A stretch of 64,000 nt of DNA, from positions 1 through 64,000 of the forward strand of contig SUXQ01000013.1 of assembly GCA_015060905.1 (NCBI GenBank), read 5' to 3'. Below are positions 1 to 64,000 of the stretch, in pieces. The position numbers and the translations under genes are program-made. Every line of letters begins with the position of its first letter. Within the stretch, counting starts at the first letter, position 1. This DNA is from Bacteroidales bacterium. GTDB taxonomy: Bacteria; Bacteroidota; Bacteroidia; Bacteroidales; Bacteroidaceae. The notes below the pieces were generated by a model. It was not told where the DNA came from. It searched no databases and worked only from the letters and a program-made list of their open reading frames with translations.

Positions 1-90
1 ATATTCTTCTTTAAGGATTGTTGCAAGTTCGTTAACGTCTTTTACTGTCAAGTTAACCAATTCTTCTGCAAGAGCTTTCAAATCTGCCAT
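1..90 (-). CDS. rplL: 50S ribosomal protein L7/L12, N-terminal part
   Basis: Only the first 30 residues are in the window. They read [20 protein letters not shown] and onward, which matches the dimerising N-terminal helix region of L7/L12 that binds L10 at the ribosomal stalk. The ATG is at 88-90 on the minus strand, 44 nt after the rplJ stop, as in the usual rplJ-rplL order. The hinge and the factor-binding C-terminal domain lie beyond the left edge, as would rpoB/rpoC in the usual arrangement. Confidence 0.93.
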
Positions 91-134
91 TTTCGTATAA
101 ATTTAGATTGTTTTTTACTAATAATAATTTTTGT

Positions 135-656
135 TTATCTTTCACTGAGTGTCTGAAGCACACCGTGAATGGTGTTACCACCTGATTGGAGAGCAGAAAC
201 AACGTTCTTGATGGGTGATTGCAGCAATGCAACAACCTCGGCAATAAGTTCGTTCTTGCTCTTGATGTGGATAAGAGCGTCAAGCTGATTAGCACCCACA
301 TAGAAGCTCTCCTCGGCATAAGCTGCCTTAAGCGCGGGGATTTCTGCCTTACCTGCAACGTCCTTGATCAATTTAGCGGGAACGTTTGCTGTATCACAAA
401 GCAAGAGAGCTGTAGTGCCTTTCAGACAAGGATACAAGGGTGAAAAATCTACCTCGGCAGCCTCGAGAGCCTTGTAGAGAAGAGTATTTTTCACAACAAG
501 CATCTTAACACCAGCCTTGAAACATTTAGCACGCATAGCGTTAGTGCTTGCTGAATCCATGGCTGTCACATCTACCAAATAGAAGTGTGCATATTCCTTT
601 ATTACCTCGCCAAGCTGGGCGATTACCTTAACTTTATTTTCCTTCTTCATATTCAA
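135..656 (-). CDS. rplJ: 50S ribosomal protein L10
   Basis: This 173-residue protein is the length expected for L10, the stalk base protein that anchors L7/L12 dimers on 23S rRNA. The N-terminal part contains the conserved stretch with VVKNTLLYKALE, and the C-terminal helix ends LQTLSER. It lies 5 nt downstream of rplA and just before rplL. In many bacteria L10 autoregulates the rplJ-rplL transcript; no leader structure was identified here. Identification rests on sequence and on the secE-nusG-rplK-rplA-rplJ-rplL order. Confidence 0.97.
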   Translation of the reverse strand: MNMKKENKVKVIAQLGEVIKEYAHFYLVDVTAMDSASTNAMRAKCFKAGVKMLVVKNTLLYKALEAAEVDFSPLYPCLKGTTALLLCDTANVPAKLIKDVAGKAEIPALKAAYAEESFYVGANQLDALIHIKSKNELIAEVVALLQSPIKNVVSALQSGGNTIHGVLQTLSER

Positions 657-661
657 ACAAA

Positions 662-1357
662 TTAAGCTTCGATGGTTTTAGGATCAATCTTGATTCCCTT
701 GCTCATCGTGGTTGAGAGGAATACACTTTTCACATAAGTACCTTTTGCTGTAGAAGGTTTCAGTTTGATGATTGTACTCATAAACTCCTTAACGTTGGCA
801 GTGATTGCCTCGGGAGCGAAAGAGATTTTACCGATAGAAGCGTGTACAATACCAGCTTTGTCTACCTTGAAATCAATCTTACCTTGTTTAACTTCTTTAA
901 CAGCTTTAGGAATATCCATAGTTACGGTACCACTTTTGGGGTTAGGCATCAATCCACGAGGACCGAGGACACGACCCAGGGCACCAATTTTACCCATGAT
1001 TGCAGGCTGTGTGATGATTACATCAACATCAGTCCAACCACCTTTGATCTTTTCGATATACTCATCGAGACCAACATAGTCGGCGCCAGCAGCTTTTGCA
1101 GCTTCCTCTACGTCGGGTGTACACAAACAGAGTACACGAACCACCTTTCCGGTACCGCTGGGAAGAGAAACAACGCCTCTTACCATCTGGTTAGCCTTTC
1201 TGGGGTCAACACCCAAGCGTACGTCAATATCCACCGATGCATCGAACTTTGTGAAAGTAATCTCTTTCAACAGTTCTACTGCCTCTGCAAGTGAATAGGA
1301 CTTGGCTGTCTCAACTTTAGCGGCTGCCAACTTTTGATTTTTAGTCAGTTTACCCAT
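662..1357 (-). CDS. rplA: 50S ribosomal protein L1
   Basis: The 231-residue product is full length for L1, the mobile L1-stalk protein that binds 23S rRNA and helps release deacylated tRNA. Recognisable L1 segments are [13 protein letters not shown], the [19 protein letters not shown] signature in the middle, and the C-terminal [17 protein letters not shown] stretch. It sits 14 nt after rplK and 5 nt before rplJ in the same operon. The start ATG follows an AT-rich stretch with no clear Shine-Dalgarno site, which is normal for this phylum. Confidence 0.98.
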
Positions 1358-1371
1358 TCTAATTTAATTTT

Positions 1372-1815
1372 TTAATTGTTACCGGGAAAAGTTCCACTCA
1401 CACTGATACCCATACTTCTTGCTGTACCTGCAACCATTTTCATAGCCGCTTCTACAGTAAAGCAGTTAAGGTCTACAAGTTTGTCTTTTGCAATAGCCTC
1501 TACCTGCTCCCAAGTGATGGTTGCAACCTTACGGCGGTTAGGCTCGGCCGAACCACCCTTGATTTTAGCTGCCTCCATAAGCTGGATTGCCACAGGGGGA
1601 GTCTTAACGACAAAATCGAAAGACTTGTCTGCGTAGTAAGTAATGATAACAGGCAAAACTTTTCCGGCTTTATCCTGGGTTCTGGCATTAAACGCTTTGC
1701 AAAACTCCATGATATTAATACCCTTAGAACCCAACGCAGGGCCTACGGGAGGAGAGGGGTTTGCTGCGCCACCTTTAATCTGTAACTTGATAAGTCCAGC
1801 AACTTCTTTTGCCAT
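1372..1815 (-). CDS. rplK: 50S ribosomal protein L11
   Basis: This 147-residue protein matches L11. The N-terminal [19 protein letters not shown] segment is the proline-rich signature involved in thiostrepton sensitivity and GTPase-centre function, and the C-terminal rRNA-binding domain contains [12 protein letters not shown]11 binds the GTPase-associated region of 23S rRNA. It follows nusG by 53 nt and precedes rplA in the common nusG-rplK-rplA order. Confidence 0.98.
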
Positions 1816-1868
1816 TTTAAAAAAATCTATAAATTAACAACTGTTTCGGATGATGTGTGGAAGCCGCA

Positions 1869-2417
1869 TCATTCCTTTATGACTTGCGTAAATCCTAACT
1901 CTACAGGCGTGCTTCGACCAAAGATTTTCACGGTTACCTTCAGTTTCTTTCTTTCGACATTAACTTCTTCGATAACACCATTAAAACCGGTAAATGGACC
2001 GAAATTCACTTTTACTGTTTCGCCTACAGTATATTCCAAAGAATTATCCTCTTCTGTTTCCTGCAGAACATCCACAGTACCAAGAATACGATTAATCTCT
2101 GACTGGCGGATAGGAGTCGGAGACTCTGTTCCACCCAAAAAGCCTAAGACATTAGGAGTATTACGTAACATGTAGGGTATTTCACCTACCAATTTTGCTT
2201 CAACTAATACATAGCCGGGAAGGCAGTTTCTCTCTTTTACGACACGCTTGCCGTTGCGCACCTGAACAGTCTTTTCTGTAGGGATAAGCACTTGAGAGAT
2301 ATACTCGCTCAAATTATGGAGTTTAACATCAGTATCTATATACTCCTTAACTTTAGCTTCCTTACCGCTAACAGCACGCAAAACGTACCATTGAAATACT
2401 TTCTCTTGCTCAGCCAT
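1869..2417 (-). CDS. nusG: Transcription termination/antitermination factor NusG
   Basis: The 182-residue protein has the NusG N-terminal domain (WYVLRAVSGKEAKVKEYI near residues 10-27, and a central LPGYVLVEAKL) and a C-terminal KOW domain around residues 125-180 (VGETVKVNFGPFTGFNGVIEEV). NusG rides on RNA polymerase, supports processive transcription and couples to ribosomes or Rho. It lies 10 nt downstream of secE. The start MAEQEKVFQWYVL gives the standard family length. Confidence 0.97.
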   Translation of the reverse strand: MAEQEKVFQWYVLRAVSGKEAKVKEYIDTDVKLHNLSEYISQVLIPTEKTVQVRNGKRVVKERNCLPGYVLVEAKLVGEIPYMLRNTPNVLGFLGGTESPTPIRQSEINRILGTVDVLQETEEDNSLEYTVGETVKVNFGPFTGFNGVIEEVNVERKKLKVTVKIFGRSTPVELGFTQVIKE

Positions 2418-2427
2418 CTCTTTTCAA

Positions 2428-2622
2428 TTAAAACAACGAATAAGCCACTTCCATGATAAACTGGAACACAGCATCCATCGCGAAGACAACCAAAGCAATT
2501 AACAAAGATGCATATAAGACAAGAAAAGCTTGACTTGTCAGCTGTTTGGCTGTCGGCCAAGTAGTCTTATGCACAAGTTCACTGTAAGAGTCCTTACAAT
2601 ATTGAGCGAATCGATTAAGCAT
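2428..2622 (-). CDS. secE: Preprotein translocase subunit SecE
   Basis: This is a 64-residue protein with one predicted transmembrane helix (about residues 31-58, FLVLYASLLIALVVFAMDAV) after a short amphipathic cytoplasmic segment containing SELVHKTTWPT. It is the short single-span SecE common in bacteria, which clamps SecY in the Sec translocon. The frame stays open upstream into tRNA-Trp, but the first ATG after the tRNA (2622) gives the family length and is chosen. The tRNA-Trp/secE/nusG order is typical. Confidence 0.95.
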   Translation of the reverse strand: MLNRFAQYCKDSYSELVHKTTWPTAKQLTSQAFLVLYASLLIALVVFAMDAVFQFIMEVAYSLF

Positions 2623-2639
2623 AATTTTATATTTTAAAG

Positions 2640-2712
2640 CACGGGAAGAGAGGCTCGAACTCCCGACACCTGGTTTTGGAGACCAGTGCTCTACCAACTG
2701 AGCTATTCCCGT
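2640..2712 (-). tRNA. trpT: tRNA-Trp (anticodon CCA)
   Basis: On the minus strand a complete cloverleaf is visible. The 7-bp acceptor stem is ACGGGAA/TTCCCGT, the D arm is GCTC/GAGC, the anticodon loop CTCCAAA carries CCA, and the T arm contains GTTCGAGCC. No CCA end is encoded. It lies between tuf and secE, so it is probably cut out of the same transcript. Confidence 0.97.
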
Positions 2713-2749
2713 ATATTTATCAACCCCTTATTCAGAGGTTGATAAATAT
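2713..2749 (-). other. 13-bp hairpin between tuf and tRNA-Trp
   Basis: ATATTTATCAACC (2713-2725) pairs perfectly with GGTTGATAAATAT (2737-2749) across an 11-nt loop, ending exactly at the 5' base of tRNA-Trp. On the minus strand it follows the tuf stop by 13 nt. There is no U-tract after it because the tRNA begins at once. It therefore looks more like an RNA-processing or stability element at the 3' end of tuf mRNA than a plain terminator, though partial attenuation is possible. Confidence 0.6.
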
Positions 2750-2762
2750 CTTATGAATTTTA

Positions 2763-3947
2763 TTATTCAATTACCTTTGTAATCTGACCGGCACCTACTG
2801 TACGACCACCCTCACGGATAGCGAAAGTAAGACCTTCGTTCAATGCTACGGGGTAGATCAATTCTACTGTGATTGACAAGCTATCACCGGGCATTACCAT
2901 CTCAACGTCTGCGGGGAGAGTAATCTCACCTGTACAGTCCATTGTACGGAGGTAGAACTGGGGACGATATTTGTTACGGAATGATGTGTGACGACCACCC
3001 TCTTCTTTCTTCAAGATATAAACTGAAGCCTCGAATTTAGAATAAGGTTTAATCTGTCCGGGGTGGCAAAGCACCATACCACGTTTGATCTCATTCTTAT
3101 CTACACCGCGGAGCAAAAGACCTACGTTGTCACCAGCCTCACCAAGATCGAGGAGCTTACGGAACATCTCAACGCCTGTTACTACAGTTTTCTTATTCTC
3201 GCCAAGACCAAGAATCTCAACCTCGTCACCTACCTTAACAACACCAGCCTCGATACGACCTGTTGCCACAGTACCACGACCTGTGATAGAGAATACGTCC
3301 TCAACGGGCATCAAGAAGGGTTTATCAATATCGCGGGGAGGCAGGGGAATCCATGTATCACATGCTTCCATCAACTCCATTACTTTCTCTTCCCACTCAG
3401 CAACACCGTTCAATGCGCCAAGAGCAGAACCGCGGATAATAGGAGTATTGTCGCCGTCGAAGTTGTAGAATGAAAGAAGCTCACGCATCTCCATCTCAAC
3501 GAGCTCGAGCATCTCTTCATCATCAACAACGTCACACTTGTTCAAGAATACAACAAGACGGGGAACGTTCACCTGACGAGCAAGAAGGATGTGCTCACGT
3601 GTCTGAGGCATAGGACCGTCAGTTGCAGCACAAACGATGATAGCACCGTCCATCTGAGCAGCACCGGTTACCATGTTCTTAACGTAGTCGGCGTGACCCG
3701 GACAGTCTACGTGTGCATAGTGACGGTTAGCTGTCTGATACTCTACGTGAGCTGTATTAATTGTAATACCACGCTCTTTCTCCTCGGGAGCATTGTCAAT
3801 TGAATCGAATGAACGCAACTCTGAAAGACCTCTGCTGGCCAACACTGTTGTGATAGCTGCAGTAAGAGTTGTCTTACCGTGGTCTACGTGACCAATAGTA
3901 CCAATGTTTACGTGAGGTTTAGAACGCTCAAATTTTTCTTTTGCCAT
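2763..3947 (-). CDS. tuf: Translation elongation factor Tu
   Basis: The 394-residue protein is the standard EF-Tu length. It has the G1 loop GHVDHGKT (residues 19-26), the DCPGHADY G3 box, NKCD as G4, and domains 2 and 3 ending [16 protein letters not shown]-Tu delivers aminoacyl-tRNA to the ribosomal A site. It sits between tRNA-Thr(GGT) upstream and tRNA-Trp downstream, all minus strand, so it probably belongs to the same transcript as the four-tRNA cluster and secE-nusG-rpl genes. Confidence 0.99.
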
Positions 3948-4026
3948 AGTTCTTTTTCTCTTTAATTAATATATTTACCAATGTATTTCTTACGTTTATA
4001 GACAACAATAGTCACTCCCTTTCAAG

Positions 4027-4098
<72 letters not shown>

Positions 4099-4108
4099 GT
4101 TGAAAAAG

Positions 4109-4181
4109 AGCGGAAGACGGGACTCAAACCCGCGACCCTCAGCTTGGAAGGCTAATGCTCTATCAACTGAGCTACTTCCGC
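4109..4181 (-). tRNA. glyT: tRNA-Gly (anticodon TCC)
   Basis: The minus strand gives acceptor stem GCGGAAG/CTTCCGC, D arm GCTC/GAGC, anticodon stem TTAGC/GCTGA with loop CTTCCAA carrying TCC, and T arm GCGGG/CCCGT with TTTGAGT. It is 10 nt upstream of tRNA-Thr(GGT). CCA is not encoded. Confidence 0.96.
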
Positions 4182-4279
4182 AAAACGTTTGCACAAAAAG
4201 TTTGCAAACGAACTTTGACACCTCTCCCTTCAACAAGGAGAACATCATGGCTAGTTTGCATTCTCTTTTTCAACTGCTG

Positions 4280-4362
4280 TGGGCAAAGATGGATTCGAAC
4301 CACCGAAGGCGAAAGCCAGCAGATTTACAGTCTGCCCCATTTGGCCACTCTGGAATTTGCCC
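4280..4362 (-). tRNA. tyrT: tRNA-Tyr (anticodon GTA)
   Basis: This 83-nt class II tRNA on the minus strand has acceptor stem GGGCAAA/TTTGCCC, anticodon arm GCAGA/TCTGC with loop CTGTAAA carrying GTA, a long variable arm (TGGCTTTCGCCT region), and T arm with GTTCGAATCC. The long variable arm and the GTA anticodon identify tRNA-Tyr. Confidence 0.96.
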
Positions 4363-4424
4363 TTTTCACTATTTCAGAAAACGCATTTGCGATCGCCTTA
4401 AGAAAACCGCTTGTTTCAATTTCG

Positions 4425-4498
4425 AGCCTCTTGTCGGATTCGAACCAACGACCCCGAGATTACAAATCACGTGCTCTGGCCAACTGAGCTAAAGAGGC
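4425..4498 (-). tRNA. thrU: tRNA-Thr (anticodon TGT)
   Basis: The minus strand has acceptor stem GCCTCTT/AAGAGGC, D arm GCTC/GAGC, anticodon loop TTTGTAA carrying TGT, and T arm GTTGG/CCGAC with TTCGAAT. The middle pair of the anticodon stem (CGTGA/TCTCG) is a T-T mismatch and the rest pairs well. It is the first gene after the operon promoter, with its 5' end 46 nt from the -7 box. Confidence 0.94.
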
Positions 4499-4543
4499 GT
4501 CGAAATTTTCACTTGAACTTTAGTTGTTTCCCTAAAGCGATTG

Positions 4544-4574
4544 CAAATGTACGGCTTTTTTTTTTACTACCAAA
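4544..4574 (-). promoter_or_regulatory. Bacteroidales-type promoter of the tRNA-tuf-secE-rpl operon
   Basis: Read on the minus strand, TTTG (4574-4571), a 19-nt spacer and TACATTTG (4551-4544) match the Bacteroidota sigma-A consensus TTTG-N19-21-TAnnTTTG exactly. The element lies between the hpf stop (4593) and tRNA-Thr(TGT). It is inferred to drive the downstream translation operon. Confidence 0.75.
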
Positions 4575-4592
4575 CTTTTTCGGACTTTTTTT

Positions 4593-4892
4593 CTACTTTT
4601 TGCTCATTTTTTCTTTATTTTTCTCGATTTTCACCTTTAAAGCGTCGATACAATCGAGCAAAGCGTCCTCAAATTTGTCGGAAACCTTTGAAACAAACAT
4701 GTCGCTTCCGGCGCCGGCAAGACTTAAACTTACCTCTTTATTCATTGAAGTTTCGGGCTTGATAAGTTTCATTGTCACATCCAGCGTCGTCGCTTCCTCG
4801 AACAATTTCTCGAGTTTTGAAACTTTTTTCTCTACAAACTCCTGCAACTGCTGCGATGCATCGAAATGCACAGCTTGAATTCTTGTTATCAT
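4593..4892 (-). CDS. hpf: Ribosome hibernation-promoting factor, short form
   Basis: The 99-residue protein has the HPF/YfiA fold pattern, beginning MITRIQAVHFDASQQLQEFVEKK, with a basic segment before a lysine-rich tail. The family binds the 30S subunit near the decoding centre and inactivates ribosomes in starvation. The length shows the short form without the C-terminal dimerisation domain of long HPF. It lies 23 nt downstream of the Xer recombinase gene and may be cotranscribed with it. The lysine-rich end is encoded by an A/T-rich tract. Confidence 0.92.
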   Translation of the reverse strand: MITRIQAVHFDASQQLQEFVEKKVSKLEKLFEEATTLDVTMKLIKPETSMNKEVSLSLAGAGSDMFVSKVSDKFEDALLDCIDALKVKIEKNKEKMSKK

Positions 4893-4915
4893 AATATATC
4901 CTCCTATAATTTTTA

Positions 4916-5797
4916 TTAAGCCCGTGGATGAGCTTTTCTATATACTTTTTTTAGTTCTTCAAATGTCACATGGGTATAAATTTCGGTCGTCGCCAATTTT
5001 TCGTGCCCGAGAAGTTCTTTTACAACTCCAAGCTCGGCACCATTGTTCAGCATCACCGTCGCAAAAGTATGCCGCAGTGTATGCGGACTTTTTCTTTTAA
5101 CAGAGGTAACGCGCGCGAGCTGTTTGCGCACCATGCAATAGACCTGAGACACAGATATTCGACGGCCGCGACTCGAAACAAAAAACGCATCCTCGCCTAT
5201 AAGTGCAACATCTGCACGAAATTTGAGATACTCGACAAAAGCATTTTTCAGATTCTCGCCAAAAGGAATTATGCGTTCTTTATTGCGTTTACCACGCACT
5301 TTCACCTGTTTTTCAATAAAATCTACATCAGAAACATTCAATCCGCACAATTCGGAAAGGCGCAAGCCCAGCTCATAAAAAGCCGAAATTATAGCTTTAT
5401 TTCTTATTGTAAGAAAATCGTCACCCAAGAGTGTCACATCATATAACTCCTCAACATCCTCTTCTTTCACGAAAGATGGCAACAATTTTCGTTTTTTGGG
5501 AGCGCGCACCCCATCGACAGGATTAGCCGCAATATGCCCGGCAGCCTTCATATACGAAAAAAAGGCACGCAGCGAACTCAGTTTTCTGCAAACAGAGCTT
5601 ACCGCACAACCTTTATCCATTAATTCCGCCACCCAGCAACGCACAAGATCAGCATCACTATCGACCAACTGCAACGCATCATCAACATTTGCAAGATATT
5701 CCGCATACAGCCTTAAGTCTGTCTCATAAGCCTTTAGCGTATGAGGCGAACACCCGCGTTCCACTCTGAGATATGTTACAAATGCCCCTATAAACAT
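4916..5797 (-). CDS. Tyrosine site-specific recombinase, XerC/XerD family
   Basis: The 293-residue protein has the usual Xer length. An N-terminal SAM-like core-binding domain (about 1-95) is followed by the catalytic domain, in which all active-site residues are visible: Arg146 (LGLRLSEL), Lys170, His239 and Arg242 (HTLRHTF), His265 (LLGHEKL) and nucleophile Tyr274. Xer recombinases resolve chromosome dimers at dif. No integrase-like extra domain or flanking att repeats are seen, and the neighbours hpf and rpsU are core genes. A housekeeping XerC/D is therefore more likely than a mobile integrase. Which of C or D it is cannot be decided. Confidence 0.93.
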   Translation of the reverse strand: MFIGAFVTYLRVERGCSPHTLKAYETDLRLYAEYLANVDDALQLVDSDADLVRCWVAELMDKGCAVSSVCRKLSSLRAFFSYMKAAGHIAANPVDGVRAPKKRKLLPSFVKEEDVEELYDVTLLGDDFLTIRNKAIISAFYELGLRLSELCGLNVSDVDFIEKQVKVRGKRNKERIIPFGENLKNAFVEYLKFRADVALIGEDAFFVSSRGRRISVSQVYCMVRKQLARVTSVKRKSPHTLRHTFATVMLNNGAELGVVKELLGHEKLATTEIYTHVTFEELKKVYRKAHPRA

Positions 5798-5798
5798 A

Positions 5799-5833
5799 AT
5801 TCGTTGCCGAAAGAATTACTTTCAGCAACGAAT
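5799..5833 (-). other. Interrupted 14-bp hairpin abutting the Xer start codon
   Basis: ATTCGTTGC-c-GAAAG (5799-5813) pairs with CTTTC-a-GCAACGAAT (5819-5833), giving 9 plus 5 bp with one internal mismatch. On the minus strand it ends one base before the xer ATG at 5797 and starts about 40 nt after the rpsU stop. It could be the rpsU transcription end or a structure limiting translation of the recombinase. Confidence 0.55.
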
Positions 5834-5875
5834 ATATAGCTTATTAATTAAAAATGCAAGAAAAAATCAAAGATT

Positions 5876-6067
5876 TTATTCTTCTGCATCACGCATGCGC
5901 TGTACATAAACAGCATGCTCTCTCTGAAGTCTTTTAACTACAGAAGGTTTGTCAAACTGCTGACGGGCGCGCAATTCTTTTACAACACCGGTCTTTTCAA
6001 ATTTTCTCTTGAATTTTTTGAGAGCTTTTTCAATATTCTCACCCTCTTTAACAGGTACAACTATCAT
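5876..6067 (-). CDS. rpsU: 30S ribosomal protein S21
   Basis: This 63-residue, strongly basic protein has the S21 pattern MIVVPVKEGENIEKALKKFK followed by KRKFEKTGVVKELRAR. S21 joins late in 30S assembly next to the anti-Shine-Dalgarno region of 16S rRNA; in Bacteroidota this region is of interest because the anti-SD is sequestered. It has its own promoter at 6125-6155. Confidence 0.97.
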   Translation of the reverse strand: MIVVPVKEGENIEKALKKFKRKFEKTGVVKELRARQQFDKPSVVKRLQREHAVYVQRMRDAEE

Positions 6068-6124
6068 TTCCTATTATATTATTAAATTTATATTATCTTC
6101 TTAACTTCTGTGCGAAATGCGGCG

Positions 6125-6155
6125 CAAAAATACTCACAAAATTCCTATCTACAAA
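6125..6155 (-). promoter_or_regulatory. Bacteroidales-type promoter of rpsU
   Basis: On the minus strand, TTTG (6155-6152), a 19-nt spacer and TATTTTTG (6132-6125) fit TTTG-N19-TAnnTTTG exactly. The -7 box is 57 nt upstream of the rpsU ATG. Confidence 0.72.
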
Positions 6156-6172
6156 ACTTTTACGATTATTTT

Positions 6173-6214
6173 TAAAAAAAAAGTGCAGAGAACCGCCAAA
6201 AGCAGCCCTCTGCA
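6173..6214 (-). terminator. Probable terminator of mdh
   Basis: TGCAGAG (6208-6214 on the complementary reading) and CTCTGCA (6184-6190) form a 7-bp stem around a 17-nt loop. On the minus strand the stem is followed by a run of nine T residues after a short CAC-type joint (6183-6173). It lies 24 nt after the mdh stop, a normal position for a Rho-independent terminator, although the stem is short. Confidence 0.5.
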
Positions 6215-6237
6215 ACATATTTTACCTGCAAAATCTA

Positions 6238-7230
6238 TTAGAGATTGGGGTTGATGCTGTTCCACTCTGAAACTGCGGGAACAATGTTCAATGTAACAAG
6301 TTCGTCACGCATTTTGCAAAGATGCTCATAGCTTGCATCCAATTTTGCAATTTCCTCGGGTGTACCGACAGGCATCTTATACGAGCAACCGTTTGCATCG
6401 AGAACTGTATCCATAGCCATCATAATGTGGTTATACTTCTCGTTTGAAACGTATGTACCTGCGGGGTAACGGAATTTCTCACCGCCCATAACCGAACGAA
6501 TCATCTCAACCGAGAGATAAGAGGGGCTCTGGAACGAAGAACGGCCACGAAGTTTGATGATAGCCGCACCACCCTGAGTAACATCTTTCTTCATCTGCTC
6601 CCACTCCTCTTCGGGGAACTCTACAGTACCGATAATATCAGTCAAAGGCTTACCGGCAATTTTCACAGCACTGCCAAACACAGCCATCTGCTCACCGTGA
6701 CCACCGTATGTAGCGCAACCTGTAACCTCATTCTGCATTACACCGAATTTCTTAGCCAATGCGCTCTGCAAACGCGTAGAGTCAAGACCTGCGAGTGTTG
6801 TCACCTGTCCGGGTTTCAAGCCTGAATAAAGCAATGTAACCAATCCTGTCAAGTCAGCAGGGTTGAAGATAATAACAACGTGCTTAACATCGGGGCAATA
6901 TGTCTTGATATTTTTACCAAGCTCCTCGGCAATTTTACAGTTACCCGCAAGAAGATCCTCACGTGTCATTCCCTCTTTACGGGGAGCACCACCTGAAGAA
7001 ATAATATACTTTGCATCTTTAAAAGCCTCGGCAACATCGGTTGTTGCTGTAATATTCACTTCGTCGAAACCGCTCTGACGCATCTCCTCGGCAACGCCTT
7101 CGGGAGAGAATACATCATAAAGACAAAGGTTGGTTGTCAAGCCCATCATCAAGGCAGACTGAGCCATGTTAGAGCCAATCATTCCGGCAGCGCCGACAAT
7201 CACCAATTTTTCATTTGTAAGAAACTGCAT
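6238..7230 (-). CDS. mdh: Malate dehydrogenase
   Basis: The 330-residue protein is an LDH/MDH-superfamily enzyme. The NAD-binding loop is GAAGMIGSN (residues 13-21), an IIFNPADLTGLV stretch lies in the middle, the substrate-binding arginine segment is GLDSTRLQSALA, and the catalytic histidine is in CATYGGHGEQM. It interconverts malate and oxaloacetate. In Bacteroidales this feeds the reductive branch from oxaloacetate to fumarate and succinate. It is transcribed alone, with a terminator-like hairpin after it. The alternative of lactate dehydrogenase is less likely given the close match to the Bacteroidales MDH type. Confidence 0.9.
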   Translation of the reverse strand: MQFLTNEKLVIVGAAGMIGSNMAQSALMMGLTTNLCLYDVFSPEGVAEEMRQSGFDEVNITATTDVAEAFKDAKYIISSGGAPRKEGMTREDLLAGNCKIAEELGKNIKTYCPDVKHVVIIFNPADLTGLVTLLYSGLKPGQVTTLAGLDSTRLQSALAKKFGVMQNEVTGCATYGGHGEQMAVFGSAVKIAGKPLTDIIGTVEFPEEEWEQMKKDVTQGGAAIIKLRGRSSFQSPSYLSVEMIRSVMGGEKFRYPAGTYVSNEKYNHIMMAMDTVLDANGCSYKMPVGTPEEIAKLDASYEHLCKMRDELVTLNIVPAVSEWNSINPNL

Positions 7231-7271
7231 ATTATTCTATTATTTAAAGGTTTAATAAATTTTATTCACGT

Positions 7272-7300
7272 TTATGTTGCAAAGACAGTGCCAATGAGTG
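7272..7300 (-). promoter_or_regulatory. Possible mdh promoter segment (promoter-repeat family)
   Basis: The stretch GTTGCAAAGACAGTGCCAAT resembles the yicC modules at 30.7-30.9 kb. On the minus strand it gives TGTCTTTG as a near-consensus -7 box (7287-7280), 50 nt before the mdh ATG. No clear TTTG is found at the expected -33 distance, so the call is weak. Confidence 0.35.
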
Positions 7301-7356
7301 TTGAATGTTTATTTTCAACGCAGGCAAATGCCTTTTTTGCAAATTCTGTTTGCAAA

Positions 7357-7392
7357 GTTAATAATATTCTGCAAATGAAGCATATTATTAAC
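7357..7392. repeat. 11-bp inverted repeat between waaA and mdh
   Basis: GTTAATAATAT (7357-7367) and ATATTATTAAC (7382-7392) form a perfect inverted repeat around a 14-nt loop. It lies 51 nt after the waaA stop and 127 nt before the mdh start on the minus strand. It could be an AT-rich terminator-like hairpin of waaA or a binding site. No T-tract follows. Confidence 0.45.
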
Positions 7393-7442
7393 AATGTTTA
7401 TTAGGTGCATTTTACTTTTGCAAGCACATTTGGCAACGTTGT

Positions 7443-8672
7443 CTAAAGCAATTTAAGTGCCTTCAGCAATTTTTGCGTCGCACCACTGTTGCCCGCCACA
7501 TACTTTCCGGCTGCATCGCCGGCTTTTTTAAGCACAGAAGCATCCGAAGTAAAAGCATCCATCTTCTGCTCAAAGCCCGTATAATCGGAAATTTCAATAC
7601 CGCCGCCACACTCCTTCAGTTTGGCCGCCTCTTGAAATCTTCCATTGTTCGGACCAAAGAATACAGGCATTGCATAAACAGCCGCTTCGAGCAGATTGTG
7701 TACGCCCACCCCGAATCCTCCGCCGACATAAGCAACCTCGCCGTATCTGTATATTGACGAGAGGAGCCCGAAACAATCAATCAGCAGACAGTCGGCATTT
7801 TTAACATCATCCATCGATGCTTGTGTGTAGCGCACGCATTTGCCATTGAACTTACTTTGAATTGCAGCGAGCCTTGTTTCGGTAACCTCGTGAGAGGCTA
7901 TTATCAATTTCCAGCCGTTACGATGCTCGTTGAAGTAACGCAGAAAAATATCCTCATCCGGTCCCCAAGAGCTGCCGGCAACAAAGACTCTGTTCCCCCG
8001 CGCAAAAGTTTCGACAAGAGCCAACTGTTTGGCATCCGCAGCAATCTTCACTACCCTGTCGAAACGAGTATCGCCAATGACCGTAACATTATCCACGCCT
8101 ATTCCCGCAAGCAATTCCTTAGACTTTTTATTCTGCACAAACAAATGGTTGAAGCAACGCAACGTCTTACGATAGCCCCAATCGAAAGTTCTAAAGAACA
8201 CCTGATTTTCGCGGAATATGGACGAAACGCTGTATACAGGAATATTCCTGCGTTTCAACCCCTGTAGAAAATTGGGCCAAAATTCATATTTTATAAAGAA
8301 TGCCTTTTGCGGCTTAACCAAACTTAAGAAACGCGCAACATTGCGACGCGTATCGAACGGAAGGTAGCAAATTACATCGGCCGACTGATACTTTTTCGCC
8401 GTCTCGTAGCCCGAAGGAGAAAAGAACGTAAGCACCACCCTATACTCGGGGTGCGTTTCACGCAGACGTTCTATAATGGGACGCCCCTGCTCAAACTCGC
8501 CCAACGACGATACGTGGAACCAGAAATAAGGCACACCCTCGCGCAAACGCTCGGCAAGCAAAGGGAATATATTCTTATGTCCCTCTATCATTTGCTTCGC
8601 CTTACGATGACCGAAGAGAGCAGCCAATTTTATCCCGGCTATGTAAAGATATATAAGTATGCTATACATCAT
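7443..8672 (-). CDS. waaA: 3-deoxy-D-manno-octulosonic acid transferase
   Basis: The 409-residue protein matches WaaA/KdtA, the GT30 enzyme that transfers Kdo from CMP-Kdo to lipid IV(A) at the inner membrane. An N-terminal hydrophobic anchor (about residues 1-18) is followed by the acceptor domain with WFHVSSLGEFEQGRPII, and the C-terminal GT-B domain has VFVAGSSWGPDE and GGGFGVGVHNLLEAAVYAMP. The gene lies 49 nt after gltX, a pair often seen in Bacteroidales. Whether it adds one or two Kdo residues cannot be read from sequence. Confidence 0.94.
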   Translation of the reverse strand: MMYSILIYLYIAGIKLAALFGHRKAKQMIEGHKNIFPLLAERLREGVPYFWFHVSSLGEFEQGRPIIERLRETHPEYRVVLTFFSPSGYETAKKYQSADVICYLPFDTRRNVARFLSLVKPQKAFFIKYEFWPNFLQGLKRRNIPVYSVSSIFRENQVFFRTFDWGYRKTLRCFNHLFVQNKKSKELLAGIGVDNVTVIGDTRFDRVVKIAADAKQLALVETFARGNRVFVAGSSWGPDEDIFLRYFNEHRNGWKLIIASHEVTETRLAAIQSKFNGKCVRYTQASMDDVKNADCLLIDCFGLLSSIYRYGEVAYVGGGFGVGVHNLLEAAVYAMPVFFGPNNGRFQEAAKLKECGGGIEISDYTGFEQKMDAFTSDASVLKKAGDAAGKYVAGNSGATQKLLKALKLL

Positions 8673-8721
8673 TAAAAGTTTTTTTCAGATACATTCAATT
8701 CCTAAAGAGGATGTATACACA

Positions 8722-10239
8722 CTACCCGAGCACTTCTATCGCACGTTTCAGGCGCGCAAGAGTCTCTTCCTTGCCAAGAATGCCCGAAATATCGAACATC
8801 TGAGGACCTTTACCCTCGCCGACAAGCGCAAGGCGGAAAGCATTCATTATTTCGCCGAGCGAGTATCCCTTGCTCTCTATCCACTCTTTCACGCGAAACT
8901 CTTGATTCTCGATAGAAAAATCCTCGAGCGACTCGAGTACAGCGGCAAGTTCGCCCATCTTTGCAGCCGAATCCTCTTTCCAGCGCTTTTTCACAGTCTT
9001 TTCGTCGTATGCTTCGGGTGCAATAAAATAGAAATTGGAAGCCTCCCAAAGTTCGTGAACAAAATTCACGCGACCTTTCATCAACGACACAATTTTTGTA
9101 AGCGTGGGCATGTCCGCCTCTACCCCATGCGCCTTGACGACAGGAGCGAAAAGTTCGGCAATATCCTCATCGGCCTTTTTTATAATATATTCGTGGTTGA
9201 ACCACATCATCTTTTTATAGTCGAAGCGAGCACCGGCCTTACTGCAATGTGTAAGGTCGAATTTCGCAACAAGCTCGTCGAGACTCATCATTTCCACGTC
9301 GTCACCGGGATTCCAGCCGAGCAACGCAAGGAAATTGATAACCGCCTCGGGCAGATAATCGGCCTCGCGATAACCCGAAGAGATTGCACCCGTTGCAGGG
9401 TCCTTCCATTCGAGGGGGAATACAGGGAAGCCCAGACGGTCGCCGTCACGTTTGCTGAGTTTACCGTTACCTTCGGGCTTCAGCAGCAACGAAAGATGGG
9501 CAAATTGGGGCATTGTATCCTCCCAGCCGAAAGCTCTGTAAAGCAGCACATGAAGAGGCGCCGACGGCAACCACTCCTCGCCACGAATAACATGAGAAAC
9601 CTCCATCAAATGGTCGTCCACAATGTTGGCAAGATGATAGGTGGGAAGTTCGTCGGCCGACTTATAAAGAACTTTATCGTCGAGGATAGAAGAGTCGATG
9701 GTTACCGCGCCGCGTATAATATCGTTCACAACAACCTTTTCTCCCGGCTCTATTTTGAAACGCACAACATATTTGCTGCCGCCATCGATAAGCTGCTGCA
9801 CTTCGTCGGCAGGCATCGAGAGAGAGTTGCGCATCATCATACGGGTAGATGCGTCATATTGGAAATTCTCAATCTCGGCACGTTTCTTGTCAAGTTCCTC
9901 GGGAGTGTCGAAGGCAATATAAGCCTTGCCACTGTCGAGCAATATTTTTACATATTTTTTATAAATTTCCCTTCTCTCGGACTGTCTGTAGGGGCCATAC
10001 TCGCCACCGAACGACACACCCTCGTCGAATTTTATGCCGAGCCATCGGAAAGATTCGAGTATATACTCTTCGGCACCCTCGACGAAGCGATTGGAATCGG
10101 TATCTTCGAGACGGAAAATAAAGTCTCCGCCATGCTGTTTGGCAAAGAGATAATTATACAATGCTGTTCTTACACCGCCTATATGAAGCGGGCCTGTGGG
10201 GCTGGGCGCGAAGCGCACTCTTACTCTTCGGTTATTCAT
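8722..10239 (-). CDS. gltX: Glutamate--tRNA ligase
   Basis: The 505-residue class I aminoacyl-tRNA synthetase has the HIGH-type motif LHIGG (residues 18-22, within [12 protein letters not shown]) and the KMSKS-type motif KLSKRDGD near the middle. An alpha-helical anticodon-binding C-terminal region follows. It charges tRNA-Glu with glutamate. Its length is usual for bacterial GluRS. A 561-codon open frame on the opposite strand is a shadow of this gene. The gene has its own promoter at 10385-10415 and is divergent from the 7TM-HD gene. Confidence 0.97.
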
Positions 10240-10384
10240 AAACTATATACGAGTTTTTACATTAACATATACACTTTACCGTCTCTTGTCGTCTTTTCAT
10301 TCTCGACAAAGTTGAGGAAAATTTTAACTATCGGCAACCTTTAACCAATTAAAAACCGAACAAAATAACGGCATAAATCCGAAA

Positions 10385-10415
10385 CAAAGGTACAAAAGTT
10401 TTTAAAAACAACAAA
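10385..10415 (-). promoter_or_regulatory. Bacteroidales-type promoter of gltX
   Basis: On the minus strand, TTTG (10415-10412), a 19-nt spacer and TACCTTTG (10392-10385) match the consensus exactly. The -7 box is about 145 nt from the gltX ATG, leaving a long leader. The divergent plus-strand gene may use TACTTTCG at 10475-10482 as a -7 box, a weaker match. Confidence 0.7.
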
Positions 10416-10523
10416 AAACACGCATATTTTACAAATAGATTAGTACAATCTTATGCTGTTTATTCATTTTTTTGTACTTTCGAAAGTTCAAAATTGATTA
10501 TTCAGATTATAAAATATATAAAA

Positions 10524-12563
10524 ATGTTCAAACTGAGACAACGCACAATAATCGAAACGCTGTTGATAGTAGCCTGCATAGCACTTATAGTGTACTTTAT
10601 GCCCCGAGACACAAATTTCAACTATCACTTCAGCATAAACACCCCTTGGAGTTACGGACAACTGATGTCCGACTTTGATTTTCCCATCTATAAAAGCTCG
10701 GAAAAAGTGGAGGCCGAGCGTGACAGTTTGTTCAAACAATTTCAGCCATATTTCAATGTGGACAGTTCGGCAACAGAAAAAGCCCTTGCTCGCTTCGGCA
10801 AAGATTATAACAACAGTTTCACCGAATTTATAACGCCGCAACAGTACAACACCTACCGCCAACGCCTTATAAACGCCTACAAGCGAGGCATTGTGTCGCT
10901 CGAAAGTTCCGAGAGAATAAAGCGCGACAGTCTGCACAACATCAAGATAATCAACGGGAATATTGCTCTTTCGGCCAACATCGACAATCTGAACACCATA
11001 AAGTCGGTGTACGAACAATTGACCTACAATGATACACTGCCCAAAGATATTCTGAGCCGGCTGAAACTCGAAGAGTACATACAACCGAACATCATCTACG
11101 ACTCAATAAAGACAAATTTGGCACTGAAAGAGCTTGAAGCATCAGTGTCGTTGAGCGACGGCATTGTACAGAAGGGACAGAAAATCATCAGCCGAGGCGA
11201 CATTGTCGATGAGAAACTGTACCAGACACTGCAATCGTATCAATATGAGTGGAACAAACGCACAAATGAAAATCGCCACACAGGACTAACCCTTCTGGGC
11301 CAGATTCTTATAACCACAATGGCACTGTTGGGAATGGTGTCTTTTATAAACGTCTACCGCCCCGTCTATCTTAGACAGTTGAACAAGTTCATTCTTATCT
11401 TCCTGCTCATCACCCTATTTTGTATAACCGTAGGCTCTATGGTACGTGCCCACACAGGCAACGTCTTTATGGTACCATTTGCAATGGTGCCGGTGCTGCT
11501 GTGTCTGTTTGTAGACTCGCGCACAGCATTCATGGCGCACATCATACAGACATTCATATGTTCGACAATGCTGTCGGCCCCGTACATCTTCATCCTTGTG
11601 CAAATAGCAGGCGGAGCAGCAGCTATATTCAGTCTGCGCGAACTTACGGCACGTTCGCAACTGTTCCGTACAATGTTCATCATATTCATCAGCCACGCAC
11701 TCACATATTTCGCCTACGAACTTATAGCAGAGAACAGTATAGAGAAAATAAGCCTAAGCACGTATATATACTTTCTCATAAGCGGAGGACTGCTGCTGAT
11801 AGCCTATCCTCTGATGTTCGCCATAGAAAAAATCTTCGGATTCACGTCGGCGGTAACATTCATTGAGCTATCAAACATCAACAACGAACTATTGGGAAAA
11901 TTGTCACAAGACGCACCCGGCACCTTCCAGCACTCCATGCAGGTAGGCAACCTTGCAGCCGAAGCTGCGCGTCGCATAGGCGCAAACAGTATAGAAGTGC
12001 GTACCGGCGCACTCTACCACGACATTGGCAAAATTAAAAACCCAATATATTTCACCGAAAATCAGAGTGGAGGCATAAACCCACACGATAAACTGCAGCC
12101 CGAAGAAAGTGCAAAAACCATTCTTCAACATGTAAAAGACGGCATTACCATTGCACGCGCACACCATCTGCCACAAAGTATAAAAGACTTTATAACCACC
12201 CATCATGGAACATCAAAGACAGGATATTTCTATATAACATATAAAAATGCCCACCCCGGCGAAGAGATTGACGAGTCCCTGTTCACCTACGAAGGGCCGC
12301 AACCAAAGACCCGCGAGCAAGCAATACTGATGATGGCCGACAGTGTAGAAGCAGCCTCGCACAGCCTTAAAGAGTACACCGAGAGTAACATCCACAAGCT
12401 TGTAGACAAAATTATCGACGCACAGCTCGAAAATGGGCAATTCAGCCTTGCACCACTCACATTCAAAGACATTGCAACGATAAAAGAGACATTCAAAGAG
12501 CGTCTGAAAGCCATCTATCATACACGCATCAGCTACCCCGAGGAGAAAAAACAAAAAAAATAA
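10524..12563 (+). CDS. 7TM-HD family phosphohydrolase (PgpH/YqfF-like)
   Basis: The 679-residue protein shows the three-part 7TM-HD layout. After an N-terminal membrane helix comes a large extracytoplasmic domain (about residues 40-255), then a block of seven hydrophobic segments (about 260-440), then a cytoplasmic HD domain with His470 (QHSMQVGN) and His499-Asp500 (YHDIGKIKNP). In Listeria the family member PgpH hydrolyses cyclic di-AMP. That activity is inferred here. A TTG ten codons upstream would extend the frame, but the ATG at 10524 gives the normal MFKLRQR start before the first helix. It is followed after 12 nt by the DUF2851 gene. Confidence 0.88.
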   Translation: MFKLRQRTIIETLLIVACIALIVYFMPRDTNFNYHFSINTPWSYGQLMSDFDFPIYKSSEKVEAERDSLFKQFQPYFNVDSSATEKALARFGKDYNNSFTEFITPQQYNTYRQRLINAYKRGIVSLESSERIKRDSLHNIKIINGNIALSANIDNLNTIKSVYEQLTYNDTLPKDILSRLKLEEYIQPNIIYDSIKTNLALKELEASVSLSDGIVQKGQKIISRGDIVDEKLYQTLQSYQYEWNKRTNENRHTGLTLLGQILITTMALLGMVSFINVYRPVYLRQLNKFILIFLLITLFCITVGSMVRAHTGNVFMVPFAMVPVLLCLFVDSRTAFMAHIIQTFICSTMLSAPYIFILVQIAGGAAAIFSLRELTARSQLFRTMFIIFISHALTYFAYELIAENSIEKISLSTYIYFLISGGLLLIAYPLMFAIEKIFGFTSAVTFIELSNINNELLGKLSQDAPGTFQHSMQVGNLAAEAARRIGANSIEVRTGALYHDIGKIKNPIYFTENQSGGINPHDKLQPEESAKTILQHVKDGITIARAHHLPQSIKDFITTHHGTSKTGYFYITYKNAHPGEEIDESLFTYEGPQPKTREQAILMMADSVEAASHSLKEYTESNIHKLVDKIIDAQLENGQFSLAPLTFKDIATIKETFKERLKAIYHTRISYPEEKKQKK

Positions 12564-12575
12564 AAAACATCCACA

Positions 12576-13817
12576 ATGAGCAAGAGAGAAATTCTGCACT
12601 ACATTTGGAAATACACGATGGTGCCACACGACAAGCTACACACCCTCTCGGGCAAAAATATCGAAATAATAAACCCGGGCGAGGAGGATTGCAACAACCG
12701 TATATTCCGTAACGCACATATAAAGATAGAGGGGAACGAACGCACAGGCAACATAAACATCGAGCCTGCCGAGCGCGACGACAATGCAGCACTCTGCATA
12801 ATATCGCCCGACAACATCTGCGCCACAGACCCCGACGCCACCCTGCACATTGAAACAAGCAAACAGTTCGAGGATGAATTTCTTGCAATAACCTGTGGCA
12901 AGCAACCGTGCGAAGAGACAATAAGCACAATCGACAATCTGCATATAAACAGTTACCTCTCGCGTCTGCTCATAGAGCGCATAGAAGACAAGGGCCGCCG
13001 CATAACAGCCACACACACCCTAAGCGACAAACGATGGGAAGAGACCCTCTTCCGCACCCTCGCCCGCAATTTCGGATTCGGAATACAAGGCGACGCATTC
13101 GAAAAATGGGCAAGCATTCTGGACCTTACAGCCCTCGGCAAACACCGCGACAACCTTATGCAGATAGAGGCAGTATTTTTCGGACAGGCAGGACTTTTAG
13201 AGAGCGACAGTATACCCGAATACTACCGAGTGGAAGCCGAACGTACCCCCTACTACACAGAACTGAAAAAAGAATACAAGTTCCTATCCGCCAAATTCAA
13301 TCTGCAACAAGCCGACCACACAATATGGCGCGTCTGTGGCACCGGCACCCCTCACCTGCGCATAGCCCGTTTGGCAGCAATGTACCACAAAAGCACCGTA
13401 AGCCTTTCGAGCATAGCCGAGTGCGACACCCTCGACGAACTTAAAAGAGTATTGCAGACCCCACTCACCGGCTATTGGAGCAACCGCACACATTTTGGCG
13501 GTACAACCACCACCGGCAAGCCCGAGACAATAAGCACCAAGCATCTGCATCTGCTGATAATAAACACCATCGTGCCTATATTATACTCCTATGGCAAACA
13601 CCGCAAGGACACAGCCCTGTGCAACAAAGCCGAGGACCATCTGCACCTGCTGCCACCCGAGGACAACAGCATAATACGCGGTTGGGCAAAAATGGGACTA
13701 CACGCAAACTGCGCGGCCGACAGTCAAGCACTCATACAACTGAAAAAGGAATACTGCAACAAAAAAAGATGCCTCGACTGCCAATTCGCCTACCGGCACC
13801 TGAAAAACATACTCTGA
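12576..13817 (+). CDS. DUF2851 family protein
   Basis: The 413-residue protein resembles DUF2851, a Bacteroidota family of unknown function. It begins MSKREILHYIWKYTMVPHDK, has NLMQIEAVFFGQAGLLE in the middle and a cysteine pair near the C-terminus (KKRCLDCQFAYRHL). No signal peptide or membrane segment is visible, so it is probably cytoplasmic. The N-terminal third departs from the usual family pattern. The gene is 12 nt downstream of the HD phosphohydrolase and 17 nt upstream of a lipoprotein, so the three may be one operon. No function is assigned. Confidence 0.75.
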   Translation: MSKREILHYIWKYTMVPHDKLHTLSGKNIEIINPGEEDCNNRIFRNAHIKIEGNERTGNINIEPAERDDNAALCIISPDNICATDPDATLHIETSKQFEDEFLAITCGKQPCEETISTIDNLHINSYLSRLLIERIEDKGRRITATHTLSDKRWEETLFRTLARNFGFGIQGDAFEKWASILDLTALGKHRDNLMQIEAVFFGQAGLLESDSIPEYYRVEAERTPYYTELKKEYKFLSAKFNLQQADHTIWRVCGTGTPHLRIARLAAMYHKSTVSLSSIAECDTLDELKRVLQTPLTGYWSNRTHFGGTTTTGKPETISTKHLHLLIINTIVPILYSYGKHRKDTALCNKAEDHLHLLPPEDNSIIRGWAKMGLHANCAADSQALIQLKKEYCNKKRCLDCQFAYRHLKNIL

Positions 13818-13834
13818 AAAAGTATAAAAACACC

Positions 13835-14827
13835 ATGAGAAAAATTACGTTACTCCTTTTCGCACTAAGCATATTTGCATGCAGCGGAAACAAAAGAGAA
13901 GTAGATGTTGCCGGCATTAGCCCCTCGCCATTCATCGGCTGTTGGGAAGATGCCACAGAGAACGATTCCATTAAAGACCTTTCAGTAATAATAGGCGAAA
14001 GGAACGACTCGCTATTGGTAGCATTCTTTTGGGAAAATAAAAAAGCCTCATATATAACCGGCACCCCACTAAAGGACACAAAAGGGGATATTATTCCACA
14101 AGCGTGCATAACAGTACCAAAAAACGGCAATAAAGCAATCGGCAATATTGCAAACCAACATTTCAGTGTATACTATTTATACCCTACAACTGAATATTAC
14201 AAACTAATTTTTGAATTAAAAACATTAGATACACTTACATATAAAATACACGGAAATACAAATTATTGGCCGGACAGTGCGACACTTGTACGCAGAAACA
14301 ATGATAACCAAATATTTTCAACAGAAACAACAGACATATTCACGGAAAATAATCTTACACCCGACGTTGATATAAACAAGCCAAACAATTTTAATATTTC
14401 AGGAATAAGACCTTCCCCTTTCATCGGCGAATGGGGGTGGGAAAAGAATGGTTCATGGAAAAAATTCAATATCATTATCGGTGAAAGGAACGACTCCTTG
14501 TTGGTAGCTATGGGTGGTGTTTTTCTCGGTGGGCGCAGAATACAACCAATAGAGTATGACAATCAAGAAAGAATTATCCCACAGGCACGCTTGGCCATGC
14601 CCAAAAGCGGGCACACAGCACACGGCACATTCGCCAATTCGCGTATGCACTTTTTTTACACTACAGACACATGCGATTATGCTATAAGTTTGGAGCTCAA
14701 GAGCAACAACACCCTTATTTTCAAGACAGAAGAGGCTATTGACTTTTGGCCGGACAGTGCAGTAATGGTGCGCACAAGGAACAGTTGTAAACCCTTTACC
14801 GACGACCTGTCACATTTCTACAAATAA
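13835..14827 (+). CDS. Lipoprotein with two tandem copies of an unrecognised domain
   Basis: The product is a 330-residue lipoprotein. A short signal peptide ends in lipobox IFAC, with Cys16 as the lipid-anchor site. Two copies of one domain follow, about residues 27-155 and 190-317. Each opens with G-I-x-P-SPFIG-x-W, carries IIGERNDSLLVA about 25 residues later, has IIPQA and then a P-K-x-G turn, and ends FWPDSA or YWPDSA. I do not recognise the domain. An upstream open frame would add 120 codons but overlaps DUF2851 and removes the signal peptide, so the ATG at 13835 is chosen. The region from about 14.15 to 14.45 kb is more AT-rich than its neighbours. Confidence 0.8.
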   Translation: MRKITLLLFALSIFACSGNKREVDVAGISPSPFIGCWEDATENDSIKDLSVIIGERNDSLLVAFFWENKKASYITGTPLKDTKGDIIPQACITVPKNGNKAIGNIANQHFSVYYLYPTTEYYKLIFELKTLDTLTYKIHGNTNYWPDSATLVRRNNDNQIFSTETTDIFTENNLTPDVDINKPNNFNISGIRPSPFIGEWGWEKNGSWKKFNIIIGERNDSLLVAMGGVFLGGRRIQPIEYDNQERIIPQARLAMPKSGHTAHGTFANSRMHFFYTTDTCDYAISLELKSNNTLIFKTEEAIDFWPDSAVMVRTRNSCKPFTDDLSHFYK

Positions 14828-14866
14828 CACAATAAAAGGAACAATGCTGCAAATGACAGCCCCGGT

Positions 14867-16321
14867 CTACTGTCTTTTCCAGAACATTGGAGTCAGCATC
14901 AGCAATACAGCGAAAAATTCGAGACGTCCCACAAGCATCTGGAACGACGCGAACCACTTGAGCACGTCGGGCAGTGCATTCATGCTGAAGGCCGGGCCAA
15001 AGCTGCCAAGCGCGGGGCCGTTGTTTCCGGTGTATGTTACAGAGAGGCCGTAAGCCTCCATAAAATCGAGCCCGAAGGCCATATTTACAAATACCCCCAC
15101 CATCACCACTCCGATGTACAGCACCGTAAAAGCCAAAATTGCCGATTGCACCGGAGCAGATATTATCTTATGGCTCATTCTCACAGGGATAATGGCATTT
15201 GGGTGAACTATGCGCTTGAATTCGTTAATCATCACCCGCCCGAGTATAGCCACCCTGACGCACTTCATAGCTCCGGTTGTCGAGCCCGAGCATGCACCCA
15301 CATACATCAGTGTACATATGGTCATCCACAGCAGTGGGTGCCACTCCATGTAATCCGTTGTGCAGAATCCGGTTGTTGTCACCGTCGATACAGTCTGGAA
15401 AAGAGAGTCGCGGAAGGCTTTTTCCACATTCGGCACGCTTGTCAGCAACAGTCCGGCCATAATGCCCACTGTGGCAATGAGAATGATATTTACGTAGCAT
15501 TTAAATTCCGAGTCGCGCAGCAGCTCGCCGAACTTACCTTTGAAAATAGTCAGGTACAGTAACGAGAAGTTTGTTCCACCCAAGAACATGAACAGTATCG
15601 TTATATACTCTATCGCAGGGGATTGATAGCCCTCGATGCTTGCCTGCTTGTTCGAGAATCCACCGGTAGCCATCGTGGACATTGCGTGGCACACAGAGTC
15701 TATGATGTTCATCCCTGCAACGTGCAGGCATATGGCGTTTATTATCGTCAGGCTTATGTAAATAGTAAGAATCCATCGTGCTGTTACCGATATTCTCGGG
15801 TGCAGCTTGCCATGAATGGGGCCTGTCGCCTCGGCTGCAAAAAGGTGAATATCTCCCATTCCGAATATGGGCAGTATGGCTACCGTAAAAAATACTATTC
15901 CCAAGCCTCCAATCCAATGGGTCATTGCCCGCCAAAAGAGCAGGCTGGGCGGTAGTGCTTCAATATTGTCGAGGATGGTGGCTCCTGTGGTGCTGAACCC
16001 GGACATTGTCTCGAAAAAAGCATTTGTCACCGATGGAATATATCCGCTGAAGATATAAAGCATTGAGCCGAATATAGAAAAAAATATCCAACAGAGTGAT
16101 ACTACTATGTATCCGTCCTTGCGCGAGATATTTCTCTCTTTCCCTCGACCAAAATAGAGGAACAGCGAGCCTGCGCCCACTGTGGCAGCAAGCGTGTATA
16201 GGTAGGCTGTGGTTATATTCTCTTTATAGTAAAGTGACAGCCCGAATGCGCTTGTCATGAAGAGTGCTTCGATGAGCAGCAGCAGTCCTATTATTCGGGA
16301 AATGATTTTAAAGTGAATCAT
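14867..16321 (-). CDS. trkH: Potassium uptake protein TrkH
   Basis: This 484-residue integral membrane protein has the repeated membrane-pore-membrane pattern of TrkH/KtrB. Pore-loop segments are recognisable as MSGFSTTGATIL, MSTMATGGFSNK, TVSTVTTTGFCTTDY and TYTGNNGPALGS, which form the K+ selectivity filter. It works with the TrkA subunit encoded just upstream. Its ATG overlaps the trkA stop (ATGA), so the genes are translationally coupled. It ends convergently 39 nt from the two-domain lipoprotein gene, and no clear terminator is seen between them. Confidence 0.95.
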   Translation of the reverse strand: MIHFKIISRIIGLLLLIEALFMTSAFGLSLYYKENITTAYLYTLAATVGAGSLFLYFGRGKERNISRKDGYIVVSLCWIFFSIFGSMLYIFSGYIPSVTNAFFETMSGFSTTGATILDNIEALPPSLLFWRAMTHWIGGLGIVFFTVAILPIFGMGDIHLFAAEATGPIHGKLHPRISVTARWILTIYISLTIINAICLHVAGMNIIDSVCHAMSTMATGGFSNKQASIEGYQSPAIEYITILFMFLGGTNFSLLYLTIFKGKFGELLRDSEFKCYVNIILIATVGIMAGLLLTSVPNVEKAFRDSLFQTVSTVTTTGFCTTDYMEWHPLLWMTICTLMYVGACSGSTTGAMKCVRVAILGRVMINEFKRIVHPNAIIPVRMSHKIISAPVQSAILAFTVLYIGVVMVGVFVNMAFGLDFMEAYGLSVTYTGNNGPALGSFGPAFSMNALPDVLKWFASFQMLVGRLEFFAVLLMLTPMFWKRQ

Positions 16322-17658
16322 TTGTTGAAATATTTCTCAAGTTTTTTCAGCACGTGCTCCAAGCAGAATATTATCACATGGTCGCCCGGCTCAATAATTG
16401 TGTTACCCGAAACGTTGATTCCTTTGCCGTCGCGTATAAGTCCGCCGATGTTTGCTCCAGAGGGCAGCCCCAGGTCCTTGACGGCTCTTTTGGTTATCGA
16501 CGAGCCTTCGTTTACGGGGAATTCGGCAACAACGGCTTCGGTGAACGTAAGGCATCTTACGCTCGAAACGTCGGTGTTAAGCATCATTTGGAATATGTTG
16601 CTTGCGGCTAGTTTCTTTTTGTTTATTACCGAACCGATATCCATCTCCTCGGCCATAGATATGTACTCTATATTTTCAATCTCGGCCACTGTGCGGTACA
16701 CTCCCGAACGTTTGGCGGCAAGGCAGGCGAGGATGTTTGTCTCGGAATTGTCGCTCAGTGCTATAAAGGCGTCTGTGTGGTCGATGCCTTCGCTGCGCAG
16801 AAGCTCGGGGTCGCGTGCGTCGCCGTTTATAATCATCACCCTGTCGTCTACAAGCTCGATGAGCTTGTTGCAACGTGCATAGTCGCTCTCTATTATCTTG
16901 ATGCTTATATTGTCGGGGACAAGCTCGGCGGTGCGTACGGCTATGCGGCTGCCGCCCATAATAATGACATTTTTAACCTCGGAAAATTTCTCTTTTCCGC
17001 ATATATCTTTTATGTATGATATATTGGCTTGGGTTGTCATGAAGCATACAAGGTCGTCGGCCTCTATCATGTCTCCTCCGCGCGGAATTATTGTTTCGTT
17101 CTTTCGCTGTATGGCTACTATGTGGTAGGGGTTGTCGCGTTGTAGGTCGCGGAAGGGTATGTTTATTATCTTTGAATTGCTTCTGACCTTTACGCCTATC
17201 ATCACAAGTGCGCCGTTGCCAAACTCGAGCATCTGTCTCATCCAGCAATATTTTATGCTGGTGGCAATCTCTTCGGCTGCCAGCTTCTCGGGGTAGATGA
17301 GTGAGTTTATTCCTAATGAATTGAAATAGCTTTTGTGCTTGGGTAGCAGATATTCGTGGTTGTCGATGCGGGCGACGGTCTTTTTTGCTCCAAGGTAGTG
17401 GGCGATGATGCACGCGTTTATGTTGGAACTTTCGTCGGGGGTGACAGCCACGAATAGGTCGGCGTTTCCTGCCCCGGCATTTTTAAGGTCGCTTATTCTT
17501 GTGGGCGAACCAACGACGGCTTTCAGGTCGAAAAGCGACTCTAATTTCCCGAGACGCTCCTCGCTCTCGTCCATTAGAACAACATCTTCATTCTCCACCG
17601 ATAGCATCTTTGCAAGGTGGGTACCAACTGCTCCTGCTCCGGTTATTACTATCTTCAT
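16318..17658 (-). CDS. trkA: Trk potassium transporter regulatory subunit TrkA
   Basis: The 446-residue protein has two RCK units. Each has an NAD(H)-binding Rossmann domain ([19 protein letters not shown] at the start, [17 protein letters not shown] in the second half) followed by a TrkA-C domain. It gates TrkH from the cytoplasm. An in-frame upstream extension of 20 codons lies inside dxs. The ATG at 17658, overlapping the dxs stop as ATGA, gives the family start and is chosen. Confidence 0.95.
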
Positions 17659-19556
17659 ATGCCTTGTTTCTTTATATTTTGTATAACGTCCCACACTGCG
17701 GCCTTGTCCATCTTGCACAGATGGTAAAGCTCGGATGTTGTTCCATGCTCGACAAACTCGTCGGGGATGCCCATAATGTGTATGCGTGGGGTGTATCCGT
17801 TCTGTGCCATAAATTCTGTGACGGCCGAGCCTAATCCGCCCTTCACGGTGCCATCTTCCAGAGTTATTATGTGCCCGAATTTGTTTGCAACCTCGTGAAG
17901 AATCTTTTCGTCGATAGGCTTCAGGAAGCGCATGTCATAGTGGGCAACGCTTATGCCTTCTTTTGCAGCTTCGTCGGCAACGTTTGCAATGCTTTTTCCG
18001 ATGGGACCTATCGTCAGCAGTGCAATATCCGTTCCCTCGCGCAAATTTCTGCCTGTGCCGACGGGGATACTTTCGAGTTTGCATCGCCACTCGGTGAGCG
18101 AGCCTCGTCCGCGTGGGTATCTTATGACGAATGTTCCCATGTTGGGCTGTTGTGCGGTGTACATCATACGTCGCAGTTCGCACTCATCGTAGGGCGAGGC
18201 GATGGTTATATTGGGGATGGGACGCAGATAGGCAAGGTCGAATGCTCCATGATGGGTGGGGCCGTCCTCGCCCACTATTCCTGCTCGGTCGAGGCATAGT
18301 ACCATGTTCACGCGTTGCAGGGCAGCGTCGTGTATCAGGTTGTCGTATCCTCGTTGCATGAACGATGAGTAGATGTTGCAGAATGGCATTGCCCCGCCTT
18401 TGCCCAGCCCTGCCGAGAATGTTACGGCGTGTCCCTCGGCAATGCCAACGTCAAAGAATCTCTCGGGCTGCTCTTTCATCAGCTTGTTCATGGAGCATCC
18501 TGTGGGCATTGCGGGGGTTATTCCCACCACTGCGGGGTTGCTTTTTGCAAGCTCGACGAGTGTCTCGCCAAAAACATCCTGGAAACGGGGAACACCGCTC
18601 TCTGAAATTATTCTTTCGCCTGTCTCAATGTCAAAAAGTCCCGGCTGGTGCCACGAGGTTGCGTCATTTTCGGCAGGCTTGTAGCCTTTGCCTTTGACGG
18701 TGTGTATGTGCAACAGTTTGGGGCCTTTCATGTTCTTGACAATGTTCAGCATGCGCACAAGCTCTATTACGTCGTGCCCGTCGATGGGGCCGAAGTAACG
18801 CACCGACATTCCCTCGAATATATTCTGCTGATGGTACAGCATGGCTTTAAGACCGTTGTTGAAGCGAGTAAGGCTTGCAGCGCGTTGTTTGTTCAACAGG
18901 CCTATTTTTGTAAAAAACATCGCAGCCTTGTGCCTTATCTTGTTATACAGTTGCGACGAGTGCATGGAAATGAGCAATTGGCTCATGCCGCCTACACTCT
19001 TGTCGATGGACATATTGTTGTCGTTAAGGATGATGAGCAGGTCGTTACTGCTCGACGAAACGTTGTTCAGTCCCTCGTATGCAAGGCCGCCGCTCATGGC
19101 TCCATCGCCAATAATGGCAACTGTACGCTCGTCTTTTCCTTTAAGGCTTGCCGACACTGCAAGTCCCAATGCTGCCGATATTGAGTTTGAGGCGTGTCCG
19201 GCGATAAATGCATCATATTCACTTTCGTCGGGCGAGGGGAAAGGCTTCAGGCCCTTGAATTTACGATTGGTGTCGAATCGGTCGCGGCGCCCCGTAAGTA
19301 TCTTGTGACCGTAGGCCTGATGCCCTACGTCCCACACTAATTTATCATCAGGGGTGTCCATAGTGTAGTGCAGTGCAACCGTAAGTTCCACCGTTCCGAG
19401 ACTCGACGCAAAGTGTCCCGGATTATTTGCAAGGGATTCTATGATAAATTCTCTCAGTTCGTCGCACACTTGTGGAAGCAGACTTTCGGGGAGCTTCCTA
19501 AGGTCGGCGGGGGAGTTTATATTGCTTAATAACGGAAATTTCTTTTCTTCGGCCAT
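17655..19556 (-). CDS. dxs: 1-deoxy-D-xylulose-5-phosphate synthase
   Basis: The 633-residue thiamine-diphosphate enzyme condenses pyruvate and glyceraldehyde 3-phosphate in the first step of the MEP isoprenoid pathway. Visible are the TPP motif [15 protein letters not shown], the [15 protein letters not shown] segment, and the C-terminal transketolase-like part with [15 protein letters not shown] and RYPRGRG. Length is standard. It heads the dxs-trkA-trkH group; dxr of the same pathway lies at 35.2 kb on the other strand. The ATG is at 19556, and an AT-rich promoter region of about 130 nt precedes it. Confidence 0.97.
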
Positions 19557-19690
19557 AATAACCCTAAATTATCCTTATAACTCTTGCAAAAGTAACTAAT
19601 TACTATCAAATAATAAAACTTAGAAGCTGTTTAAATTTATATAGACTGTCTTTTGTAATATAAAATTCTCATCAAAAGAGAAAAACGCTC

Positions 19691-19742
19691 AAATATTCAT
19701 ATAAAAAGGCGAGCTTCGGCTCGCCTTTTTATATGAATATTT
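19691..19742 (-). terminator. Perfect 24-bp terminator hairpin with TTCG loop
   Basis: Bases 19691-19714 are the exact reverse complement of 19719-19742, leaving the tetraloop TTCG (19715-19718). The inner core is GGCGAGC/GCTCGCC, flanked by A5/T5 and a further 12 bp of AT-rich pairs. The outer T-run gives a U-tract in either direction. It follows the last gene of the glycan operon by 9 nt and lies 134 nt upstream of dxs, so it closes the operon and insulates dxs. Confidence 0.9.
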
Positions 19743-19750
19743 ACTTAAAA

Positions 19751-21220
19751 TTACTTTATGCCAATATCCTCCATTTCCCAATCATCCGAGCGGAAAGAGG
19801 GGAGCGGAAGTCCCAGCAATGTGCGTACGTTGGCCTCGAACGAGTAGTTCTGATAGGCGTAGCGCACAGCAACCGGCTCGGGGACAGAGTCCGACCACAC
19901 TTCGATGGTGTTTTTGCACCACATGTGGTTGGCCTGCGCAGGATAGAATTTCTTGTCGGCACCGGCAACCTCGAAGCCTTTGGCACGCTCGCGAGCGTTG
20001 AAACAATCCTGCTGAGTAGGGTCGGCAGGGTCGAATGTGTTAGGCGGACACATATTAGAGAAGCTGAGTACCAATTTGTTACCCTTTTTCTCGAAAGACT
20101 TGAAACGAGGATATTTTACAGGTAGTCCTTCGATTCCGTAGTCGTTGGTGAGCGCAAGATTGGCAAGACGCTGACCGACCTTGTCTTTTGCCGCAGGGTG
20201 TATAAGCGAATAGTCGCCAATGTCGGTGGTGCAGACAATGTCGCAATTCTCAACCTCGTCGGCACACTTCCACTGTTGGTCCACAAACAGAGGAGTACCA
20301 CGCAGTTTGTGACCCTCGTAGCAGTAGGGAGCAATCTGTGTAAAATAGAAAGGCATCTTGTCGTTGCCCCAATCTTTACGCCATCCTTCAATCATAGCCT
20401 TCTGCAATTTTGCATAGTCGAACCAATTGTAGCGGTTGGCGCAGCCTTGGTACCAAATAAATCCTTTGGCTGTAAATTTGTTGATGGGGCGTATCATGCC
20501 ATTGTAAAGCACATTGTTGGTATTCGGACCACGATATTTTTTATCGTAGTCTATATTACGATCCTGTACGCCATCGAGAGCCTCTTTGCTCATCCACGCT
20601 TCGATGCGTGTACCGCCCCAATTTGCAGTGATAAGACCTACGGGAACATTAAGAATTTTCTGAAGTTCCTTACCAAAGAAATACGCTGCTGCACTGAAAG
20701 TGCGTACAGTCATAGGAGACGACTCGCGCCACATTGTATCGCAATCCTCTTTCGGAGTATTAGATGTGCAACGGGGAACAGTAAACATGCGAATATCGGA
20801 ATATTTGTAAGCCTCTTTTATATGCTCCAAAGCCCCATCGACAGGCTGATACATATAACCGCCAACAGGCATTTCCATATTGGACTGACCGCTGCACACC
20901 CACACCTCGCCCAGCAAGATGTTTGTAAGTTCGGTCTTTTCACCATCGTCGAAAGTGAGTGTATAGGGGCCGCCGGCATCCGCTGTGGGAATTGTAGTCG
21001 CCCACTTGCCATTCTCGTCGGCCTTTACACTGAATTTCTCTTTTGTCCACGATGCAGTGATTTTCACTTTTTTGTTTGCCTCGGCTGTTCCCCACAGATT
21101 AACATCGGTGTTACGCTGAAGCACCATATTGCTGCCTATCACCGAGGGAAGAGTCACTTTTGCCTGTGCCACGCTGAACATACAAGCGAGCGCCGCTGCA
21201 AGAATTGATATTTTTTTCAT
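19751..21220 (-). CDS. Secreted sialate O-acetylesterase-like SGNH esterase, copy 1
   Basis: The 489-residue protein has a signal peptide (about residues 1-20, ending AQA), an N-terminal beta-sandwich region (21-105), and an SGNH esterase domain with catalytic Ser113 in VCSGQSNMEMP, an oxyanion segment TANWGGTRIEAWMS and a C-terminal DYSLIHP with the catalytic Asp/His. The family (SASA/DUF303) removes acetyl groups from sialic acids or other acetylated sugars; which substrate is not readable. It is the last gene of the operon, 18 nt after its paralogue. The first 130 residues are nearly identical to copy 2 and the remainder is clearly more diverged. Confidence 0.87.
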   Translation of the reverse strand: MKKISILAAALACMFSVAQAKVTLPSVIGSNMVLQRNTDVNLWGTAEANKKVKITASWTKEKFSVKADENGKWATTIPTADAGGPYTLTFDDGEKTELTNILLGEVWVCSGQSNMEMPVGGYMYQPVDGALEHIKEAYKYSDIRMFTVPRCTSNTPKEDCDTMWRESSPMTVRTFSAAAYFFGKELQKILNVPVGLITANWGGTRIEAWMSKEALDGVQDRNIDYDKKYRGPNTNNVLYNGMIRPINKFTAKGFIWYQGCANRYNWFDYAKLQKAMIEGWRKDWGNDKMPFYFTQIAPYCYEGHKLRGTPLFVDQQWKCADEVENCDIVCTTDIGDYSLIHPAAKDKVGQRLANLALTNDYGIEGLPVKYPRFKSFEKKGNKLVLSFSNMCPPNTFDPADPTQQDCFNARERAKGFEVAGADKKFYPAQANHMWCKNTIEVWSDSVPEPVAVRYAYQNYSFEANVRTLLGLPLPSFRSDDWEMEDIGIK

Positions 21221-21238
21221 GACTTTTTACCTTTTTGA

Positions 21239-22708
21239 TTATTTTATTTCTTCGTCTTTAATTTCCCATTGATCGCTGCGGAACGAAGGCAATGCTTGTC
21301 CCAGCTGTGTGCGCACATTAGCCTCGCCCGGATAGTTGCAGTATGCGTAACGAACAGCTACGGGGTTAGGAACCGAGTCCGACCACACCTCTATTGTGTT
21401 GCGCTGCCAACGGTGACTACCCTTTGCGGGGTAGAATTTGCCATCCTCGCCGGCAACCTCGAAGCCTTTTGGTGTTTCGCGACTATATAGGCAGCTTGAC
21501 ATTCGATAGTCAAGGGGGTCGGTAGTGTAGGGTGGTGCAATGTTCTTGAAGTAAAGTTCAAGTTTATTACCCTTAACTACAAAGTAGTTAAAGCGAGGGG
21601 CCATTGATGGCAGACCTTCAATACCATAATCGTTGGCAAGCGCAAGCATTGCAAGGCGCTCGGCTACCCTTTTCTTCTTCAATGGGTGTATGTGGCTATA
21701 GTCGCCGGCATCCTGTGTGCAGGCAACCTCGCAATTTTCTATAAGGTCGGCCGCTTTATACTGCTGGTCGATAAAGATTGCATTAAGACGTTTGTTGCTG
21801 CCCTCGTAGCAGTAAGGTGCAATCTGTGTAATATAGAAAGGCATCTTGTCGTTGCCCCAAATTTCGCGCCACAGTTTCACCTGTGCAACCTGAAGTTTCA
21901 CATAGTCGTACCAATTGCCACGATTAGACTCACCCTGATACCACACAAAGCCTTTGGCTGTGAAATTGCAGATGGGACGTATCATTCCATTGTAAAGAAC
22001 ACTTGGGACATTTTCCCCGCGACGTCTGGCGTCGAGCGAAGAATTACGATCTTTTATGGCTGCAAGGCTCTCGCGGCTCATCCATGCTTCGATAATTGTA
22101 CCGCCCCAATTGGAAGTTACCAACCCTATGGGTACGTCAAGCATTTTGTTAAGTTCCTTGCCAAAGAGGTATGCAATAGCACTGAATGTGCGTACGGTCA
22201 AGGGGGATGACTCGCGCCACATAGTGTCGCAATCCTCTTTGGGAGTCTCGGAAATGCAACGGGGAACGGTAAACATGCGAATATTGGGATATTCATAAGC
22301 CTCGGCAATATCCTTTTCGACGCCATCGATAGGCTGATACATAAAGCCGCCAACGGGCATTTCCATATTGGACTGTCCGCTGCACACCCACACTTCGCCC
22401 AACAAAATGTTTGTTAGCTCGGTCTTTTCACCATCGTCGAAAGTTAGTGTGTAGGGGCCGCCGGCATCTACTGTGGGGATTGTTGTTGCCCACTTGCCAT
22501 TCTCGTCGGCCTTTACACTGAATTTTTCTTTTGTCCACGATGCGGTGATTTTCACTTTTTTGTTAGCCTCGGCTGTTCCCCACAAATTAACATCGGTGTT
22601 ACGCTGAAGCACCATGTTACTGCCGAGAATAGAAGGCAAAGTAACCTTGGCCTGCACAGCAAAAGGCAGGCTGACCAAAGCTACAAGAATAAATATAATT
22701 TTTTTCAT
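21239..22708 (-). CDS. Secreted sialate O-acetylesterase-like SGNH esterase, copy 2
   Basis: This 489-residue paralogue has exactly the same length and layout as copy 1: a signal peptide ending VQA, the N-terminal sandwich region, catalytic Ser in VCSGQSNMEMP, TSNWGGTIIEAWMS, and DYSHIHP near residue 355. Substrate-side positions differ in the C-terminal two thirds, so the two enzymes may act on different acetylated positions or glycans; this is inference. It lies 6 nt after the GH110-like gene, which suggests translational coupling. Confidence 0.87.
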   Translation of the reverse strand: MKKIIFILVALVSLPFAVQAKVTLPSILGSNMVLQRNTDVNLWGTAEANKKVKITASWTKEKFSVKADENGKWATTIPTVDAGGPYTLTFDDGEKTELTNILLGEVWVCSGQSNMEMPVGGFMYQPIDGVEKDIAEAYEYPNIRMFTVPRCISETPKEDCDTMWRESSPLTVRTFSAIAYLFGKELNKMLDVPIGLVTSNWGGTIIEAWMSRESLAAIKDRNSSLDARRRGENVPSVLYNGMIRPICNFTAKGFVWYQGESNRGNWYDYVKLQVAQVKLWREIWGNDKMPFYITQIAPYCYEGSNKRLNAIFIDQQYKAADLIENCEVACTQDAGDYSHIHPLKKKRVAERLAMLALANDYGIEGLPSMAPRFNYFVVKGNKLELYFKNIAPPYTTDPLDYRMSSCLYSRETPKGFEVAGEDGKFYPAKGSHRWQRNTIEVWSDSVPNPVAVRYAYCNYPGEANVRTQLGQALPSFRSDQWEIKDEEIK

Positions 22709-22714
22709 ATTGTA

Positions 22715-24418
22715 TTATTCAATAGTCACATTGTCGCAATGCTTGATTACAAAAGGATTAGTCTCTTCGCGACCAAACGCATAATCGTTGCTCTGCTCTA
22801 CTTTGTTGTTGCGGTAGGTAATTCCGTCGAAACAGCAAAGGTAAAGAATGCGGGGGTCGAATGTGCGGAAAGTGTTATTCTCTACTACTATATTGCGGTG
22901 GTAGCGACTTTTCTCTTGTTCGCTGATACGGCTGTTGTATGCAATGTGAGCGTCGCCCCACGACTTACAGCCATACAGACAGTTGTCGAACATATTGTTG
23001 CGTATCTGCACGTTGCGCACGCCCGACTGCTCGTACCAATAGCTTCCGTCACCCTCGAAGAGCACTGCCGAGCCGGGAACGTGGAAGTAGTTATTTTCGA
23101 TTATAACCTCGCCACGTGAGCCGATGAGAAGGCCGCGCGCACGGTTGTTTGCAAAGTGACAACCCTTGATAAGTACATCGGGATATTGGTCGTCGCAAGC
23201 AATGGGGTCTTTAATCTGCAGTTCCTCGGGCAGAGGCTCGGTGAATGTAATTTCGGCAAGCTCGCTGTTGATGCTGCGCACCTCTTTTACCACACGATGA
23301 GCGTAGGTCATCATAGTCTTGTGGTTGGCAATCTCCATATTCATGCCCGGACGCACAAAGTCTTTTCCGTAGTTGTACCACACAAGAATTTTATCCTTGC
23401 CTACAATCTCGCGTGTCATTGCGTACCAACCATGAATGTTTGTAGCATCGTCTTTCTGGTTGGTAAACTTACAATCTATCATGCGCAAATTGCCGCCGCA
23501 GTTGATAAAGTGAGTAGCATCGGCTGTCGCGCTTATCATACGGTCGCTACCGGGAGTGGGAACAACCTGCACCTTGTTAAGTTCAATGTCCTTTACACGC
23601 TGAACGATAAAGCCCATTCCTCCACAGTGGTAAACATTCACATTCTGCACAAGCACATTGTTACACTCGTCGAATGTAAAGCCGGGGTTCGAACGGCTGG
23701 CAGCGCCAAAGACCATTGTATTTCCAACGGTACCTGTCAAGTCCTTGAGGAATATTTTATAATTTCCGTTAGGAAGAGCCTCGGCCTGCAATCCGCTCCA
23801 CAACCAATAGTCGTGAACATAGTGGGCAACCTCTCTCTTCCGGCTGTCAAACTCGAGAAGACTGCCGTAAGAGTATGTAATATTATTCTTGTCGCGTATG
23901 CGCAACTGTCCGCCACGAATATCAACGTTGTAATTTTCGGGGAATTTAAGTTCCATCCAACCATCGCCAACATCCATAATCTCACCCTGAGAGTTAAATG
24001 TGTGAGTATAATCGATATTAAGGTCGCGAATGGTAATGTTGCTCGAATTCTCAAAATTGAAAGGCGACACAAAGCCTGTGAAAAGCAGTGTGGTACCGTT
24101 ACCCTCGACTGTAAAACCATCAACATTCTCTATATTGATGGCGATACGTTTTTTACCCTGAGAATTATTGCTTATATACTGATACCTCTCGAAACAATAT
24201 TTGTCCTTTATGCGCAACGTATCACCGGGGAACACCAAAGTGCTGTTTTTATATTTAAGACACTCTTCGACGGCCAAACGCAAGCCATACGAAACATCAT
24301 CTTTCATATCCTCGGTAATATAATCTTTCACATATACTGTTTTTCCCTCGGGAGCCGATGAACAAGCAGCAACAAATGCCATTGCCGAAAGAGCGAAAAG
24401 TTTAAAAAGTTTTTTCAT
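22715..24418 (-). CDS. GH110-like alpha-galactosidase lipoprotein (parallel beta-helix)
   Basis: The 567-residue protein is a lipoprotein (lipobox FVAAC, Cys19) with a right-handed beta-helix. Segments characteristic of GH110 are visible: VYHCGGMGF (263-270), SATADATHFINCGG (296-309), the acidic pair in QKDDATNIHG (321-330), then RARGLLIGSRGEVIIENNYF and SAVLFEGDGSYWYE. Characterised GH110 enzymes remove terminal alpha-1,3-linked galactose, including blood-group B epitopes. The exact linkage used here is inferred. The second ATG (24418) gives the normal lipoprotein signal; one at 24427 adds three residues. It lies 83 nt after the six-hairpin glycosidase. Confidence 0.8.
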   Translation of the reverse strand: MKKLFKLFALSAMAFVAACSSAPEGKTVYVKDYITEDMKDDVSYGLRLAVEECLKYKNSTLVFPGDTLRIKDKYCFERYQYISNNSQGKKRIAINIENVDGFTVEGNGTTLLFTGFVSPFNFENSSNITIRDLNIDYTHTFNSQGEIMDVGDGWMELKFPENYNVDIRGGQLRIRDKNNITYSYGSLLEFDSRKREVAHYVHDYWLWSGLQAEALPNGNYKIFLKDLTGTVGNTMVFGAASRSNPGFTFDECNNVLVQNVNVYHCGGMGFIVQRVKDIELNKVQVVPTPGSDRMISATADATHFINCGGNLRMIDCKFTNQKDDATNIHGWYAMTREIVGKDKILVWYNYGKDFVRPGMNMEIANHKTMMTYAHRVVKEVRSINSELAEITFTEPLPEELQIKDPIACDDQYPDVLIKGCHFANNRARGLLIGSRGEVIIENNYFHVPGSAVLFEGDGSYWYEQSGVRNVQIRNNMFDNCLYGCKSWGDAHIAYNSRISEQEKSRYHRNIVVENNTFRTFDPRILYLCCFDGITYRNNKVEQSNDYAFGREETNPFVIKHCDNVTIE

Positions 24419-24501
24419 AAGTTTCATAATTATAATATTAGTAAAAACTCCCACCCCACCCGAACAAAGGCAGAGTAGGAGATTCTATTTTTACACAGAA
24501 A

Positions 24502-26544
24502 TTAGATTTTTATATTTTTAATCTCTTCGCCGATGCGAACTGTGTATTTTTTCTGTTTGTCACCATTCTTGATGATAACCTGTGCACGAGTCTCGGACTT
24601 ACGTTTAACCTCAATGTCAAAGTCGCCACCGAACAATTTCACGTGACGGAGTGCCATTTCGTTCCATGCAGAGGGAAGCTGTATTGTGAGGTTGAACGAA
24701 TTGAAACTTGTGGGGTGGATGCCGAAGAGACCCTCTGTGATGATGCGGCAGTAGAGTCCGCTCTCGGCTGAGAGGTGACGCTGTGAACCCTCGGGCCATG
24801 CCTCGATGGGGTAAGGAACGTGTGTACCGAGAAGGCGACGGTTAGAGTAGTCGAGCAACTGCTTTGTAGCCTTGTCTGCTGCGCCTACTACATATACACC
24901 GCGAAGAGCGTAGAGTGTAGAGCGGTCCCAGAATGTAACATCGCCTTCGGCTGTGAGAAGTCCATCCACTGTACATAATTTGTCTGAATAGAGGGCGTCG
25001 ATTGTGCCCTGTGCACGCTCTTTGAAGCCGAATACGAGGGGCATACAAATCCATGAGCGGAGTACTGTATTGCCGTCGTAGTAGCGATAAGTCTCGTAAC
25101 CGCTTACGTTAGCTGAGAAGTATTTGTTGATGTTTTTCTTGAGCTCGGCAGCCTGCTTTCTGTATGTAGCAGCCAATTTGGGCTCGCCTACAAGGGGAGC
25201 AAGGTATGCTGCATTTACAAGACCGTCGTAGTAAAGAGTTGCGGTGCAGAGGTTAGCCTCACCTGAGGGGAAACGTCCTTCAAGCTCGTCTCTATCCGAG
25301 CGGGGAACGCCTGCGTCGTTCAGCTGACGACGTGTATATTCGAGACACCATTTGATGAAAGGCCACAATTCTATAGCCTCCTCTTTGCTGCCACGAGCAA
25401 GAAGATAACGTGTTGCGCCGTGTGCATTCATCGCTGCGTCGCCACGGTCACCTGCACCGCCCCATGTGTCGATACCCTCGGCTATGATAGAGCTGGGAAT
25501 GTGCTTATATTCGTCGTTCATGTAACGAGCAAAGAGCTTGTAGCAGTTGAGAGCAGACTCGTTACCTGTCTGGTAGCCCATGTAGGGGAAGAAGGGACTT
25601 ACATACTCTGATTGGTCGTTACACCAAATAGCAGCGTAGTATGACTCACCGCCGGGAGCGTGCATAAGACCACCCTTTGTGCGGCAGATGCTCTCCGATG
25701 CACGAATTTTAGAAAAACGAAACTCTGTGTCGATAACTTTTTCGGGAGTCTCGAGCACAAGTGCGCCATCGATGCTGTTGGCAATATAAGCCATACGCTT
25801 AGCATACTCAGCCTTTACGTCGGGTTTGAGAGCCTTTTCGGTCTTTTCGCGGTAAGCCTGGAAAGCAGCACCAAACTCGATGCTCTTGCCGGGCTCAAGT
25901 TTGTATGTACCCGAGCCGTAAACCTCTGACTGGATGATGTATGTACCATCAACACCCTTTGCAGGATCAGTCTTAAGTTTCTGAATAAATTCGGGGACAG
26001 CCACTGTCAGTGTGCGACCGGTAATATTCTTTACCTCATAAGTCTCGCACATCATGGGCAGTGTGGTGCTGGGGAAAATAGTTGTTGTAATCTCAACAAC
26101 GGGCGAGGGAGCTCTTTTGCGAGCCGCACCTGTGTTAGGAACACCAATACCATACTGGCTTACAACCTGCAACGCACCGTTGATAGAAACTTTTTTAACA
26201 CCAAGCTGCGCGGGAGCAAGATTGTTGATACCCAACATTGATATTACATCTGTCTGCACGCGGTACATCAACGAACCGTGAGTATTGTTGGGGATTGTGC
26301 GAAGCATGGGGAACACCAAAGAACGCTCCTGACTGAAGTTTTTATGTTCGTCCACGTTCCAACGTGTAACAAAAGAGACCATCTCACCACTCATTTCTAT
26401 GTGGTCGCTGTAGGGAAGTGTCTCGTCCGAGAGAATCATCTCAATGGCATTCGTCTCGGGATTGATTGTCCAGCACTGTTTCTGTGCGTTTACCGTTACT
26501 ACCGACATCAGTAGCAACGCTACGATTAATTGAAGTTTTTTCAT
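24502..26544 (-). CDS. Secreted six-hairpin glycosidase-like protein
   Basis: The 680-residue protein has a signal peptide (about 1-20, ending VNAQ), an N-terminal beta-rich domain (to about 250) and an (alpha/alpha)6-barrel-like C-terminal half. The second half carries patterns of six-hairpin glycosidases: DTWGGAGDRGDAAMNAHGA, SDRDELEGRFPSGEANL with candidate catalytic acids, FWDRSTLYALRGVY, and PEGSQRHLSAESGLYCR before a small beta domain. I cannot place it in a numbered GH family; families with this fold include GH78, GH95 and others. It lies 11 nt after the M60-like peptidase. Action on a host glycan is inferred from context. Confidence 0.7.
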   Translation of the reverse strand: MKKLQLIVALLLMSVVTVNAQKQCWTINPETNAIEMILSDETLPYSDHIEMSGEMVSFVTRWNVDEHKNFSQERSLVFPMLRTIPNNTHGSLMYRVQTDVISMLGINNLAPAQLGVKKVSINGALQVVSQYGIGVPNTGAARKRAPSPVVEITTTIFPSTTLPMMCETYEVKNITGRTLTVAVPEFIQKLKTDPAKGVDGTYIIQSEVYGSGTYKLEPGKSIEFGAAFQAYREKTEKALKPDVKAEYAKRMAYIANSIDGALVLETPEKVIDTEFRFSKIRASESICRTKGGLMHAPGGESYYAAIWCNDQSEYVSPFFPYMGYQTGNESALNCYKLFARYMNDEYKHIPSSIIAEGIDTWGGAGDRGDAAMNAHGATRYLLARGSKEEAIELWPFIKWCLEYTRRQLNDAGVPRSDRDELEGRFPSGEANLCTATLYYDGLVNAAYLAPLVGEPKLAATYRKQAAELKKNINKYFSANVSGYETYRYYDGNTVLRSWICMPLVFGFKERAQGTIDALYSDKLCTVDGLLTAEGDVTFWDRSTLYALRGVYVVGAADKATKQLLDYSNRRLLGTHVPYPIEAWPEGSQRHLSAESGLYCRIITEGLFGIHPTSFNSFNLTIQLPSAWNEMALRHVKLFGGDFDIEVKRKSETRAQVIIKNGDKQKKYTVRIGEEIKNIKI

Positions 26545-26555
26545 AGGATATAAAT

Positions 26556-27884
26556 TTATTTAGTCAATGCTTTTTTTATCATCGCAAGTTCGTTGGGTGT
26601 GTAGCAGGTACGTGTAACGTCTACCTGATATCCGACAATTTCGCTTGCTGCCTCGGAGAGATATTTCATAAGGCAGAGGAATTTCTCGTAATTGTTGTTG
26701 AAACGGCCAAGCTGGCTGTCGGGGGTTTTGTATAGCTTGTGGAATGCTTTTTTATAGACATCCCAACTGTAAATTTCGGCTATACGCATAAGTGTGTAGT
26801 GAATAGCGTCGCCCGAGTCGAGGTTACCCTTTTCTATGCATTTTTTGTAGGCACGTTTGTAATAGGCAATGTTGTCGCCCATATAGAAAGTATTCTGCGA
26901 AATTACCGCCTCGTATTTGTCAAGAGCATAGGACATGCGAAAATTGGCAAAAATCTCGTCGTTCCAGTTCCAAGAACCGTAGCCGTTGCCTACGGCTGTT
27001 CCTGCCGAAAAGACGTGTCCTATTTCGTGCAAAATGCCGAAGCCCCAATCTTTATGAGTCTTGAATTTATTCAAAAGGCCTTTAACGTCGGCATTGTCGT
27101 TCCAAAGGATGGGGTTACCCGCAAGTGCCCAATAGCCTGCCTCCATTCCCGGGGTTGTGAGGATGCGTATTTTTGCACCGCCGTAAGGAACAACGCCCAA
27201 CAGTTCTTCATAGGCCTCGTATGCCTTGTCGAGGGCCTGCAACCATTCATCGACAGTTTTATCATCAACATTTATATGTTTGGGGTCTACGGCAAGCACC
27301 ATGTGCTTACTCTCGCGCATATAAAGAGCCTCTTTGGGAGTCTCGGTTATTTTTACATCGTCGTACCACACTGTACCCTTTGCCTTGCCGCCATTGTATG
27401 TACCGCCGGGGAAGCCTAATGCGCAACTAACGTATGTTTCGCCCTTCTCGTCGCTGACAAAGTCCATATAGACCTCTTGCCAATCGGTGGTGCCGTAGAT
27501 GAATTTCGAGGCGTTCCAAGGCTGGTCGGAATTCTTGTCGAGTACGTCAAGATAGAGTATTGCGCCACGACCTTCGGCAACATCCTGTGTCTTTACTTTT
27601 GCCGACACGCGGTAGAAAGTATTGGGATTAAGACCTGTAAGATGCTTGGTGATTTTCACAACACCCTTCTCGCTGTTGGTGATTTTTACGCAACGAGAGC
27701 CGTCTGCACCCTCTTTGACAAATTTCACCGAAGAGGTCTTTGTGCTTTTGTCAATTTCCCAATTTTTCTTAGTGAATGAACTTTTGTCAAAATTGTCGCT
27801 GAAAATCTCTTTTGTGTCGCCGGATGCATATAATCCTTGTGATACAACAAAAGACGTCAGTAGCAATAAAAGTAATTGTTTCAT
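26556..27884 (-). CDS. Secreted M60-like zinc metallopeptidase with N-terminal carbohydrate-binding-type domain
   Basis: The 442-residue protein has a signal peptide (about 1-21) and a beta-sandwich of the carbohydrate-binding type (about 26-182, starting IFSDNFDKSSF and ending VWYDDVKITET). The peptidase domain follows, with H286-E-I-G-H290 and a downstream Glu310 in WNWNDEIFANF. This HExxH-x(19)-E spacing fits the gluzincin M60/enhancin pattern. Characterised M60-like proteins of gut commensals cut mucin-type O-glycoproteins. That role is inferred here from the family and from the glycosidase and esterase neighbours. It heads the five-gene operon. Confidence 0.8.
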   Translation of the reverse strand: MKQLLLLLLTSFVVSQGLYASGDTKEIFSDNFDKSSFTKKNWEIDKSTKTSSVKFVKEGADGSRCVKITNSEKGVVKITKHLTGLNPNTFYRVSAKVKTQDVAEGRGAILYLDVLDKNSDQPWNASKFIYGTTDWQEVYMDFVSDEKGETYVSCALGFPGGTYNGGKAKGTVWYDDVKITETPKEALYMRESKHMVLAVDPKHINVDDKTVDEWLQALDKAYEAYEELLGVVPYGGAKIRILTTPGMEAGYWALAGNPILWNDNADVKGLLNKFKTHKDWGFGILHEIGHVFSAGTAVGNGYGSWNWNDEIFANFRMSYALDKYEAVISQNTFYMGDNIAYYKRAYKKCIEKGNLDSGDAIHYTLMRIAEIYSWDVYKKAFHKLYKTPDSQLGRFNNNYEKFLCLMKYLSEAASEIVGYQVDVTRTCYTPNELAMIKKALTK

Positions 27885-28022
27885 AGTATATTAATTGAAT
27901 TTAAGGTTTGTTCGTGACAATATACAATACTTCAAAAAGCAAATATATGCAAAATTTTGCAATACTTAATAATTTGAAACAAAAAAACTTGAATTATTTA
28001 TTGTTGACCATCTTTCTAAAAT
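27885..28022 (-). promoter_or_regulatory. Upstream region of the glycan operon, weak promoter candidate
   Basis: This AT-rich stretch between a terminator and the M60-like gene must hold the operon promoter. TATATTTG read on the minus strand (27947-27940) fits the -7 box, 56 nt from the ATG. No good TTTG is found 19-21 nt further up. The weak -33 is compatible with a promoter needing an activator, but this is inference. A small palindrome GCAAAATTTTGC at 27949-27960 lies just upstream of the -7 box. Confidence 0.4.
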
Positions 28023-28054
28023 GAGAAAGTCGGAGCATTTACTCCGACTTTCTC
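28023..28054 (-). terminator. Terminator hairpin after the MORN gene
   Basis: GAGAAAGTCGGAG (28023-28035) pairs perfectly with CTCCGACTTTCTC (28042-28054) around CATTTA, a 13-bp stem. It lies 18 nt after the stop of the MORN gene on the minus strand and is followed there by ATTTTAG. On the plus strand it is followed by ATTTTTTC. It separates the yicC operon from the glycan operon. Confidence 0.85.
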
Positions 28055-28072
28055 ATTTTTTCTAAAGAATCT

Positions 28073-28696
28073 TTAATCGACTTTTTTGTCACCTATCCAC
28101 TTACCGTGAAAAATTCGTCTGTCAGTCTTAAAGAGCGCACCGTAACCTTGACGGTAACCATCCACATACTTTCCGTACCAAAAATCGCCGTTCGTCCAAT
28201 AGTAGATGCCGTATCCGTGACGACGGCCGTTGCACACTTCGCCAAAGTACGCATCGCCGTTGCTGTATGTTATTTTGCGAAAAGAATAAGGATTCAGTTC
28301 CTCGGCAGAATATTCAACGTCGCCCTCGATTGTATGCACACGAATAACGTTGCCGGTGGAAAGGTCATACTCGACAAAGTGCGTCTCGCCACCCACACGC
28401 GCAACGCCTTTACCCATCGTTATTCCAAACACATGCCTGCCGCGAATGTATTGTCCGAACACCTGACTGCCGTCGTCAGCAAGAAAGTGCCCCCAACCGT
28501 AAATTACATTATCGACAAGCTGACCAACATACTGCCCATGAGTGCTTGAGATATATTTTATCTCGCCCTCCGAGACATAATCGCAAAAGACAGCTTGCAA
28601 AATATCGCTCATTTCATCGTAAAATTTCACTATTTGCTGAGCTTTTGCAAAGAAAGGAAGAAGTGCAAAAATCAACAAGAATATTCTTTTCTTCAT
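28073..28696 (-). CDS. Secreted MORN-repeat protein
   Basis: This 207-residue protein has a signal peptide (about 1-19, ending AKAQ). Its second half has MORN-type repeats: YSNGDAYFGEVCNGRRHGYG, then WTNGDFWYGKYVDGYRQGYG, then FKTDRRIFHGKW. Two more diverged repeats lie near residues 53-90 (HGQYVGQLVDNVIYGWGHF). MORN repeats in bacteria are mostly structural or protein-binding, and no enzyme domain is seen. Its ATG overlaps the nadD stop (ATGA), so it is coupled to the yicC-gmk-nadD transcript. The functional link to those housekeeping genes is unknown. Confidence 0.82.
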   Translation of the reverse strand: MKKRIFLLIFALLPFFAKAQQIVKFYDEMSDILQAVFCDYVSEGEIKYISSTHGQYVGQLVDNVIYGWGHFLADDGSQVFGQYIRGRHVFGITMGKGVARVGGETHFVEYDLSTGNVIRVHTIEGDVEYSAEELNPYSFRKITYSNGDAYFGEVCNGRRHGYGIYYWTNGDFWYGKYVDGYRQGYGALFKTDRRIFHGKWIGDKKVD

Positions 28697-29268
28697 AGAT
28701 ATAATTTTTTCTTTTTAATATACTCTGCAACATTAGGATGCAACCATTGCGACACATCCTCGCCCTGCGAAAATGCACGGCGAATTTCCGTAGAACTTAT
28801 ATCGTACAGCGGCGCTTGCAACCATTTTACATTCTCGGGCAGGGCCGGAGCATCCTCCCCGCCACGCGGATAGACAATTATACCGAAGCGCGACACAATT
28901 TCGTCACCCTTGTACCATTTGTCTATCTTTTTCCAATTATCGGCACCCATAAGCAGCACAAACTCACGGTCGGGGAATGCTATCTGCAACGCCTCGAGCG
29001 TGTTTATCGTGTACGAAGGCCGGGACAGATGAAACTCAAAATCGCTTGCTACAATCCCCGTCTCTCCGGCTATTGCAAGGCGAGCCATTGCCAGACGCTC
29101 GCCCTCGCCGGTAAGATTATTGCACTGTTTGTGAGGATTAAGAGGCGTCACCAAAAGCCACACTTCGTCGGCAAGGCCATAGTCGCGCACTGCGCGTGCC
29201 AATGCCACGTGCCCTGCGTGAATAGGGTCGAAGCTGCCGCCGAATATCGCCGTGCGTATCTTATTCAC
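28693..29268 (-). CDS. nadD: Nicotinate-nucleotide adenylyltransferase
   Basis: The 191-residue protein has the nucleotidyltransferase motif GGSFDPIHAGH (residues 10-20), the middle segment LLMGADNWKKIDKWYK and the C-terminal ISSTEIRRAF. NadD adenylates nicotinate mononucleotide to deamido-NAD in NAD synthesis. Its start overlaps the gmk end by 8 nt and its stop overlaps the MORN gene. Confidence 0.95.
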   Translation of the reverse strand: MNKIRTAIFGGSFDPIHAGHVALARAVRDYGLADEVWLLVTPLNPHKQCNNLTGEGERLAMARLAIAGETGIVASDFEFHLSRPSYTINTLEALQIAFPDREFVLLMGADNWKKIDKWYKGDEIVSRFGIIVYPRGGEDAPALPENVKWLQAPLYDISSTEIRRAFSQGEDVSQWLHPNVAEYIKKKKLYL

Positions 29269-29827
29269 TTAAAAATTTATTTACAATCTCCAACAATTCC
29301 GCCTGAGCCTTTTCCAACGAATCATTCACAATGACAACGTCGGCACGCTGGGCAAAAGTCATTTCATACTCGGCCTTTGCGAGACGTTTCTCCATTTCCT
29401 CGGGCGAAGTGTCGCCACGGCCGACGAGTCTATTGCGAAGCTCGTCCACCGACGGTGCTTGCACAAAAATGAACAAAGCCCTGTCGCCATAATAGTTTTT
29501 CAGGCTGCAACCGCCCTTTACATCAACATCAAAAAGAATGTTATTCTTTTCCAACTGCGCCTCGACCTGCGACTTTAGTGTGCCATAGAAACGATCTTTG
29601 TATACTTCTTCGTACTCGACAAATTCACCGGCCGCAATCTTCTCGCGAAACTCTTCGGGCGAAAAGAAAAAATATTCCACCCCATTACGTTCCTCACCAC
29701 GAGGCGGGCGGCTGGTAGCCGATATTGAGAATGTAAAAGAGTCATCTTTTGACATCAGGTAACGCACAAGCGTCGATTTTCCCGACCCCGAAGGTGCAGA
29801 AAAAATAATTACTTTACCCTTTTTCAT
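29261..29827 (-). CDS. gmk: Guanylate kinase
   Basis: The 188-residue protein has the P-loop APSGSGKST (residues 11-19), the GMP-binding ATSRPPRGEERNGVEYFF segment and the VEYEEVYKDRFYGT stretch. It phosphorylates GMP to GDP. The yicC-gmk-nadD order with short gaps is typical of Bacteroidales. The start is 3 nt after the yicC stop. Confidence 0.97.
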   Translation of the reverse strand: MKKGKVIIFSAPSGSGKSTLVRYLMSKDDSFTFSISATSRPPRGEERNGVEYFFFSPEEFREKIAAGEFVEYEEVYKDRFYGTLKSQVEAQLEKNNILFDVDVKGGCSLKNYYGDRALFIFVQAPSVDELRNRLVGRGDTSPEEMEKRLAKAEYEMTFAQRADVVIVNDSLEKAQAELLEIVNKFLSE

Positions 29828-29830
29828 ACG

Positions 29831-30709
29831 TTACATTACATTAAGTACCTGTTCTTTTATCTGCTCAAGTTCGTCCTTCATGCGCACGACGATATTCTGC
29901 ATTTCAGCATGATTGCTTTTGCTGCCGAGTGTGTTTATTTCGCGCCCCATTTCCTGAGCGATAAAGCCGAGTTTTTTGCCCTGCCCCGTACCATCTTCCA
30001 TAGTCTTTATAAAATATTCAAGATGGTTGGACAGACGTTGTTTCTCCTCGCTAATATCGAGTTTCTCAATATAATATATAAGTTCCTGCTCAAGGCGGTT
30101 ATTGTCATACTCGACACCCAATTTCTTTTCGAGAGCATCGAAAATGCGGGTGCGAATTTTCTCGACACGCTCCTTTTCGTAAGGCTCTACCGACGCTAAA
30201 AGAGTGGCAATGTTGTTTATCTTCTCACGAAATTTAGCGGCAAGAGCCTCACCCTCTTGACGTCGAAAATCGACCATTTCATCGAGAGATTTATTTATAA
30301 CTTCGAGTGCAACGGCCCACTCTTCTTCGGTAAATTCACACACCTCTTTGTGCGAAACAGACTCGGGCATGCGCAGCACAATTTCCATAATATTTATCGG
30401 AACGGGCTGCGACAATTCAGCGGCCGCAGCCTCTATCTGAGAAATATAATTCTGCACAACCTCACGATTAATCGAAGGCATTACAGCAGTATTATCCCCC
30501 TGTTCCACCCAAAGGGCAAAGTCCACCTTTCCACGTTCGAGACGAGAAGCAATCATAGTGCGAACATCCATCTCTTTTTCGCGGAATTGCGGTGCCACGC
30601 GCACTGTCAAATCCATCGCCTTGCCGTTGAGCGAACGAATTTCGGCACAAACTTTTTTATTCTGATACATTGATACGGCCTTACCGTATCCGGTCATTGA
30701 GTATATCAT
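29831..30709 (-). CDS. yicC: YicC family endoribonuclease
   Basis: This 292-residue protein matches YicC. It begins MIYSMTGYGKAVSMYQNKKV, has SLNGKAMDLTVRVAPQFREKE, and ends with the conserved C-terminal domain GQGKKLGFIAQEMGREINTLGSKSNHAEMQ. Family members in E. coli act as endoribonucleases that promote small-RNA turnover; activity here is inferred. It is the first gene of the yicC-gmk-nadD-MORN operon, read from the tandem promoter modules upstream. Confidence 0.92.
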   Translation of the reverse strand: MIYSMTGYGKAVSMYQNKKVCAEIRSLNGKAMDLTVRVAPQFREKEMDVRTMIASRLERGKVDFALWVEQGDNTAVMPSINREVVQNYISQIEAAAAELSQPVPINIMEIVLRMPESVSHKEVCEFTEEEWAVALEVINKSLDEMVDFRRQEGEALAAKFREKINNIATLLASVEPYEKERVEKIRTRIFDALEKKLGVEYDNNRLEQELIYYIEKLDISEEKQRLSNHLEYFIKTMEDGTGQGKKLGFIAQEMGREINTLGSKSNHAEMQNIVVRMKDELEQIKEQVLNVM

Positions 30710-30728
30710 AAAATCTTAATAATTTCCA

Positions 30729-30776
30729 AGTTCGCGATATTTATACTGCAAAGATAGCACAAGCGAGTGAGTGAAA
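30729..30776 (-). repeat. Promoter-like module A (degenerate copy)
   Basis: This copy shares TACTGCAAAGATAGCACAAG with modules B and C and gives TATCTTTG on the minus strand (30756-30749). The expected -33 position, near 30776, is no longer a TTTG. It is the module nearest yicC, with its -7 box 40 nt from the ATG, and lies 79 bp from module B. Confidence 0.6.
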
Positions 30777-30827
30777 ATTCTTTTTCAATCGTAACGAGCA
30801 CAACCTATGTTCGCAATATTAATGTTG

Positions 30828-30858
30828 CAAAGATAGCGCAAGCCGAGCGGAGAACAAA
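30828..30858 (-). promoter_or_regulatory. Promoter module B of yicC operon
   Basis: On the minus strand, TTTG (30858-30855), 19 nt and TATCTTTG (30835-30828) match the consensus exactly. It belongs to a repeat unit extending over 30803-30862, including a conserved downstream leader (GCAACATTAATATTGCGAAC on the minus strand). Confidence 0.72.
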
Positions 30859-30901
30859 ATAAGTTACTTATTTTTTATCCCAAGACACAGCCTATCTTAT
30901 T

Positions 30902-30932
30902 CAAAAATAGCGCAAACGAATAAGCGAACAAA
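30902..30932 (-). promoter_or_regulatory. Promoter module C of yicC operon
   Basis: On the minus strand, TTTG (30932-30929), 19 nt and TATTTTTG (30909-30902) match the consensus exactly. It lies 74 bp upstream of module B and shares AGCGCAA next to the -7 box and GAACAAAATAA at the -33 box. Confidence 0.68.
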
Positions 30933-31026
30933 ATAAAAAGTGTTTAAAAATCTGTATCTTTTTATTTTTAAAGTTCAAAAGCAGGATGTTTTTCTATTTT
31001 TTCTTCACAAAAGCAATTATTTTCAC

Positions 31027-31034
31027 TATCTTTG
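31027..31034 (+). promoter_or_regulatory. Probable -7 box of the tsaB operon promoter
   Basis: TATCTTTG, in the context CACTATCTTTGCTG, fits TAnnTTTG exactly and lies 73 nt before the tsaB ATG. The -33 element about 20 nt upstream is only a weak T-rich match. Confidence 0.5.
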
Positions 31035-31107
31035 CTGTTAATAAGGCGGAAACTTTCAAAAAAGAGAGCCGCAACACACGAAAATCATTGAAAAACAGCA
31101 CAATACA

Positions 31108-31809
31108 ATGGCAGTAATATTAAATATAGAGGCATCGACAGAAGTCTGCTCGGTAGCGTTGAGCGAGAGTGGAGAAGCCTTTTTCAAACGCGAGAGCCAC
31201 GAGGATCGCTCGCACGCACAAGTGCTTGCGCCATTCGTCGAGGAGGCAATAGCCACCGCCGACAGCCGAGGCATGAAAATAGAAGCCGTAGCCCTCAGTT
31301 GCGGCCCCGGCTCGTACACAAGTCTCAGGATAGCCTCTTCCACAGCAAAAGGCGTGTGCTACGGGCGAGAAATTCCGCTCATAGCTATTCCCACGACAAA
31401 AATAATGGCAGTACCGGTACTCTTCCGCGACGACCTGCCCGAGGATGCCCTTCTGTGCCCCATGATAGACGCCCGAAGAAACGAAGTTTACGCAACAATA
31501 TACGACCGCGCGCTTAACACCATCGTCGAGACACGCGCCGAGGTTGTCACAAGCGACAGCTTCACCGACATTTTGGACAAACAACCCGTCTACTTTTTCG
31601 GCAACGGAGCAGAAAAATGCAGCACCATAATCACACACAAAAACGCACACTTCCTTGACAAGCACAAACACCCGCTTGCAAAATGGATGATGCCCCTTGC
31701 CGAACGTGCATGGTTAGACGAAAAATTCGAAGACATTGCATATTTCGAGCCATTTTACCTGAAAAACTTCATTGCAACAAAATCAAAAGACCTGCTAAAA
31801 ACACCATAA
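31108..31809 (+). CDS. tsaB: tRNA threonylcarbamoyladenosine biosynthesis protein TsaB
   Basis: The 233-residue protein is an ASKHA-fold member of the TsaB group. It begins AVILNIEASTEVCSVALSE, has ALSCGPGSYTSLRIASSTAKG (the usual GPGSFTGLR motif), and CPMIDARRNEVYATIY. TsaB partners TsaD and TsaE in forming t6A37 on ANN-decoding tRNAs. It heads a plus-strand gene run with 6-58 nt gaps to rseP. The substitution of Tyr for Phe in GPGSYT is conservative. Confidence 0.94.
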   Translation: MAVILNIEASTEVCSVALSESGEAFFKRESHEDRSHAQVLAPFVEEAIATADSRGMKIEAVALSCGPGSYTSLRIASSTAKGVCYGREIPLIAIPTTKIMAVPVLFRDDLPEDALLCPMIDARRNEVYATIYDRALNTIVETRAEVVTSDSFTDILDKQPVYFFGNGAEKCSTIITHKNAHFLDKHKHPLAKWMMPLAERAWLDEKFEDIAYFEPFYLKNFIATKSKDLLKTP

Positions 31810-31815
31810 GCCATT

Positions 31816-32418
31816 ATGATGGAATATAACACCAAAAAGAAAAGACTACCCCTTCCCGAATATGGTCGCGCCGTACAAAAAATGGTAGACCACGCACTAA
31901 CAATAGAAAATCGCGAGGAGCGCCAGCAATGCGCCGAAACTATTGTCAGCATAATGGACGGAATGTTTCCCGTCGCAAAAGAGAGTGGCGAAATCAGACA
32001 GAAACTATGGGACCATCTGGCCATAATGTCCGACTTTAAGCTGGACATCGACTACCCATGCGAGGTTATACGCAAAGAGAAATTCAACGAACCGCCCGCA
32101 AGAATACCCTACCTTAAAGGCGAGGTTAAAAACAGGCACTATGGACGTTTCGTCGAAAATATGATAGCCCACGCTTGTAGCATGGAAGAAGGCGAGGAAC
32201 GCAACAAACTGATAGAGCTTATAACCATCCAGATGAAGAAAGATTATCTTGCATGGAACAAAGATACAGTAGACAACAAACAAATATTTGACGACCTGCG
32301 CGAATACTCCAATGGCAAGATAGACATCCAAGAAGGTTACATAAAAGGCTATCAGCAACATAACAACCAGATGCGCAACAACCAAAAGCGCAAAAAGGTA
32401 TTCAAAAAGAAATATTAA
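31816..32418 (+). CDS. DUF4290 family protein
   Basis: The 200-residue protein matches DUF4290, a Bacteroidota family of unknown function, starting MEYNTKKKRLPLPEYGR and containing YPCEVIRKEKFNEPPARIPY. It is charged, lacks signal or membrane segments, and ends in a very basic tail (QKRKKVFKKKY). It lies between tsaB and murA, its common location in the order. A second ATG one codon later is equally possible as start. Confidence 0.85.
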   Translation: MMEYNTKKKRLPLPEYGRAVQKMVDHALTIENREERQQCAETIVSIMDGMFPVAKESGEIRQKLWDHLAIMSDFKLDIDYPCEVIRKEKFNEPPARIPYLKGEVKNRHYGRFVENMIAHACSMEEGEERNKLIELITIQMKKDYLAWNKDTVDNKQIFDDLREYSNGKIDIQEGYIKGYQQHNNQMRNNQKRKKVFKKKY

Positions 32419-32428
32419 ACACACAAAT

Positions 32429-33733
32429 ATGGCATCATTCATTATAGAGGGCGGCCACCGATTAAACGGAACAATCGTACCACAAGGAGCAAAAAACGAG
32501 GTATTGCAAATAATCTGCGCCACATTGCTCACCCCCGAGAAAGTAACAGTGGAGAATGTTCCCGACATTCTCGACGTTAATAATCTTATCTCGCTACTCA
32601 TAAGAATGGGCGTATCGGTGAGTCAGACGGGCGAGGGACGCTTCACTTTCCAGGCAGACAATATAAACATGAACTATCTGGAGAGTGACGAATTTCTGAA
32701 AAGCTGTTCCAGCCTGCGAGGCTCGGTAATGCTTATGGGCCCGCTGCTTGCACGCTTCGGAAAAACCCTGATTGCAAAGCCCGGAGGCGACAAGATTGGT
32801 CGTCGCAGGCTCGACACACACTTTTCAGGCCTGCAAAAATTGGGAGCAAAATTCGAGCAAAATGAGGGTCGTCAAACATACAGTCTGACAGCCAAACGCT
32901 TGAAAGGATGCAGCATGCTGCTGGACGAAGCATCGGTAACAGGAACAGCCAACATCATAATGGCAGCCGTGCTTGCCGAGGGAAAAACCACAATATACAA
33001 CGCAGCCTGTGAGCCCTATCTGCAACAATTGTGCAAGATGCTCAACCGCATGGGCGCAAAAATAAGCGGCATTGCCAGCAACCTGATAACCATCGAGGGA
33101 GTGGAAGCCCTCGGAGGATGCAACCACCGTGTACTGCCGGACATGATAGAAGTAGGTAGTTTCATAGGAATGGCAGCAATGACAAAAAGCGAAATTACGA
33201 TAAAAGACGTATCGTTCGAGAATCTTGGAATAATCCCCGAGAGTTTCAAACGTCTGGGAATATATTTCGAGCAGAAAGGCGACGACATTTACATTCCCTC
33301 GCAAGATAGTTATCAGATAGAATCGTTCATCGACGGGTCCATAATGACAATAAGCGACGCACCCTGGCCGGGACTTACCCCCGACCTTTTGAGCGTAATG
33401 TTGGTAACAGCCGTTCAAGCAAAAGGCAGCGTGCTTATCCATCAAAAAATGTTCGAGAGCCGCCTGTTCTTTGTGGACAAACTTATAGACATGGGCGCAC
33501 AGATAATATTGTGCGACCCTCACAGAGCAGTGGTCATAGGGCACAACCAACAGTTTAAACTGAGAGCGCGCACCATGAGTTCTCCCGACATACGCGCCGG
33601 AATTGCCCTGCTGATAGCCGCCATGAGCGCCGAGGGCACAAGCCGCATAGACAACATTGAGCAGATAGACAGAGGCTACCAGAATCTTGAACAACGTCTG
33701 TGCAATATTGGTGCAAAAATAACAAGGTCGTAA
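32429..33733 (+). CDS. murA: UDP-N-acetylglucosamine 1-carboxyvinyltransferase with Asp in place of active-site Cys
   Basis: The 434-residue EPSP-synthase-fold enzyme catalyses the first committed step of peptidoglycan synthesis. Visible are VPQGAKNEVLQII at the start, the active-site loop AKPGGDKIGRRRLDTHFSGL, and PWPGLTPDLLSV. In E. coli the loop reads GGCTIGARP with catalytic Cys115; here the matching residue is Asp121. Cys-to-Asp enzymes are known to stay active and to be insensitive to fosfomycin. The gene lies 10 nt after DUF4290. Confidence 0.96.
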   Translation: MASFIIEGGHRLNGTIVPQGAKNEVLQIICATLLTPEKVTVENVPDILDVNNLISLLIRMGVSVSQTGEGRFTFQADNINMNYLESDEFLKSCSSLRGSVMLMGPLLARFGKTLIAKPGGDKIGRRRLDTHFSGLQKLGAKFEQNEGRQTYSLTAKRLKGCSMLLDEASVTGTANIIMAAVLAEGKTTIYNAACEPYLQQLCKMLNRMGAKISGIASNLITIEGVEALGGCNHRVLPDMIEVGSFIGMAAMTKSEITIKDVSFENLGIIPESFKRLGIYFEQKGDDIYIPSQDSYQIESFIDGSIMTISDAPWPGLTPDLLSVMLVTAVQAKGSVLIHQKMFESRLFFVDKLIDMGAQIILCDPHRAVVIGHNQQFKLRARTMSSPDIRAGIALLIAAMSAEGTSRIDNIEQIDRGYQNLEQRLCNIGAKITRS

Positions 33734-33747
33734 AAAACATAATAAAA

Positions 33748-34257
33748 ATGCTGAGAAAAGAGGATTTTATATACTTTGGAAAATTCACAAAACCCCACGG
33801 CACAAAAGGCGAAATAGGCATTGCCGGCGAAGGATTCCTGCTGGGCGAGGATTGCGACTTTATCGCTTGCGACATTGACGGAATACTTGTACCTTTTTTC
33901 ATCGAGGAGTCGCGTACAAAGAACAACGACACAATAATTGTAAAGTTGGAGCGTATAAACGACGCCGAAAGTGTACGTTTCCTTACCAATCGCGCAACAT
34001 ACATTCCGCGTGAATGGGTAGACGAAGAGGAGCATTTTACATGGAACTACTTTGTAGGATTCACAGCCGAGGATGAAGAAGTTGGAACTTTGGGCGAAGT
34101 AACAGCCGTAGACGACAGCACCATAAACACCCTTTTCGTGGTAGAGTACAATGGCGAGGAGATTCTTATTCCGGCAAGTGAAGATATTATAACAAATATC
34201 GACCACGAAGAACGTACAATAACCTTCCAACTTCCCGAGGGACTTATAAATATTTAA
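33748..34257 (+). CDS. rimM: Ribosome maturation factor RimM
   Basis: The 169-residue protein matches RimM. The N-terminal part has FIYFGKFTKPHGTKGEIGI, and the C-terminal PRC-barrel part has LGEVTAVDDSTINTLFVVEY and EILIPASEDIITNID. It assists 30S maturation near S19. The ATG at 33748 is chosen over an upstream in-frame start inside murA because it gives the family N-terminus. It is 14 nt after murA and 4 nt before the M23 peptidase gene. Confidence 0.93.
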   Translation: MLRKEDFIYFGKFTKPHGTKGEIGIAGEGFLLGEDCDFIACDIDGILVPFFIEESRTKNNDTIIVKLERINDAESVRFLTNRATYIPREWVDEEEHFTWNYFVGFTAEDEEVGTLGEVTAVDDSTINTLFVVEYNGEEILIPASEDIITNIDHEERTITFQLPEGLINI

Positions 34258-34261
34258 ACGC

Positions 34262-35104
34262 ATGGGAAAAAACAAAATAAAAAGAAGCCTCACGCACAAA
34301 TACAGGCTTACCATACACGACGAAAATAAGCTTTTAGGCTTTAATGTTTCGCCCATAGGATTGATAATATCGCTTACACTATCGTTACTGATAGTGGTGG
34401 GAGTATTGTACCTGATAATTGTATTTACACCCGTCGGTGAGTATCTTCCCGGACACGTAAACGAAAAAGCCCGCGAAAAGCTGATACAGGAGGTGCTGCG
34501 CGTAGACTCGCTGAGAAACGAAATTGACAAACAAGGCAGGTATATTGCAAACATCAAAGCCATAATGTCAGGAGTAGAGATTGACAGCATACTGCCCCCC
34601 GACACACTCACCACCAAAGAGGGCTACCCGATAGAGGCAGGCGAAAAAGAGACAAAATTCGCCGAAGAATTCGAGCAAAAAGAGAAGTACAACTTAACGT
34701 CGCAAGCCTCGACAGTGGGCGCGTTGCAAGGGCTGCATCTTTTCCGTCCCACACAAGGAATGATAGCAAGAAAATTCGATGCCAATTTGCGCCACTATGG
34801 AGTAGACATTGCCGAAACTCCCGGCGAAAGTGTTCTTGCCATACTCGACGGAACAGTCATAATGAGCGACTATACTGCCAACGACGGCTATATGCTCGTC
34901 GTACAGCATAAGCAAAATTTAACATCGGTGTACCGCAACTGCAGCACAGTGCTTAAAAAGACAGGTGACAGGGTCACCGGTGGCGAAGTAATAGCCACGT
35001 TGGGAGAAGAGACAGAAGAAGAGCAGCAAAAAAAGCCCTATCTGCACTTTGAACTGTGGCACAGAGGCGAACCGCTCAACCCCGAAATTTATATTGCATT
35101 TTAA
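34262..35104 (+). CDS. M23 family metallopeptidase, membrane-anchored
   Basis: The 280-residue protein has a single N-terminal transmembrane segment (about 33-60, LIISLTLSLLIVVGVLYLIIV), a short charged linker that may form a coiled coil, and a C-terminal LytM/M23 domain with RHYGVDIAETPGESVLAILDG and LHFELWHRGEPLNPEIY. The zinc-ligand pattern H-x(n)-D and HxE-like LHFEL is present. M23 enzymes cleave peptidoglycan cross-links or act as activators of amidases; which applies is unknown. It lies between rimM and dxr. Confidence 0.88.
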   Translation: MGKNKIKRSLTHKYRLTIHDENKLLGFNVSPIGLIISLTLSLLIVVGVLYLIIVFTPVGEYLPGHVNEKAREKLIQEVLRVDSLRNEIDKQGRYIANIKAIMSGVEIDSILPPDTLTTKEGYPIEAGEKETKFAEEFEQKEKYNLTSQASTVGALQGLHLFRPTQGMIARKFDANLRHYGVDIAETPGESVLAILDGTVIMSDYTANDGYMLVVQHKQNLTSVYRNCSTVLKKTGDRVTGGEVIATLGEETEEEQQKKPYLHFELWHRGEPLNPEIYIAF

Positions 35105-35153
35105 AAACAGTTTGCGCGCACTCTGCACGACAAACGACAAAATAAACACAAAA

Positions 35154-36314
35154 ATGACAGAAAAACATAAAAGAGTGATAGCCGTGCTTGGCTCCACAGG
35201 CTCCATAGGCACACAGACACTGCAAGTGGTTGAAGAGCACCCCGAATGTTTCGAGGTTTACGCCCTGACAGCCAACGAGCGTGTGGAAGGACTTATAGAG
35301 CAGGCTCGTAAATTTCTTCCCGAGGCAGTAGTAATTGCCAACGAAGAAAAATACGAACAACTGAAAGAGGCACTGCAAGACCTTCCCATAAAAGTATACG
35401 CAGGCTACGAATCGGTGTGTCAAATAGTGCAGTCGCAGCCTATTGACATTGTAGTAACAGCCCTTGTAGGCTTTGCCGGACTGCGCCCCACGATAGAAGC
35501 AATAAAAGCAGGAAAAGCAATCGCCCTTGCCAACAAAGAGACAATGGTAGTTGCCGGCGAACTTATAAACGAGCTTGCCATAAAGCATCAAGTGCCCATT
35601 CTGCCGGTCGATTCGGAGCACTCGGCAATATTCCAATGCCTTGCCGGGGAAAGCGACAATCGGGTGGAAAAAATTATCCTTACAGCCTCGGGAGGCCCCT
35701 TCCGCACATTCAGCAAAGAGCAGCTTGAAAGTGTCACAAAAGAGCAGGCACTGAAACACCCCAATTGGAATATGGGTGCCAAAATAACCATAGACTCGGC
35801 CTCCATGATGAACAAAGGATTGGAAGTAATAGAGGCACGATGGCTCTTCGGAGTAAAGCCCGAGGAAATAGAGGTTGTCGTACATCCGCAATCGGTGATA
35901 CACTCGATGGTACAATTTGCCGACGGCGCTGTAAAAGCCCAATTGGGAACGCCGGACATGCGACTGCCCATAATGTACGCACTATCCTACCCCACACGAC
36001 TGCCGTCGAGTTTCGAGAGACTTAATTTCGCTACAATGAAAGAACTTACCTTCGAACAGCCGGACACTGAGCGTTTCCCAAACTTGCAGCTTGCCTACCA
36101 TGCGCTGACGATGGGTGGAAACATGCCCTGCGTGCTAAACGCCGCCAACGAAGTGTGTGTGTCAGCCTTTCTAAGTGATAAAATAAAATTCACGGAAATG
36201 AGCCGACTGATAGAGCGCGCCATGCAAAGTGCCGACTATCGTCTGAAGCCCACGCTCGACAACCTTTTCGACACCGACAAACAGACAAGGCAAATGGTAA
36301 AAGGATGGATTTGA
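35154..36314 (+). CDS. dxr: 1-deoxy-D-xylulose 5-phosphate reductoisomerase
   Basis: The 386-residue protein matches Dxr: NADPH-binding AVLGSTGSIGTQTLQVV, ANKETMVVAGEL, PVDSEHSAIFQCL, ASGGPFR and KITIDSASMMNKGLE. It makes 2-C-methyl-erythritol 4-phosphate, the second MEP-pathway step; dxs lies at 17.7-19.6 kb. The ATG at 35154 gives MTEKHKRVIAVLG and standard length. An in-frame upstream start overlaps the M23 gene and is rejected. Dxr is the target of fosmidomycin. Confidence 0.96.
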   Translation: MTEKHKRVIAVLGSTGSIGTQTLQVVEEHPECFEVYALTANERVEGLIEQARKFLPEAVVIANEEKYEQLKEALQDLPIKVYAGYESVCQIVQSQPIDIVVTALVGFAGLRPTIEAIKAGKAIALANKETMVVAGELINELAIKHQVPILPVDSEHSAIFQCLAGESDNRVEKIILTASGGPFRTFSKEQLESVTKEQALKHPNWNMGAKITIDSASMMNKGLEVIEARWLFGVKPEEIEVVVHPQSVIHSMVQFADGAVKAQLGTPDMRLPIMYALSYPTRLPSSFERLNFATMKELTFEQPDTERFPNLQLAYHALTMGGNMPCVLNAANEVCVSAFLSDKIKFTEMSRLIERAMQSADYRLKPTLDNLFDTDKQTRQMVKGWI

Positions 36315-36372
36315 AAAACCTTATGAATAAAAAGACGTTTAACCTTAAAATAGATGTAGAAAACTAAAATTT

Positions 36373-37695
36373 ATGGAAATATTTTTAATACGCGCCCTTC
36401 AACTGATTATGGCACTTAGTTTATTGGTGCTTGTTCACGAGTTTGGACATTTTATATTTTCGAGAATATTCAAAGTGAGAGTAGAGAAATTCTATCTTTT
36501 CTTCGACTATAAATTCTCGCTCTTCAAATGGAAGCCCAAGAACAGCGACACAGAGTATGGCATCGGCTGGCTGCCCCTCGGCGGATATTGCAAAATATCG
36601 GGCATGATAGACGAGTCGATGGACACCGAGCAGATGAAACTGCCGCCCCAACCATACGAATTTCGCGCAAAGCCGGCCTACCAGCGTCTGCTGATAATGA
36701 TAGGCGGAGTGCTTTTCAACTTTATTCTCGCCCTGTTCATCTATTCGATGATTCTTTTCACATGGGGCGAGAGCTACTATGATGTACAAAAAGCCACCTA
36801 CGGAATGGAATTTAACGAAGAGGCAAAGGCTATAGGCTTTGTAGACGGCGACATTATGCTGCGCAGCGGCACAGACGACCTTAAAAAGTACGACGTAGAC
36901 CTGTTACGAAAAATCATAGATGAAAAGAGCGTAACAGTGCTTCGCGACGGCAAAGAGACAACCATAAACATTCCCGAAGAGTTCGGACTTCTTGACATTG
37001 GCAAGGAAACACCTTTTATGCAATATAGAATACCCGCAGTAATAGACAGCATACTGCCGGGAAGCGCAGCAGCCCTCGCAGGCGTGCAGCGCGGCGACAG
37101 CATCGTAAATATCGCAGGTAAAAGCATAAATTCGTGGTACAAGCTGACAACCGCACTCGAAGAGCTTAAAGCAACAGGCAACAACAATGTAAACATCACA
37201 GCCATAAGAGGCGGCGAGGAGATAATGCTCACAGCCCGTGTAGACTCGACATATAAATTGGGAGTGATGCCCCGCGAACTTGGCTACAAGCCCGTAGAGA
37301 TTGAGTATGGATTCTTTGAGTCGTTCCCCGCCGGAGCAGCATACGGATGCAACGTGCTCAAAGGTTACGTCAGCGACTTTAAATATGTATTTTCGAGCGA
37401 GGGCGCAAAGTCGGTGGGCATGTTCGGCACAATAGGCAGCATGTTCCCCTCAGTGTGGGATTGGCACCGATTCTGGCTGATGACAGCATTCTTGTCAATC
37501 GTCCTTGCCTTTATGAACATATTGCCCATTCCTGCACTTGACGGCGGCCACGTGCTATTCTTGCTTGTAGAGGTAATCACGGGACGCAAGCCCAGCGACA
37601 AATTTCTCGAATATGCACAAATGGCGGGAATGATAATACTGTTAGGACTGTTCCTGCTCGCCACATACAATGATATTACAAGATTCCTATTCTGA
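36373..37695 (+). CDS. rseP: Site-2 protease RseP
   Basis: The 440-residue intramembrane zinc protease has HEFGH (residues 22-26) in the first transmembrane helix, GGYCKISGM shortly after, a PDZ region around 220-290 (PGSAAALAGVQRGDSIVNI), and the C-terminal LPIPALDGGHVLFLLVE that supplies the Asp zinc ligand. RseP-type proteases cut anti-sigma factors and leftover signal peptides. It lies 58 nt after dxr. Its stop codon shares a base with the serpin ATG (TGATG). Confidence 0.95.
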   Translation: MEIFLIRALQLIMALSLLVLVHEFGHFIFSRIFKVRVEKFYLFFDYKFSLFKWKPKNSDTEYGIGWLPLGGYCKISGMIDESMDTEQMKLPPQPYEFRAKPAYQRLLIMIGGVLFNFILALFIYSMILFTWGESYYDVQKATYGMEFNEEAKAIGFVDGDIMLRSGTDDLKKYDVDLLRKIIDEKSVTVLRDGKETTINIPEEFGLLDIGKETPFMQYRIPAVIDSILPGSAAALAGVQRGDSIVNIAGKSINSWYKLTTALEELKATGNNNVNITAIRGGEEIMLTARVDSTYKLGVMPRELGYKPVEIEYGFFESFPAGAAYGCNVLKGYVSDFKYVFSSEGAKSVGMFGTIGSMFPSVWDWHRFWLMTAFLSIVLAFMNILPIPALDGGHVLFLLVEVITGRKPSDKFLEYAQMAGMIILLGLFLLATYNDITRFLF

Positions 37696-38921
37696 TGAAA
37701 AAGATATTTTACATAATAGCAATGGCAGTGACAATAGCATCGTGCGGCACAACAACACAAAGCTCGTTGCCTGATGCACAAAATACTCAACTGACCAACA
37801 GTGACCGCGAAACGACACGCAAGGCAAACAAATTCTCGCTGAAATTGTTTGCGCAAACATATAAAAACGAAAAAGACGGAGACAACTTCTGCGTATCGCC
37901 GCTAAGCGCGTCGTTGGCACTATCGATGGCAGCCAACGGAGCCGAGGGTACCACACGCGAACAGATGTACACCACATTAGGATTTTCGGACACAGACGTC
38001 GAGAAAATAAACGCCCACCAGAAAAAGACAATAGGCAGATTGAGCACACTCGACCCCGAAAGAGTAACACTGAACATAGCAAACTCCATGTGGGTAAACG
38101 AGAATTTCAAAATAAAAAAGGGATTCGAGAAAAATAACACCAAATTTTACGACGCAACCGTAAAAAATATAAAGTTCGACGCAGCAGCAGTAAATGCCAT
38201 AAACGACTGGTGCGCACAAAAAACCGAAGGAAAAATCTCGGAAATAATAAAAGAGATTGACCCGATGGCACAACTTTTCCTTATAAACGCCATCTACTTC
38301 AACAGCCGCTGGACAACAGTCTTTAACAAAGAAAATACAAAAGAGGAGGAATTTACCAAAGAGAATGGGGAAAAGGTAAAGGTACAGATGATGTTCCAAA
38401 ATGCAAAAATTCCCTACTACGAAAATGACTACATGCAGATGGCCGCAAAATCCTTTGGCGACGAGTATTTTGAAATGCTCTTCATACTGCCGCGTGAAGG
38501 GGTGACAATGGACAGATGCGTGGAACTGCTCGCCGACAGTTTCGACACATGGAACAAGGCACGCGAAAAAGAGGAAGTTAATCTGAGCCTGCCCCGCTAC
38601 AAAGCCGAGTATGGCACAAGCCTGAAAAAAACATTGCAGAGCATGGGCATGAGCGATGCATTCACCCCCGGCAAGGCCAACTTTGACGCGCTGAGCGCAG
38701 AGGCCCTGTGCATAGGCAACGTACTGCAAAAAACATTTGTAAAGGTAGACGAAGAGGGAGCCGAGGCTGCAGCCGTAACATCCGTCTCGTTGGAAACAAT
38801 GTCATTAGGCCCTCCCCAACCAAAAAATATGGTACTTAACCGTCCTTTTATATATATAATAAGGGACAGAGGAGCAGGGAACATCCTTTTCATCGGTAAA
38901 AACGGCTGCCCCAAAGAATAA
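37695..38921 (+). CDS. Serpin family lipoprotein, inhibitory type
   Basis: The 408-residue protein has a lipoprotein signal (lipobox TIASC, Cys17) and a full serpin fold: NFCVSPLSASLALSMAANGA, NINDWC-type AINDWCAQKTEGKI, LINAIYFNSRW, and the C-terminal NRPFIYIIRD. The reactive-centre hinge is EEGAEAAAVT (353-362), with small residues as needed for strand insertion and inhibition. Aligned by length to alpha-1-antitrypsin, P1-P1' falls on Met369-Ser370. It probably inhibits a host or competitor serine protease at the cell surface. It overlaps the rseP stop. Confidence 0.92.
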   Translation: MKKIFYIIAMAVTIASCGTTTQSSLPDAQNTQLTNSDRETTRKANKFSLKLFAQTYKNEKDGDNFCVSPLSASLALSMAANGAEGTTREQMYTTLGFSDTDVEKINAHQKKTIGRLSTLDPERVTLNIANSMWVNENFKIKKGFEKNNTKFYDATVKNIKFDAAAVNAINDWCAQKTEGKISEIIKEIDPMAQLFLINAIYFNSRWTTVFNKENTKEEEFTKENGEKVKVQMMFQNAKIPYYENDYMQMAAKSFGDEYFEMLFILPREGVTMDRCVELLADSFDTWNKAREKEEVNLSLPRYKAEYGTSLKKTLQSMGMSDAFTPGKANFDALSAEALCIGNVLQKTFVKVDEEGAEAAAVTSVSLETMSLGPPQPKNMVLNRPFIYIIRDRGAGNILFIGKNGCPKE

Positions 38922-38952
38922 ACAAAATTACTAACAAAATAAAACAAAAAAA

Positions 38953-40323
38953 ATGAAAAGACTATTTGGAACATGCTTGCTACTTCTTATAGTATTAGCA
39001 AGTTTCGCAAAAGCCCCGAAGTATGTATTTTATTTCATTGGCGACGGAATGGGCCCCTCGCACGTATTAGGAACAGAACTTTACATGGGCGAACTTAAAG
39101 GCGAAATAGGACGCCCAACCAAACTATGTCTCACACAATTCCCCAAGAGTGCCTTTGTAACAACATTCTCCAAGAGCAACGGAGTAACAGACTCGGCTGC
39201 ATCGGGCACAGCCCTCGCAACCGGCAGCAAGACAAAGAACGGCTATTTGGGCGTAACAATGGAAGGTACACCCGTATACAGCGTCGCACACGCAGCAAAA
39301 GAGGCCGGATACGCAGTGGGCGTATCAACAACCGTAGGCATCAACCACGCAACACCCGGAGCATTCTATGCCCATCAGCCCGGACGCTCAAGATACTATG
39401 AGATTGGTAAGGACATGGTAACAGCCGGCTACGACTTCTACGCAGGTGGCGACCTTTTGGGCTCAGAAGAAAATCGCAACGAAGTTTACGAAAGTGCCAA
39501 AGAGCAGGGCTACACAATAGCCCGAGGCTTCGAAGATTACAAGCAAAATGGTAAAAATGCAAAGAAACTGATGCTCTACCAAAAAGAAGTTGCAACAGAG
39601 CTTCCCTATGCTATCGACCGCGAGGAAGGTGACCTTACATTGGCGCAAATAACCGAAGCAGGAATCGAATATCTTAGCAAAAAGAGTAAAAAAGGATTCT
39701 TCTTTATGGTCGAGGGCGGTAAGATAGATTACGCTTCACATGCCGACGATGGCGCAACAATGCTCAACGAAGTTATAGACTTTGACAATGCCATAAAGGT
39801 AGCATACGAATTCTACAAGAAACACCCCAACGAGACACTTATCGTAGTAACAGCCGACCACGAGACAGGAGGATTGGTACTCGGCTACAGCGGAGCATAC
39901 GCACTTAATCTTAAACTGCTCGCAGCACAGAAAGTCAGCGCCGACAGAATGGGCTCTATATTGCGTCGCGCCAGCCGTGCAAGAATGGAGCTTCGCTGGG
40001 AGAGAGTACAGGAACTTCTGAAAGAGAATTTCGGTCTTTGGGACACAGTGGAACTTACAAAAGAGGAGACTCACGAGCTAAGATCGTACTTCGAGCAAGC
40101 ATACGCAACAACAGACATTGCTAAGCGCGAGAGCAAACTTACATCAATTGCCACAAGAGCCAAGCAGATTATTAACCACAAGGCTCTTCTTTCGTGGGCA
40201 GGTCCCAACCACTCGGCAAGTTTCGTGCCTCTCTTTGCAATCGGCGCAGGAGCCGAGAAATTCGACGGAGTAATTGATAATACAGATATTCCCAAGATAA
40301 TTAAGAAAATTGCAAAGTACTAA
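38953..40323 (+). CDS. Secreted alkaline phosphatase
   Basis: The 456-residue protein has a signal peptide (about 1-20) and the alkaline phosphatase core: metal-binding FIGDGMGPSH (Asp31), nucleophile Ser81 in VTDSAASGTALATG, VEGGKIDYASHADDG, TADHETGG, and a late WAGPNHSASFVP carrying a zinc-ligand His. It should hydrolyse phosphomonoesters in the periplasm. It lies 31 nt after the serpin gene and is followed by a strong hairpin. No pho-box could be judged. Confidence 0.93.
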   Translation: MKRLFGTCLLLLIVLASFAKAPKYVFYFIGDGMGPSHVLGTELYMGELKGEIGRPTKLCLTQFPKSAFVTTFSKSNGVTDSAASGTALATGSKTKNGYLGVTMEGTPVYSVAHAAKEAGYAVGVSTTVGINHATPGAFYAHQPGRSRYYEIGKDMVTAGYDFYAGGDLLGSEENRNEVYESAKEQGYTIARGFEDYKQNGKNAKKLMLYQKEVATELPYAIDREEGDLTLAQITEAGIEYLSKKSKKGFFFMVEGGKIDYASHADDGATMLNEVIDFDNAIKVAYEFYKKHPNETLIVVTADHETGGLVLGYSGAYALNLKLLAAQKVSADRMGSILRRASRARMELRWERVQELLKENFGLWDTVELTKEETHELRSYFEQAYATTDIAKRESKLTSIATRAKQIINHKALLSWAGPNHSASFVPLFAIGAGAEKFDGVIDNTDIPKIIKKIAKY

Positions 40324-40345
40324 TATTCGAGTAATACATACATTA

Positions 40346-40385
40346 AAAAGCGAGCAGATGCCTCAGTTGCATCTGCTCGCTTTTT
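40346..40385. terminator. Bidirectional terminator between alkaline phosphatase and glycosyltransferase genes
   Basis: AAAAAGCGAGCAGATGC (40346-40362) pairs perfectly with GCATCTGCTCGCTTTTT (40369-40385), a 17-bp stem with a 6-nt loop, ending in T5 on both strands. It lies between convergent genes, 22 nt after the phosphatase stop and 9 nt from the glycosyltransferase stop. Confidence 0.92.
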
Positions 40386-40394
40386 GAATTTCGT

Positions 40395-41945
40395 TTACTG
40401 CTTGTTGGCTTCCAGCCATTCTGCAGCTTTCTGCTTGTTAAAAACAAATAGAAATGTTTCGGGATTTTCCATTTGTCCTATGATTGTAAAAATATCAGGA
40501 TGTTTCTGCAAGCATGGTAGCAAATAGCGATAGGTGGAATTGAATCCTAATTGCTCGAATATCACATAATCGACCTTTTTATCGAGCATATTTTGCAGCA
40601 TAAGCGCCGTATTTTCATTCTCGAGAAAGTTTACTCCGCGCATTCCCGATGTTGCATAGAGTAGTTCGGGCTTACGCGAACATACTATTGCATCAGCATC
40701 TTTCCGAGCAAGATATTTTCCCATACTGAAGAAATTGGCATATTGTGGCGGAAATTGTTGCTCGGCCCAAAAGCGCAGGTCTTTAAGCGTATGTTTATTG
40801 CCTATACTCTCTTGCATGGTTGCGGGAACAAACAACAACAGCAGTATCCACGCAGAAAATCCGCACTTCAGATATTTTTTTGTCAGATATTCGCAAACTT
40901 TATAAAGTCCCACAAAAAGCGCCATAGTCAGGAAAGGGGTTGCGCTTGTCAGATAGCGATATTGGCTGGGGACGTTGAACAGCGATATTATGCCTATCGT
41001 ACCGCAGAAGTAGAAGAACAGCGGCCAACGCAGTTTGCCCATGCTCCAAAAGCCGTATAGCACTGCCGCCAGAAGTATTATTCCGAAAATCCATAGCGCA
41101 ACACCTGTCGGCTCGTTGTAATCTACGGGAACAAAGGGGATTATACTCTCGGGCATTGCCTGTGTGATGAGCATCTTTGTGGTCGAAAAGATGTTCGTAA
41201 AATCTATCTGGCTGGTGTATCGCGATTGGTTAAGCCCTAAAATAGCGTTGCGCAGCATCCACGGCAGGTAGCCTATGGCAACTGCCCCGACGACTGCCGC
41301 CGACTGTGCATAGCGACGCATGAACAGAAGTCCCAGAATAAAGCCGGCAATAATGGCTATTGCCTGTGTACGTATGTAGTATGCAAAGACTATCAGTGCC
41401 AGCATTATATAAAAACGAGGCATTCGCCACACAGGAATCTTATCCTGCTCCTCTTTTTTCGTGACACTTTGGAAAAGCCAAAAGACAAGGGCCATGCAGC
41501 AGAAACATGATGCTTCGCTCATCATCATTGTGGTAAATTCGAGCAGATGCGGAGTAATGAGCATTGCCGAACATGCAAGAAACGCAAGGCTGCGTTTGAA
41601 TCCTGCGCGTACCATTATAGAGAATAGCAGCATCACTCCCACGAAAAGAAACGCTCCGTTGAGTATCTTTTGTGCCACGATGCTGTCGGTAACCATGCGC
41701 AGCGGAGCCATCAGCAGCGGGTAGCCCGGAGGAAAATGTGCAGTTGCCTTTCCCAACATGTCTGCGTATCCGTTGCCCTGTGCCAACGAGGTTGCATATA
41801 TAAAATAGTAGCAGTTGTCGCCGTTAAGGTTTATTTTGCTGTCAAATACATAGGAAAAGGATATTACAAATATTGCAAAAAGTGCAATTCCCCACAGTAA
41901 GTTCGGCGATTTTAGAAATTTAGTCATCTTTTTTATCATTTTCAA
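40395..41945 (-). CDS. Polytopic glycosyltransferase, ArnT/PMT-like (GT-C fold)
   Basis: The 516-residue protein has about eleven hydrophobic segments. An extracytoplasmic loop after the first (NLNGDNCYYFIYATSLAQGN, then HFPPGYPLLMAPLRM) has the acidic DxD-like pattern typical of GT-C enzymes using polyprenyl-phosphate sugars. A soluble C-terminal domain follows (about 420-516). Candidate roles are sugar transfer to lipid A, a surface glycan or secreted proteins. It is separated from pepP by a hairpin, so it may have its own promoter. Confidence 0.72.
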   Translation of the reverse strand: MKMIKKMTKFLKSPNLLWGIALFAIFVISFSYVFDSKINLNGDNCYYFIYATSLAQGNGYADMLGKATAHFPPGYPLLMAPLRMVTDSIVAQKILNGAFLFVGVMLLFSIMVRAGFKRSLAFLACSAMLITPHLLEFTTMMMSEASCFCCMALVFWLFQSVTKKEEQDKIPVWRMPRFYIMLALIVFAYYIRTQAIAIIAGFILGLLFMRRYAQSAAVVGAVAIGYLPWMLRNAILGLNQSRYTSQIDFTNIFSTTKMLITQAMPESIIPFVPVDYNEPTGVALWIFGIILLAAVLYGFWSMGKLRWPLFFYFCGTIGIISLFNVPSQYRYLTSATPFLTMALFVGLYKVCEYLTKKYLKCGFSAWILLLLFVPATMQESIGNKHTLKDLRFWAEQQFPPQYANFFSMGKYLARKDADAIVCSRKPELLYATSGMRGVNFLENENTALMLQNMLDKKVDYVIFEQLGFNSTYRYLLPCLQKHPDIFTIIGQMENPETFLFVFNKQKAAEWLEANKQ

Positions 41946-41957
41946 TTATTGCAATCT

Positions 41958-42001
41958 AATAAGAGTGGGTCAGAAACTAAAATTTCCGACACACTCTTAT
42001 T
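41958..42001 (-). terminator. Terminator-like hairpin after pepP
   Basis: AATAAGAGTG (41958-41967) pairs with CACTCTTATT (41992-42001), and an inner arm GTCaGAAA/TTTCcGAC continues the stem with one mismatch. It lies 11 nt after the pepP stop on the minus strand and 12 nt before the glycosyltransferase ATG. Confidence 0.7.
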
Positions 42002-42012
42002 GACACTGTTTA

Positions 42013-43404
42013 TTAAGAATTGTGCTCCGCTTCAATCTCCTCGGGTGACATTGGCTTATATTTACCCAAGCGACGGGCACCACCCTCGAATACAAGGTAA
42101 TCCTCTTCGTTGCGTATGCCGCCAAAGTTGCGCCATGCGTCCAGCTTATCATAGCAGATAAAGTCGGTAAACTGTTTCTCGGCACGCCACTTATCGATAA
42201 GGTCGGGGATGAAATATATTCCCGGCTCTACGGTAAATACAAAGCCCGGCTCAAGGGCGCGTGCGAGGCGCAAAGACTTAAAGCCAAACTGTGTGCTCTT
42301 CGAGCGTCCCTCTTCGTAACCAACGTTCACCTCTCCGAAATTTTCCATGTCGTGAACATCGAGTCCCATCATGTGGCCAAGGCCGTGAGGCAGGAACATG
42401 CAGGCTGCTCCGGCAAGGGCTGCCTCTTCGGGGTTACCTTTCATCAGCCCTAAGTCTACCATTCCTTTGGCAATCTCTGTAAGCACAATATTGTGTACGT
42501 TGCGATACTCGACGCCCGGCTTTATGGCATTTGTGGCTGCAAGATGCGCGCGACGCAATATGTTGCATACTATGCGCTGTTGTTCGGTAAATTGCTTGCC
42601 TACGGGCATTGTGGTTGTAAGGTCGCCCGCATAGTGCATTGCATTTTCACAACCACTGTCGAGCAGGAACATCTGTCCTTCTTTCAGCGGAGTTGTTCCG
42701 TATGCATGATTGTGCAGTGTCTGTCCGTTTACGGTGGCGATAATGGGGAACGATAGTCCGAAATTGTGCTTAGCCGCTTCGGCCTGCACAATGGCAACAA
42801 TTTCGCTCTCTGTAACGCCGGGACGAACGGCGCGCATGGCTGCGCAGTGCATGTCTACCGACACGCCTATGGCCTCTTCTATCTGCTCAATTTCCTCGGC
42901 ACTCTTGTAGTTACGCTGGTTGATTACGGCCTTTACAAACTTCATCGACACAGCAGCTTTTTGCTCGGCGGGCACTATTCCCAAAAGTTCCTGCAGCCAC
43001 ACTTGATGCTCGCCTCGGTAGGGTGGAAGAAAATGTATCGTCTGTCCTTTCTCCCGTGCCTTTTTCAGATAAACGGCAAGCTGGGCCATAGGCATTGTAT
43101 CGCTGATGCCCACTCGCTCGCACTTTTCCTTGATGGTGGGCTGCACTCCCGTCCACACAATGTCGTCGATGGTAAGCTCGTCGCCAAAGATAATCTCTTT
43201 ATCCTCGTCAATGTCTATGATGGCTGCAAGCCCTGCGTAGTCCGATGCAAAATAGTATAAAAATGTGGAATCCTGACGAAAATGGTAGATATTATCGGCA
43301 TAATTCATTCCTGTCTCGCCGTTTCCGAGGAAAAGCAACAGGCCGCTACCCACACTCTGTTTCAGAATGTGGCGACGCTCTATATAAGTTTCTTTTGCAA
43401 ACAT
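42013..43404 (-). CDS. pepP: Xaa-Pro aminopeptidase (M24B)
   Basis: The 463-residue protein has the aminopeptidase P N-terminal domain (about 1-170) and the pita-bread M24 domain, with metal-ligand stretches LLDSGCENAMHYAGDLTTTM, FLPHGLGHMMGLDVHD and FTVEPGIYF. It removes N-terminal residues before proline and is cytoplasmic, as no signal is present. It lies 23 nt downstream of a GT2 gene within a surface-polysaccharide gene run, which is probably incidental. Confidence 0.94.
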   Translation of the reverse strand: MFAKETYIERRHILKQSVGSGLLLFLGNGETGMNYADNIYHFRQDSTFLYYFASDYAGLAAIIDIDEDKEIIFGDELTIDDIVWTGVQPTIKEKCERVGISDTMPMAQLAVYLKKAREKGQTIHFLPPYRGEHQVWLQELLGIVPAEQKAAVSMKFVKAVINQRNYKSAEEIEQIEEAIGVSVDMHCAAMRAVRPGVTESEIVAIVQAEAAKHNFGLSFPIIATVNGQTLHNHAYGTTPLKEGQMFLLDSGCENAMHYAGDLTTTMPVGKQFTEQQRIVCNILRRAHLAATNAIKPGVEYRNVHNIVLTEIAKGMVDLGLMKGNPEEAALAGAACMFLPHGLGHMMGLDVHDMENFGEVNVGYEEGRSKSTQFGFKSLRLARALEPGFVFTVEPGIYFIPDLIDKWRAEKQFTDFICYDKLDAWRNFGGIRNEEDYLVFEGGARRLGKYKPMSPEEIEAEHNS

Positions 43405-43427
43405 AGTATATATCTTTTAAAGGTTAG

Positions 43428-44171
43428 TTATCTTTTTATAATTGCGCGCACCACGAACCATGCGTGTCGCAACATTGTGGGCAACAGCCCGTAGTGTTTC
43501 GCCATTATGCGGAAACGCTCTATAAGCGAAGCTCTGTGATTCTGCAAAGATAATCCATTTTGCAGATAATCGACAATTACAACGTTCGTATTTACAATAT
43601 CTTTTGATTTTTTCATCACTCGTATGCACCAATCGACGTCCGCCGAGAAACGGTAGGAAAGGTCGTAGGCGGGGGCCAATATCCTGCGGGCAAAAAAGGC
43701 CTGATGGCACACGAGCATTCCGTGACGGAAACTGCGCCAATCGAGTTTCTCGGGTGCTTGCAGACGACGCATGCGAACAAAATTCCGCTCTTCGTCCACT
43801 TCGGCCGTCTCGCCATAGAGAATATCGGGCAGCGTATCTTTGTCGGGGATTGCTGCAACCATCCTCTCGAGTACGTCAGGAGCGTGGAAACTGTCGCCGG
43901 CATTCAGGAAGCACAGATAATCGCCCGTTGCTCGTTCAATGCCTTTGTTCATTGCGTCGTACAGACCTTTGTCACGCTCGCTGACGAGGCACGCAATTTC
44001 CACTGCGCTGTTGCGCACCTTCTCCACTGTTCCATCCGACGAGCCGCCGTCGATGAGCAGAAATTCAAAGTTGCGGTAGGTCTGTGCGACAATGCTCTGC
44101 AACGTCGGCTCGATGACCGACGCAGCATTGTAGGTTACGGTTATTATCGAGAATTTGGGAGAGTGTTTCAT
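43428..44171 (-). CDS. Family 2 glycosyltransferase
   Basis: The 247-residue protein has the GT-A family 2 pattern: FSIITVTYNAASVIEPTLQSI, the LLIDGGSSDGTVE stretch, SERDKGLYDAMNKGI and the DxD-like region FLNAGDSFHAPD. This is the WcaA/WaaE-like type that adds single sugars to cell-surface glycans. A short C-terminal hydrophobic stretch is amphipathic. It is 4 nt after the YfhO-like gene in the same minus-strand run. The donor and acceptor cannot be deduced. Confidence 0.88.
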   Translation of the reverse strand: MKHSPKFSIITVTYNAASVIEPTLQSIVAQTYRNFEFLLIDGGSSDGTVEKVRNSAVEIACLVSERDKGLYDAMNKGIERATGDYLCFLNAGDSFHAPDVLERMVAAIPDKDTLPDILYGETAEVDEERNFVRMRRLQAPEKLDWRSFRHGMLVCHQAFFARRILAPAYDLSYRFSADVDWCIRVMKKSKDIVNTNVVIVDYLQNGLSLQNHRASLIERFRIMAKHYGLLPTMLRHAWFVVRAIIKR

Positions 44172-44175
44172 GGGG

Positions 44176-46641
44176 CTATTCTTTTTCGTTGCATGAACAT
44201 TTTTTGCGACGGTAGATAATCATCGCCACCATTGCAAGAATGACAATGCCCACAAATATAGAGCCATAGAGCGACACTTTTGCCGAGCCTGTCATTACAT
44301 TGTCTACGCACAAGAATTCTATCTTGTGCTTGCCGGCGGGAATGGGCAGGCCTCGCAGAATGTAGTTTGTGCGCACGGGAGCAACCTCTTTTCCGTCGAT
44401 GAATGCCTTCCAAGTTTTATAGTACACCTCGGAAAATACAGCGAAGCGGGGCTTTGCGCTGTTACTCTCGTATATAAGATTACCGGGATTTTTATACTCC
44501 GTCAAGCGAATATAATCGGTGGAATCGGCGTTATTTGAATATTCTGCCACCGAGGGGAGTGCTTTTTTCCACTCATCGTCGATAAATGCGACGGCTGTCG
44601 GGTCAAAGTCTGCAATAGCCTTAATCTCTTCGTCGGGGTCGGCAACAAATTTTACTTCATCGACGAACCAGCAGTTGCCCAACGCCATCGGATTTTTCTC
44701 GACTCTTTGTCCGGTTTTTTCGTCGGGCACGATAATGTAGCGGACATTTAACATGTTTATTATTCCCATATTAAGATTGCGGCTGAAGAAGTGGTCGATA
44801 ATATCCTGATAGCGACGCAATTTTACAGGGCTGTATCCGCCGACGGATTTATGGAAATAAGATGTTCGTGAGTCGTTGAAAGTGCTTGTTGTAAGGTTAA
44901 GCACGCGGTAGTTGGGGTCTTTGTCGGCGAGTATCTGCTTGTCGGCGGCAGTGGGCAGAATCTCGGAACTCTTCTGTTTGGGGATAAAAGAGTCCCACGA
45001 AATGAATCTTTTGTCCACGCTCCAAAGGTCGGCAAACAGCAACAACGAGAGGGCAGCCAACAGATAACCGGTCTTTATGCTCTTTATACGCAGATAGGCT
45101 ACGAGCAGTATGCAACTAACAGCTATGAACATAAACGAACGCCACGCATCGCTTGCGAGCATCGACGCGCGGTCGGCACGCAACGAATCGACAAGAACCT
45201 CGGGCATCTGAGCATCCGACGCGCCTGCAAAGTCGAACATACTGCCACCGAACAGCGCAAACATCAGGGACAGTCCGCCGGTGATTGCACCCGAAAGATA
45301 AACAGCCTTTGCGACTCCTTTATTATTATCGCCCTTGCGACGCTCTATAAGCTCCTTAACCGCAAGTATGCCCAATGTAACCATTGTCAATGATGCAATG
45401 ACAAGCGCCATCGACGGTGCGCGGAATTTATTATACAGCGGCAGATTGTAGAACAAGAAATTGTTCACCAAGGGGAAATATTTTCCCCACGCCATTATTA
45501 CCGACAAAATGGTAGCGGCAAGCAACCACCACTTTTCTTTTCCTTTGACAAGGAACAGTCCCAGCACAAACAAGAAGCACACAATCGCACCCACATACAC
45601 AGGCCCCGAAGTAAAAGGCTGCGGCCCCCAATATGTGGGCATACTTTTAACAAAAGCGCGTGCCTGTGCCGCACCATAAGCGCGTTTGACAGTCTTGTAA
45701 GTCTCGCTATTCTCGTCAAGAGCGTAGTGCGAGCTTGCACCGTAAAGATTGGGAACAAGCAGTGTAAAAGTCTCGCCTATTCCGTAGCTCCATTGGTAGG
45801 CATAATCAATCTCAAGCCCCGAACTTTTCTTCTCGTCACTCTGCTTAAGCACAGTTCCGCCACGCATCGACTCCTTTGCATAATCGGCCGATGGCACCAA
45901 CTGTCCCACTGCGGGAATAACAGCAAGAATGGCAGCTATAAGCAACACTCCCGTAGCCTTGAAGTAATTTTTCAGTTGCTTCTCGCGTATCGCGTATACA
46001 AGATAAACAACAGCGAGAATAATAAGCACAAGCAACAGATAATAACTAATCTGCTGATGACTCCAGAAAATGTTCAGTCCCAAGAATATAAGCGTTATTA
46101 ACGCTCCCCACAGCAATTTGCCCCTGTAACAGAGCATTACTCCGCCAATGATGGGGGCCATTGTTGCCATCACCAGACTTTTGTTCATGTGTCCTGCCTC
46201 TATAATGATGAAATTATAAGAGCACAGAGTATAAGCTATCGAGCCTGCAAAGCTGAGCCACGAGCGGCAGCCAATGGACAATAAAAATATGTAGAAACAG
46301 ACAAATGTAAGAAAAATAGAGCCTATATGCCTGCGTGTAAAGCCGAACATACTAAGGGTAAGCACCTTCTCAAAAGCCTTGAATACATTTACAGGCTCGG
46401 GCGCGTATGTATAGTTTGCCGGCATTCCCGCGAACATTGCATTCGACCAATAGGCATAATCTCCTGTCTTTTCGTGGTAGTCGCGCAGGTCTTTTCCCCA
46501 TCCTTGCGAGTTTATTGCATCGGCCTGCATCAGGTCTTTTCCCTGAAACACAGGCGCGAAATATATTGCAGTCATTGCAAAGAACATTAAAATTGCGGCA
46601 ATGTGCGGCAACCAATTTTTGATTTTTGTTGAATTCATCAT
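44176..46641 (-). CDS. YfhO-like polytopic membrane protein
   Basis: The 821-residue protein has about twelve or more hydrophobic helices and an extracytoplasmic C-terminal domain (about 570-780) before a final helix and a basic, cysteine-containing tail. The pattern matches the YfhO family (GT-C-like), whose Firmicute members glycosylate wall or lipoteichoic acid. In Bacteroidota the function is not established. Notable segments are VFQGKDLMQADAINSQGWGKD after helix 1 and KDPNYRVLNLTTSTFND in the C-terminal domain. It lies 32 nt after a GT4 gene. Confidence 0.8.
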   Translation of the reverse strand: MMNSTKIKNWLPHIAAILMFFAMTAIYFAPVFQGKDLMQADAINSQGWGKDLRDYHEKTGDYAYWSNAMFAGMPANYTYAPEPVNVFKAFEKVLTLSMFGFTRRHIGSIFLTFVCFYIFLLSIGCRSWLSFAGSIAYTLCSYNFIIIEAGHMNKSLVMATMAPIIGGVMLCYRGKLLWGALITLIFLGLNIFWSHQQISYYLLLVLIILAVVYLVYAIREKQLKNYFKATGVLLIAAILAVIPAVGQLVPSADYAKESMRGGTVLKQSDEKKSSGLEIDYAYQWSYGIGETFTLLVPNLYGASSHYALDENSETYKTVKRAYGAAQARAFVKSMPTYWGPQPFTSGPVYVGAIVCFLFVLGLFLVKGKEKWWLLAATILSVIMAWGKYFPLVNNFLFYNLPLYNKFRAPSMALVIASLTMVTLGILAVKELIERRKGDNNKGVAKAVYLSGAITGGLSLMFALFGGSMFDFAGASDAQMPEVLVDSLRADRASMLASDAWRSFMFIAVSCILLVAYLRIKSIKTGYLLAALSLLLFADLWSVDKRFISWDSFIPKQKSSEILPTAADKQILADKDPNYRVLNLTTSTFNDSRTSYFHKSVGGYSPVKLRRYQDIIDHFFSRNLNMGIINMLNVRYIIVPDEKTGQRVEKNPMALGNCWFVDEVKFVADPDEEIKAIADFDPTAVAFIDDEWKKALPSVAEYSNNADSTDYIRLTEYKNPGNLIYESNSAKPRFAVFSEVYYKTWKAFIDGKEVAPVRTNYILRGLPIPAGKHKIEFLCVDNVMTGSAKVSLYGSIFVGIVILAMVAMIIYRRKKCSCNEKE

Positions 46642-46673
46642 AAATTATTTTTTCGAAATTGTTTCAAGGTTTA

Positions 46674-47765
46674 CTATAATACGCTGCGATAAACGTCGCA
46701 CGTCTGTTGCACCATCTTCTGTAACGAAAAATCCTTTATACGCTCGTTTCCGCGACGGCGCAACTCCTCGCGCAACGTTTCGCTTGTGATAATTTCGCGC
46801 AGCGTGTCGTACATCGATTGTGCATCGTGTGGTGCAAAGTAAAGTGCAGCATCTGCTGCAACCTCGGGGAAGCAGCTTGCATTGCTCAGGCATACGGGAC
46901 AGTTGTTTGCGAATGCCTCGAGTATGGGAATTCCGAATCCCTCGTACAACGACGGAAATACGAAACATAGTGCGTGACGATAGAGAGACGCCATCTGCGC
47001 GTCGTTGGCAGCAATATGTATCAAACTGTCGGTTACTCCCCAATTTTTGAAAATCTCATGCTCGGAACTTGTAAAATCGCTGCCTGTGCAGACAATCTTC
47101 AGTGTCGGGTCGAGCACCAGAAGTCCTCTGATAGCCGACAACCAAGGTAGAAAATTTTTATACCCCTTACGCTCGCCCACATAAAGAATGTAGCGGTCGA
47201 AAAGTTGCGGCGCAACCTCACCACTTACGCGGAACCCATGATGCACGACGCTTATCTTCGAAGGGTCGGTGCCCAGCAGTTCCACAATGTCACGTTTGGT
47301 ATTTTCGCTGACAGCGATAATGTGGTCGGCCTCTTTTATCAGTTTCTTTTTATGGGGAATCGTGCGGTCGTATATAAGCACATCCTGCGGGAAACGCTCG
47401 AATGTCATGTCGTGTATGGTAAGCACAAAGGCTCGCTTGCGACTTTTTACGAACGGCAGAAAATAGGGACTGTAATACGTTGGGTGAAAAATGTCGTACC
47501 CACCTGTGCGCAGCGCATGAAGCGTAGCCACGCGATTGACAAGCTGGTAGATGCGTCGGCGCACGCGGTAGTTCTTTGGGAATCCCAAAGTTCTGTATTT
47601 TTGACCGTAGGTCGAGGTTACATAGTGATTCTCGCAAAAAAACATTGGCAGTTCCCCGCAGAATTCATCCTCGGGCAGGTTATATAGAAGGTCGGCAAAA
47701 TAGCGGGTAACACCGCCGAACCTCTGAAATGTAAACATCTGATTGTCGTAAAGAATCTTTTTCAT
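46674..47765 (-). CDS. Family 4 (GT-B) glycosyltransferase
   Basis: The 363-residue protein has the GT4 pattern. An N-terminal acceptor domain begins MKKILYDNQMFTFQRFGGVTR; the C-terminal nucleotide-sugar domain has ILYVGERKGYKNFLPWL, then CFVFPSLYEGFGIPILEAFAN with the EGFGIPxxE donor-binding motif, and ends QQTCDVYRSVL. It probably works on surface polysaccharide or LPS. Its ATG overlaps the stop of the flippase gene by 4 nt. Confidence 0.88.
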   Translation of the reverse strand: MKKILYDNQMFTFQRFGGVTRYFADLLYNLPEDEFCGELPMFFCENHYVTSTYGQKYRTLGFPKNYRVRRRIYQLVNRVATLHALRTGGYDIFHPTYYSPYFLPFVKSRKRAFVLTIHDMTFERFPQDVLIYDRTIPHKKKLIKEADHIIAVSENTKRDIVELLGTDPSKISVVHHGFRVSGEVAPQLFDRYILYVGERKGYKNFLPWLSAIRGLLVLDPTLKIVCTGSDFTSSEHEIFKNWGVTDSLIHIAANDAQMASLYRHALCFVFPSLYEGFGIPILEAFANNCPVCLSNASCFPEVAADAALYFAPHDAQSMYDTLREIITSETLREELRRRGNERIKDFSLQKMVQQTCDVYRSVL

Positions 47766-49225
47766 TGCTTAGAAGTTTTACGAGTTTTTATATAGCCGAT
47801 TGTCTCGTGCAGTTCTTCGGAACGACACAGGAACAATGCTGCAGTGTATATTGCTGCCGCAACCGCAATTCTCAGCGGTAACAGTATGTATATATTTGTA
47901 ACAGAAGATGTAAGCAAGGATGTCAGACACATTGTCACAGCCGCAATCAAAAAATAGGAAAGTGTGTCGCGCAGAAACATCGGCAGCGTGAATGTAATTT
48001 CGCGCCTAACAAAGTGCAGCCACACTAAAAGCCATAGAATATTCAAAATGACGTAAGCGACAATCATGTTCGAAATTCCGTAAGGGCGCATCACAAAAAG
48101 CATCGCAATCATCAGCAATCCTTGTATAATCGTACACCACATATATATTCGTGAACGTCCGCGACTTATAAGCAGATGCGTAAAGAGCGATTGGATGGGA
48201 ATAAATGCCCCCCACAAGCATAATATTTTCAGCATATTCGCACTTTCTATCCACTTTTCGGTAATTGTCACAAGAATAAGCTCGCGCGACACGAGCGACA
48301 GCCCCAGCAGCATGGGAAACGAGACAAACGCCGTAAAGCGCACCATCTTGCGCAACACACGCAACTGCCGTTCACCATCGTCGGCCACTCGTGCAAGCAC
48401 AGGTTGCGCCACGCAATTTACCATTCCGTTAACCGCCTCACTGCCCATCTTGCTCCATTCGTTAGCCTTTGTATAGTTGCCAATATCCGCGCGAGTGTAG
48501 TATGCATTTCCTCCCAGAATAACAGAAAATACGTTGCCGTTTATGCGCAGGAAAAGATTAGTCAGCAACAGTTGGTAGCTGAATGTAAACAAATATTTCA
48601 GCGGAGCGAAATTTACCCGCCACGATGGTCGCCAAGGTGTGTAGTACCACATGCACAGTGCGCGCACAAGCATGTAAAGTATGCCCTGTGTGGCAATTCC
48701 CCAGTAAGAGTACCCACATATAGCCATTGCCACTCCCACACTGCACGACACAATGATAGTGATTATCAGAGAAATAGATTTTTCTTTCACTTTCAGTTCG
48801 CGGTACAGATAGGCCGACGGCGCAATTCCGAATCCTGCAATCACAAAGCCCAGAAACGAGTATCGCGACAGAGGCACAAGTATAGGCTCACGGAAATAAT
48901 CGGCTATCAACGGTGCGGCAAAATAGAGCCCCACGTACATTGCAATCGACACAATCACGCTGAACCAAAAGACAGCATTATAGTCGTCGTGCCCCACTTT
49001 TTTGCGGTTGGCAAGCGCGGCCACAAAGCCACTCTCCTGCAGCGAGCCGGCAACAGCCGAAAAAATTGCCAACATTCCTATGGGGCCATAATCATCGGGC
49101 CCCAGAATGTTGGCAAGAAATATTCCAAAAAAAAGGTTCAGCAACAGACAAACGGCATTACTCATGCCCCCCCAAAGGAATCCTTTGGCGGTGGCATTCT
49201 TCAAGTTACCGTCATCCTTGCTCAT
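47762..49225 (-). CDS. Wzx-like oligosaccharide flippase / polysaccharide exporter
   Basis: The 487-residue protein has about fourteen hydrophobic segments and the MATE/MOP-type start KNATAKGFLWGGMSNAVCLLLN, followed by LGPDDYGPIGMLAIF. This is the RfbX/Wzx (PST) type that flips lipid-linked oligosaccharides across the inner membrane. It lies 7 nt after metG and overlaps the GT4 gene, so a metG-led transcript may carry the polysaccharide genes. No Wzy polymerase is evident in the window. Confidence 0.87.
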   Translation of the reverse strand: MSKDDGNLKNATAKGFLWGGMSNAVCLLLNLFFGIFLANILGPDDYGPIGMLAIFSAVAGSLQESGFVAALANRKKVGHDDYNAVFWFSVIVSIAMYVGLYFAAPLIADYFREPILVPLSRYSFLGFVIAGFGIAPSAYLYRELKVKEKSISLIITIIVSCSVGVAMAICGYSYWGIATQGILYMLVRALCMWYYTPWRPSWRVNFAPLKYLFTFSYQLLLTNLFLRINGNVFSVILGGNAYYTRADIGNYTKANEWSKMGSEAVNGMVNCVAQPVLARVADDGERQLRVLRKMVRFTAFVSFPMLLGLSLVSRELILVTITEKWIESANMLKILCLWGAFIPIQSLFTHLLISRGRSRIYMWCTIIQGLLMIAMLFVMRPYGISNMIVAYVILNILWLLVWLHFVRREITFTLPMFLRDTLSYFLIAAVTMCLTSLLTSSVTNIYILLPLRIAVAAAIYTAALFLCRSEELHETIGYIKTRKTSKQ

Positions 49226-49232
49226 TAAAATG

Positions 49233-51272
49233 TTATTTCACCTCGCTACCGGGCTTCGCCTCGGGCGAAACGGTCAGCAACGAAAGTTTACCCTCATTAT
49301 CCTCGGCACTCAGTATCATTCCCTCGCTGACAATGCCGCGTATGGTGCGCGGAGCAAGGTTGGCAACGAAGCACACTTGTTTGCCCACAAGTTCCTCGGG
49401 GTTGAAGTGTGCGGCAATGCCCGATACGATGGTGCGTCCCTCGAGGCCGTCGTCTATCTTGAACTGCAAAAGTTTGCTTGCCTTGGGCACTTTTGCACAT
49501 TCGAGCACTGTGCCCACGCGAATGTCGAGCTTAGTAAAGTCGTCAAATTCAATATTTTCGCGTATGGGATTAGCCTTATAGTTTGCAGCGGCATTCTCGG
49601 CTTTTATTCTTTCGAGACGGTCGAGCTGTGCCTGAATAGCGTCGTCCTCTATCTTGTCGAACAAAAGACCAACCTCGCCAAGTTCGTGACCTTCCTCCAT
49701 CAGTGTCAGGCTGCCCAGACTGCTCCACTCGAATGTTTCCATAGCCAACATTCCGCGCAGTTTCTTGCTGCTGAATGGCAAGAAGGGTTCAAATGCTATT
49801 GCAAGGTTGGCAACAAGCTGCAAAGAGATATTCAGGATGGTGGCTACGCGGTTCATGTCTGTCTTTGCGAGTTTCCACGGCTCAGTCTCGGCAAGGTAAC
49901 GGTTACCGATGCGTGCAAGGTTCATCGCCTCTTTCTGTGCTTCGCGGAACTTAAATTGGTCGAGCAGTTTTTCAACCTCGCTCTTCACGTTTACAAATTC
50001 GTCGATTATGCCCTTGTCGTATTCTGTAAGTTCGCCACAAGCGGGAACTTTGCCCTCGAAATATTTCTTTGTAAGCACAAGCGCACGGTTCACAAAGTTA
50101 CCATAAACAGCGACAAGCTCGTTGTTATTGCGTGCCTGAAAATCTTTCCACGTGAAGTTGTTATCCTTCGTCTCGGGAGCATTTGCCGTAAGCACGTAGC
50201 GCAGTACATCCTGCTTGCCGGGGAAGTCCACAAGATACTCGTTGAGCCACACTGCCCAGTTGCGCGAGGTTGAAATTTTATCATCCTCGAGGTTCAGAAA
50301 CTCGTTGCTGGGCACATTCTCGGGGAGAATGTAGTCGCCGTGTGCCTTCAGCATAGAGGGGAAGACTATGCAGTGGAACACAATATTATCCTTGCCGATA
50401 AAGTGCAGCAGACGTGTATCCTCGTCCTTCCACCATTTTTCCCATGTGTCGGGCAACAGCTCTTTTGTATTGCTTATGTAACCGATGGGCGCGTCGAACC
50501 ATACGTAGAGTACTTTTCCCTCGGCTCCCTCGACTGGTACGGGGATTCCCCAATTAAGGTCACGTGTTACGGCGCGGGGCTTAAGGCCTGTGTCGAGCCA
50601 GCTTTTGCATTGTCCGTAGACGTTGCTGCGCCACTCTTTGTGGTCGTTCAGAATCCACTGCTCGAGCCACTGCTGATAGTCGTTCAGAGGCAGGTACCAA
50701 TGGGTGGTCTTACGCTTCACAAGGGGATTACCGCTGTCGGCATTATAGGGGTTTATAAGTTCGTCGGGCGAAAGGGTCGCGCCACATTTTTCACATTGGT
50801 CGCCGTAGGCATCGGCAGCGTGACAACGGGGACATTCGCCTTTGATGTTGCGGTCGGTGAGGAACTGTTGTTCGCCCTCGTCGTAATATTGTTCGCTCTC
50901 GAGCTCTACGAATTTACCCTCGTCGTACAGCTTTTTGAAGAAGTCCGAGGCAACCTCGCGGTGCGTGGCCGAGGTAGTGCGCGAATATACGTCGAACGAG
51001 ATTCCGAATCCCTCGAACGACTCTTTTATTATATTGTGGTAACGGTCTACAACATCCTGCGGAGTGCAGCCCTCTTTCTTTGCGCGTATGGTTACGGGGA
51101 CTCCATGTTCGTCCGAGCCGCCGATGAAGAGTACATCCTCGCCCTTCAGGCGAAGGTAGCGTACATAAATGTCGGCCGGAACATAAACTCCTGCAAGGTG
51201 TCCAATGTGAACAGGACCGTTGGCGTAAGGCAGGGCCGACGTTACCAGCGTTCTTTTGAATTTCTTTTCCAT
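49233..51272 (-). CDS. metG: Methionine--tRNA ligase with C-terminal tRNA-binding domain
   Basis: The 679-residue class I synthetase has HIGH at residues 22-25 ([14 protein letters not shown]), a zinc knuckle with [18 protein letters not shown] near residues 145-165, and KISTS as the KMSKS motif ([12 protein letters not shown]). An EMAPII/Trbp111-like OB domain occupies about 575-679 ([18 protein letters not shown]). It charges tRNA-Met. The four-cysteine knuckle marks the MetRS type with this appended domain. A -7 box TAACTTTG lies at 51332-51325 on the minus strand, 53 nt upstream. Confidence 0.97.
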
Positions 51273-51324
51273 GATGGTTATATGTTTTTGTCTGTTTATT
51301 TTGTCTATCTATACTACTAACTTG

Positions 51325-51332
51325 CAAAGTTA
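51325..51332 (-). promoter_or_regulatory. Probable -7 box of metG
   Basis: TAACTTTG on the minus strand fits TAnnTTTG exactly and continues GCAAGTTAG, so it sits within a small dyad CTAACTTGCAAAGTTAG (51316-51332). A matching TTTG at -33 is not obvious. Confidence 0.5.
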
Positions 51333-51391
51333 GTGATTTTATTTTAAAATACTGAAGATTGCGCTCTATTTATAATACAGTAGGGTAAATT

Positions 51392-51423
51392 ATTGTATAA
51401 TAACCGAAAATAGATTACTTTTG
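51392..51423 (+). promoter_or_regulatory. Promoter of the acyltransferase gene
   Basis: ATTG (51392-51395), a 20-nt spacer and TACTTTTG (51416-51423) match the Bacteroidota promoter with one change in the -33 box. The -7 box is 34 nt from the acyltransferase ATG. Confidence 0.68.
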
Positions 51424-51457
51424 CATCAGTAACGACCAAAGAAAAAAACATTTACAA

Positions 51458-52630
51458 ATGCAAAAAAGCACAATTTCATCGGCGGTTTTTTCCGATACAA
51501 AGCCACACTATGAACTTCTTGACGGCCTGCGCGGTGTTGCGGCTATATTAGTGGTTTTTTACCACATTTTCGAAGGATTTTCTTTTGCCGAGGTTACAAA
51601 TGCTGCCGGCGACGGAATAATTTCCACTCTTAATCACGGACACATTGCCGTCGATTTTTTCTTTATCCTGTCGGGCTTTGTCATCAGCTATGCTTATGAT
51701 GACCGTTGGGATAAAATGAGTGTAGGCGAATTTTTCAAACGCCGCCTTATTCGTTTGCATCCGATGGTGATTATGGGAGCATTGATAGGCGCGGCTACTT
51801 TTTTTGCTGCCGGTTGCCTACAGTGGGACGGCGATGTTACCCCCGCGAGCCTTGTTGCGCTTGCCCTGTTGCTGACAATGTTCATGGTACCGGCTCTGCC
51901 GGGCCTTCCTTACGAGGTACGCGGCAACGGGGAAATGTTCCCTTTGAACGGTCCTGCATGGTCGCTATTTTTCGAGTATATAGGCAATATTCTTTATGCG
52001 CTTTTCATACGCCGATTGTCTACAAAGGCTCTTGCGGTGCTTACGGTTGCCTTGGGCGTTGCGCATGCTTGTTTTTTTGTGGGCGACGTTTCGGGGTACG
52101 GTTGCGTGGGTGTCGGATGGACTATCGACAGTGTTAATTTCTTTGGCGGCCTTGTGCGCATGCTTTTCCCATTTACAATGGGAATGTTGCTTGCACGCAC
52201 CTTTGTTCCGCGCAAGATTAAGGGTGCTTTCTGGATAAGCGCAACAATGCTTGTAGCAATATTTTCTGTGCCCTACATTGCCTCGGACAGTAGCATCAGC
52301 GTTAATAGTCTTTACGAGGTTGCGTGCATTGCCGTTCTTTTCCCGCTGATAGTGTGGATGGGCGCGTGCGGTACGTGTGACAATAATATTACGTCGCGCA
52401 TCAACAAACTCCTAGGCGATATTTCCTATCCACTATACATTATACACTATCCTCTGATGTATATTTTCTATGCGTGGCTCATCGAAGAGAGACGTTACAC
52501 ATTGGGCGACACGTGGCCGGTGGCACTGTTGGTGGTGCTTGCAAGCATACTTATTGCTTACGCAGCGCTCAAACTGTACGACGAGCCTGTGCGCCGCTAT
52601 CTGGCAAGAAAATTCCTGAAAAACAAATAA
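51458..52630 (+). CDS. Acyltransferase family 3 membrane protein
   Basis: The 390-residue protein has about ten transmembrane helices and the AT3 pattern. It begins HYELLDGLRGVAAILVVFYHIFEGFSF with the catalytic-type His, then HGHIAVDFFFILSGFVISYAY, then FKRRLIRLHPM, and later YPLYIIHYPLMYIF. AT3 proteins O-acylate (often O-acetylate) surface polysaccharides, LPS or peptidoglycan. The substrate here is unknown. It is divergent from metG and has its own promoter. Confidence 0.9.
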   Translation: MQKSTISSAVFSDTKPHYELLDGLRGVAAILVVFYHIFEGFSFAEVTNAAGDGIISTLNHGHIAVDFFFILSGFVISYAYDDRWDKMSVGEFFKRRLIRLHPMVIMGALIGAATFFAAGCLQWDGDVTPASLVALALLLTMFMVPALPGLPYEVRGNGEMFPLNGPAWSLFFEYIGNILYALFIRRLSTKALAVLTVALGVAHACFFVGDVSGYGCVGVGWTIDSVNFFGGLVRMLFPFTMGMLLARTFVPRKIKGAFWISATMLVAIFSVPYIASDSSISVNSLYEVACIAVLFPLIVWMGACGTCDNNITSRINKLLGDISYPLYIIHYPLMYIFYAWLIEERRYTLGDTWPVALLVVLASILIAYAALKLYDEPVRRYLARKFLKNK

Positions 52631-52678
52631 CAAAAGACAACTAAGGCGTAAAGAAGTGCAACATAAAAGAATTTTCAC

Positions 52679-52686
52679 TATCTTCG
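52679..52686 (+). promoter_or_regulatory. Possible -7 box of dapB
   Basis: TATCTTCG, in TTTTCACTATCTTCGC, differs at one position from TAnnTTTG and resembles the TTTTCACTATCTTTGC before tsaB. It is 30 nt before the dapB ATG. The -33 box is not clear. Confidence 0.4.
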
Positions 52687-52716
52687 CGCCGTATAATAAA
52701 AAGAAAATAAAAAATC

Positions 52717-53472
52717 ATGAAAATAGCACTTATAGGTTACGGCAAAATGGGCAAAGAGATTGAGCGCATCGCCGTTGAGAGAGGACACGAAATTGTTTCT
52801 ATAATAGACATTGACAACAGCGGCGACATTGAGAGTGAGGCATTTGCCACCGCCGACGCTGCCATTGAGTTTACAGCCCCCGGCGTTGCGTATGAAAATT
52901 GCAAACGAGCAATGGCTGCGGGAGTAAAAGTTGTCAGCGGAAGCACCGGATGGATGCAGCAGCATGGCGAGGAAATGAAAGCCTTGTGCGAGAAAGAGGG
53001 AAAAACCCTCTTCTGGTCGAGCAACTTCAGCTTGGGCGTTGCAATATTCTCGGCAGTGAACCGCTATCTTGCAAAAATAATGAACAGTTACCCCGGATAT
53101 TCGGTTGAAATGACAGAGACCCACCACATACACAAGCTCGACGCCCCCAGCGGCACAGCAATAACCCTTGCCGAGGGTATTCTTGCCGAGCTTGACAGAA
53201 AATCATCGTGGACGATGGGCGACCTTACAAACCCCGACGGCTCAGTCACCGAGGCCCCGGCCGAGACTGCCGAGCAGTTGAGAATCAATGCCATCCGCCG
53301 CGACGAGGTCCCCGGAATACACACTGTGCGTTACGATTCGGTTGCCGACTCTATCACCATCACTCACGACGCAAAAAACCGTAGCGGCTTTGCACTCGGC
53401 GCAGTCCTCGCCGCCGAATTTGTAAAAGACAACAGCGGTTTTTTGGGAATGAAAGACCTTTTTAAATTTTAA
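52717..53472 (+). CDS. dapB: 4-hydroxy-tetrahydrodipicolinate reductase
   Basis: The 251-residue protein matches DapB: N-terminal NAD(P)-binding MKIALIGYGKMGKEIERIA, then STGWMQQH, SNFSLGVAIF, and the catalytic segment EMTETHHIHKLDAPSGTAI, whose His and Lys are conserved. It acts in lysine and diaminopimelate synthesis and so supplies peptidoglycan precursors. The nucleotide-binding loop is shorter (GYGKMG) than the E. coli form, as is common in Bacteroidota. It is followed by lepB after 38 nt. Confidence 0.96.
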   Translation: MKIALIGYGKMGKEIERIAVERGHEIVSIIDIDNSGDIESEAFATADAAIEFTAPGVAYENCKRAMAAGVKVVSGSTGWMQQHGEEMKALCEKEGKTLFWSSNFSLGVAIFSAVNRYLAKIMNSYPGYSVEMTETHHIHKLDAPSGTAITLAEGILAELDRKSSWTMGDLTNPDGSVTEAPAETAEQLRINAIRRDEVPGIHTVRYDSVADSITITHDAKNRSGFALGAVLAAEFVKDNSGFLGMKDLFKF

Positions 53473-53510
53473 TCCGTAGCAATCTTTTCCTACTTAATAA
53501 AAAGAAAAAA

Positions 53511-54935
53511 ATGAGAAAGCCTACAAAAAAAGATTGGTTGAAACTAGCAGTGGTAACAGTACTCTATCTACTGTTTCTTGTGTGGGTGAAAAGTTGGTGG
53601 GGACTATTGGTTGTCCCCCTCATTGTAGACAACTATATTACAAAATTCATCCCCTGGGGTTGGTGGAAAAAATCGAAAAATGCAGCCTTACGTCAAGTGA
53701 TGAGCTGGGTAGACGCCATTGTATTTGCATTAATAGCTGTCTACTTTGTCAATCTCTATTTTTTTCAGAATTATGTGATTCCCACCTCTTCGCTCGAAAA
53801 GTCATTGCTCGTAGGCGACTATCTTTTTGTAAGCAAAATGAGCTACGGTCCTCGCAAACCTCAGACACCGCTGAGCATGCCTCTTACACAACACACAATG
53901 CCCGTAACAGGCACCAAAAGTTACCTCGAATGCATACAGTGGCCATACGAACGCGTGGCGGGCTTCGACGAAATTGAGCTTAACGACATTGTTGTGTTCA
54001 ACTACCCTGCCGGCGATACTGTGCTCACAAACCCCGACTATATAGACTATTACGCCGAGTGCTATCTTATAGGCGAGAGCCGTTACCCCAATAAGCCCCG
54101 ACTGGATAGTCTGGACGCCGAGCGTCGCCGCGCCGTCTACGACCTATACTACGCAGCCGGAAAGGAGTATATTGAAAAACACCCCGAACAGTTTGGCGAA
54201 ATTATGTGGCGCCCCGTAGACCGTCGCGAAAATTATGTGAAACGCTGCGTGGGAATGCCCGGCGACACATTCGAAATTAAAGATAAACAAATATATATAA
54301 ACGGCAAGGCAGGCAAGCAACCCCAAAATGTGCAATTCAACTATTGGGTGAAATTCAAAAAAGCACTGCCCGAGCGTTTGCGCCGCGAGCTTGAAATAAG
54401 CAAAGAGGACCTTATGCGTCGCTACTCTGACGGCACCATACTGTTGCCATTGACAGAAAAAAGTTACTCGCAACTGAAAAAATACACCGACCTTGTAGAG
54501 TTTATCGAGCCGATGAACAACGACCTTACACAGGCAATCTACCCATTGAACGGACACACAGGATGGACAGCCGACAATTACGGACCTGTGTGGATACCCA
54601 AGAAAGGCGAAAGTGTGACGCTTACATTGGAGAATCTTCCCGTCTACGAACGTCCGATAGCTGTGTACGAGGGTAATAAGCTCGAGGTTAAAGATGGCAA
54701 AATTTTCATCAACGACAAAGAGAGCAACAGCTACACGTTCAAAATGGACTACTATTGGATGATGGGCGACAATCGTCACAACAGTGCCGACTCGCGCTAT
54801 TGGGGCTTTGTTCCCGAGGACCACATTGTCGGAAAGCCCATACTCATATGGCTGTCGCTCGACAAAGATAAAGGATGGTTCGACGGAAAAATTCGTTGGA
54901 ACCGCCTGTTCCGCTGGGTCGATAATTACAAATAG
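53511..54935 (+). CDS. lepB: Signal peptidase I
   Basis: The 474-residue protein is larger than E. coli LepB, as in many Bacteroidetes. Hydrophobic segments at about 11-40 and 66-86 precede the catalytic domain. Ser94 in VIPTSSLEKSLLVGDYLF is the nucleophile and Lys244 in YVKRCVGMPGD the general base. A long insertion separates them and a second lies before the box E-type MGDNRHNSADSRYWGFVP. It removes signal peptides of exported proteins, including the many predicted here. It is 6 nt from the WbqC-like gene. Confidence 0.93.
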   Translation: MRKPTKKDWLKLAVVTVLYLLFLVWVKSWWGLLVVPLIVDNYITKFIPWGWWKKSKNAALRQVMSWVDAIVFALIAVYFVNLYFFQNYVIPTSSLEKSLLVGDYLFVSKMSYGPRKPQTPLSMPLTQHTMPVTGTKSYLECIQWPYERVAGFDEIELNDIVVFNYPAGDTVLTNPDYIDYYAECYLIGESRYPNKPRLDSLDAERRRAVYDLYYAAGKEYIEKHPEQFGEIMWRPVDRRENYVKRCVGMPGDTFEIKDKQIYINGKAGKQPQNVQFNYWVKFKKALPERLRRELEISKEDLMRRYSDGTILLPLTEKSYSQLKKYTDLVEFIEPMNNDLTQAIYPLNGHTGWTADNYGPVWIPKKGESVTLTLENLPVYERPIAVYEGNKLEVKDGKIFINDKESNSYTFKMDYYWMMGDNRHNSADSRYWGFVPEDHIVGKPILIWLSLDKDKGWFDGKIRWNRLFRWVDNYK

Positions 54936-54941
54936 CCACCG

Positions 54942-55568
54942 ATGGATATAATCGCCCATCCAATGTATCTTGCACCCGTGTCGCTGTATGTTCGCCTGTA
55001 CGCTGCACAAAGGATGCTTATGGACCTTGACGCCTCATTTGTCAAGCAGACGTTCCGCAACCGCGCACTTATTGCCGCCGAGAATGGAGCATTGTCCCTG
55101 ACCGTCCCCGTCGTTCACAGCGGAGGCGTCAAGCAGGCTATGCGCGACGTAAGAATCAGTGAGCATGGAAATTGGCGGCGCATGCATTGGAACGCCATTG
55201 TAAGCGCATATAAAAAAAGTCCATTCTTCGACTATTATGCCGACGATTTTCGCCCATTCTACGAGAAACGCTACGAATTTCTTGCCGACTTTAACATGCA
55301 ACTGCACACCACTGTGTGCACCCTTTTGGGCCTCGACCGCGAGGTTGCAGCACTCGGCAGCATCGAAAATACGGTGCATGCTGTTGATGCGCGTCCGTTG
55401 ACCGAGCCATCGGCAACAGGCGCAGATGCTCCGCAGCACTACTATCAGGTTTTTGAGCAACGCAACGGCTTTTTGCCCAACCTCAGTGTGGCCGACCTAT
55501 TATTTAATATGGGACCCGAGGGGCTTATAACCCTGCGCGACGCTGCCAAGAATCTCACACACAAATAA
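54942..55568 (+). CDS. WbqC family protein
   Basis: The 208-residue protein resembles WbqC/YP_ family proteins: APVSLYVRLYAAQRMLMDL, NRALIAAENGALSLTVPV, RRMHWNAIVSAYKKSPFFDYYADDF, and the C-terminal SVADLLFNMGPEGL. WbqC-like genes occur in O-antigen clusters, and in Bacteroidales a copy follows lepB. Biochemical function is not established. It begins 6 nt after lepB and ends one base before the receptor ATG. Confidence 0.85.
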   Translation: MDIIAHPMYLAPVSLYVRLYAAQRMLMDLDASFVKQTFRNRALIAAENGALSLTVPVVHSGGVKQAMRDVRISEHGNWRRMHWNAIVSAYKKSPFFDYYADDFRPFYEKRYEFLADFNMQLHTTVCTLLGLDREVAALGSIENTVHAVDARPLTEPSATGADAPQHYYQVFEQRNGFLPNLSVADLLFNMGPEGLITLRDAAKNLTHK

Positions 55569-55569
55569 C

Positions 55570-57432
55570 ATGAAAAAATTATATAGCATCATACTATTGT
55601 CGCTGTTTTTTGCAGTGTCCGTAAAGGCACAAACAGAAACGCAATATATTGACGAGGTTGTTGTTACCGGTAGCAACAATGCGGTCGGACGCGACCTTCT
55701 GCCCTATACAGTAACAACAGTAACCGCCTCGCAGATAGAGTCTACAGGCAAGGGACAGTTGCTGTCGGCACTCTCGGGCATTGTGCCGGGACTTTTCGTC
55801 ACCGAACGCAACATTTTCGGATTCGGAATCAGCAACGGAGGCTCGGGCGGAATAAAAATACGCGGCGTCGGAGGCTCGCCCACAAATGCAGTGCTTATGA
55901 TGGTCGATGGGCAGCCGCAGTTTGCGGGAATATATTCCCATCATGTGGCCGACATTTACGAGACAGAATATGTAGACAGGGTAGAAGTTCTTCGAGGCCC
56001 CGGCTCGGTGCTTTACGGTTCGAATGCAATGGGCGGTGTTATAAACGTAATAACAAAAAACGCCGAGGCCCCCGGCTGTCACACGACCCTGCGCACGGGT
56101 TACGGCTCTTACGACACGTGGCGTTCGTCGGTGACAAATATGGCACGCAGCGGAAAATTCTCGTCGCTCGCGTCGCTCGCCTACGACCGCACCGACGGCA
56201 CACAGCGCAATTTCGACTTTGAACAAAAGAGCCTTTACGCAAAGATTGGTTACGATTTTAGCAAAAATTGGCAGGCACGTGCCGACTATTCTCTTGTGAA
56301 CAGCCTCGGCAACGACCCTATATACCCCCGCCTGTCCGCTCCCGAGTCTACCGATATTTACCATCAGAATATAATTCGTGGCGAGGCTTCGGCCTCTGTT
56401 GGCAACAACTATGCTACCACCAACGGAAATGTACGTTTATATTATAGTTACGGCAACCACTATATTGACGACCCTCGACACTTTCACAGTCTCGACGACC
56501 GTTTCGGCATTCTCGCCTACCAGAATTTCTCTTTGTGGAAAGGAGCCGACGCAACCGCAGGCTTCGACTTTGACACATACACAGGCAGCGTGCCCGTTTC
56601 GGGTGGCAATGCACACACAGAAGGCTCGCTTGCCACGATTGGTCACAAAAGTATAACCGAATATTCGCCCTACGTCACATTATCGCAGAATCTTTTTAAC
56701 GGCATTTTCACGTTGAACGGCGGCCTGCGCATAGCAAACAGCGACAAATTCGACACACAATGGGTGCCACAATGCGGCTTTTCGCTACACCCCTCTAATA
56801 AAATAGCGTTTAAAGCCTCGGTGGCAAAAGGCTACCGCAACCCCTCTTTCCGCGAGCTTTATCTTTATCGTTCGGCAAACCCCTCGCTCGAGCCGGAAAG
56901 TATGACCAACTGCGAAGCAACATTAAGCGTAACCCCTTTCCGTCAGCTTACAGCCGCCCTCACAGCCTATTACAGCAAGGGTGACAACCTCATACAGACA
57001 GTGGCGATGAAAAATGTAAACACCGGCAGTTTCACCAACAAGGGAGTAGAAGCATCGGCAACCCTTCAACCACTCGATAATCTGCTTTTCAGAGCCTCGT
57101 ACAGCTATCTGCACACCTCGCTCGACAACCTTGCAGCCGCCCCTGAAAATCAATTTTTTGCAGCAGCAACGTGGCAGCCACTGTCGCGCCTTGCCATCGA
57201 CGCAACGTTCAAAAGCATCAGCGGACTTTATGTATCGCCCACCGCAAACAACGAAAATTACATGCTCCTCGGTGCAAAAGTATCGTACACCCTTCTCGAA
57301 GAAGTCAAACGTATAGAATCGCTGCAACTGTTTGTAACCCTCGACAATATAACCAACTGCGACTATACGATAAACGAAGGTTACAAAATGCCCGGATTTA
57401 ACACATTTGGCGGCATAAAAATACAATTTTAG
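55570..57432 (+). CDS. TonB-dependent outer-membrane receptor
   Basis: The 620-residue protein has a signal peptide (about 1-20, ending VKAQ), then directly a TonB-box-like YIDEVVVTG, a plug domain (about 35-150, with GGIKIRGVGGSPTNAVLMMVDG and VEVLRGPGSVLYGSNAMGGVIN) and a 22-strand-type barrel ending FNTFGGIKIQF with a terminal Phe. There is no N-terminal carboxypeptidase-like domain and no SusD partner, so it is more like siderophore, haem or cobalamin receptors than SusC. The substrate cannot be named. Confidence 0.92.
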   Translation: MKKLYSIILLSLFFAVSVKAQTETQYIDEVVVTGSNNAVGRDLLPYTVTTVTASQIESTGKGQLLSALSGIVPGLFVTERNIFGFGISNGGSGGIKIRGVGGSPTNAVLMMVDGQPQFAGIYSHHVADIYETEYVDRVEVLRGPGSVLYGSNAMGGVINVITKNAEAPGCHTTLRTGYGSYDTWRSSVTNMARSGKFSSLASLAYDRTDGTQRNFDFEQKSLYAKIGYDFSKNWQARADYSLVNSLGNDPIYPRLSAPESTDIYHQNIIRGEASASVGNNYATTNGNVRLYYSYGNHYIDDPRHFHSLDDRFGILAYQNFSLWKGADATAGFDFDTYTGSVPVSGGNAHTEGSLATIGHKSITEYSPYVTLSQNLFNGIFTLNGGLRIANSDKFDTQWVPQCGFSLHPSNKIAFKASVAKGYRNPSFRELYLYRSANPSLEPESMTNCEATLSVTPFRQLTAALTAYYSKGDNLIQTVAMKNVNTGSFTNKGVEASATLQPLDNLLFRASYSYLHTSLDNLAAAPENQFFAAATWQPLSRLAIDATFKSISGLYVSPTANNENYMLLGAKVSYTLLEEVKRIESLQLFVTLDNITNCDYTINEGYKMPGFNTFGGIKIQF

Positions 57433-57443
57433 ACAGAATATTA

Positions 57444-57473
57444 TTTGTTATTATAATTTATTCGCTAACTTTG
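57444..57473 (+). promoter_or_regulatory. Promoter of the SGNH hydrolase gene
   Basis: TTTG (57444-57447), an 18-nt spacer and TAACTTTG (57466-57473) match the Bacteroidota promoter, the spacer being one shorter than usual. The -7 box is 45 nt before the ATG at 57519, so this gene is probably independent of the TonB receptor. Confidence 0.68.
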
Positions 57474-57518
57474 GGACGCAAGAAAATAATTAACACAATA
57501 TTAATAAAAATCACGAAC

Positions 57519-58220
57519 ATGAGAAAAAACATTTGGGTACACATTCTGTTACTCGTTATTTGTTTAGGCCTCTCGGTAGAGGCGAGTGCTCAGAAGCACG
57601 AGTTTGCAAACTACAAACGCTACGCGAAGGCAAATTCCGAACTTCCCGCAGTCACAAAGAAAGACAAGCGCGTAGTTTTTATGGGAAATTCAATCACAGA
57701 AGGTTGGCCCATGCACCGCGCCGAGTTTTTCAAAGAGAATCCCAATTACGTTGGTCGCGGAATCAGCGGACAGACATCTTATCAGTTCCTTCTCCGCTTC
57801 CGTGAGGACGTTGTTAAGCTCAACCCCAAAGTAGTAATTATTAATGCCGGAACAAACGACGTTGCCGAGAACACAGGCCCCTACAACGAGGAATTTACAT
57901 TCAACAACATCGTTTCTATGGTCGAAATTGCCAAGGCTAACAAAATTAAAGTCATCCTGACCTCTGTTCTTCCCGCTGCACGCTTCGGCTGGTATCCTCA
58001 AGTAACCGATGCTCCCGAGAAGATTATCTCCCTGAACAAACGCATCGAGGCCTATGCAAAAGCCAAAAAGATTCCTTATGTAGATTACTACAAAGCTCTT
58101 GTCGATACAGACGGCCGTACATTGCCCAAGAAATATTCTAACGACGGCGTACACCCCCTTCCCGATGGCTACAAAATTATGGAGAATCTTATCCAGCCTG
58201 TAATCAAGAAACTCCTCTAA
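57519..58220 (+). CDS. Secreted SGNH/GDSL-family hydrolase
   Basis: The 233-residue protein has a signal peptide (about 1-25, ending ASAQ) and an SGNH esterase domain. The nucleophile block is VVFMGNSITEGWP, the Gly block is in GRGISGQTSYQFL, the Asn block in INAGTNDVAENT, and the Asp-His block in SNDGVHPLPDGY. The family includes acetyl esterases acting on sugars and acyl-lipid hydrolases. The start ATG at 57519, not an upstream in-frame one, gives the signal peptide. A strong hairpin follows. Confidence 0.9.
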   Translation: MRKNIWVHILLLVICLGLSVEASAQKHEFANYKRYAKANSELPAVTKKDKRVVFMGNSITEGWPMHRAEFFKENPNYVGRGISGQTSYQFLLRFREDVVKLNPKVVIINAGTNDVAENTGPYNEEFTFNNIVSMVEIAKANKIKVILTSVLPAARFGWYPQVTDAPEKIISLNKRIEAYAKAKKIPYVDYYKALVDTDGRTLPKKYSNDGVHPLPDGYKIMENLIQPVIKKLL

Positions 58221-58234
58221 TGGAAATAATCAAT

Positions 58235-58276
58235 ATAAATAATGGCGTGAGCAAATTTGCTCACGCCATTATTTAT
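58235..58276. terminator. Bidirectional terminator, 42-bp perfect palindrome
   Basis: The 42-bp stretch is an exact palindrome centred between 58255 and 58256, with core GGCGTGAGCAAATTTGCTCACGCC and AT-rich outer arms ending in T-rich tails on both strands. It lies 14 nt after the SGNH hydrolase stop and 45 nt from the histidine-kinase stop, between convergent genes. Confidence 0.88.
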
Positions 58277-58321
58277 TAATTCCACCGCACATTTACACCC
58301 CACACAGAATAGTAAATTACA

Positions 58322-59590
58322 CTAAGGAAATTTCAGCGTGAAGCAGTGCATGCTATTCTCGAAACTGTACTCTATTTTAATATCATAGTGGCGGCAGATT
58401 GAATTTACAAGCGCAAGCCCCAATCCTGTGCTGTCGGGGTTACCATCGTGGTAGAAACGTTCAAATATACGCGAAGCGTCCAACGCTCGATTGCCGCTGT
58501 TGGCTATTTTAAGCACTTTCCCGTATGCTGTTATTTGTACTTTCCCATCTTGAACATTATGCAGGAAACTGTTCTTCAGAAGATTGTTTATGAGAGTGGA
58601 TGCAAGCGACTCGTTCATGTGCATAATGTATTTTTCGGGCAAGCTGATGTTGCACGTAATATTGCGGTCGCAGTAAATTTCGTTGTACATTTCCACACTC
58701 TCGTGCATGATGCTTGCAAGGTCAGCGTCGGTCGATTCGGGGAATTGTCCATTCTCTATTTTCGACAACAGCAACAGCGTGCGATTCAAGCGCACGAGAC
58801 GTGCAAGCGAACGTTGTATTTTCAGAAGTTCTTCGAGCTGTTTTTCTTCGAGAGGGGTGTTGTTTACGAGCCACTCTATGCGTGTGCCTATTATGGCAAG
58901 CGGTGTTTGCAGTTCGTGCGAGGCATTGCCTATAAACTGTTTCTGTTGCTCGAAATAGTATTCGGCACGCTCCACTGCTTGTTGTGCCGCATGGCTCAAT
59001 TTGCGGAATTCCACTACCGATGAACTATCGGGGACTGCGGCTTTTTTTGCTCCCGGACGGTATTTGTCGAACCACTCGAGCAAACGGTACAGTGGGCGCA
59101 TATTGTAATAATAGACTAATGAAACTACTACAAAGATGGTGAGCATTATTATTATGTAGAGTCCTATAATGTGGTAGGCTACATTCCTTAAAAGGTCGGA
59201 ACGTTCGAATGTGGGGGTTGCGACCTTTATTTCGTAATATTGCCCCTCGGCGTCACAAAATACAGTTTTTAGTACACGTGCCGGCTCTGTTTCCTCTTTT
59301 TCGGGAATATAAACTTTTTCGTCGTAAAATATTATGGCAGGGTTGTTGGCAAGATAATCCTCGTCTACGGGGGTGACAGTATAACTGTTATTCGAGCCGT
59401 TATTGGGAGCAGGAAGAGGCCTTCCGGTAAGCACGCGGCGCATTATAAGCTCGGCATAATCTTCGAGAGCATCATCTGTCTCATCGTTTATTTCATTTAC
59501 CATACTATAATAGAATAGTATTGACCATAGTGCCATTATTGGCAAAAGGCCGAGTGCGAGGGTCAATATGACACGATGAAAGAGTTTCAT
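58322..59590 (-). CDS. Sensor histidine kinase
   Basis: The 422-residue protein has two transmembrane helices (about 10-30 and 139-162) flanking an extracytoplasmic sensor domain, then a HAMP-like linker and the kinase core. His225 is the phospho-acceptor (GNASHELQTPLAIIG), the N box is LASTLINNLLKNSFLHN, and the G2 box is STGLGLALVNSICRHYDI. It is paired with the response regulator 7 nt upstream. The signal sensed cannot be inferred. Confidence 0.93.
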   Translation of the reverse strand: MKLFHRVILTLALGLLPIMALWSILFYYSMVNEINDETDDALEDYAELIMRRVLTGRPLPAPNNGSNNSYTVTPVDEDYLANNPAIIFYDEKVYIPEKEETEPARVLKTVFCDAEGQYYEIKVATPTFERSDLLRNVAYHIIGLYIIIMLTIFVVVSLVYYYNMRPLYRLLEWFDKYRPGAKKAAVPDSSSVVEFRKLSHAAQQAVERAEYYFEQQKQFIGNASHELQTPLAIIGTRIEWLVNNTPLEEKQLEELLKIQRSLARLVRLNRTLLLLSKIENGQFPESTDADLASIMHESVEMYNEIYCDRNITCNISLPEKYIMHMNESLASTLINNLLKNSFLHNVQDGKVQITAYGKVLKIANSGNRALDASRIFERFYHDGNPDSTGLGLALVNSICRHYDIKIEYSFENSMHCFTLKFP

Positions 59591-59597
59591 AATGTTG

Positions 59598-60281
59598 CTA
59601 TTGTGCTGTTTCTGTCAGTTTGTATCCGAATCCGTAGACGGCCTTTATTGTTACCGACGCCCCCGATACATCCAGACGTTTGCGCAGATTTTTTACTTGT
59701 GCATATACAAAGTCGAAATTGTCGGCTGCGTCTGCGTGGTCGCCCCACACTGCCTCGGCAAGCATTGCCTTGTCTACAATGTGGTTGGGGCGTTGCATAA
59801 AATATAGTAATATGTCAAATTCTTTTTTCAGCAGAGTAAGTTCCTCGCCATCAACCTCGACGCGTCGGCTGTGAAGGTCGAGGGTTATATTGCCTGCCGT
59901 CAGCTTGTTGCCGCCATTGTTTGCGCTGCGGCGAAGCACACTTTTTATGCGTGCCGAAAGTTCGGCCATATAAAAGGGTTTTGCAAGATAGTCGTCGGCT
60001 CCAAGGTCGAGTCCTGTCACTTTGTCGTCCAATGAGTCGCGGGCCGAAATTATTATCACATGGTCGCTTTTTTTAAGCGACTTTATATGTTCGAGCAGTC
60101 GCAGGCCGTTGCCGTCGGGCAGCATTATGTCCAGCAGGATGCAGTCGTAACTGTACCCCGCTATTTTATCGTCAGCCTGCGAAAAGTTGCCGGCTGTCTC
60201 TACCACGTAGCCCTCGTCGCGCAACCCGCGGCTTATAATTTCGCGCAAGGAGCTGTCGTCCTCTATAATCAGTATTTTCAT
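59598..60281 (-). CDS. OmpR/PhoB-family response regulator
   Basis: The 227-residue protein has a receiver domain with acidic pocket EDD (7-9), phospho-acceptor Asp51 (LLDIMLPDG) and Lys101 (YLAKPF), then a winged-helix DNA-binding domain (about 127-225, LTLLKKEFDILLYFMQRPN to AVYGFGYKL). It should bind DNA upon phosphorylation by the adjacent kinase. Which promoters it controls is unknown. Confidence 0.94.
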   Translation of the reverse strand: MKILIIEDDSSLREIISRGLRDEGYVVETAGNFSQADDKIAGYSYDCILLDIMLPDGNGLRLLEHIKSLKKSDHVIIISARDSLDDKVTGLDLGADDYLAKPFYMAELSARIKSVLRRSANNGGNKLTAGNITLDLHSRRVEVDGEELTLLKKEFDILLYFMQRPNHIVDKAMLAEAVWGDHADAADNFDFVYAQVKNLRKRLDVSGASVTIKAVYGFGYKLTETAQ

Positions 60282-60355
60282 AGCTTATATTTGCAATAGT
60301 TTACGTTGCAAAATTGTCACAAGATTCTGAAAAGGAGTTGAAACTTTTTGTTTTT

Positions 60356-62497
60356 TTACTCTACAATTTCAAAATCAAGCTGTTTGCGGTCGAGGTTGGC
60401 ACGCACGATGCGTATGCGCAACGGGTCGCCGATGGTGTATTTTCTATGGTGGCGACGACCTACAAGACAGTAGTTTGCATCGTCATACTCGTAATAATCG
60501 TCCTGCAGGGTACGCAGGGGTATCATGCCCTCGCACTTGTTTTCTACAATTTCGGCGTATATTCCCCACTCGGTAACGCCGCTTATCACTGCGTCGTACT
60601 CTTCGTTTATATGTTCGGTCATAAATTCGACCTGCTTGTATTTTATGCTGGCGCGTTCGGCGTTTGTTGCAACTTGTTCCTGTGCCGAGCAATGTTCGCA
60701 CAGACTCTCGTATTTTCCGGCATTTGCCGAGCGGCCGCCCTGATTGATGTAACGGTCGAGCAGACGGTGTACCATAAGGTCGGGGTAACGGCGGATGGGC
60801 GAGGTAAAGTGTGTGTAGTAGCGGAAGGCAAGGCCGAAGTGTCCTATATTCTGTGTGGAGTATTTTGCCTTTTGCATCGTGCGCAGCGAGATTGTCTCGA
60901 TGACATTTTGCTCTTTCTGTCCTTTAATGTCCCTGAGCAGGCTGTTGAGCGACGATGCGGTGTTTCCCCTGCCCGCGCCCTTCATTTTGTAGCCGAGTTT
61001 GGAAACGAAACGCGACAGTGTCTGCAATTTTTCAAGGTCGGGTTGGTCGTGTATGCGGTAGACAAAGGTCTTTGGGGTATTGTGTGTTGTTTTTTTGCCT
61101 ATTGCCTCGGCAACTGTGCGATTGGCAAGCAGCATAAACTCTTCGATGAGCTGATGCGATTCGTTACTCTCGGTAAAATAGACCGACAGAGGCTTGCCCT
61201 TTTCGTCGAGGCGGAAGCGTACTTCGGCCTGCTGAAAGTCGATTGCTCCTGCCGCGAAGCGTTTTTCGCGCATTGTCTGTGCAAGGCGGTTGAGCACTGT
61301 AAGTTCGTCAATATACTCGCCTTTGCCCGAGGTTAGAATATCCTGCACCTCTTCGTATGAGAAACGGCGGTTGCTGCGTATGATTGTGCGCACGATGCGC
61401 GATTTTTTCACTTCGGCCTTGTCGTTGATGGTGAAAATAACCGAATAGGTGAGTTTTTCTTCGTCGGGACGCAGCGAGCATAGGAAGTTGCAGAGACGTT
61501 CGGGCAGCATGGGGATTGTGCGGTCCACAAGATAGATGGAGGTTGCGCGTTTAAAGGCCTCTTTGTCGATGATGCTGCCCTCGGTAACGTAGTGCGAAAC
61601 GTCGGCAATGTGTACGCCAACCTCCCACAGCCCCTCGCTTATGGGGCGCAACGAGAGTGCATCGTCAAAATCTTTTGCATCCTCGGGGTCGATGGTGAAG
61701 GTGGTAACGTCGCGAAAATCCTCGCGGCGCGCAATTTCCTCTTTTGTAATATCCGTAAGCAGTTTCTGAGCTGCATTTTCTACTATCTTCGGGTAAACGT
61801 ATGGAAGGTCATACTCGGCAAGAATGGCGTTCATTTCTGCGTCATTGTCGCCGGCGGGTCCAAGCACGTCTATCACTCGTCCTATGGGGTTGCGGCTCTC
61901 GGCCGGCCACTCGACTAATTTTACAACAGCCTTGTCGCCCGACTTTCCGCCTTTCAGTTGGTCGCGCGGAATGAAAATATCGGCGGGCATTGCGCGATTT
62001 TCGGTAACAAGAAAGGCATAATGTTTCTGCACGCGCAGGATACCTACAAATGTGTCGTGTGCGCGTTTGATAATCTCAATAACCTCGCCCTCGCGCCCAC
62101 GGCCACGACGATGGGCAAAGAGCGTCACGCGCACATAATCGTCGTTAAGGGCGTGCGCCGACTTTCTCTCGGGAATAACGATAGGCTCGCCATCGTCGTC
62201 GGGGTAGACAAGATTGTACCCGTCGTTGCTGCGCTTGAATGTTCCGCAAACAATGGAACTTTTATTCGCAAGGCGATATTTGTGCAACGAAGGCTCGGCA
62301 AGATAACCGTCAAACACAAGGTCGTCGAGCAGATGTATGCACATTCCCTTCAAAGAGGTTGATTTTATGCCCAATTCATCGAAAATATGTCGCGTGTCGA
62401 ACTGTTCGTCAGGGTGACGATTGAAAAAGTCTATCAAAAGCTCCAGAAGCTGTTTTTTGGTAATGCGGTTGCTTACCTTGTTTCCCTTTTTTGCCAT
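60356..62497 (-). CDS. rnr: Ribonuclease R
   Basis: The 713-residue exoribonuclease has an N-terminal helix-turn-helix-like segment, two cold-shock/OB domains (about 75-250), the RNB catalytic domain with TFTIDPEDAKDFDDALSLR bearing the metal-binding Asp residues, and a C-terminal S1 domain (YDAVISGVTEWGIYAEIV). It degrades structured RNA 3' to 5'. It is a little shorter than E. coli RNase R, mostly at the basic tail. It may be transcribed separately from the two-component genes 74 nt downstream. Confidence 0.95.
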   Translation of the reverse strand: MAKKGNKVSNRITKKQLLELLIDFFNRHPDEQFDTRHIFDELGIKSTSLKGMCIHLLDDLVFDGYLAEPSLHKYRLANKSSIVCGTFKRSNDGYNLVYPDDDGEPIVIPERKSAHALNDDYVRVTLFAHRRGRGREGEVIEIIKRAHDTFVGILRVQKHYAFLVTENRAMPADIFIPRDQLKGGKSGDKAVVKLVEWPAESRNPIGRVIDVLGPAGDNDAEMNAILAEYDLPYVYPKIVENAAQKLLTDITKEEIARREDFRDVTTFTIDPEDAKDFDDALSLRPISEGLWEVGVHIADVSHYVTEGSIIDKEAFKRATSIYLVDRTIPMLPERLCNFLCSLRPDEEKLTYSVIFTINDKAEVKKSRIVRTIIRSNRRFSYEEVQDILTSGKGEYIDELTVLNRLAQTMREKRFAAGAIDFQQAEVRFRLDEKGKPLSVYFTESNESHQLIEEFMLLANRTVAEAIGKKTTHNTPKTFVYRIHDQPDLEKLQTLSRFVSKLGYKMKGAGRGNTASSLNSLLRDIKGQKEQNVIETISLRTMQKAKYSTQNIGHFGLAFRYYTHFTSPIRRYPDLMVHRLLDRYINQGGRSANAGKYESLCEHCSAQEQVATNAERASIKYKQVEFMTEHINEEYDAVISGVTEWGIYAEIVENKCEGMIPLRTLQDDYYEYDDANYCLVGRRHHRKYTIGDPLRIRIVRANLDRKQLDFEIVE

Positions 62498-62536
62498 GGT
62501 CGTACTGTTTTATTTTTGCCGACAGAGCCTGCGCAG

Positions 62537-62568
62537 CCTATGTTAGCAATATTTATACTGCAAAGAAA
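62537..62568 (-). repeat. Copy of the yicC-type promoter/leader repeat before rnr
   Basis: CCTATGTTAGCAATATTTAT, followed by ACTGCAAAGAAA, matches the 30.80-30.84 kb copy (CCTATGTTCGCAATATTAAT, then GTTGCAAAGATA) at most positions. On the minus strand it carries TTTCTTTG at the -7 position, 64 nt before the rnr ATG, a one-base departure from TAnnTTTG. Confidence 0.55.
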
Positions 62569-62648
62569 AGAAGTTTTTCGGATTTTCGATAAAATATTTG
62601 TTTAAAATAACAAAACAGGCTCTTTTTCCGCTATCTTTGAGATAAACT

Positions 62649-62717
62649 CGAAGATACTCTCACTCTCGTTGAAACACTAAAGTAAACTTTGTGTTTCGCT
62701 CGTTTATTCGTACTTTG
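62649..62717 (+). repeat. Tandem promoter repeat, unit 1 (with defective -7 box)
   Basis: This 69-bp unit is repeated almost exactly at 62728-62797, 79 bp downstream. It contains the dyad at 62671-62697 (GAAACACTAAAGT, two bases, ACTTTGTGTTTC), TTTG at 62688-62691 and, 19 nt later, TACTTTG, which lacks one base of the TATCTTTG found in unit 2. Unit 1 is therefore probably a weak or dead promoter. Confidence 0.75.
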
Positions 62718-62727
62718 TCGTGAGAGA

Positions 62728-62797
62728 CGAAGATACTCTCACTCTCGTTGAAACACCAAAGTAAACTTTGTGTTTCGCTCGTTTATTCGTATCTTTG
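62728..62797 (+). promoter_or_regulatory. Tandem promoter repeat, unit 2: promoter of the epimerase operon
   Basis: TTTG (62767-62770), a 19-nt spacer and TATCTTTG (62790-62797) match the consensus exactly, 23 nt before the epimerase ATG. The -33 box lies inside an inverted repeat at 62750-62776 (GAAACACCAAAGT, two bases, ACTTTGTGTTTC), 12 paired bases with one bulge. That placement suits an operator. Confidence 0.78.
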
Positions 62798-62820
62798 CCC
62801 ACATAAAAGAGAAACACAAA

Positions 62821-63828
62821 ATGAAGATATTAGTTACCGGAGCAAGCGGATTTATTGGCAGTTTCCTCGTAGACGAAGCTCTCGCACGCGGATGCGAGGT
62901 GTGGGCCGGAGTGCGCGGCAGCAGCAGTAGGGTCTTTTTGCAGGATGAGCGTATAAAGTTCATCAGTCTGGATTTTGGAAATAGAAAAAGGCTCTGTGAA
63001 CAACTGACGGCCTTTGCCGCCGAGAATGGCAGATGGGACTATATTATACACGCTGCGGGTGTTACAAAATGTATCGACAGCAGGGATTTTATGCGTGTCA
63101 ATTACGAGGGCACCGTGAACTTTATCGAGGCTCTCAAGCAGTGTGGCATTATGCCCGAGAGGTTTCTGTACCTCAGTTCGCTGAGCATCTACGGCCCTGT
63201 GCGCGAGGAGCAACCTTACCGTCCCATACTCGATAGTGACACTCCACAGCCGAATACCGCATACGGTCGCAGCAAACTTGCAGCCGAGAAGTTTATAAAG
63301 AATTTCCCGGGGCTTCAGTATGTAATTTTCCGCCCCACAGGGGTCTACGGTCCGCGCGAGAAAGACTACTTTAAAATGGTGCAGAGTATTGCCGGACACG
63401 TTGATTTTTCGGTAGGCTACAAGCCCCAGATAATTACTTTCATTTATGTGAAAGACCTTGTAAAGGCTATCTATATGGCAATAGACAAGGGAGTCTCGGG
63501 ACGTTGCTACTTTGTCAGCGAGCCGCAAGGATACGACAGCCGCAGTTTCAGCGACTACATACAAGCCGAGCTTGGAAAAAGTTGGGTGTTGCACATAAAA
63601 GCCCCCATATGGGTGCTTAAAGTAATCTCCACGTGCGCCGAGGCTTTTGCCCGCCTGACAAAAAAGGCAAGCACCCTTAACCGCGACAAATATAATATAA
63701 TGAAGCAACGTAATTGGCTGTGCGACACTGCGCCCATAGAGAAAGAATTGGGATTTTCCATAGACTACACGCTGCAACAGGGGACAAAGGAAATGATTGA
63801 ATGGTACAAGAAAGAAAAATGGATATAA
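62821..63828 (+). CDS. NAD-dependent epimerase/dehydratase (extended SDR)
   Basis: The 335-residue protein has the Rossmann motif GASGFIGSF (residues 7-15), HAAGVTKC near 77-84, SSLSIYGP, and the active-site Tyr148-x3-Lys152 (TAYGRSKLAAEKF), with RPTGVYGPRE after it. This is the extended SDR pattern of nucleotide-sugar epimerases and of 3-beta-hydroxysteroid-dehydrogenase-like enzymes. The substrate is open. The ATG at 62821 is chosen over an upstream in-frame start inside the promoter repeat. Its last 10 nt overlap the next gene. Confidence 0.88.
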   Translation: MKILVTGASGFIGSFLVDEALARGCEVWAGVRGSSSRVFLQDERIKFISLDFGNRKRLCEQLTAFAAENGRWDYIIHAAGVTKCIDSRDFMRVNYEGTVNFIEALKQCGIMPERFLYLSSLSIYGPVREEQPYRPILDSDTPQPNTAYGRSKLAAEKFIKNFPGLQYVIFRPTGVYGPREKDYFKMVQSIAGHVDFSVGYKPQIITFIYVKDLVKAIYMAIDKGVSGRCYFVSEPQGYDSRSFSDYIQAELGKSWVLHIKAPIWVLKVISTCAEAFARLTKKASTLNRDKYNIMKQRNWLCDTAPIEKELGFSIDYTLQQGTKEMIEWYKKEKWI

Positions 63829-64000
63829 AATTTTTACAACGAGAGGAGCGACGTTACAAACTGCTCGCAGTCGAGAAGATAAACATTCTCTACAATCTGC
63901 TTACGACACTTTTTATAATCGTTCTTTACGATAGTTTGAACGACCCGCAGAAGATGCTGACGGATAGATTTTTCATCCTTCTGCTGACATTTGTGCCCAT
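63819..64000 (+). CDS. Start of a membrane protein, probably PAP2-like phosphatase
   Basis: The first 60 residues are visible, beginning MDIKFLQREERRYKLLAVEK, then a hydrophobic stretch (NILYNLLTTLFIIVLYDSL) and a second one reaching the edge (FFILLLTFVP). This resembles the N-terminus of Bacteroidales PAP2-superfamily proteins related to inositol-phosphoryl-lipid synthases, but the catalytic motifs lie outside the window. It overlaps the epimerase stop by 10 nt in another frame, indicating coupled translation. Confidence 0.5.
   Translation, partial: MDIKFLQREERRYKLLAVEKINILYNLLTTLFIIVLYDSLNDPQKMLTDRFFILLLTFVP

What the first reader, a model, noticed from the sequence alone, without database searches (positions are those of the whole stretch)
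19691..27884. Five-gene secreted operon that looks built for host mucin glycoproteins
Seen: five minus-strand genes with gaps of 6-83 nt between a terminator at 28.03 kb and a terminator at 19.7 kb, each with a signal peptide or lipobox. Known: M60-like peptidases cut mucin-type glycoproteins, GH110 removes alpha-1,3-galactose (blood-group B type), and the SASA family removes acetyl groups from sialic acid or other sugars. Inference: together they deacetylate, trim and cut O-glycosylated host proteins, with the six-hairpin enzyme on an unknown linkage. Unlike a classical polysaccharide-utilisation locus there is no SusC/SusD pair, no sensor and no sialidase next to it. The combination could be a small, transporter-free surface module.
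Basis: partly seen in the sequence, partly recalled or inferred. Interest (0 to 1): 0.7.

Follow-up and report, generated by a model that had tools for sequence, protein, structure and literature searches.

The report
Conserved gene cassette for host glycoproteins
Five neighbouring genes, found together in several bacteria from ruminant hindguts, encode exported enzymes that probably strip and cut sugar-coated host proteins such as mucus; most parts are of known types, but one enzyme belongs to no family in the libraries we could search.

Summary
The five minus-strand genes (19751-27884) are real, intact and under purifying selection. Pfam confirms GH110 and two SASA esterases; M60 is borderline (25.5 bits, cut-off 25.8) but keeps HEXXH-19-E. 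The 680-aa protein (HAIRPIN) has no Pfam or NCBIfam hit; its model is an exported (alpha/alpha)6 enzyme, most like GH94 in fold. The order M60-HAIRPIN-GH110-SASA1-SASA2 recurs in five other MAGs, four with a different upstream flank; the four records naming a source are from ruminant hindgut. A covarying stem-loop between HAIRPIN and GH110 and, in four of five, a promoter-like block are kept. Host O-glycoprotein degradation is the best reading: the genome has 8 M60 matches (most of 121 family genomes) and a GH20-GH110 pair; relatives add GH123, GH97 or galactokinase. Weakened: 'surface module' (here only GH110 has a lipobox, though three relatives' M60 match a loose lipobox pattern) and blood-group-B specificity (nearest solved GH110 cuts linear Galalpha1-3Gal only; its fucose-excluding residues are absent here). 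A relative carries SusC/SusD inside the cluster. No activity was tested.

The parts
26556..27884 (-). M60-like gluzincin peptidase, 442 aa, signal peptide, N-terminal carbohydrate-binding-like jelly roll (residues about 23-183), HEIGH-19-E motif
24502..26544 (-). HAIRPIN: exported 680-aa protein, beta-sandwich + (alpha/alpha)6 barrel + C-terminal beta domain, unclassified glycosidase-like
   Evidence: No Pfam hit at E 0.001, no NCBIfam hit at 0.01; model pLDDT 84.4; 14 best Foldseek rows are cellobiose/chitobiose-type phosphorylases, best E 5e-18; conserved acids over 19 aligned sequences
22715..24418 (-). GH110 alpha-1,3-galactosidase, predicted lipoprotein (lipobox VAAC)
   Evidence: GLAA-B domains I and II and Beta_helix; 370 bits to PdGH110B 7jw4, Asp triad and +1 Arg conserved; lipobox pattern in 7 of 7 copies
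21239..22708 (-). SASA1: SGNH-type carbohydrate esterase (PF03629), signal peptide
   Evidence: PF03629 48.1 bits; GQSNM, WYQG and D..HP motifs
19751..21220 (-). SASA2: paralogue of SASA1, signal peptide
   Evidence: PF03629 63.6 bits; best solved relatives 9h4u, 9ega, 7kmm; motifs intact
24448..24481 (-). Intercistronic stem-loop between HAIRPIN and GH110, conserved with compensatory changes
   Evidence: 7 sequences: 96.2% of cells paired, 4 of 16 pairs with changes on both sides, covariation 0.271 against 0.164 shuffled
27939..27964 (-). Promoter-like block TATTGCAAAATTTTGCATATATTTGC with a TAnnTTTG -7-type box (27940-27947)
   Evidence: Same aligned block upstream of M60 in L038, L040, L041, L042; absent in L039 (GH97 ends 21 nt upstream) and not aligned in L047
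19694..19739 (.). Bidirectional terminator-like hairpin closing the unit
   Evidence: 20-pair stem
28018..28059 (-). Perfect 18-bp inverted repeat between the MORN-repeat gene and the cassette
   Evidence: Read in the sequence and checked; not listed by the terminator scan

Best explanation
A self-transcribed five-gene cassette, probably transferable, for processing O-glycosylated host glycoproteins or glycopeptides in ruminant-hindgut Bacteroidales. SHOWN: the five genes are conserved as a unit, are intact and carry signal sequences, with GH110 catalytic residues and M60 and SGNH motifs in place. INFERRED: glycopeptides or oligosaccharides enter the periplasm through an outer-membrane transporter encoded elsewhere. 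The two SASA esterases remove O-acetyl groups that would block exo-glycosidases; GH110 removes terminal alpha-1,3-galactose (the alpha-Gal epitope of non-primate mammals, and perhaps the B antigen); HAIRPIN hydrolyses a further linkage that is then exposed; and the M60-like enzyme, holding the glycan with its carbohydrate-binding domain, cuts the peptide. The intercistronic stem-loop probably sets the relative amounts of the M60-HAIRPIN and GH110-SASA messages.
For: Same gene order in 5 other MAGs, upstream flank differing from the window's in 4 of 5. Promoter-like block in 4 of these 5 and covarying stem-loop in all 7 copies compared. The genome has 8 M60 matches, 7 over the cut-off, the most of 121 family genomes (next 6), and three GH110 genes, one directly after a GH20. 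Partner genes in relatives: GH123 just after SASA2 in L040 and L042; GH97 just before M60 in L039; GH110 just after aldose epimerase and galactokinase in L044, which fits galactose release; SusC/SusD inside the cluster in L043. GH110-SASA pairing recurs in a second, distant cluster GH110-GH97-SASA. The N-terminal domain of the M60-like protein weakly matches a GH101 (endo-alpha-GalNAcase) domain, and GH101 structures are among its fold matches. Record titles name buffalo, deer and cattle hindgut.
Against: No activity or expression data. The M60 match is borderline (25.5 against 25.8 bits), and no M60 structure is among the listed fold or profile matches. The best fold matches of its N-terminal domain are assorted CBMs, the first a porphyran binder, so it does not name a target. 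The closest solved GH110 is a lambda-carrageenan enzyme. The SASA family also holds esterases of other sugars (recalled). HAIRPIN homologues sit in mixed contexts, including beside GH97 and starch-type enzymes. Periplasmic placement rests on signal sequences read by eye and one pattern; the M60-like protein matches the lipobox pattern in 3 of 7 copies, not in the window. Of the five PF00884 'sulfatase' hits of the genome, the three examined have 4-5 hydrophobic segments and look like membrane phosphotransferases, so they do not support sulfated-glycan use. No sialidase, fucosidase or GalNAcase is in the cassette.
Confidence: 0.56

Rival explanations
1. The cassette is aimed at a dietary alpha-1,3-galactan (carrageenan-type) or another O-acetylated polysaccharide, and the M60-like protein is incidental.
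For: GH110 is closest to PdGH110B of the lambda-carrageenan pathway; carrageenan loci occur in ruminant gut Bacteroides and include GH110 members (PMC13168452, passages); the first fold match of the M60-like N-terminal domain is a porphyran-binding CBM.
Against: The neighbours scanned around the copies gave no carrageenase-type family (GH16, GH82, GH150 and GH167 were not searched genome-wide). The basic residues K207/R208 of PdGH110B are G and S here and the finger carrying K195 is missing. The peptidase gene is in the 7 cassette copies and in L043. The genome is rich in M60.
Confidence: 0.12
2. The enzymes, or at least GH110 and the M60-like peptidase, are surface-exposed and act directly on mucin.
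For: All five carry signal sequences; GH110 has a lipobox; the M60-like protein matches a loose lipobox pattern in L040, L041 and L042; the M60 enzyme BT4244 is a surface protein (PMC11992087, sections 6 and 16).
Against: In the window, L038, L039 and L047 the M60-like protein has no lipobox match; HAIRPIN, SASA1 and SASA2 have none in any copy. The acid-rich surface-export signal expected after the GH110 lipobox (recalled) is not seen.
Confidence: 0.21
3. A general-purpose glycan-scavenging cluster without a single target: GH110 and esterases clean up assorted galactosylated, acetylated oligosaccharides.
For: HAIRPIN homologues occur beside diverse enzymes; no SusD of PF14322 type on the window's contig.
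Against: The same gene order in 6 genomes with purifying selection on all five genes.
Confidence: 0.11

Closest known systems
Mucin-inducible PUL BT4240-50 of Bacteroides thetaiotaomicron (PMC11992087; abstract, outline, sections 6 and 16 read)
   Same: An M60-like O-glycopeptidase encoded with exo-glycosidases for O-glycoprotein breakdown; model of glycopeptide import followed by periplasmic trimming.
   Different: BT4240-50 has SusC/SusD, an SGBP, sigma/anti-sigma genes, GH2, GH109 and a kinase; its M60 is a surface lipoprotein. Here: no SusC/SusD, mostly plain signal peptides, GH110, two esterases and an unclassified six-hairpin protein.
PdGH110B, alpha-1,3-galactosidase of the lambda-carrageenan pathway (7jw4/7jwf; PMC7939477 and PMC12549532, passages read)
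   Same: Homology over residues 34-578; Asp triad (D303, D326, D327 counted from the Met at 24427) and +1 Arg (R429) conserved.
   Different: No finger insertion; K207/R208 replaced by G/S; companion genes are a peptidase and esterases rather than sulfatases and GH150.
GH94 phosphorylases (for example chitobiose phosphorylase 1v7v; GH94 label recalled except for 8bou)
   Different: About 12% identity, exported protein, no sequence match above Pfam's cut-off; a fold relative, not a shown member.
Sialate O-acetylesterase-type SGNH enzymes (9ega, 7kmm; EstA of Bacteroidetes, PMC5512079, search listing only)
   Same: PF03629 domain, GQSN nucleophile motif, HP motif.
   Different: About 490 aa, without the roughly 200-residue insertion seen in the 640-aa homologues (alignments of 9h4u and 9ega); target sugar unknown; present as a tandem pair.

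Membership tests
GH110 | Full-length sequence homology to characterised members | tested here: met
   370 bits to 7jw4 over residues 34-578; GLAA-B I and II over cut-off
GH110 | Catalytic Asp triad and +1 Arg | tested here: met
   Residues from PMC7939477 mapped on the alignment; motifs in 7 of 7 copies
GH110 | alpha-1,3-galactosidase activity; B antigen or linear | not testable with these tools
   needs protein
Peptidase M60 | Score over Pfam's cut-off | tested here: inconclusive
   25.5 against 25.8 bits; 26.3 with its neighbours in the frame in the genome search; homologue in L043 27.0
Peptidase M60 | HEXXH with downstream Glu | tested here: met
   HEIGH-19-E in the window, pattern in 7 of 7 copies; that the pattern defines M60 is recalled
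Peptidase M60 | Fold match to a solved M60 enzyme | tested here: inconclusive
   none among the rows listed for a model of pLDDT 78
Peptidase M60 | O-glycan-dependent cleavage | not testable with these tools
   needs assay
SASA (PF03629) | Domain over cut-off and SGNH motifs | tested here: met
   63.6 and 48.1 bits, cut-off 24.8; motifs
SASA (PF03629) | Sialate specificity | not testable with these tools
   no marker residue tested
Classical Sus-type PUL | Adjacent SusC/SusD pair | tested here: not met
   Both PF14322 hits of this genome are on contig C20, the window is on C10 (PF07980 was not searched); present in L043
GH94 | Sequence match to the family model | tested here: not met
   Only 1 of 19 sequences hits PF17167, at E 0.1
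GH94 | Same fold | tested here: met
GH78 / six-hairpin rhamnosidase | Score over Pfam's cut-off | tested here: not met
   Window protein 14.7 bits against 24.5; 8 of 19 sequences hit PF17389 at E 1 or better, best 0.00088

The most novel reading that the evidence does not exclude
HAIRPIN founds an uncatalogued family of exported GH94-fold hydrolases, and the cassette is a horizontally shared, transporter-free periplasmic module specialised for alpha-Gal-capped, O-acetylated mucin glycopeptides of non-primate mammals, with its own promoter and a conserved intercistronic RNA element.
Probability: 0.25. Interest if true: 0.6.

Novelty: new variant of a known kind. Interest (0 to 1): 0.42.

Why it matters
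If right, it ties a poorly annotated six-hairpin family to host-glycan degradation and gives a defined five-enzyme set for testing how ruminant-hindgut Bacteroidales use alpha-Gal-bearing, O-acetylated mucins. It would also show that glycoprotein modules can persist and spread as cassettes without SusC/SusD.

Tried and rejected
Chance grouping: rejected by gene order in 5 other genomes and dN/dS. The stem-loop 24448-24481 as a plain terminator: unlikely, since it covaries and in 5 of 7 copies (L038-L042) no T-run directly follows the stem; but the window and L047 do have a T-run, so partial termination is not excluded. GH94, GH65 or GH78 membership of HAIRPIN: fold only, no sequence support over a cut-off. 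Profile of the M60-like alignment against PDB: two chance-level hits (E 0.12-0.13) in C-terminal helices to a clostridial neurotoxin chain, not followed. No M60 structure appeared among the listed fold matches of that model; CBM matches fill much of the list. 'Five sulfatases' as support for sulfated mucin: dropped, because the three of five examined have several hydrophobic segments. Empty site: 30 of the 40 MORN loci were fetched, with 1.5-kb flanks at most; of the 29 besides the window, one carries the M60-like gene (L092) and one a different GH110 (L095); none shows dxs, so no clean empty site. The literature searches listed no paper that I recognised as describing this gene combination; only listings, titles and abstract starts were seen there. 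CAZy/dbCAN and MEROPS were not available.

Full report
OBSERVATION. Gaps are 11, 83, 6 and 18 nt when GH110 starts at 24418, as its orthologues do. The 19694-19739 hairpin is a strong bidirectional terminator candidate; the repeat at 28018-28059 has perfect 18-bp arms but was not listed by the terminator scan. All five proteins begin with a signal sequence (by eye); in the window only GH110 matches a lipoprotein pattern (recalled PROSITE-type rule).

GH110. The best solved relative is PdGH110B (370 bits), then GH110A of the same pathway (233), 8pvs (201; Akkermansia origin recalled), PpaGal (156) and 8yk1-3 (103-105). PdGH110B cuts Galalpha1-3Gal but not the B antigen, and its K195 and K207 are said to close the pocket where fucose would sit (PMC7939477, passages). 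In the window protein the finger carrying K195 is absent and K207/R208 are G/S. Sequence similarity therefore points towards the linear-selective enzyme, while the pocket residues look open. Blood-group-B activity is undecided.

CONSERVED CASSETTE. A scan of named genomes with GH110 gave 14 loci. Five (L038-L042) hold the full order M60-HAIRPIN-GH110-SASA1-SASA2. L047 (a contig also held as L020, judged by length and coordinates) has M60-HAIRPIN-GH110-SASA with a single SASA. L043 has SASA-M60-HAIRPIN-SusC-SusD-GH110. L045, a short contig, has GH110-SASA. L044 and L046 have GH110 without the others. L048 and L049 are distant GH110 loci; L050 has four GH110-like ORFs and a partial SASA-like ORF; L051 is a 25%-identity fragment. 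L038 shares the window's upstream flank yicC-gmk-nadD-MORN but not its downstream flank; the other four five-gene copies share neither. No mobile element was looked for, so transfer is inferred from flanks, patchy presence and the copy in another genus (G095). Titles name water buffalo cecum (L038, L040, L042), roe deer colon (L039) and cecum (L043), dairy cattle cecum (L044) and water deer rectum (L045, L047); L041 and L046 name no host. In the family sample 21 of 399 genomes (own included) have a GH110 at E 1e-100 or better, five besides the window at 73% identity or more. dN/dS is 0.04-0.08 where dS was not saturated.

NEIGHBOURS IN RELATIVES. GH97 21 nt before M60 (L039), GH123 after SASA2 (L040, L042), a PF00884 sulfatase 962 nt upstream (L041), aldose epimerase and galactokinase just before GH110 (L044), SusC/SusD (L043). 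A second cluster GH110 (45%)-GH97-SASA (48%)-GDSL esterase lies right after the MORN gene in G240 (L121); L122 has the same order by blast, lengths and N-termini; L123 has GH110-GH97. Only selected neighbours were scanned with Pfam.

OWN GENOME (2.54 Mb, 31 contigs, 87.5% complete). Eight PF13402 matches, 7 over the cut-off and one fragment with stops below it; the highest count among 121 family genomes, 40 of which have any. Three GH110 genes, one directly after a GH20. Two PF14322 SusD-type hits, both on another contig; PF07980 was not searched. Five PF00884 hits, of which three were examined and have 4-5 hydrophobic segments, more like membrane phosphotransferases than secreted sulfatases. 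Two weak BNR_2 hits, not shown to be sialidases. The M60 and GH110 counts fit a glycoprotein feeder; the sulfatase and sialidase searches add no support.

REGULATION. The block TATTGC-AAA-TTTTG...TATATTTGC (or TATTTTTGC) upstream of M60 is shared by the window, L038, L040, L041 and L042, not by L039, and is not aligned in L047. The TAnnTTTG box is the Bacteroidetes -7 motif (recalled). Between HAIRPIN and GH110 all 7 copies have a stem-loop: 96.2% of cells paired, 4 of 16 pairs with double changes, covariation 0.271 against 0.164 in shuffles (0 of 500 as high) and at most 0.119 when slid. Seven related sequences make this good but not overwhelming evidence.

MECHANISM. HAIRPIN, SASA1 and SASA2 have no lipobox match in any copy; GH110 has one in all 7; the M60-like protein has one in L040-L042 but not in the window, L038, L039 or L047. 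The periplasm is the likelier site here, with a surface peptidase possible in relatives. The proposed sequence (deacetylation, alpha-Gal removal, HAIRPIN cut, peptide cut) is inference. It parallels the BT4240-50 model of glycopeptide import and periplasmic trimming (PMC11992087, sections 6 and 16), except that there the M60 is on the surface.

VERDICT. A genuine conserved cassette of mostly known enzyme types; a new variant of a known kind. Its interest lies in the unclassified HAIRPIN enzyme, the recurrent GH110-SASA association, and the form without SusC/SusD.

Noticed in passing
19751-22708, nt 111-330 of SASA1 and SASA2: The N-terminal segments of the two SASA genes are 92.7% identical in DNA, against 62.7% before and 68.3% after; in this segment window S1 groups with window S2 and L038 S1 with L038 S2 (low support), while the rest sorts by orthologue. 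Likely repeated gene conversion.
   Followed up: partly
L121:1217-7264, L122:207-6253: A second, distant cluster GH110-GH97-SASA-GDSL esterase; in L121 it follows the MORN gene, the same site where the window carries the five-gene cassette.
   Followed up: partly
L126:2737-9650 and L127:4832-15111 (own genome, contig 14): Tandem arrays of two and three M60 peptidases of about 1100 aa (one of each array scanned with Pfam).
   Followed up: no
28073-28696: Secreted MORN-repeat-like protein after nadD, found in 40 of 44 genus genomes, mostly in a yicC-gmk-nadD-MORN block; role unknown.
   Followed up: no
L047:11727-13196: The single SASA of the four-gene cassette has HA in place of the HP motif and branches between SASA1 and SASA2 in the tree of nt 331 to the end, as expected if the pair arose by later duplication.
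   Followed up: partly
L036:2406-17198: Another HAIRPIN homologue lies in a locus with a strong M60 peptidase (112 bits), PL8 fused to a GH95-like domain, GH95 and heparinase-type proteins.
   Followed up: no
L050:7733-18609: A distant Bacteroidia contig has four GH110-like ORFs among its genes and a partial SASA-like ORF at its end.
   Followed up: no
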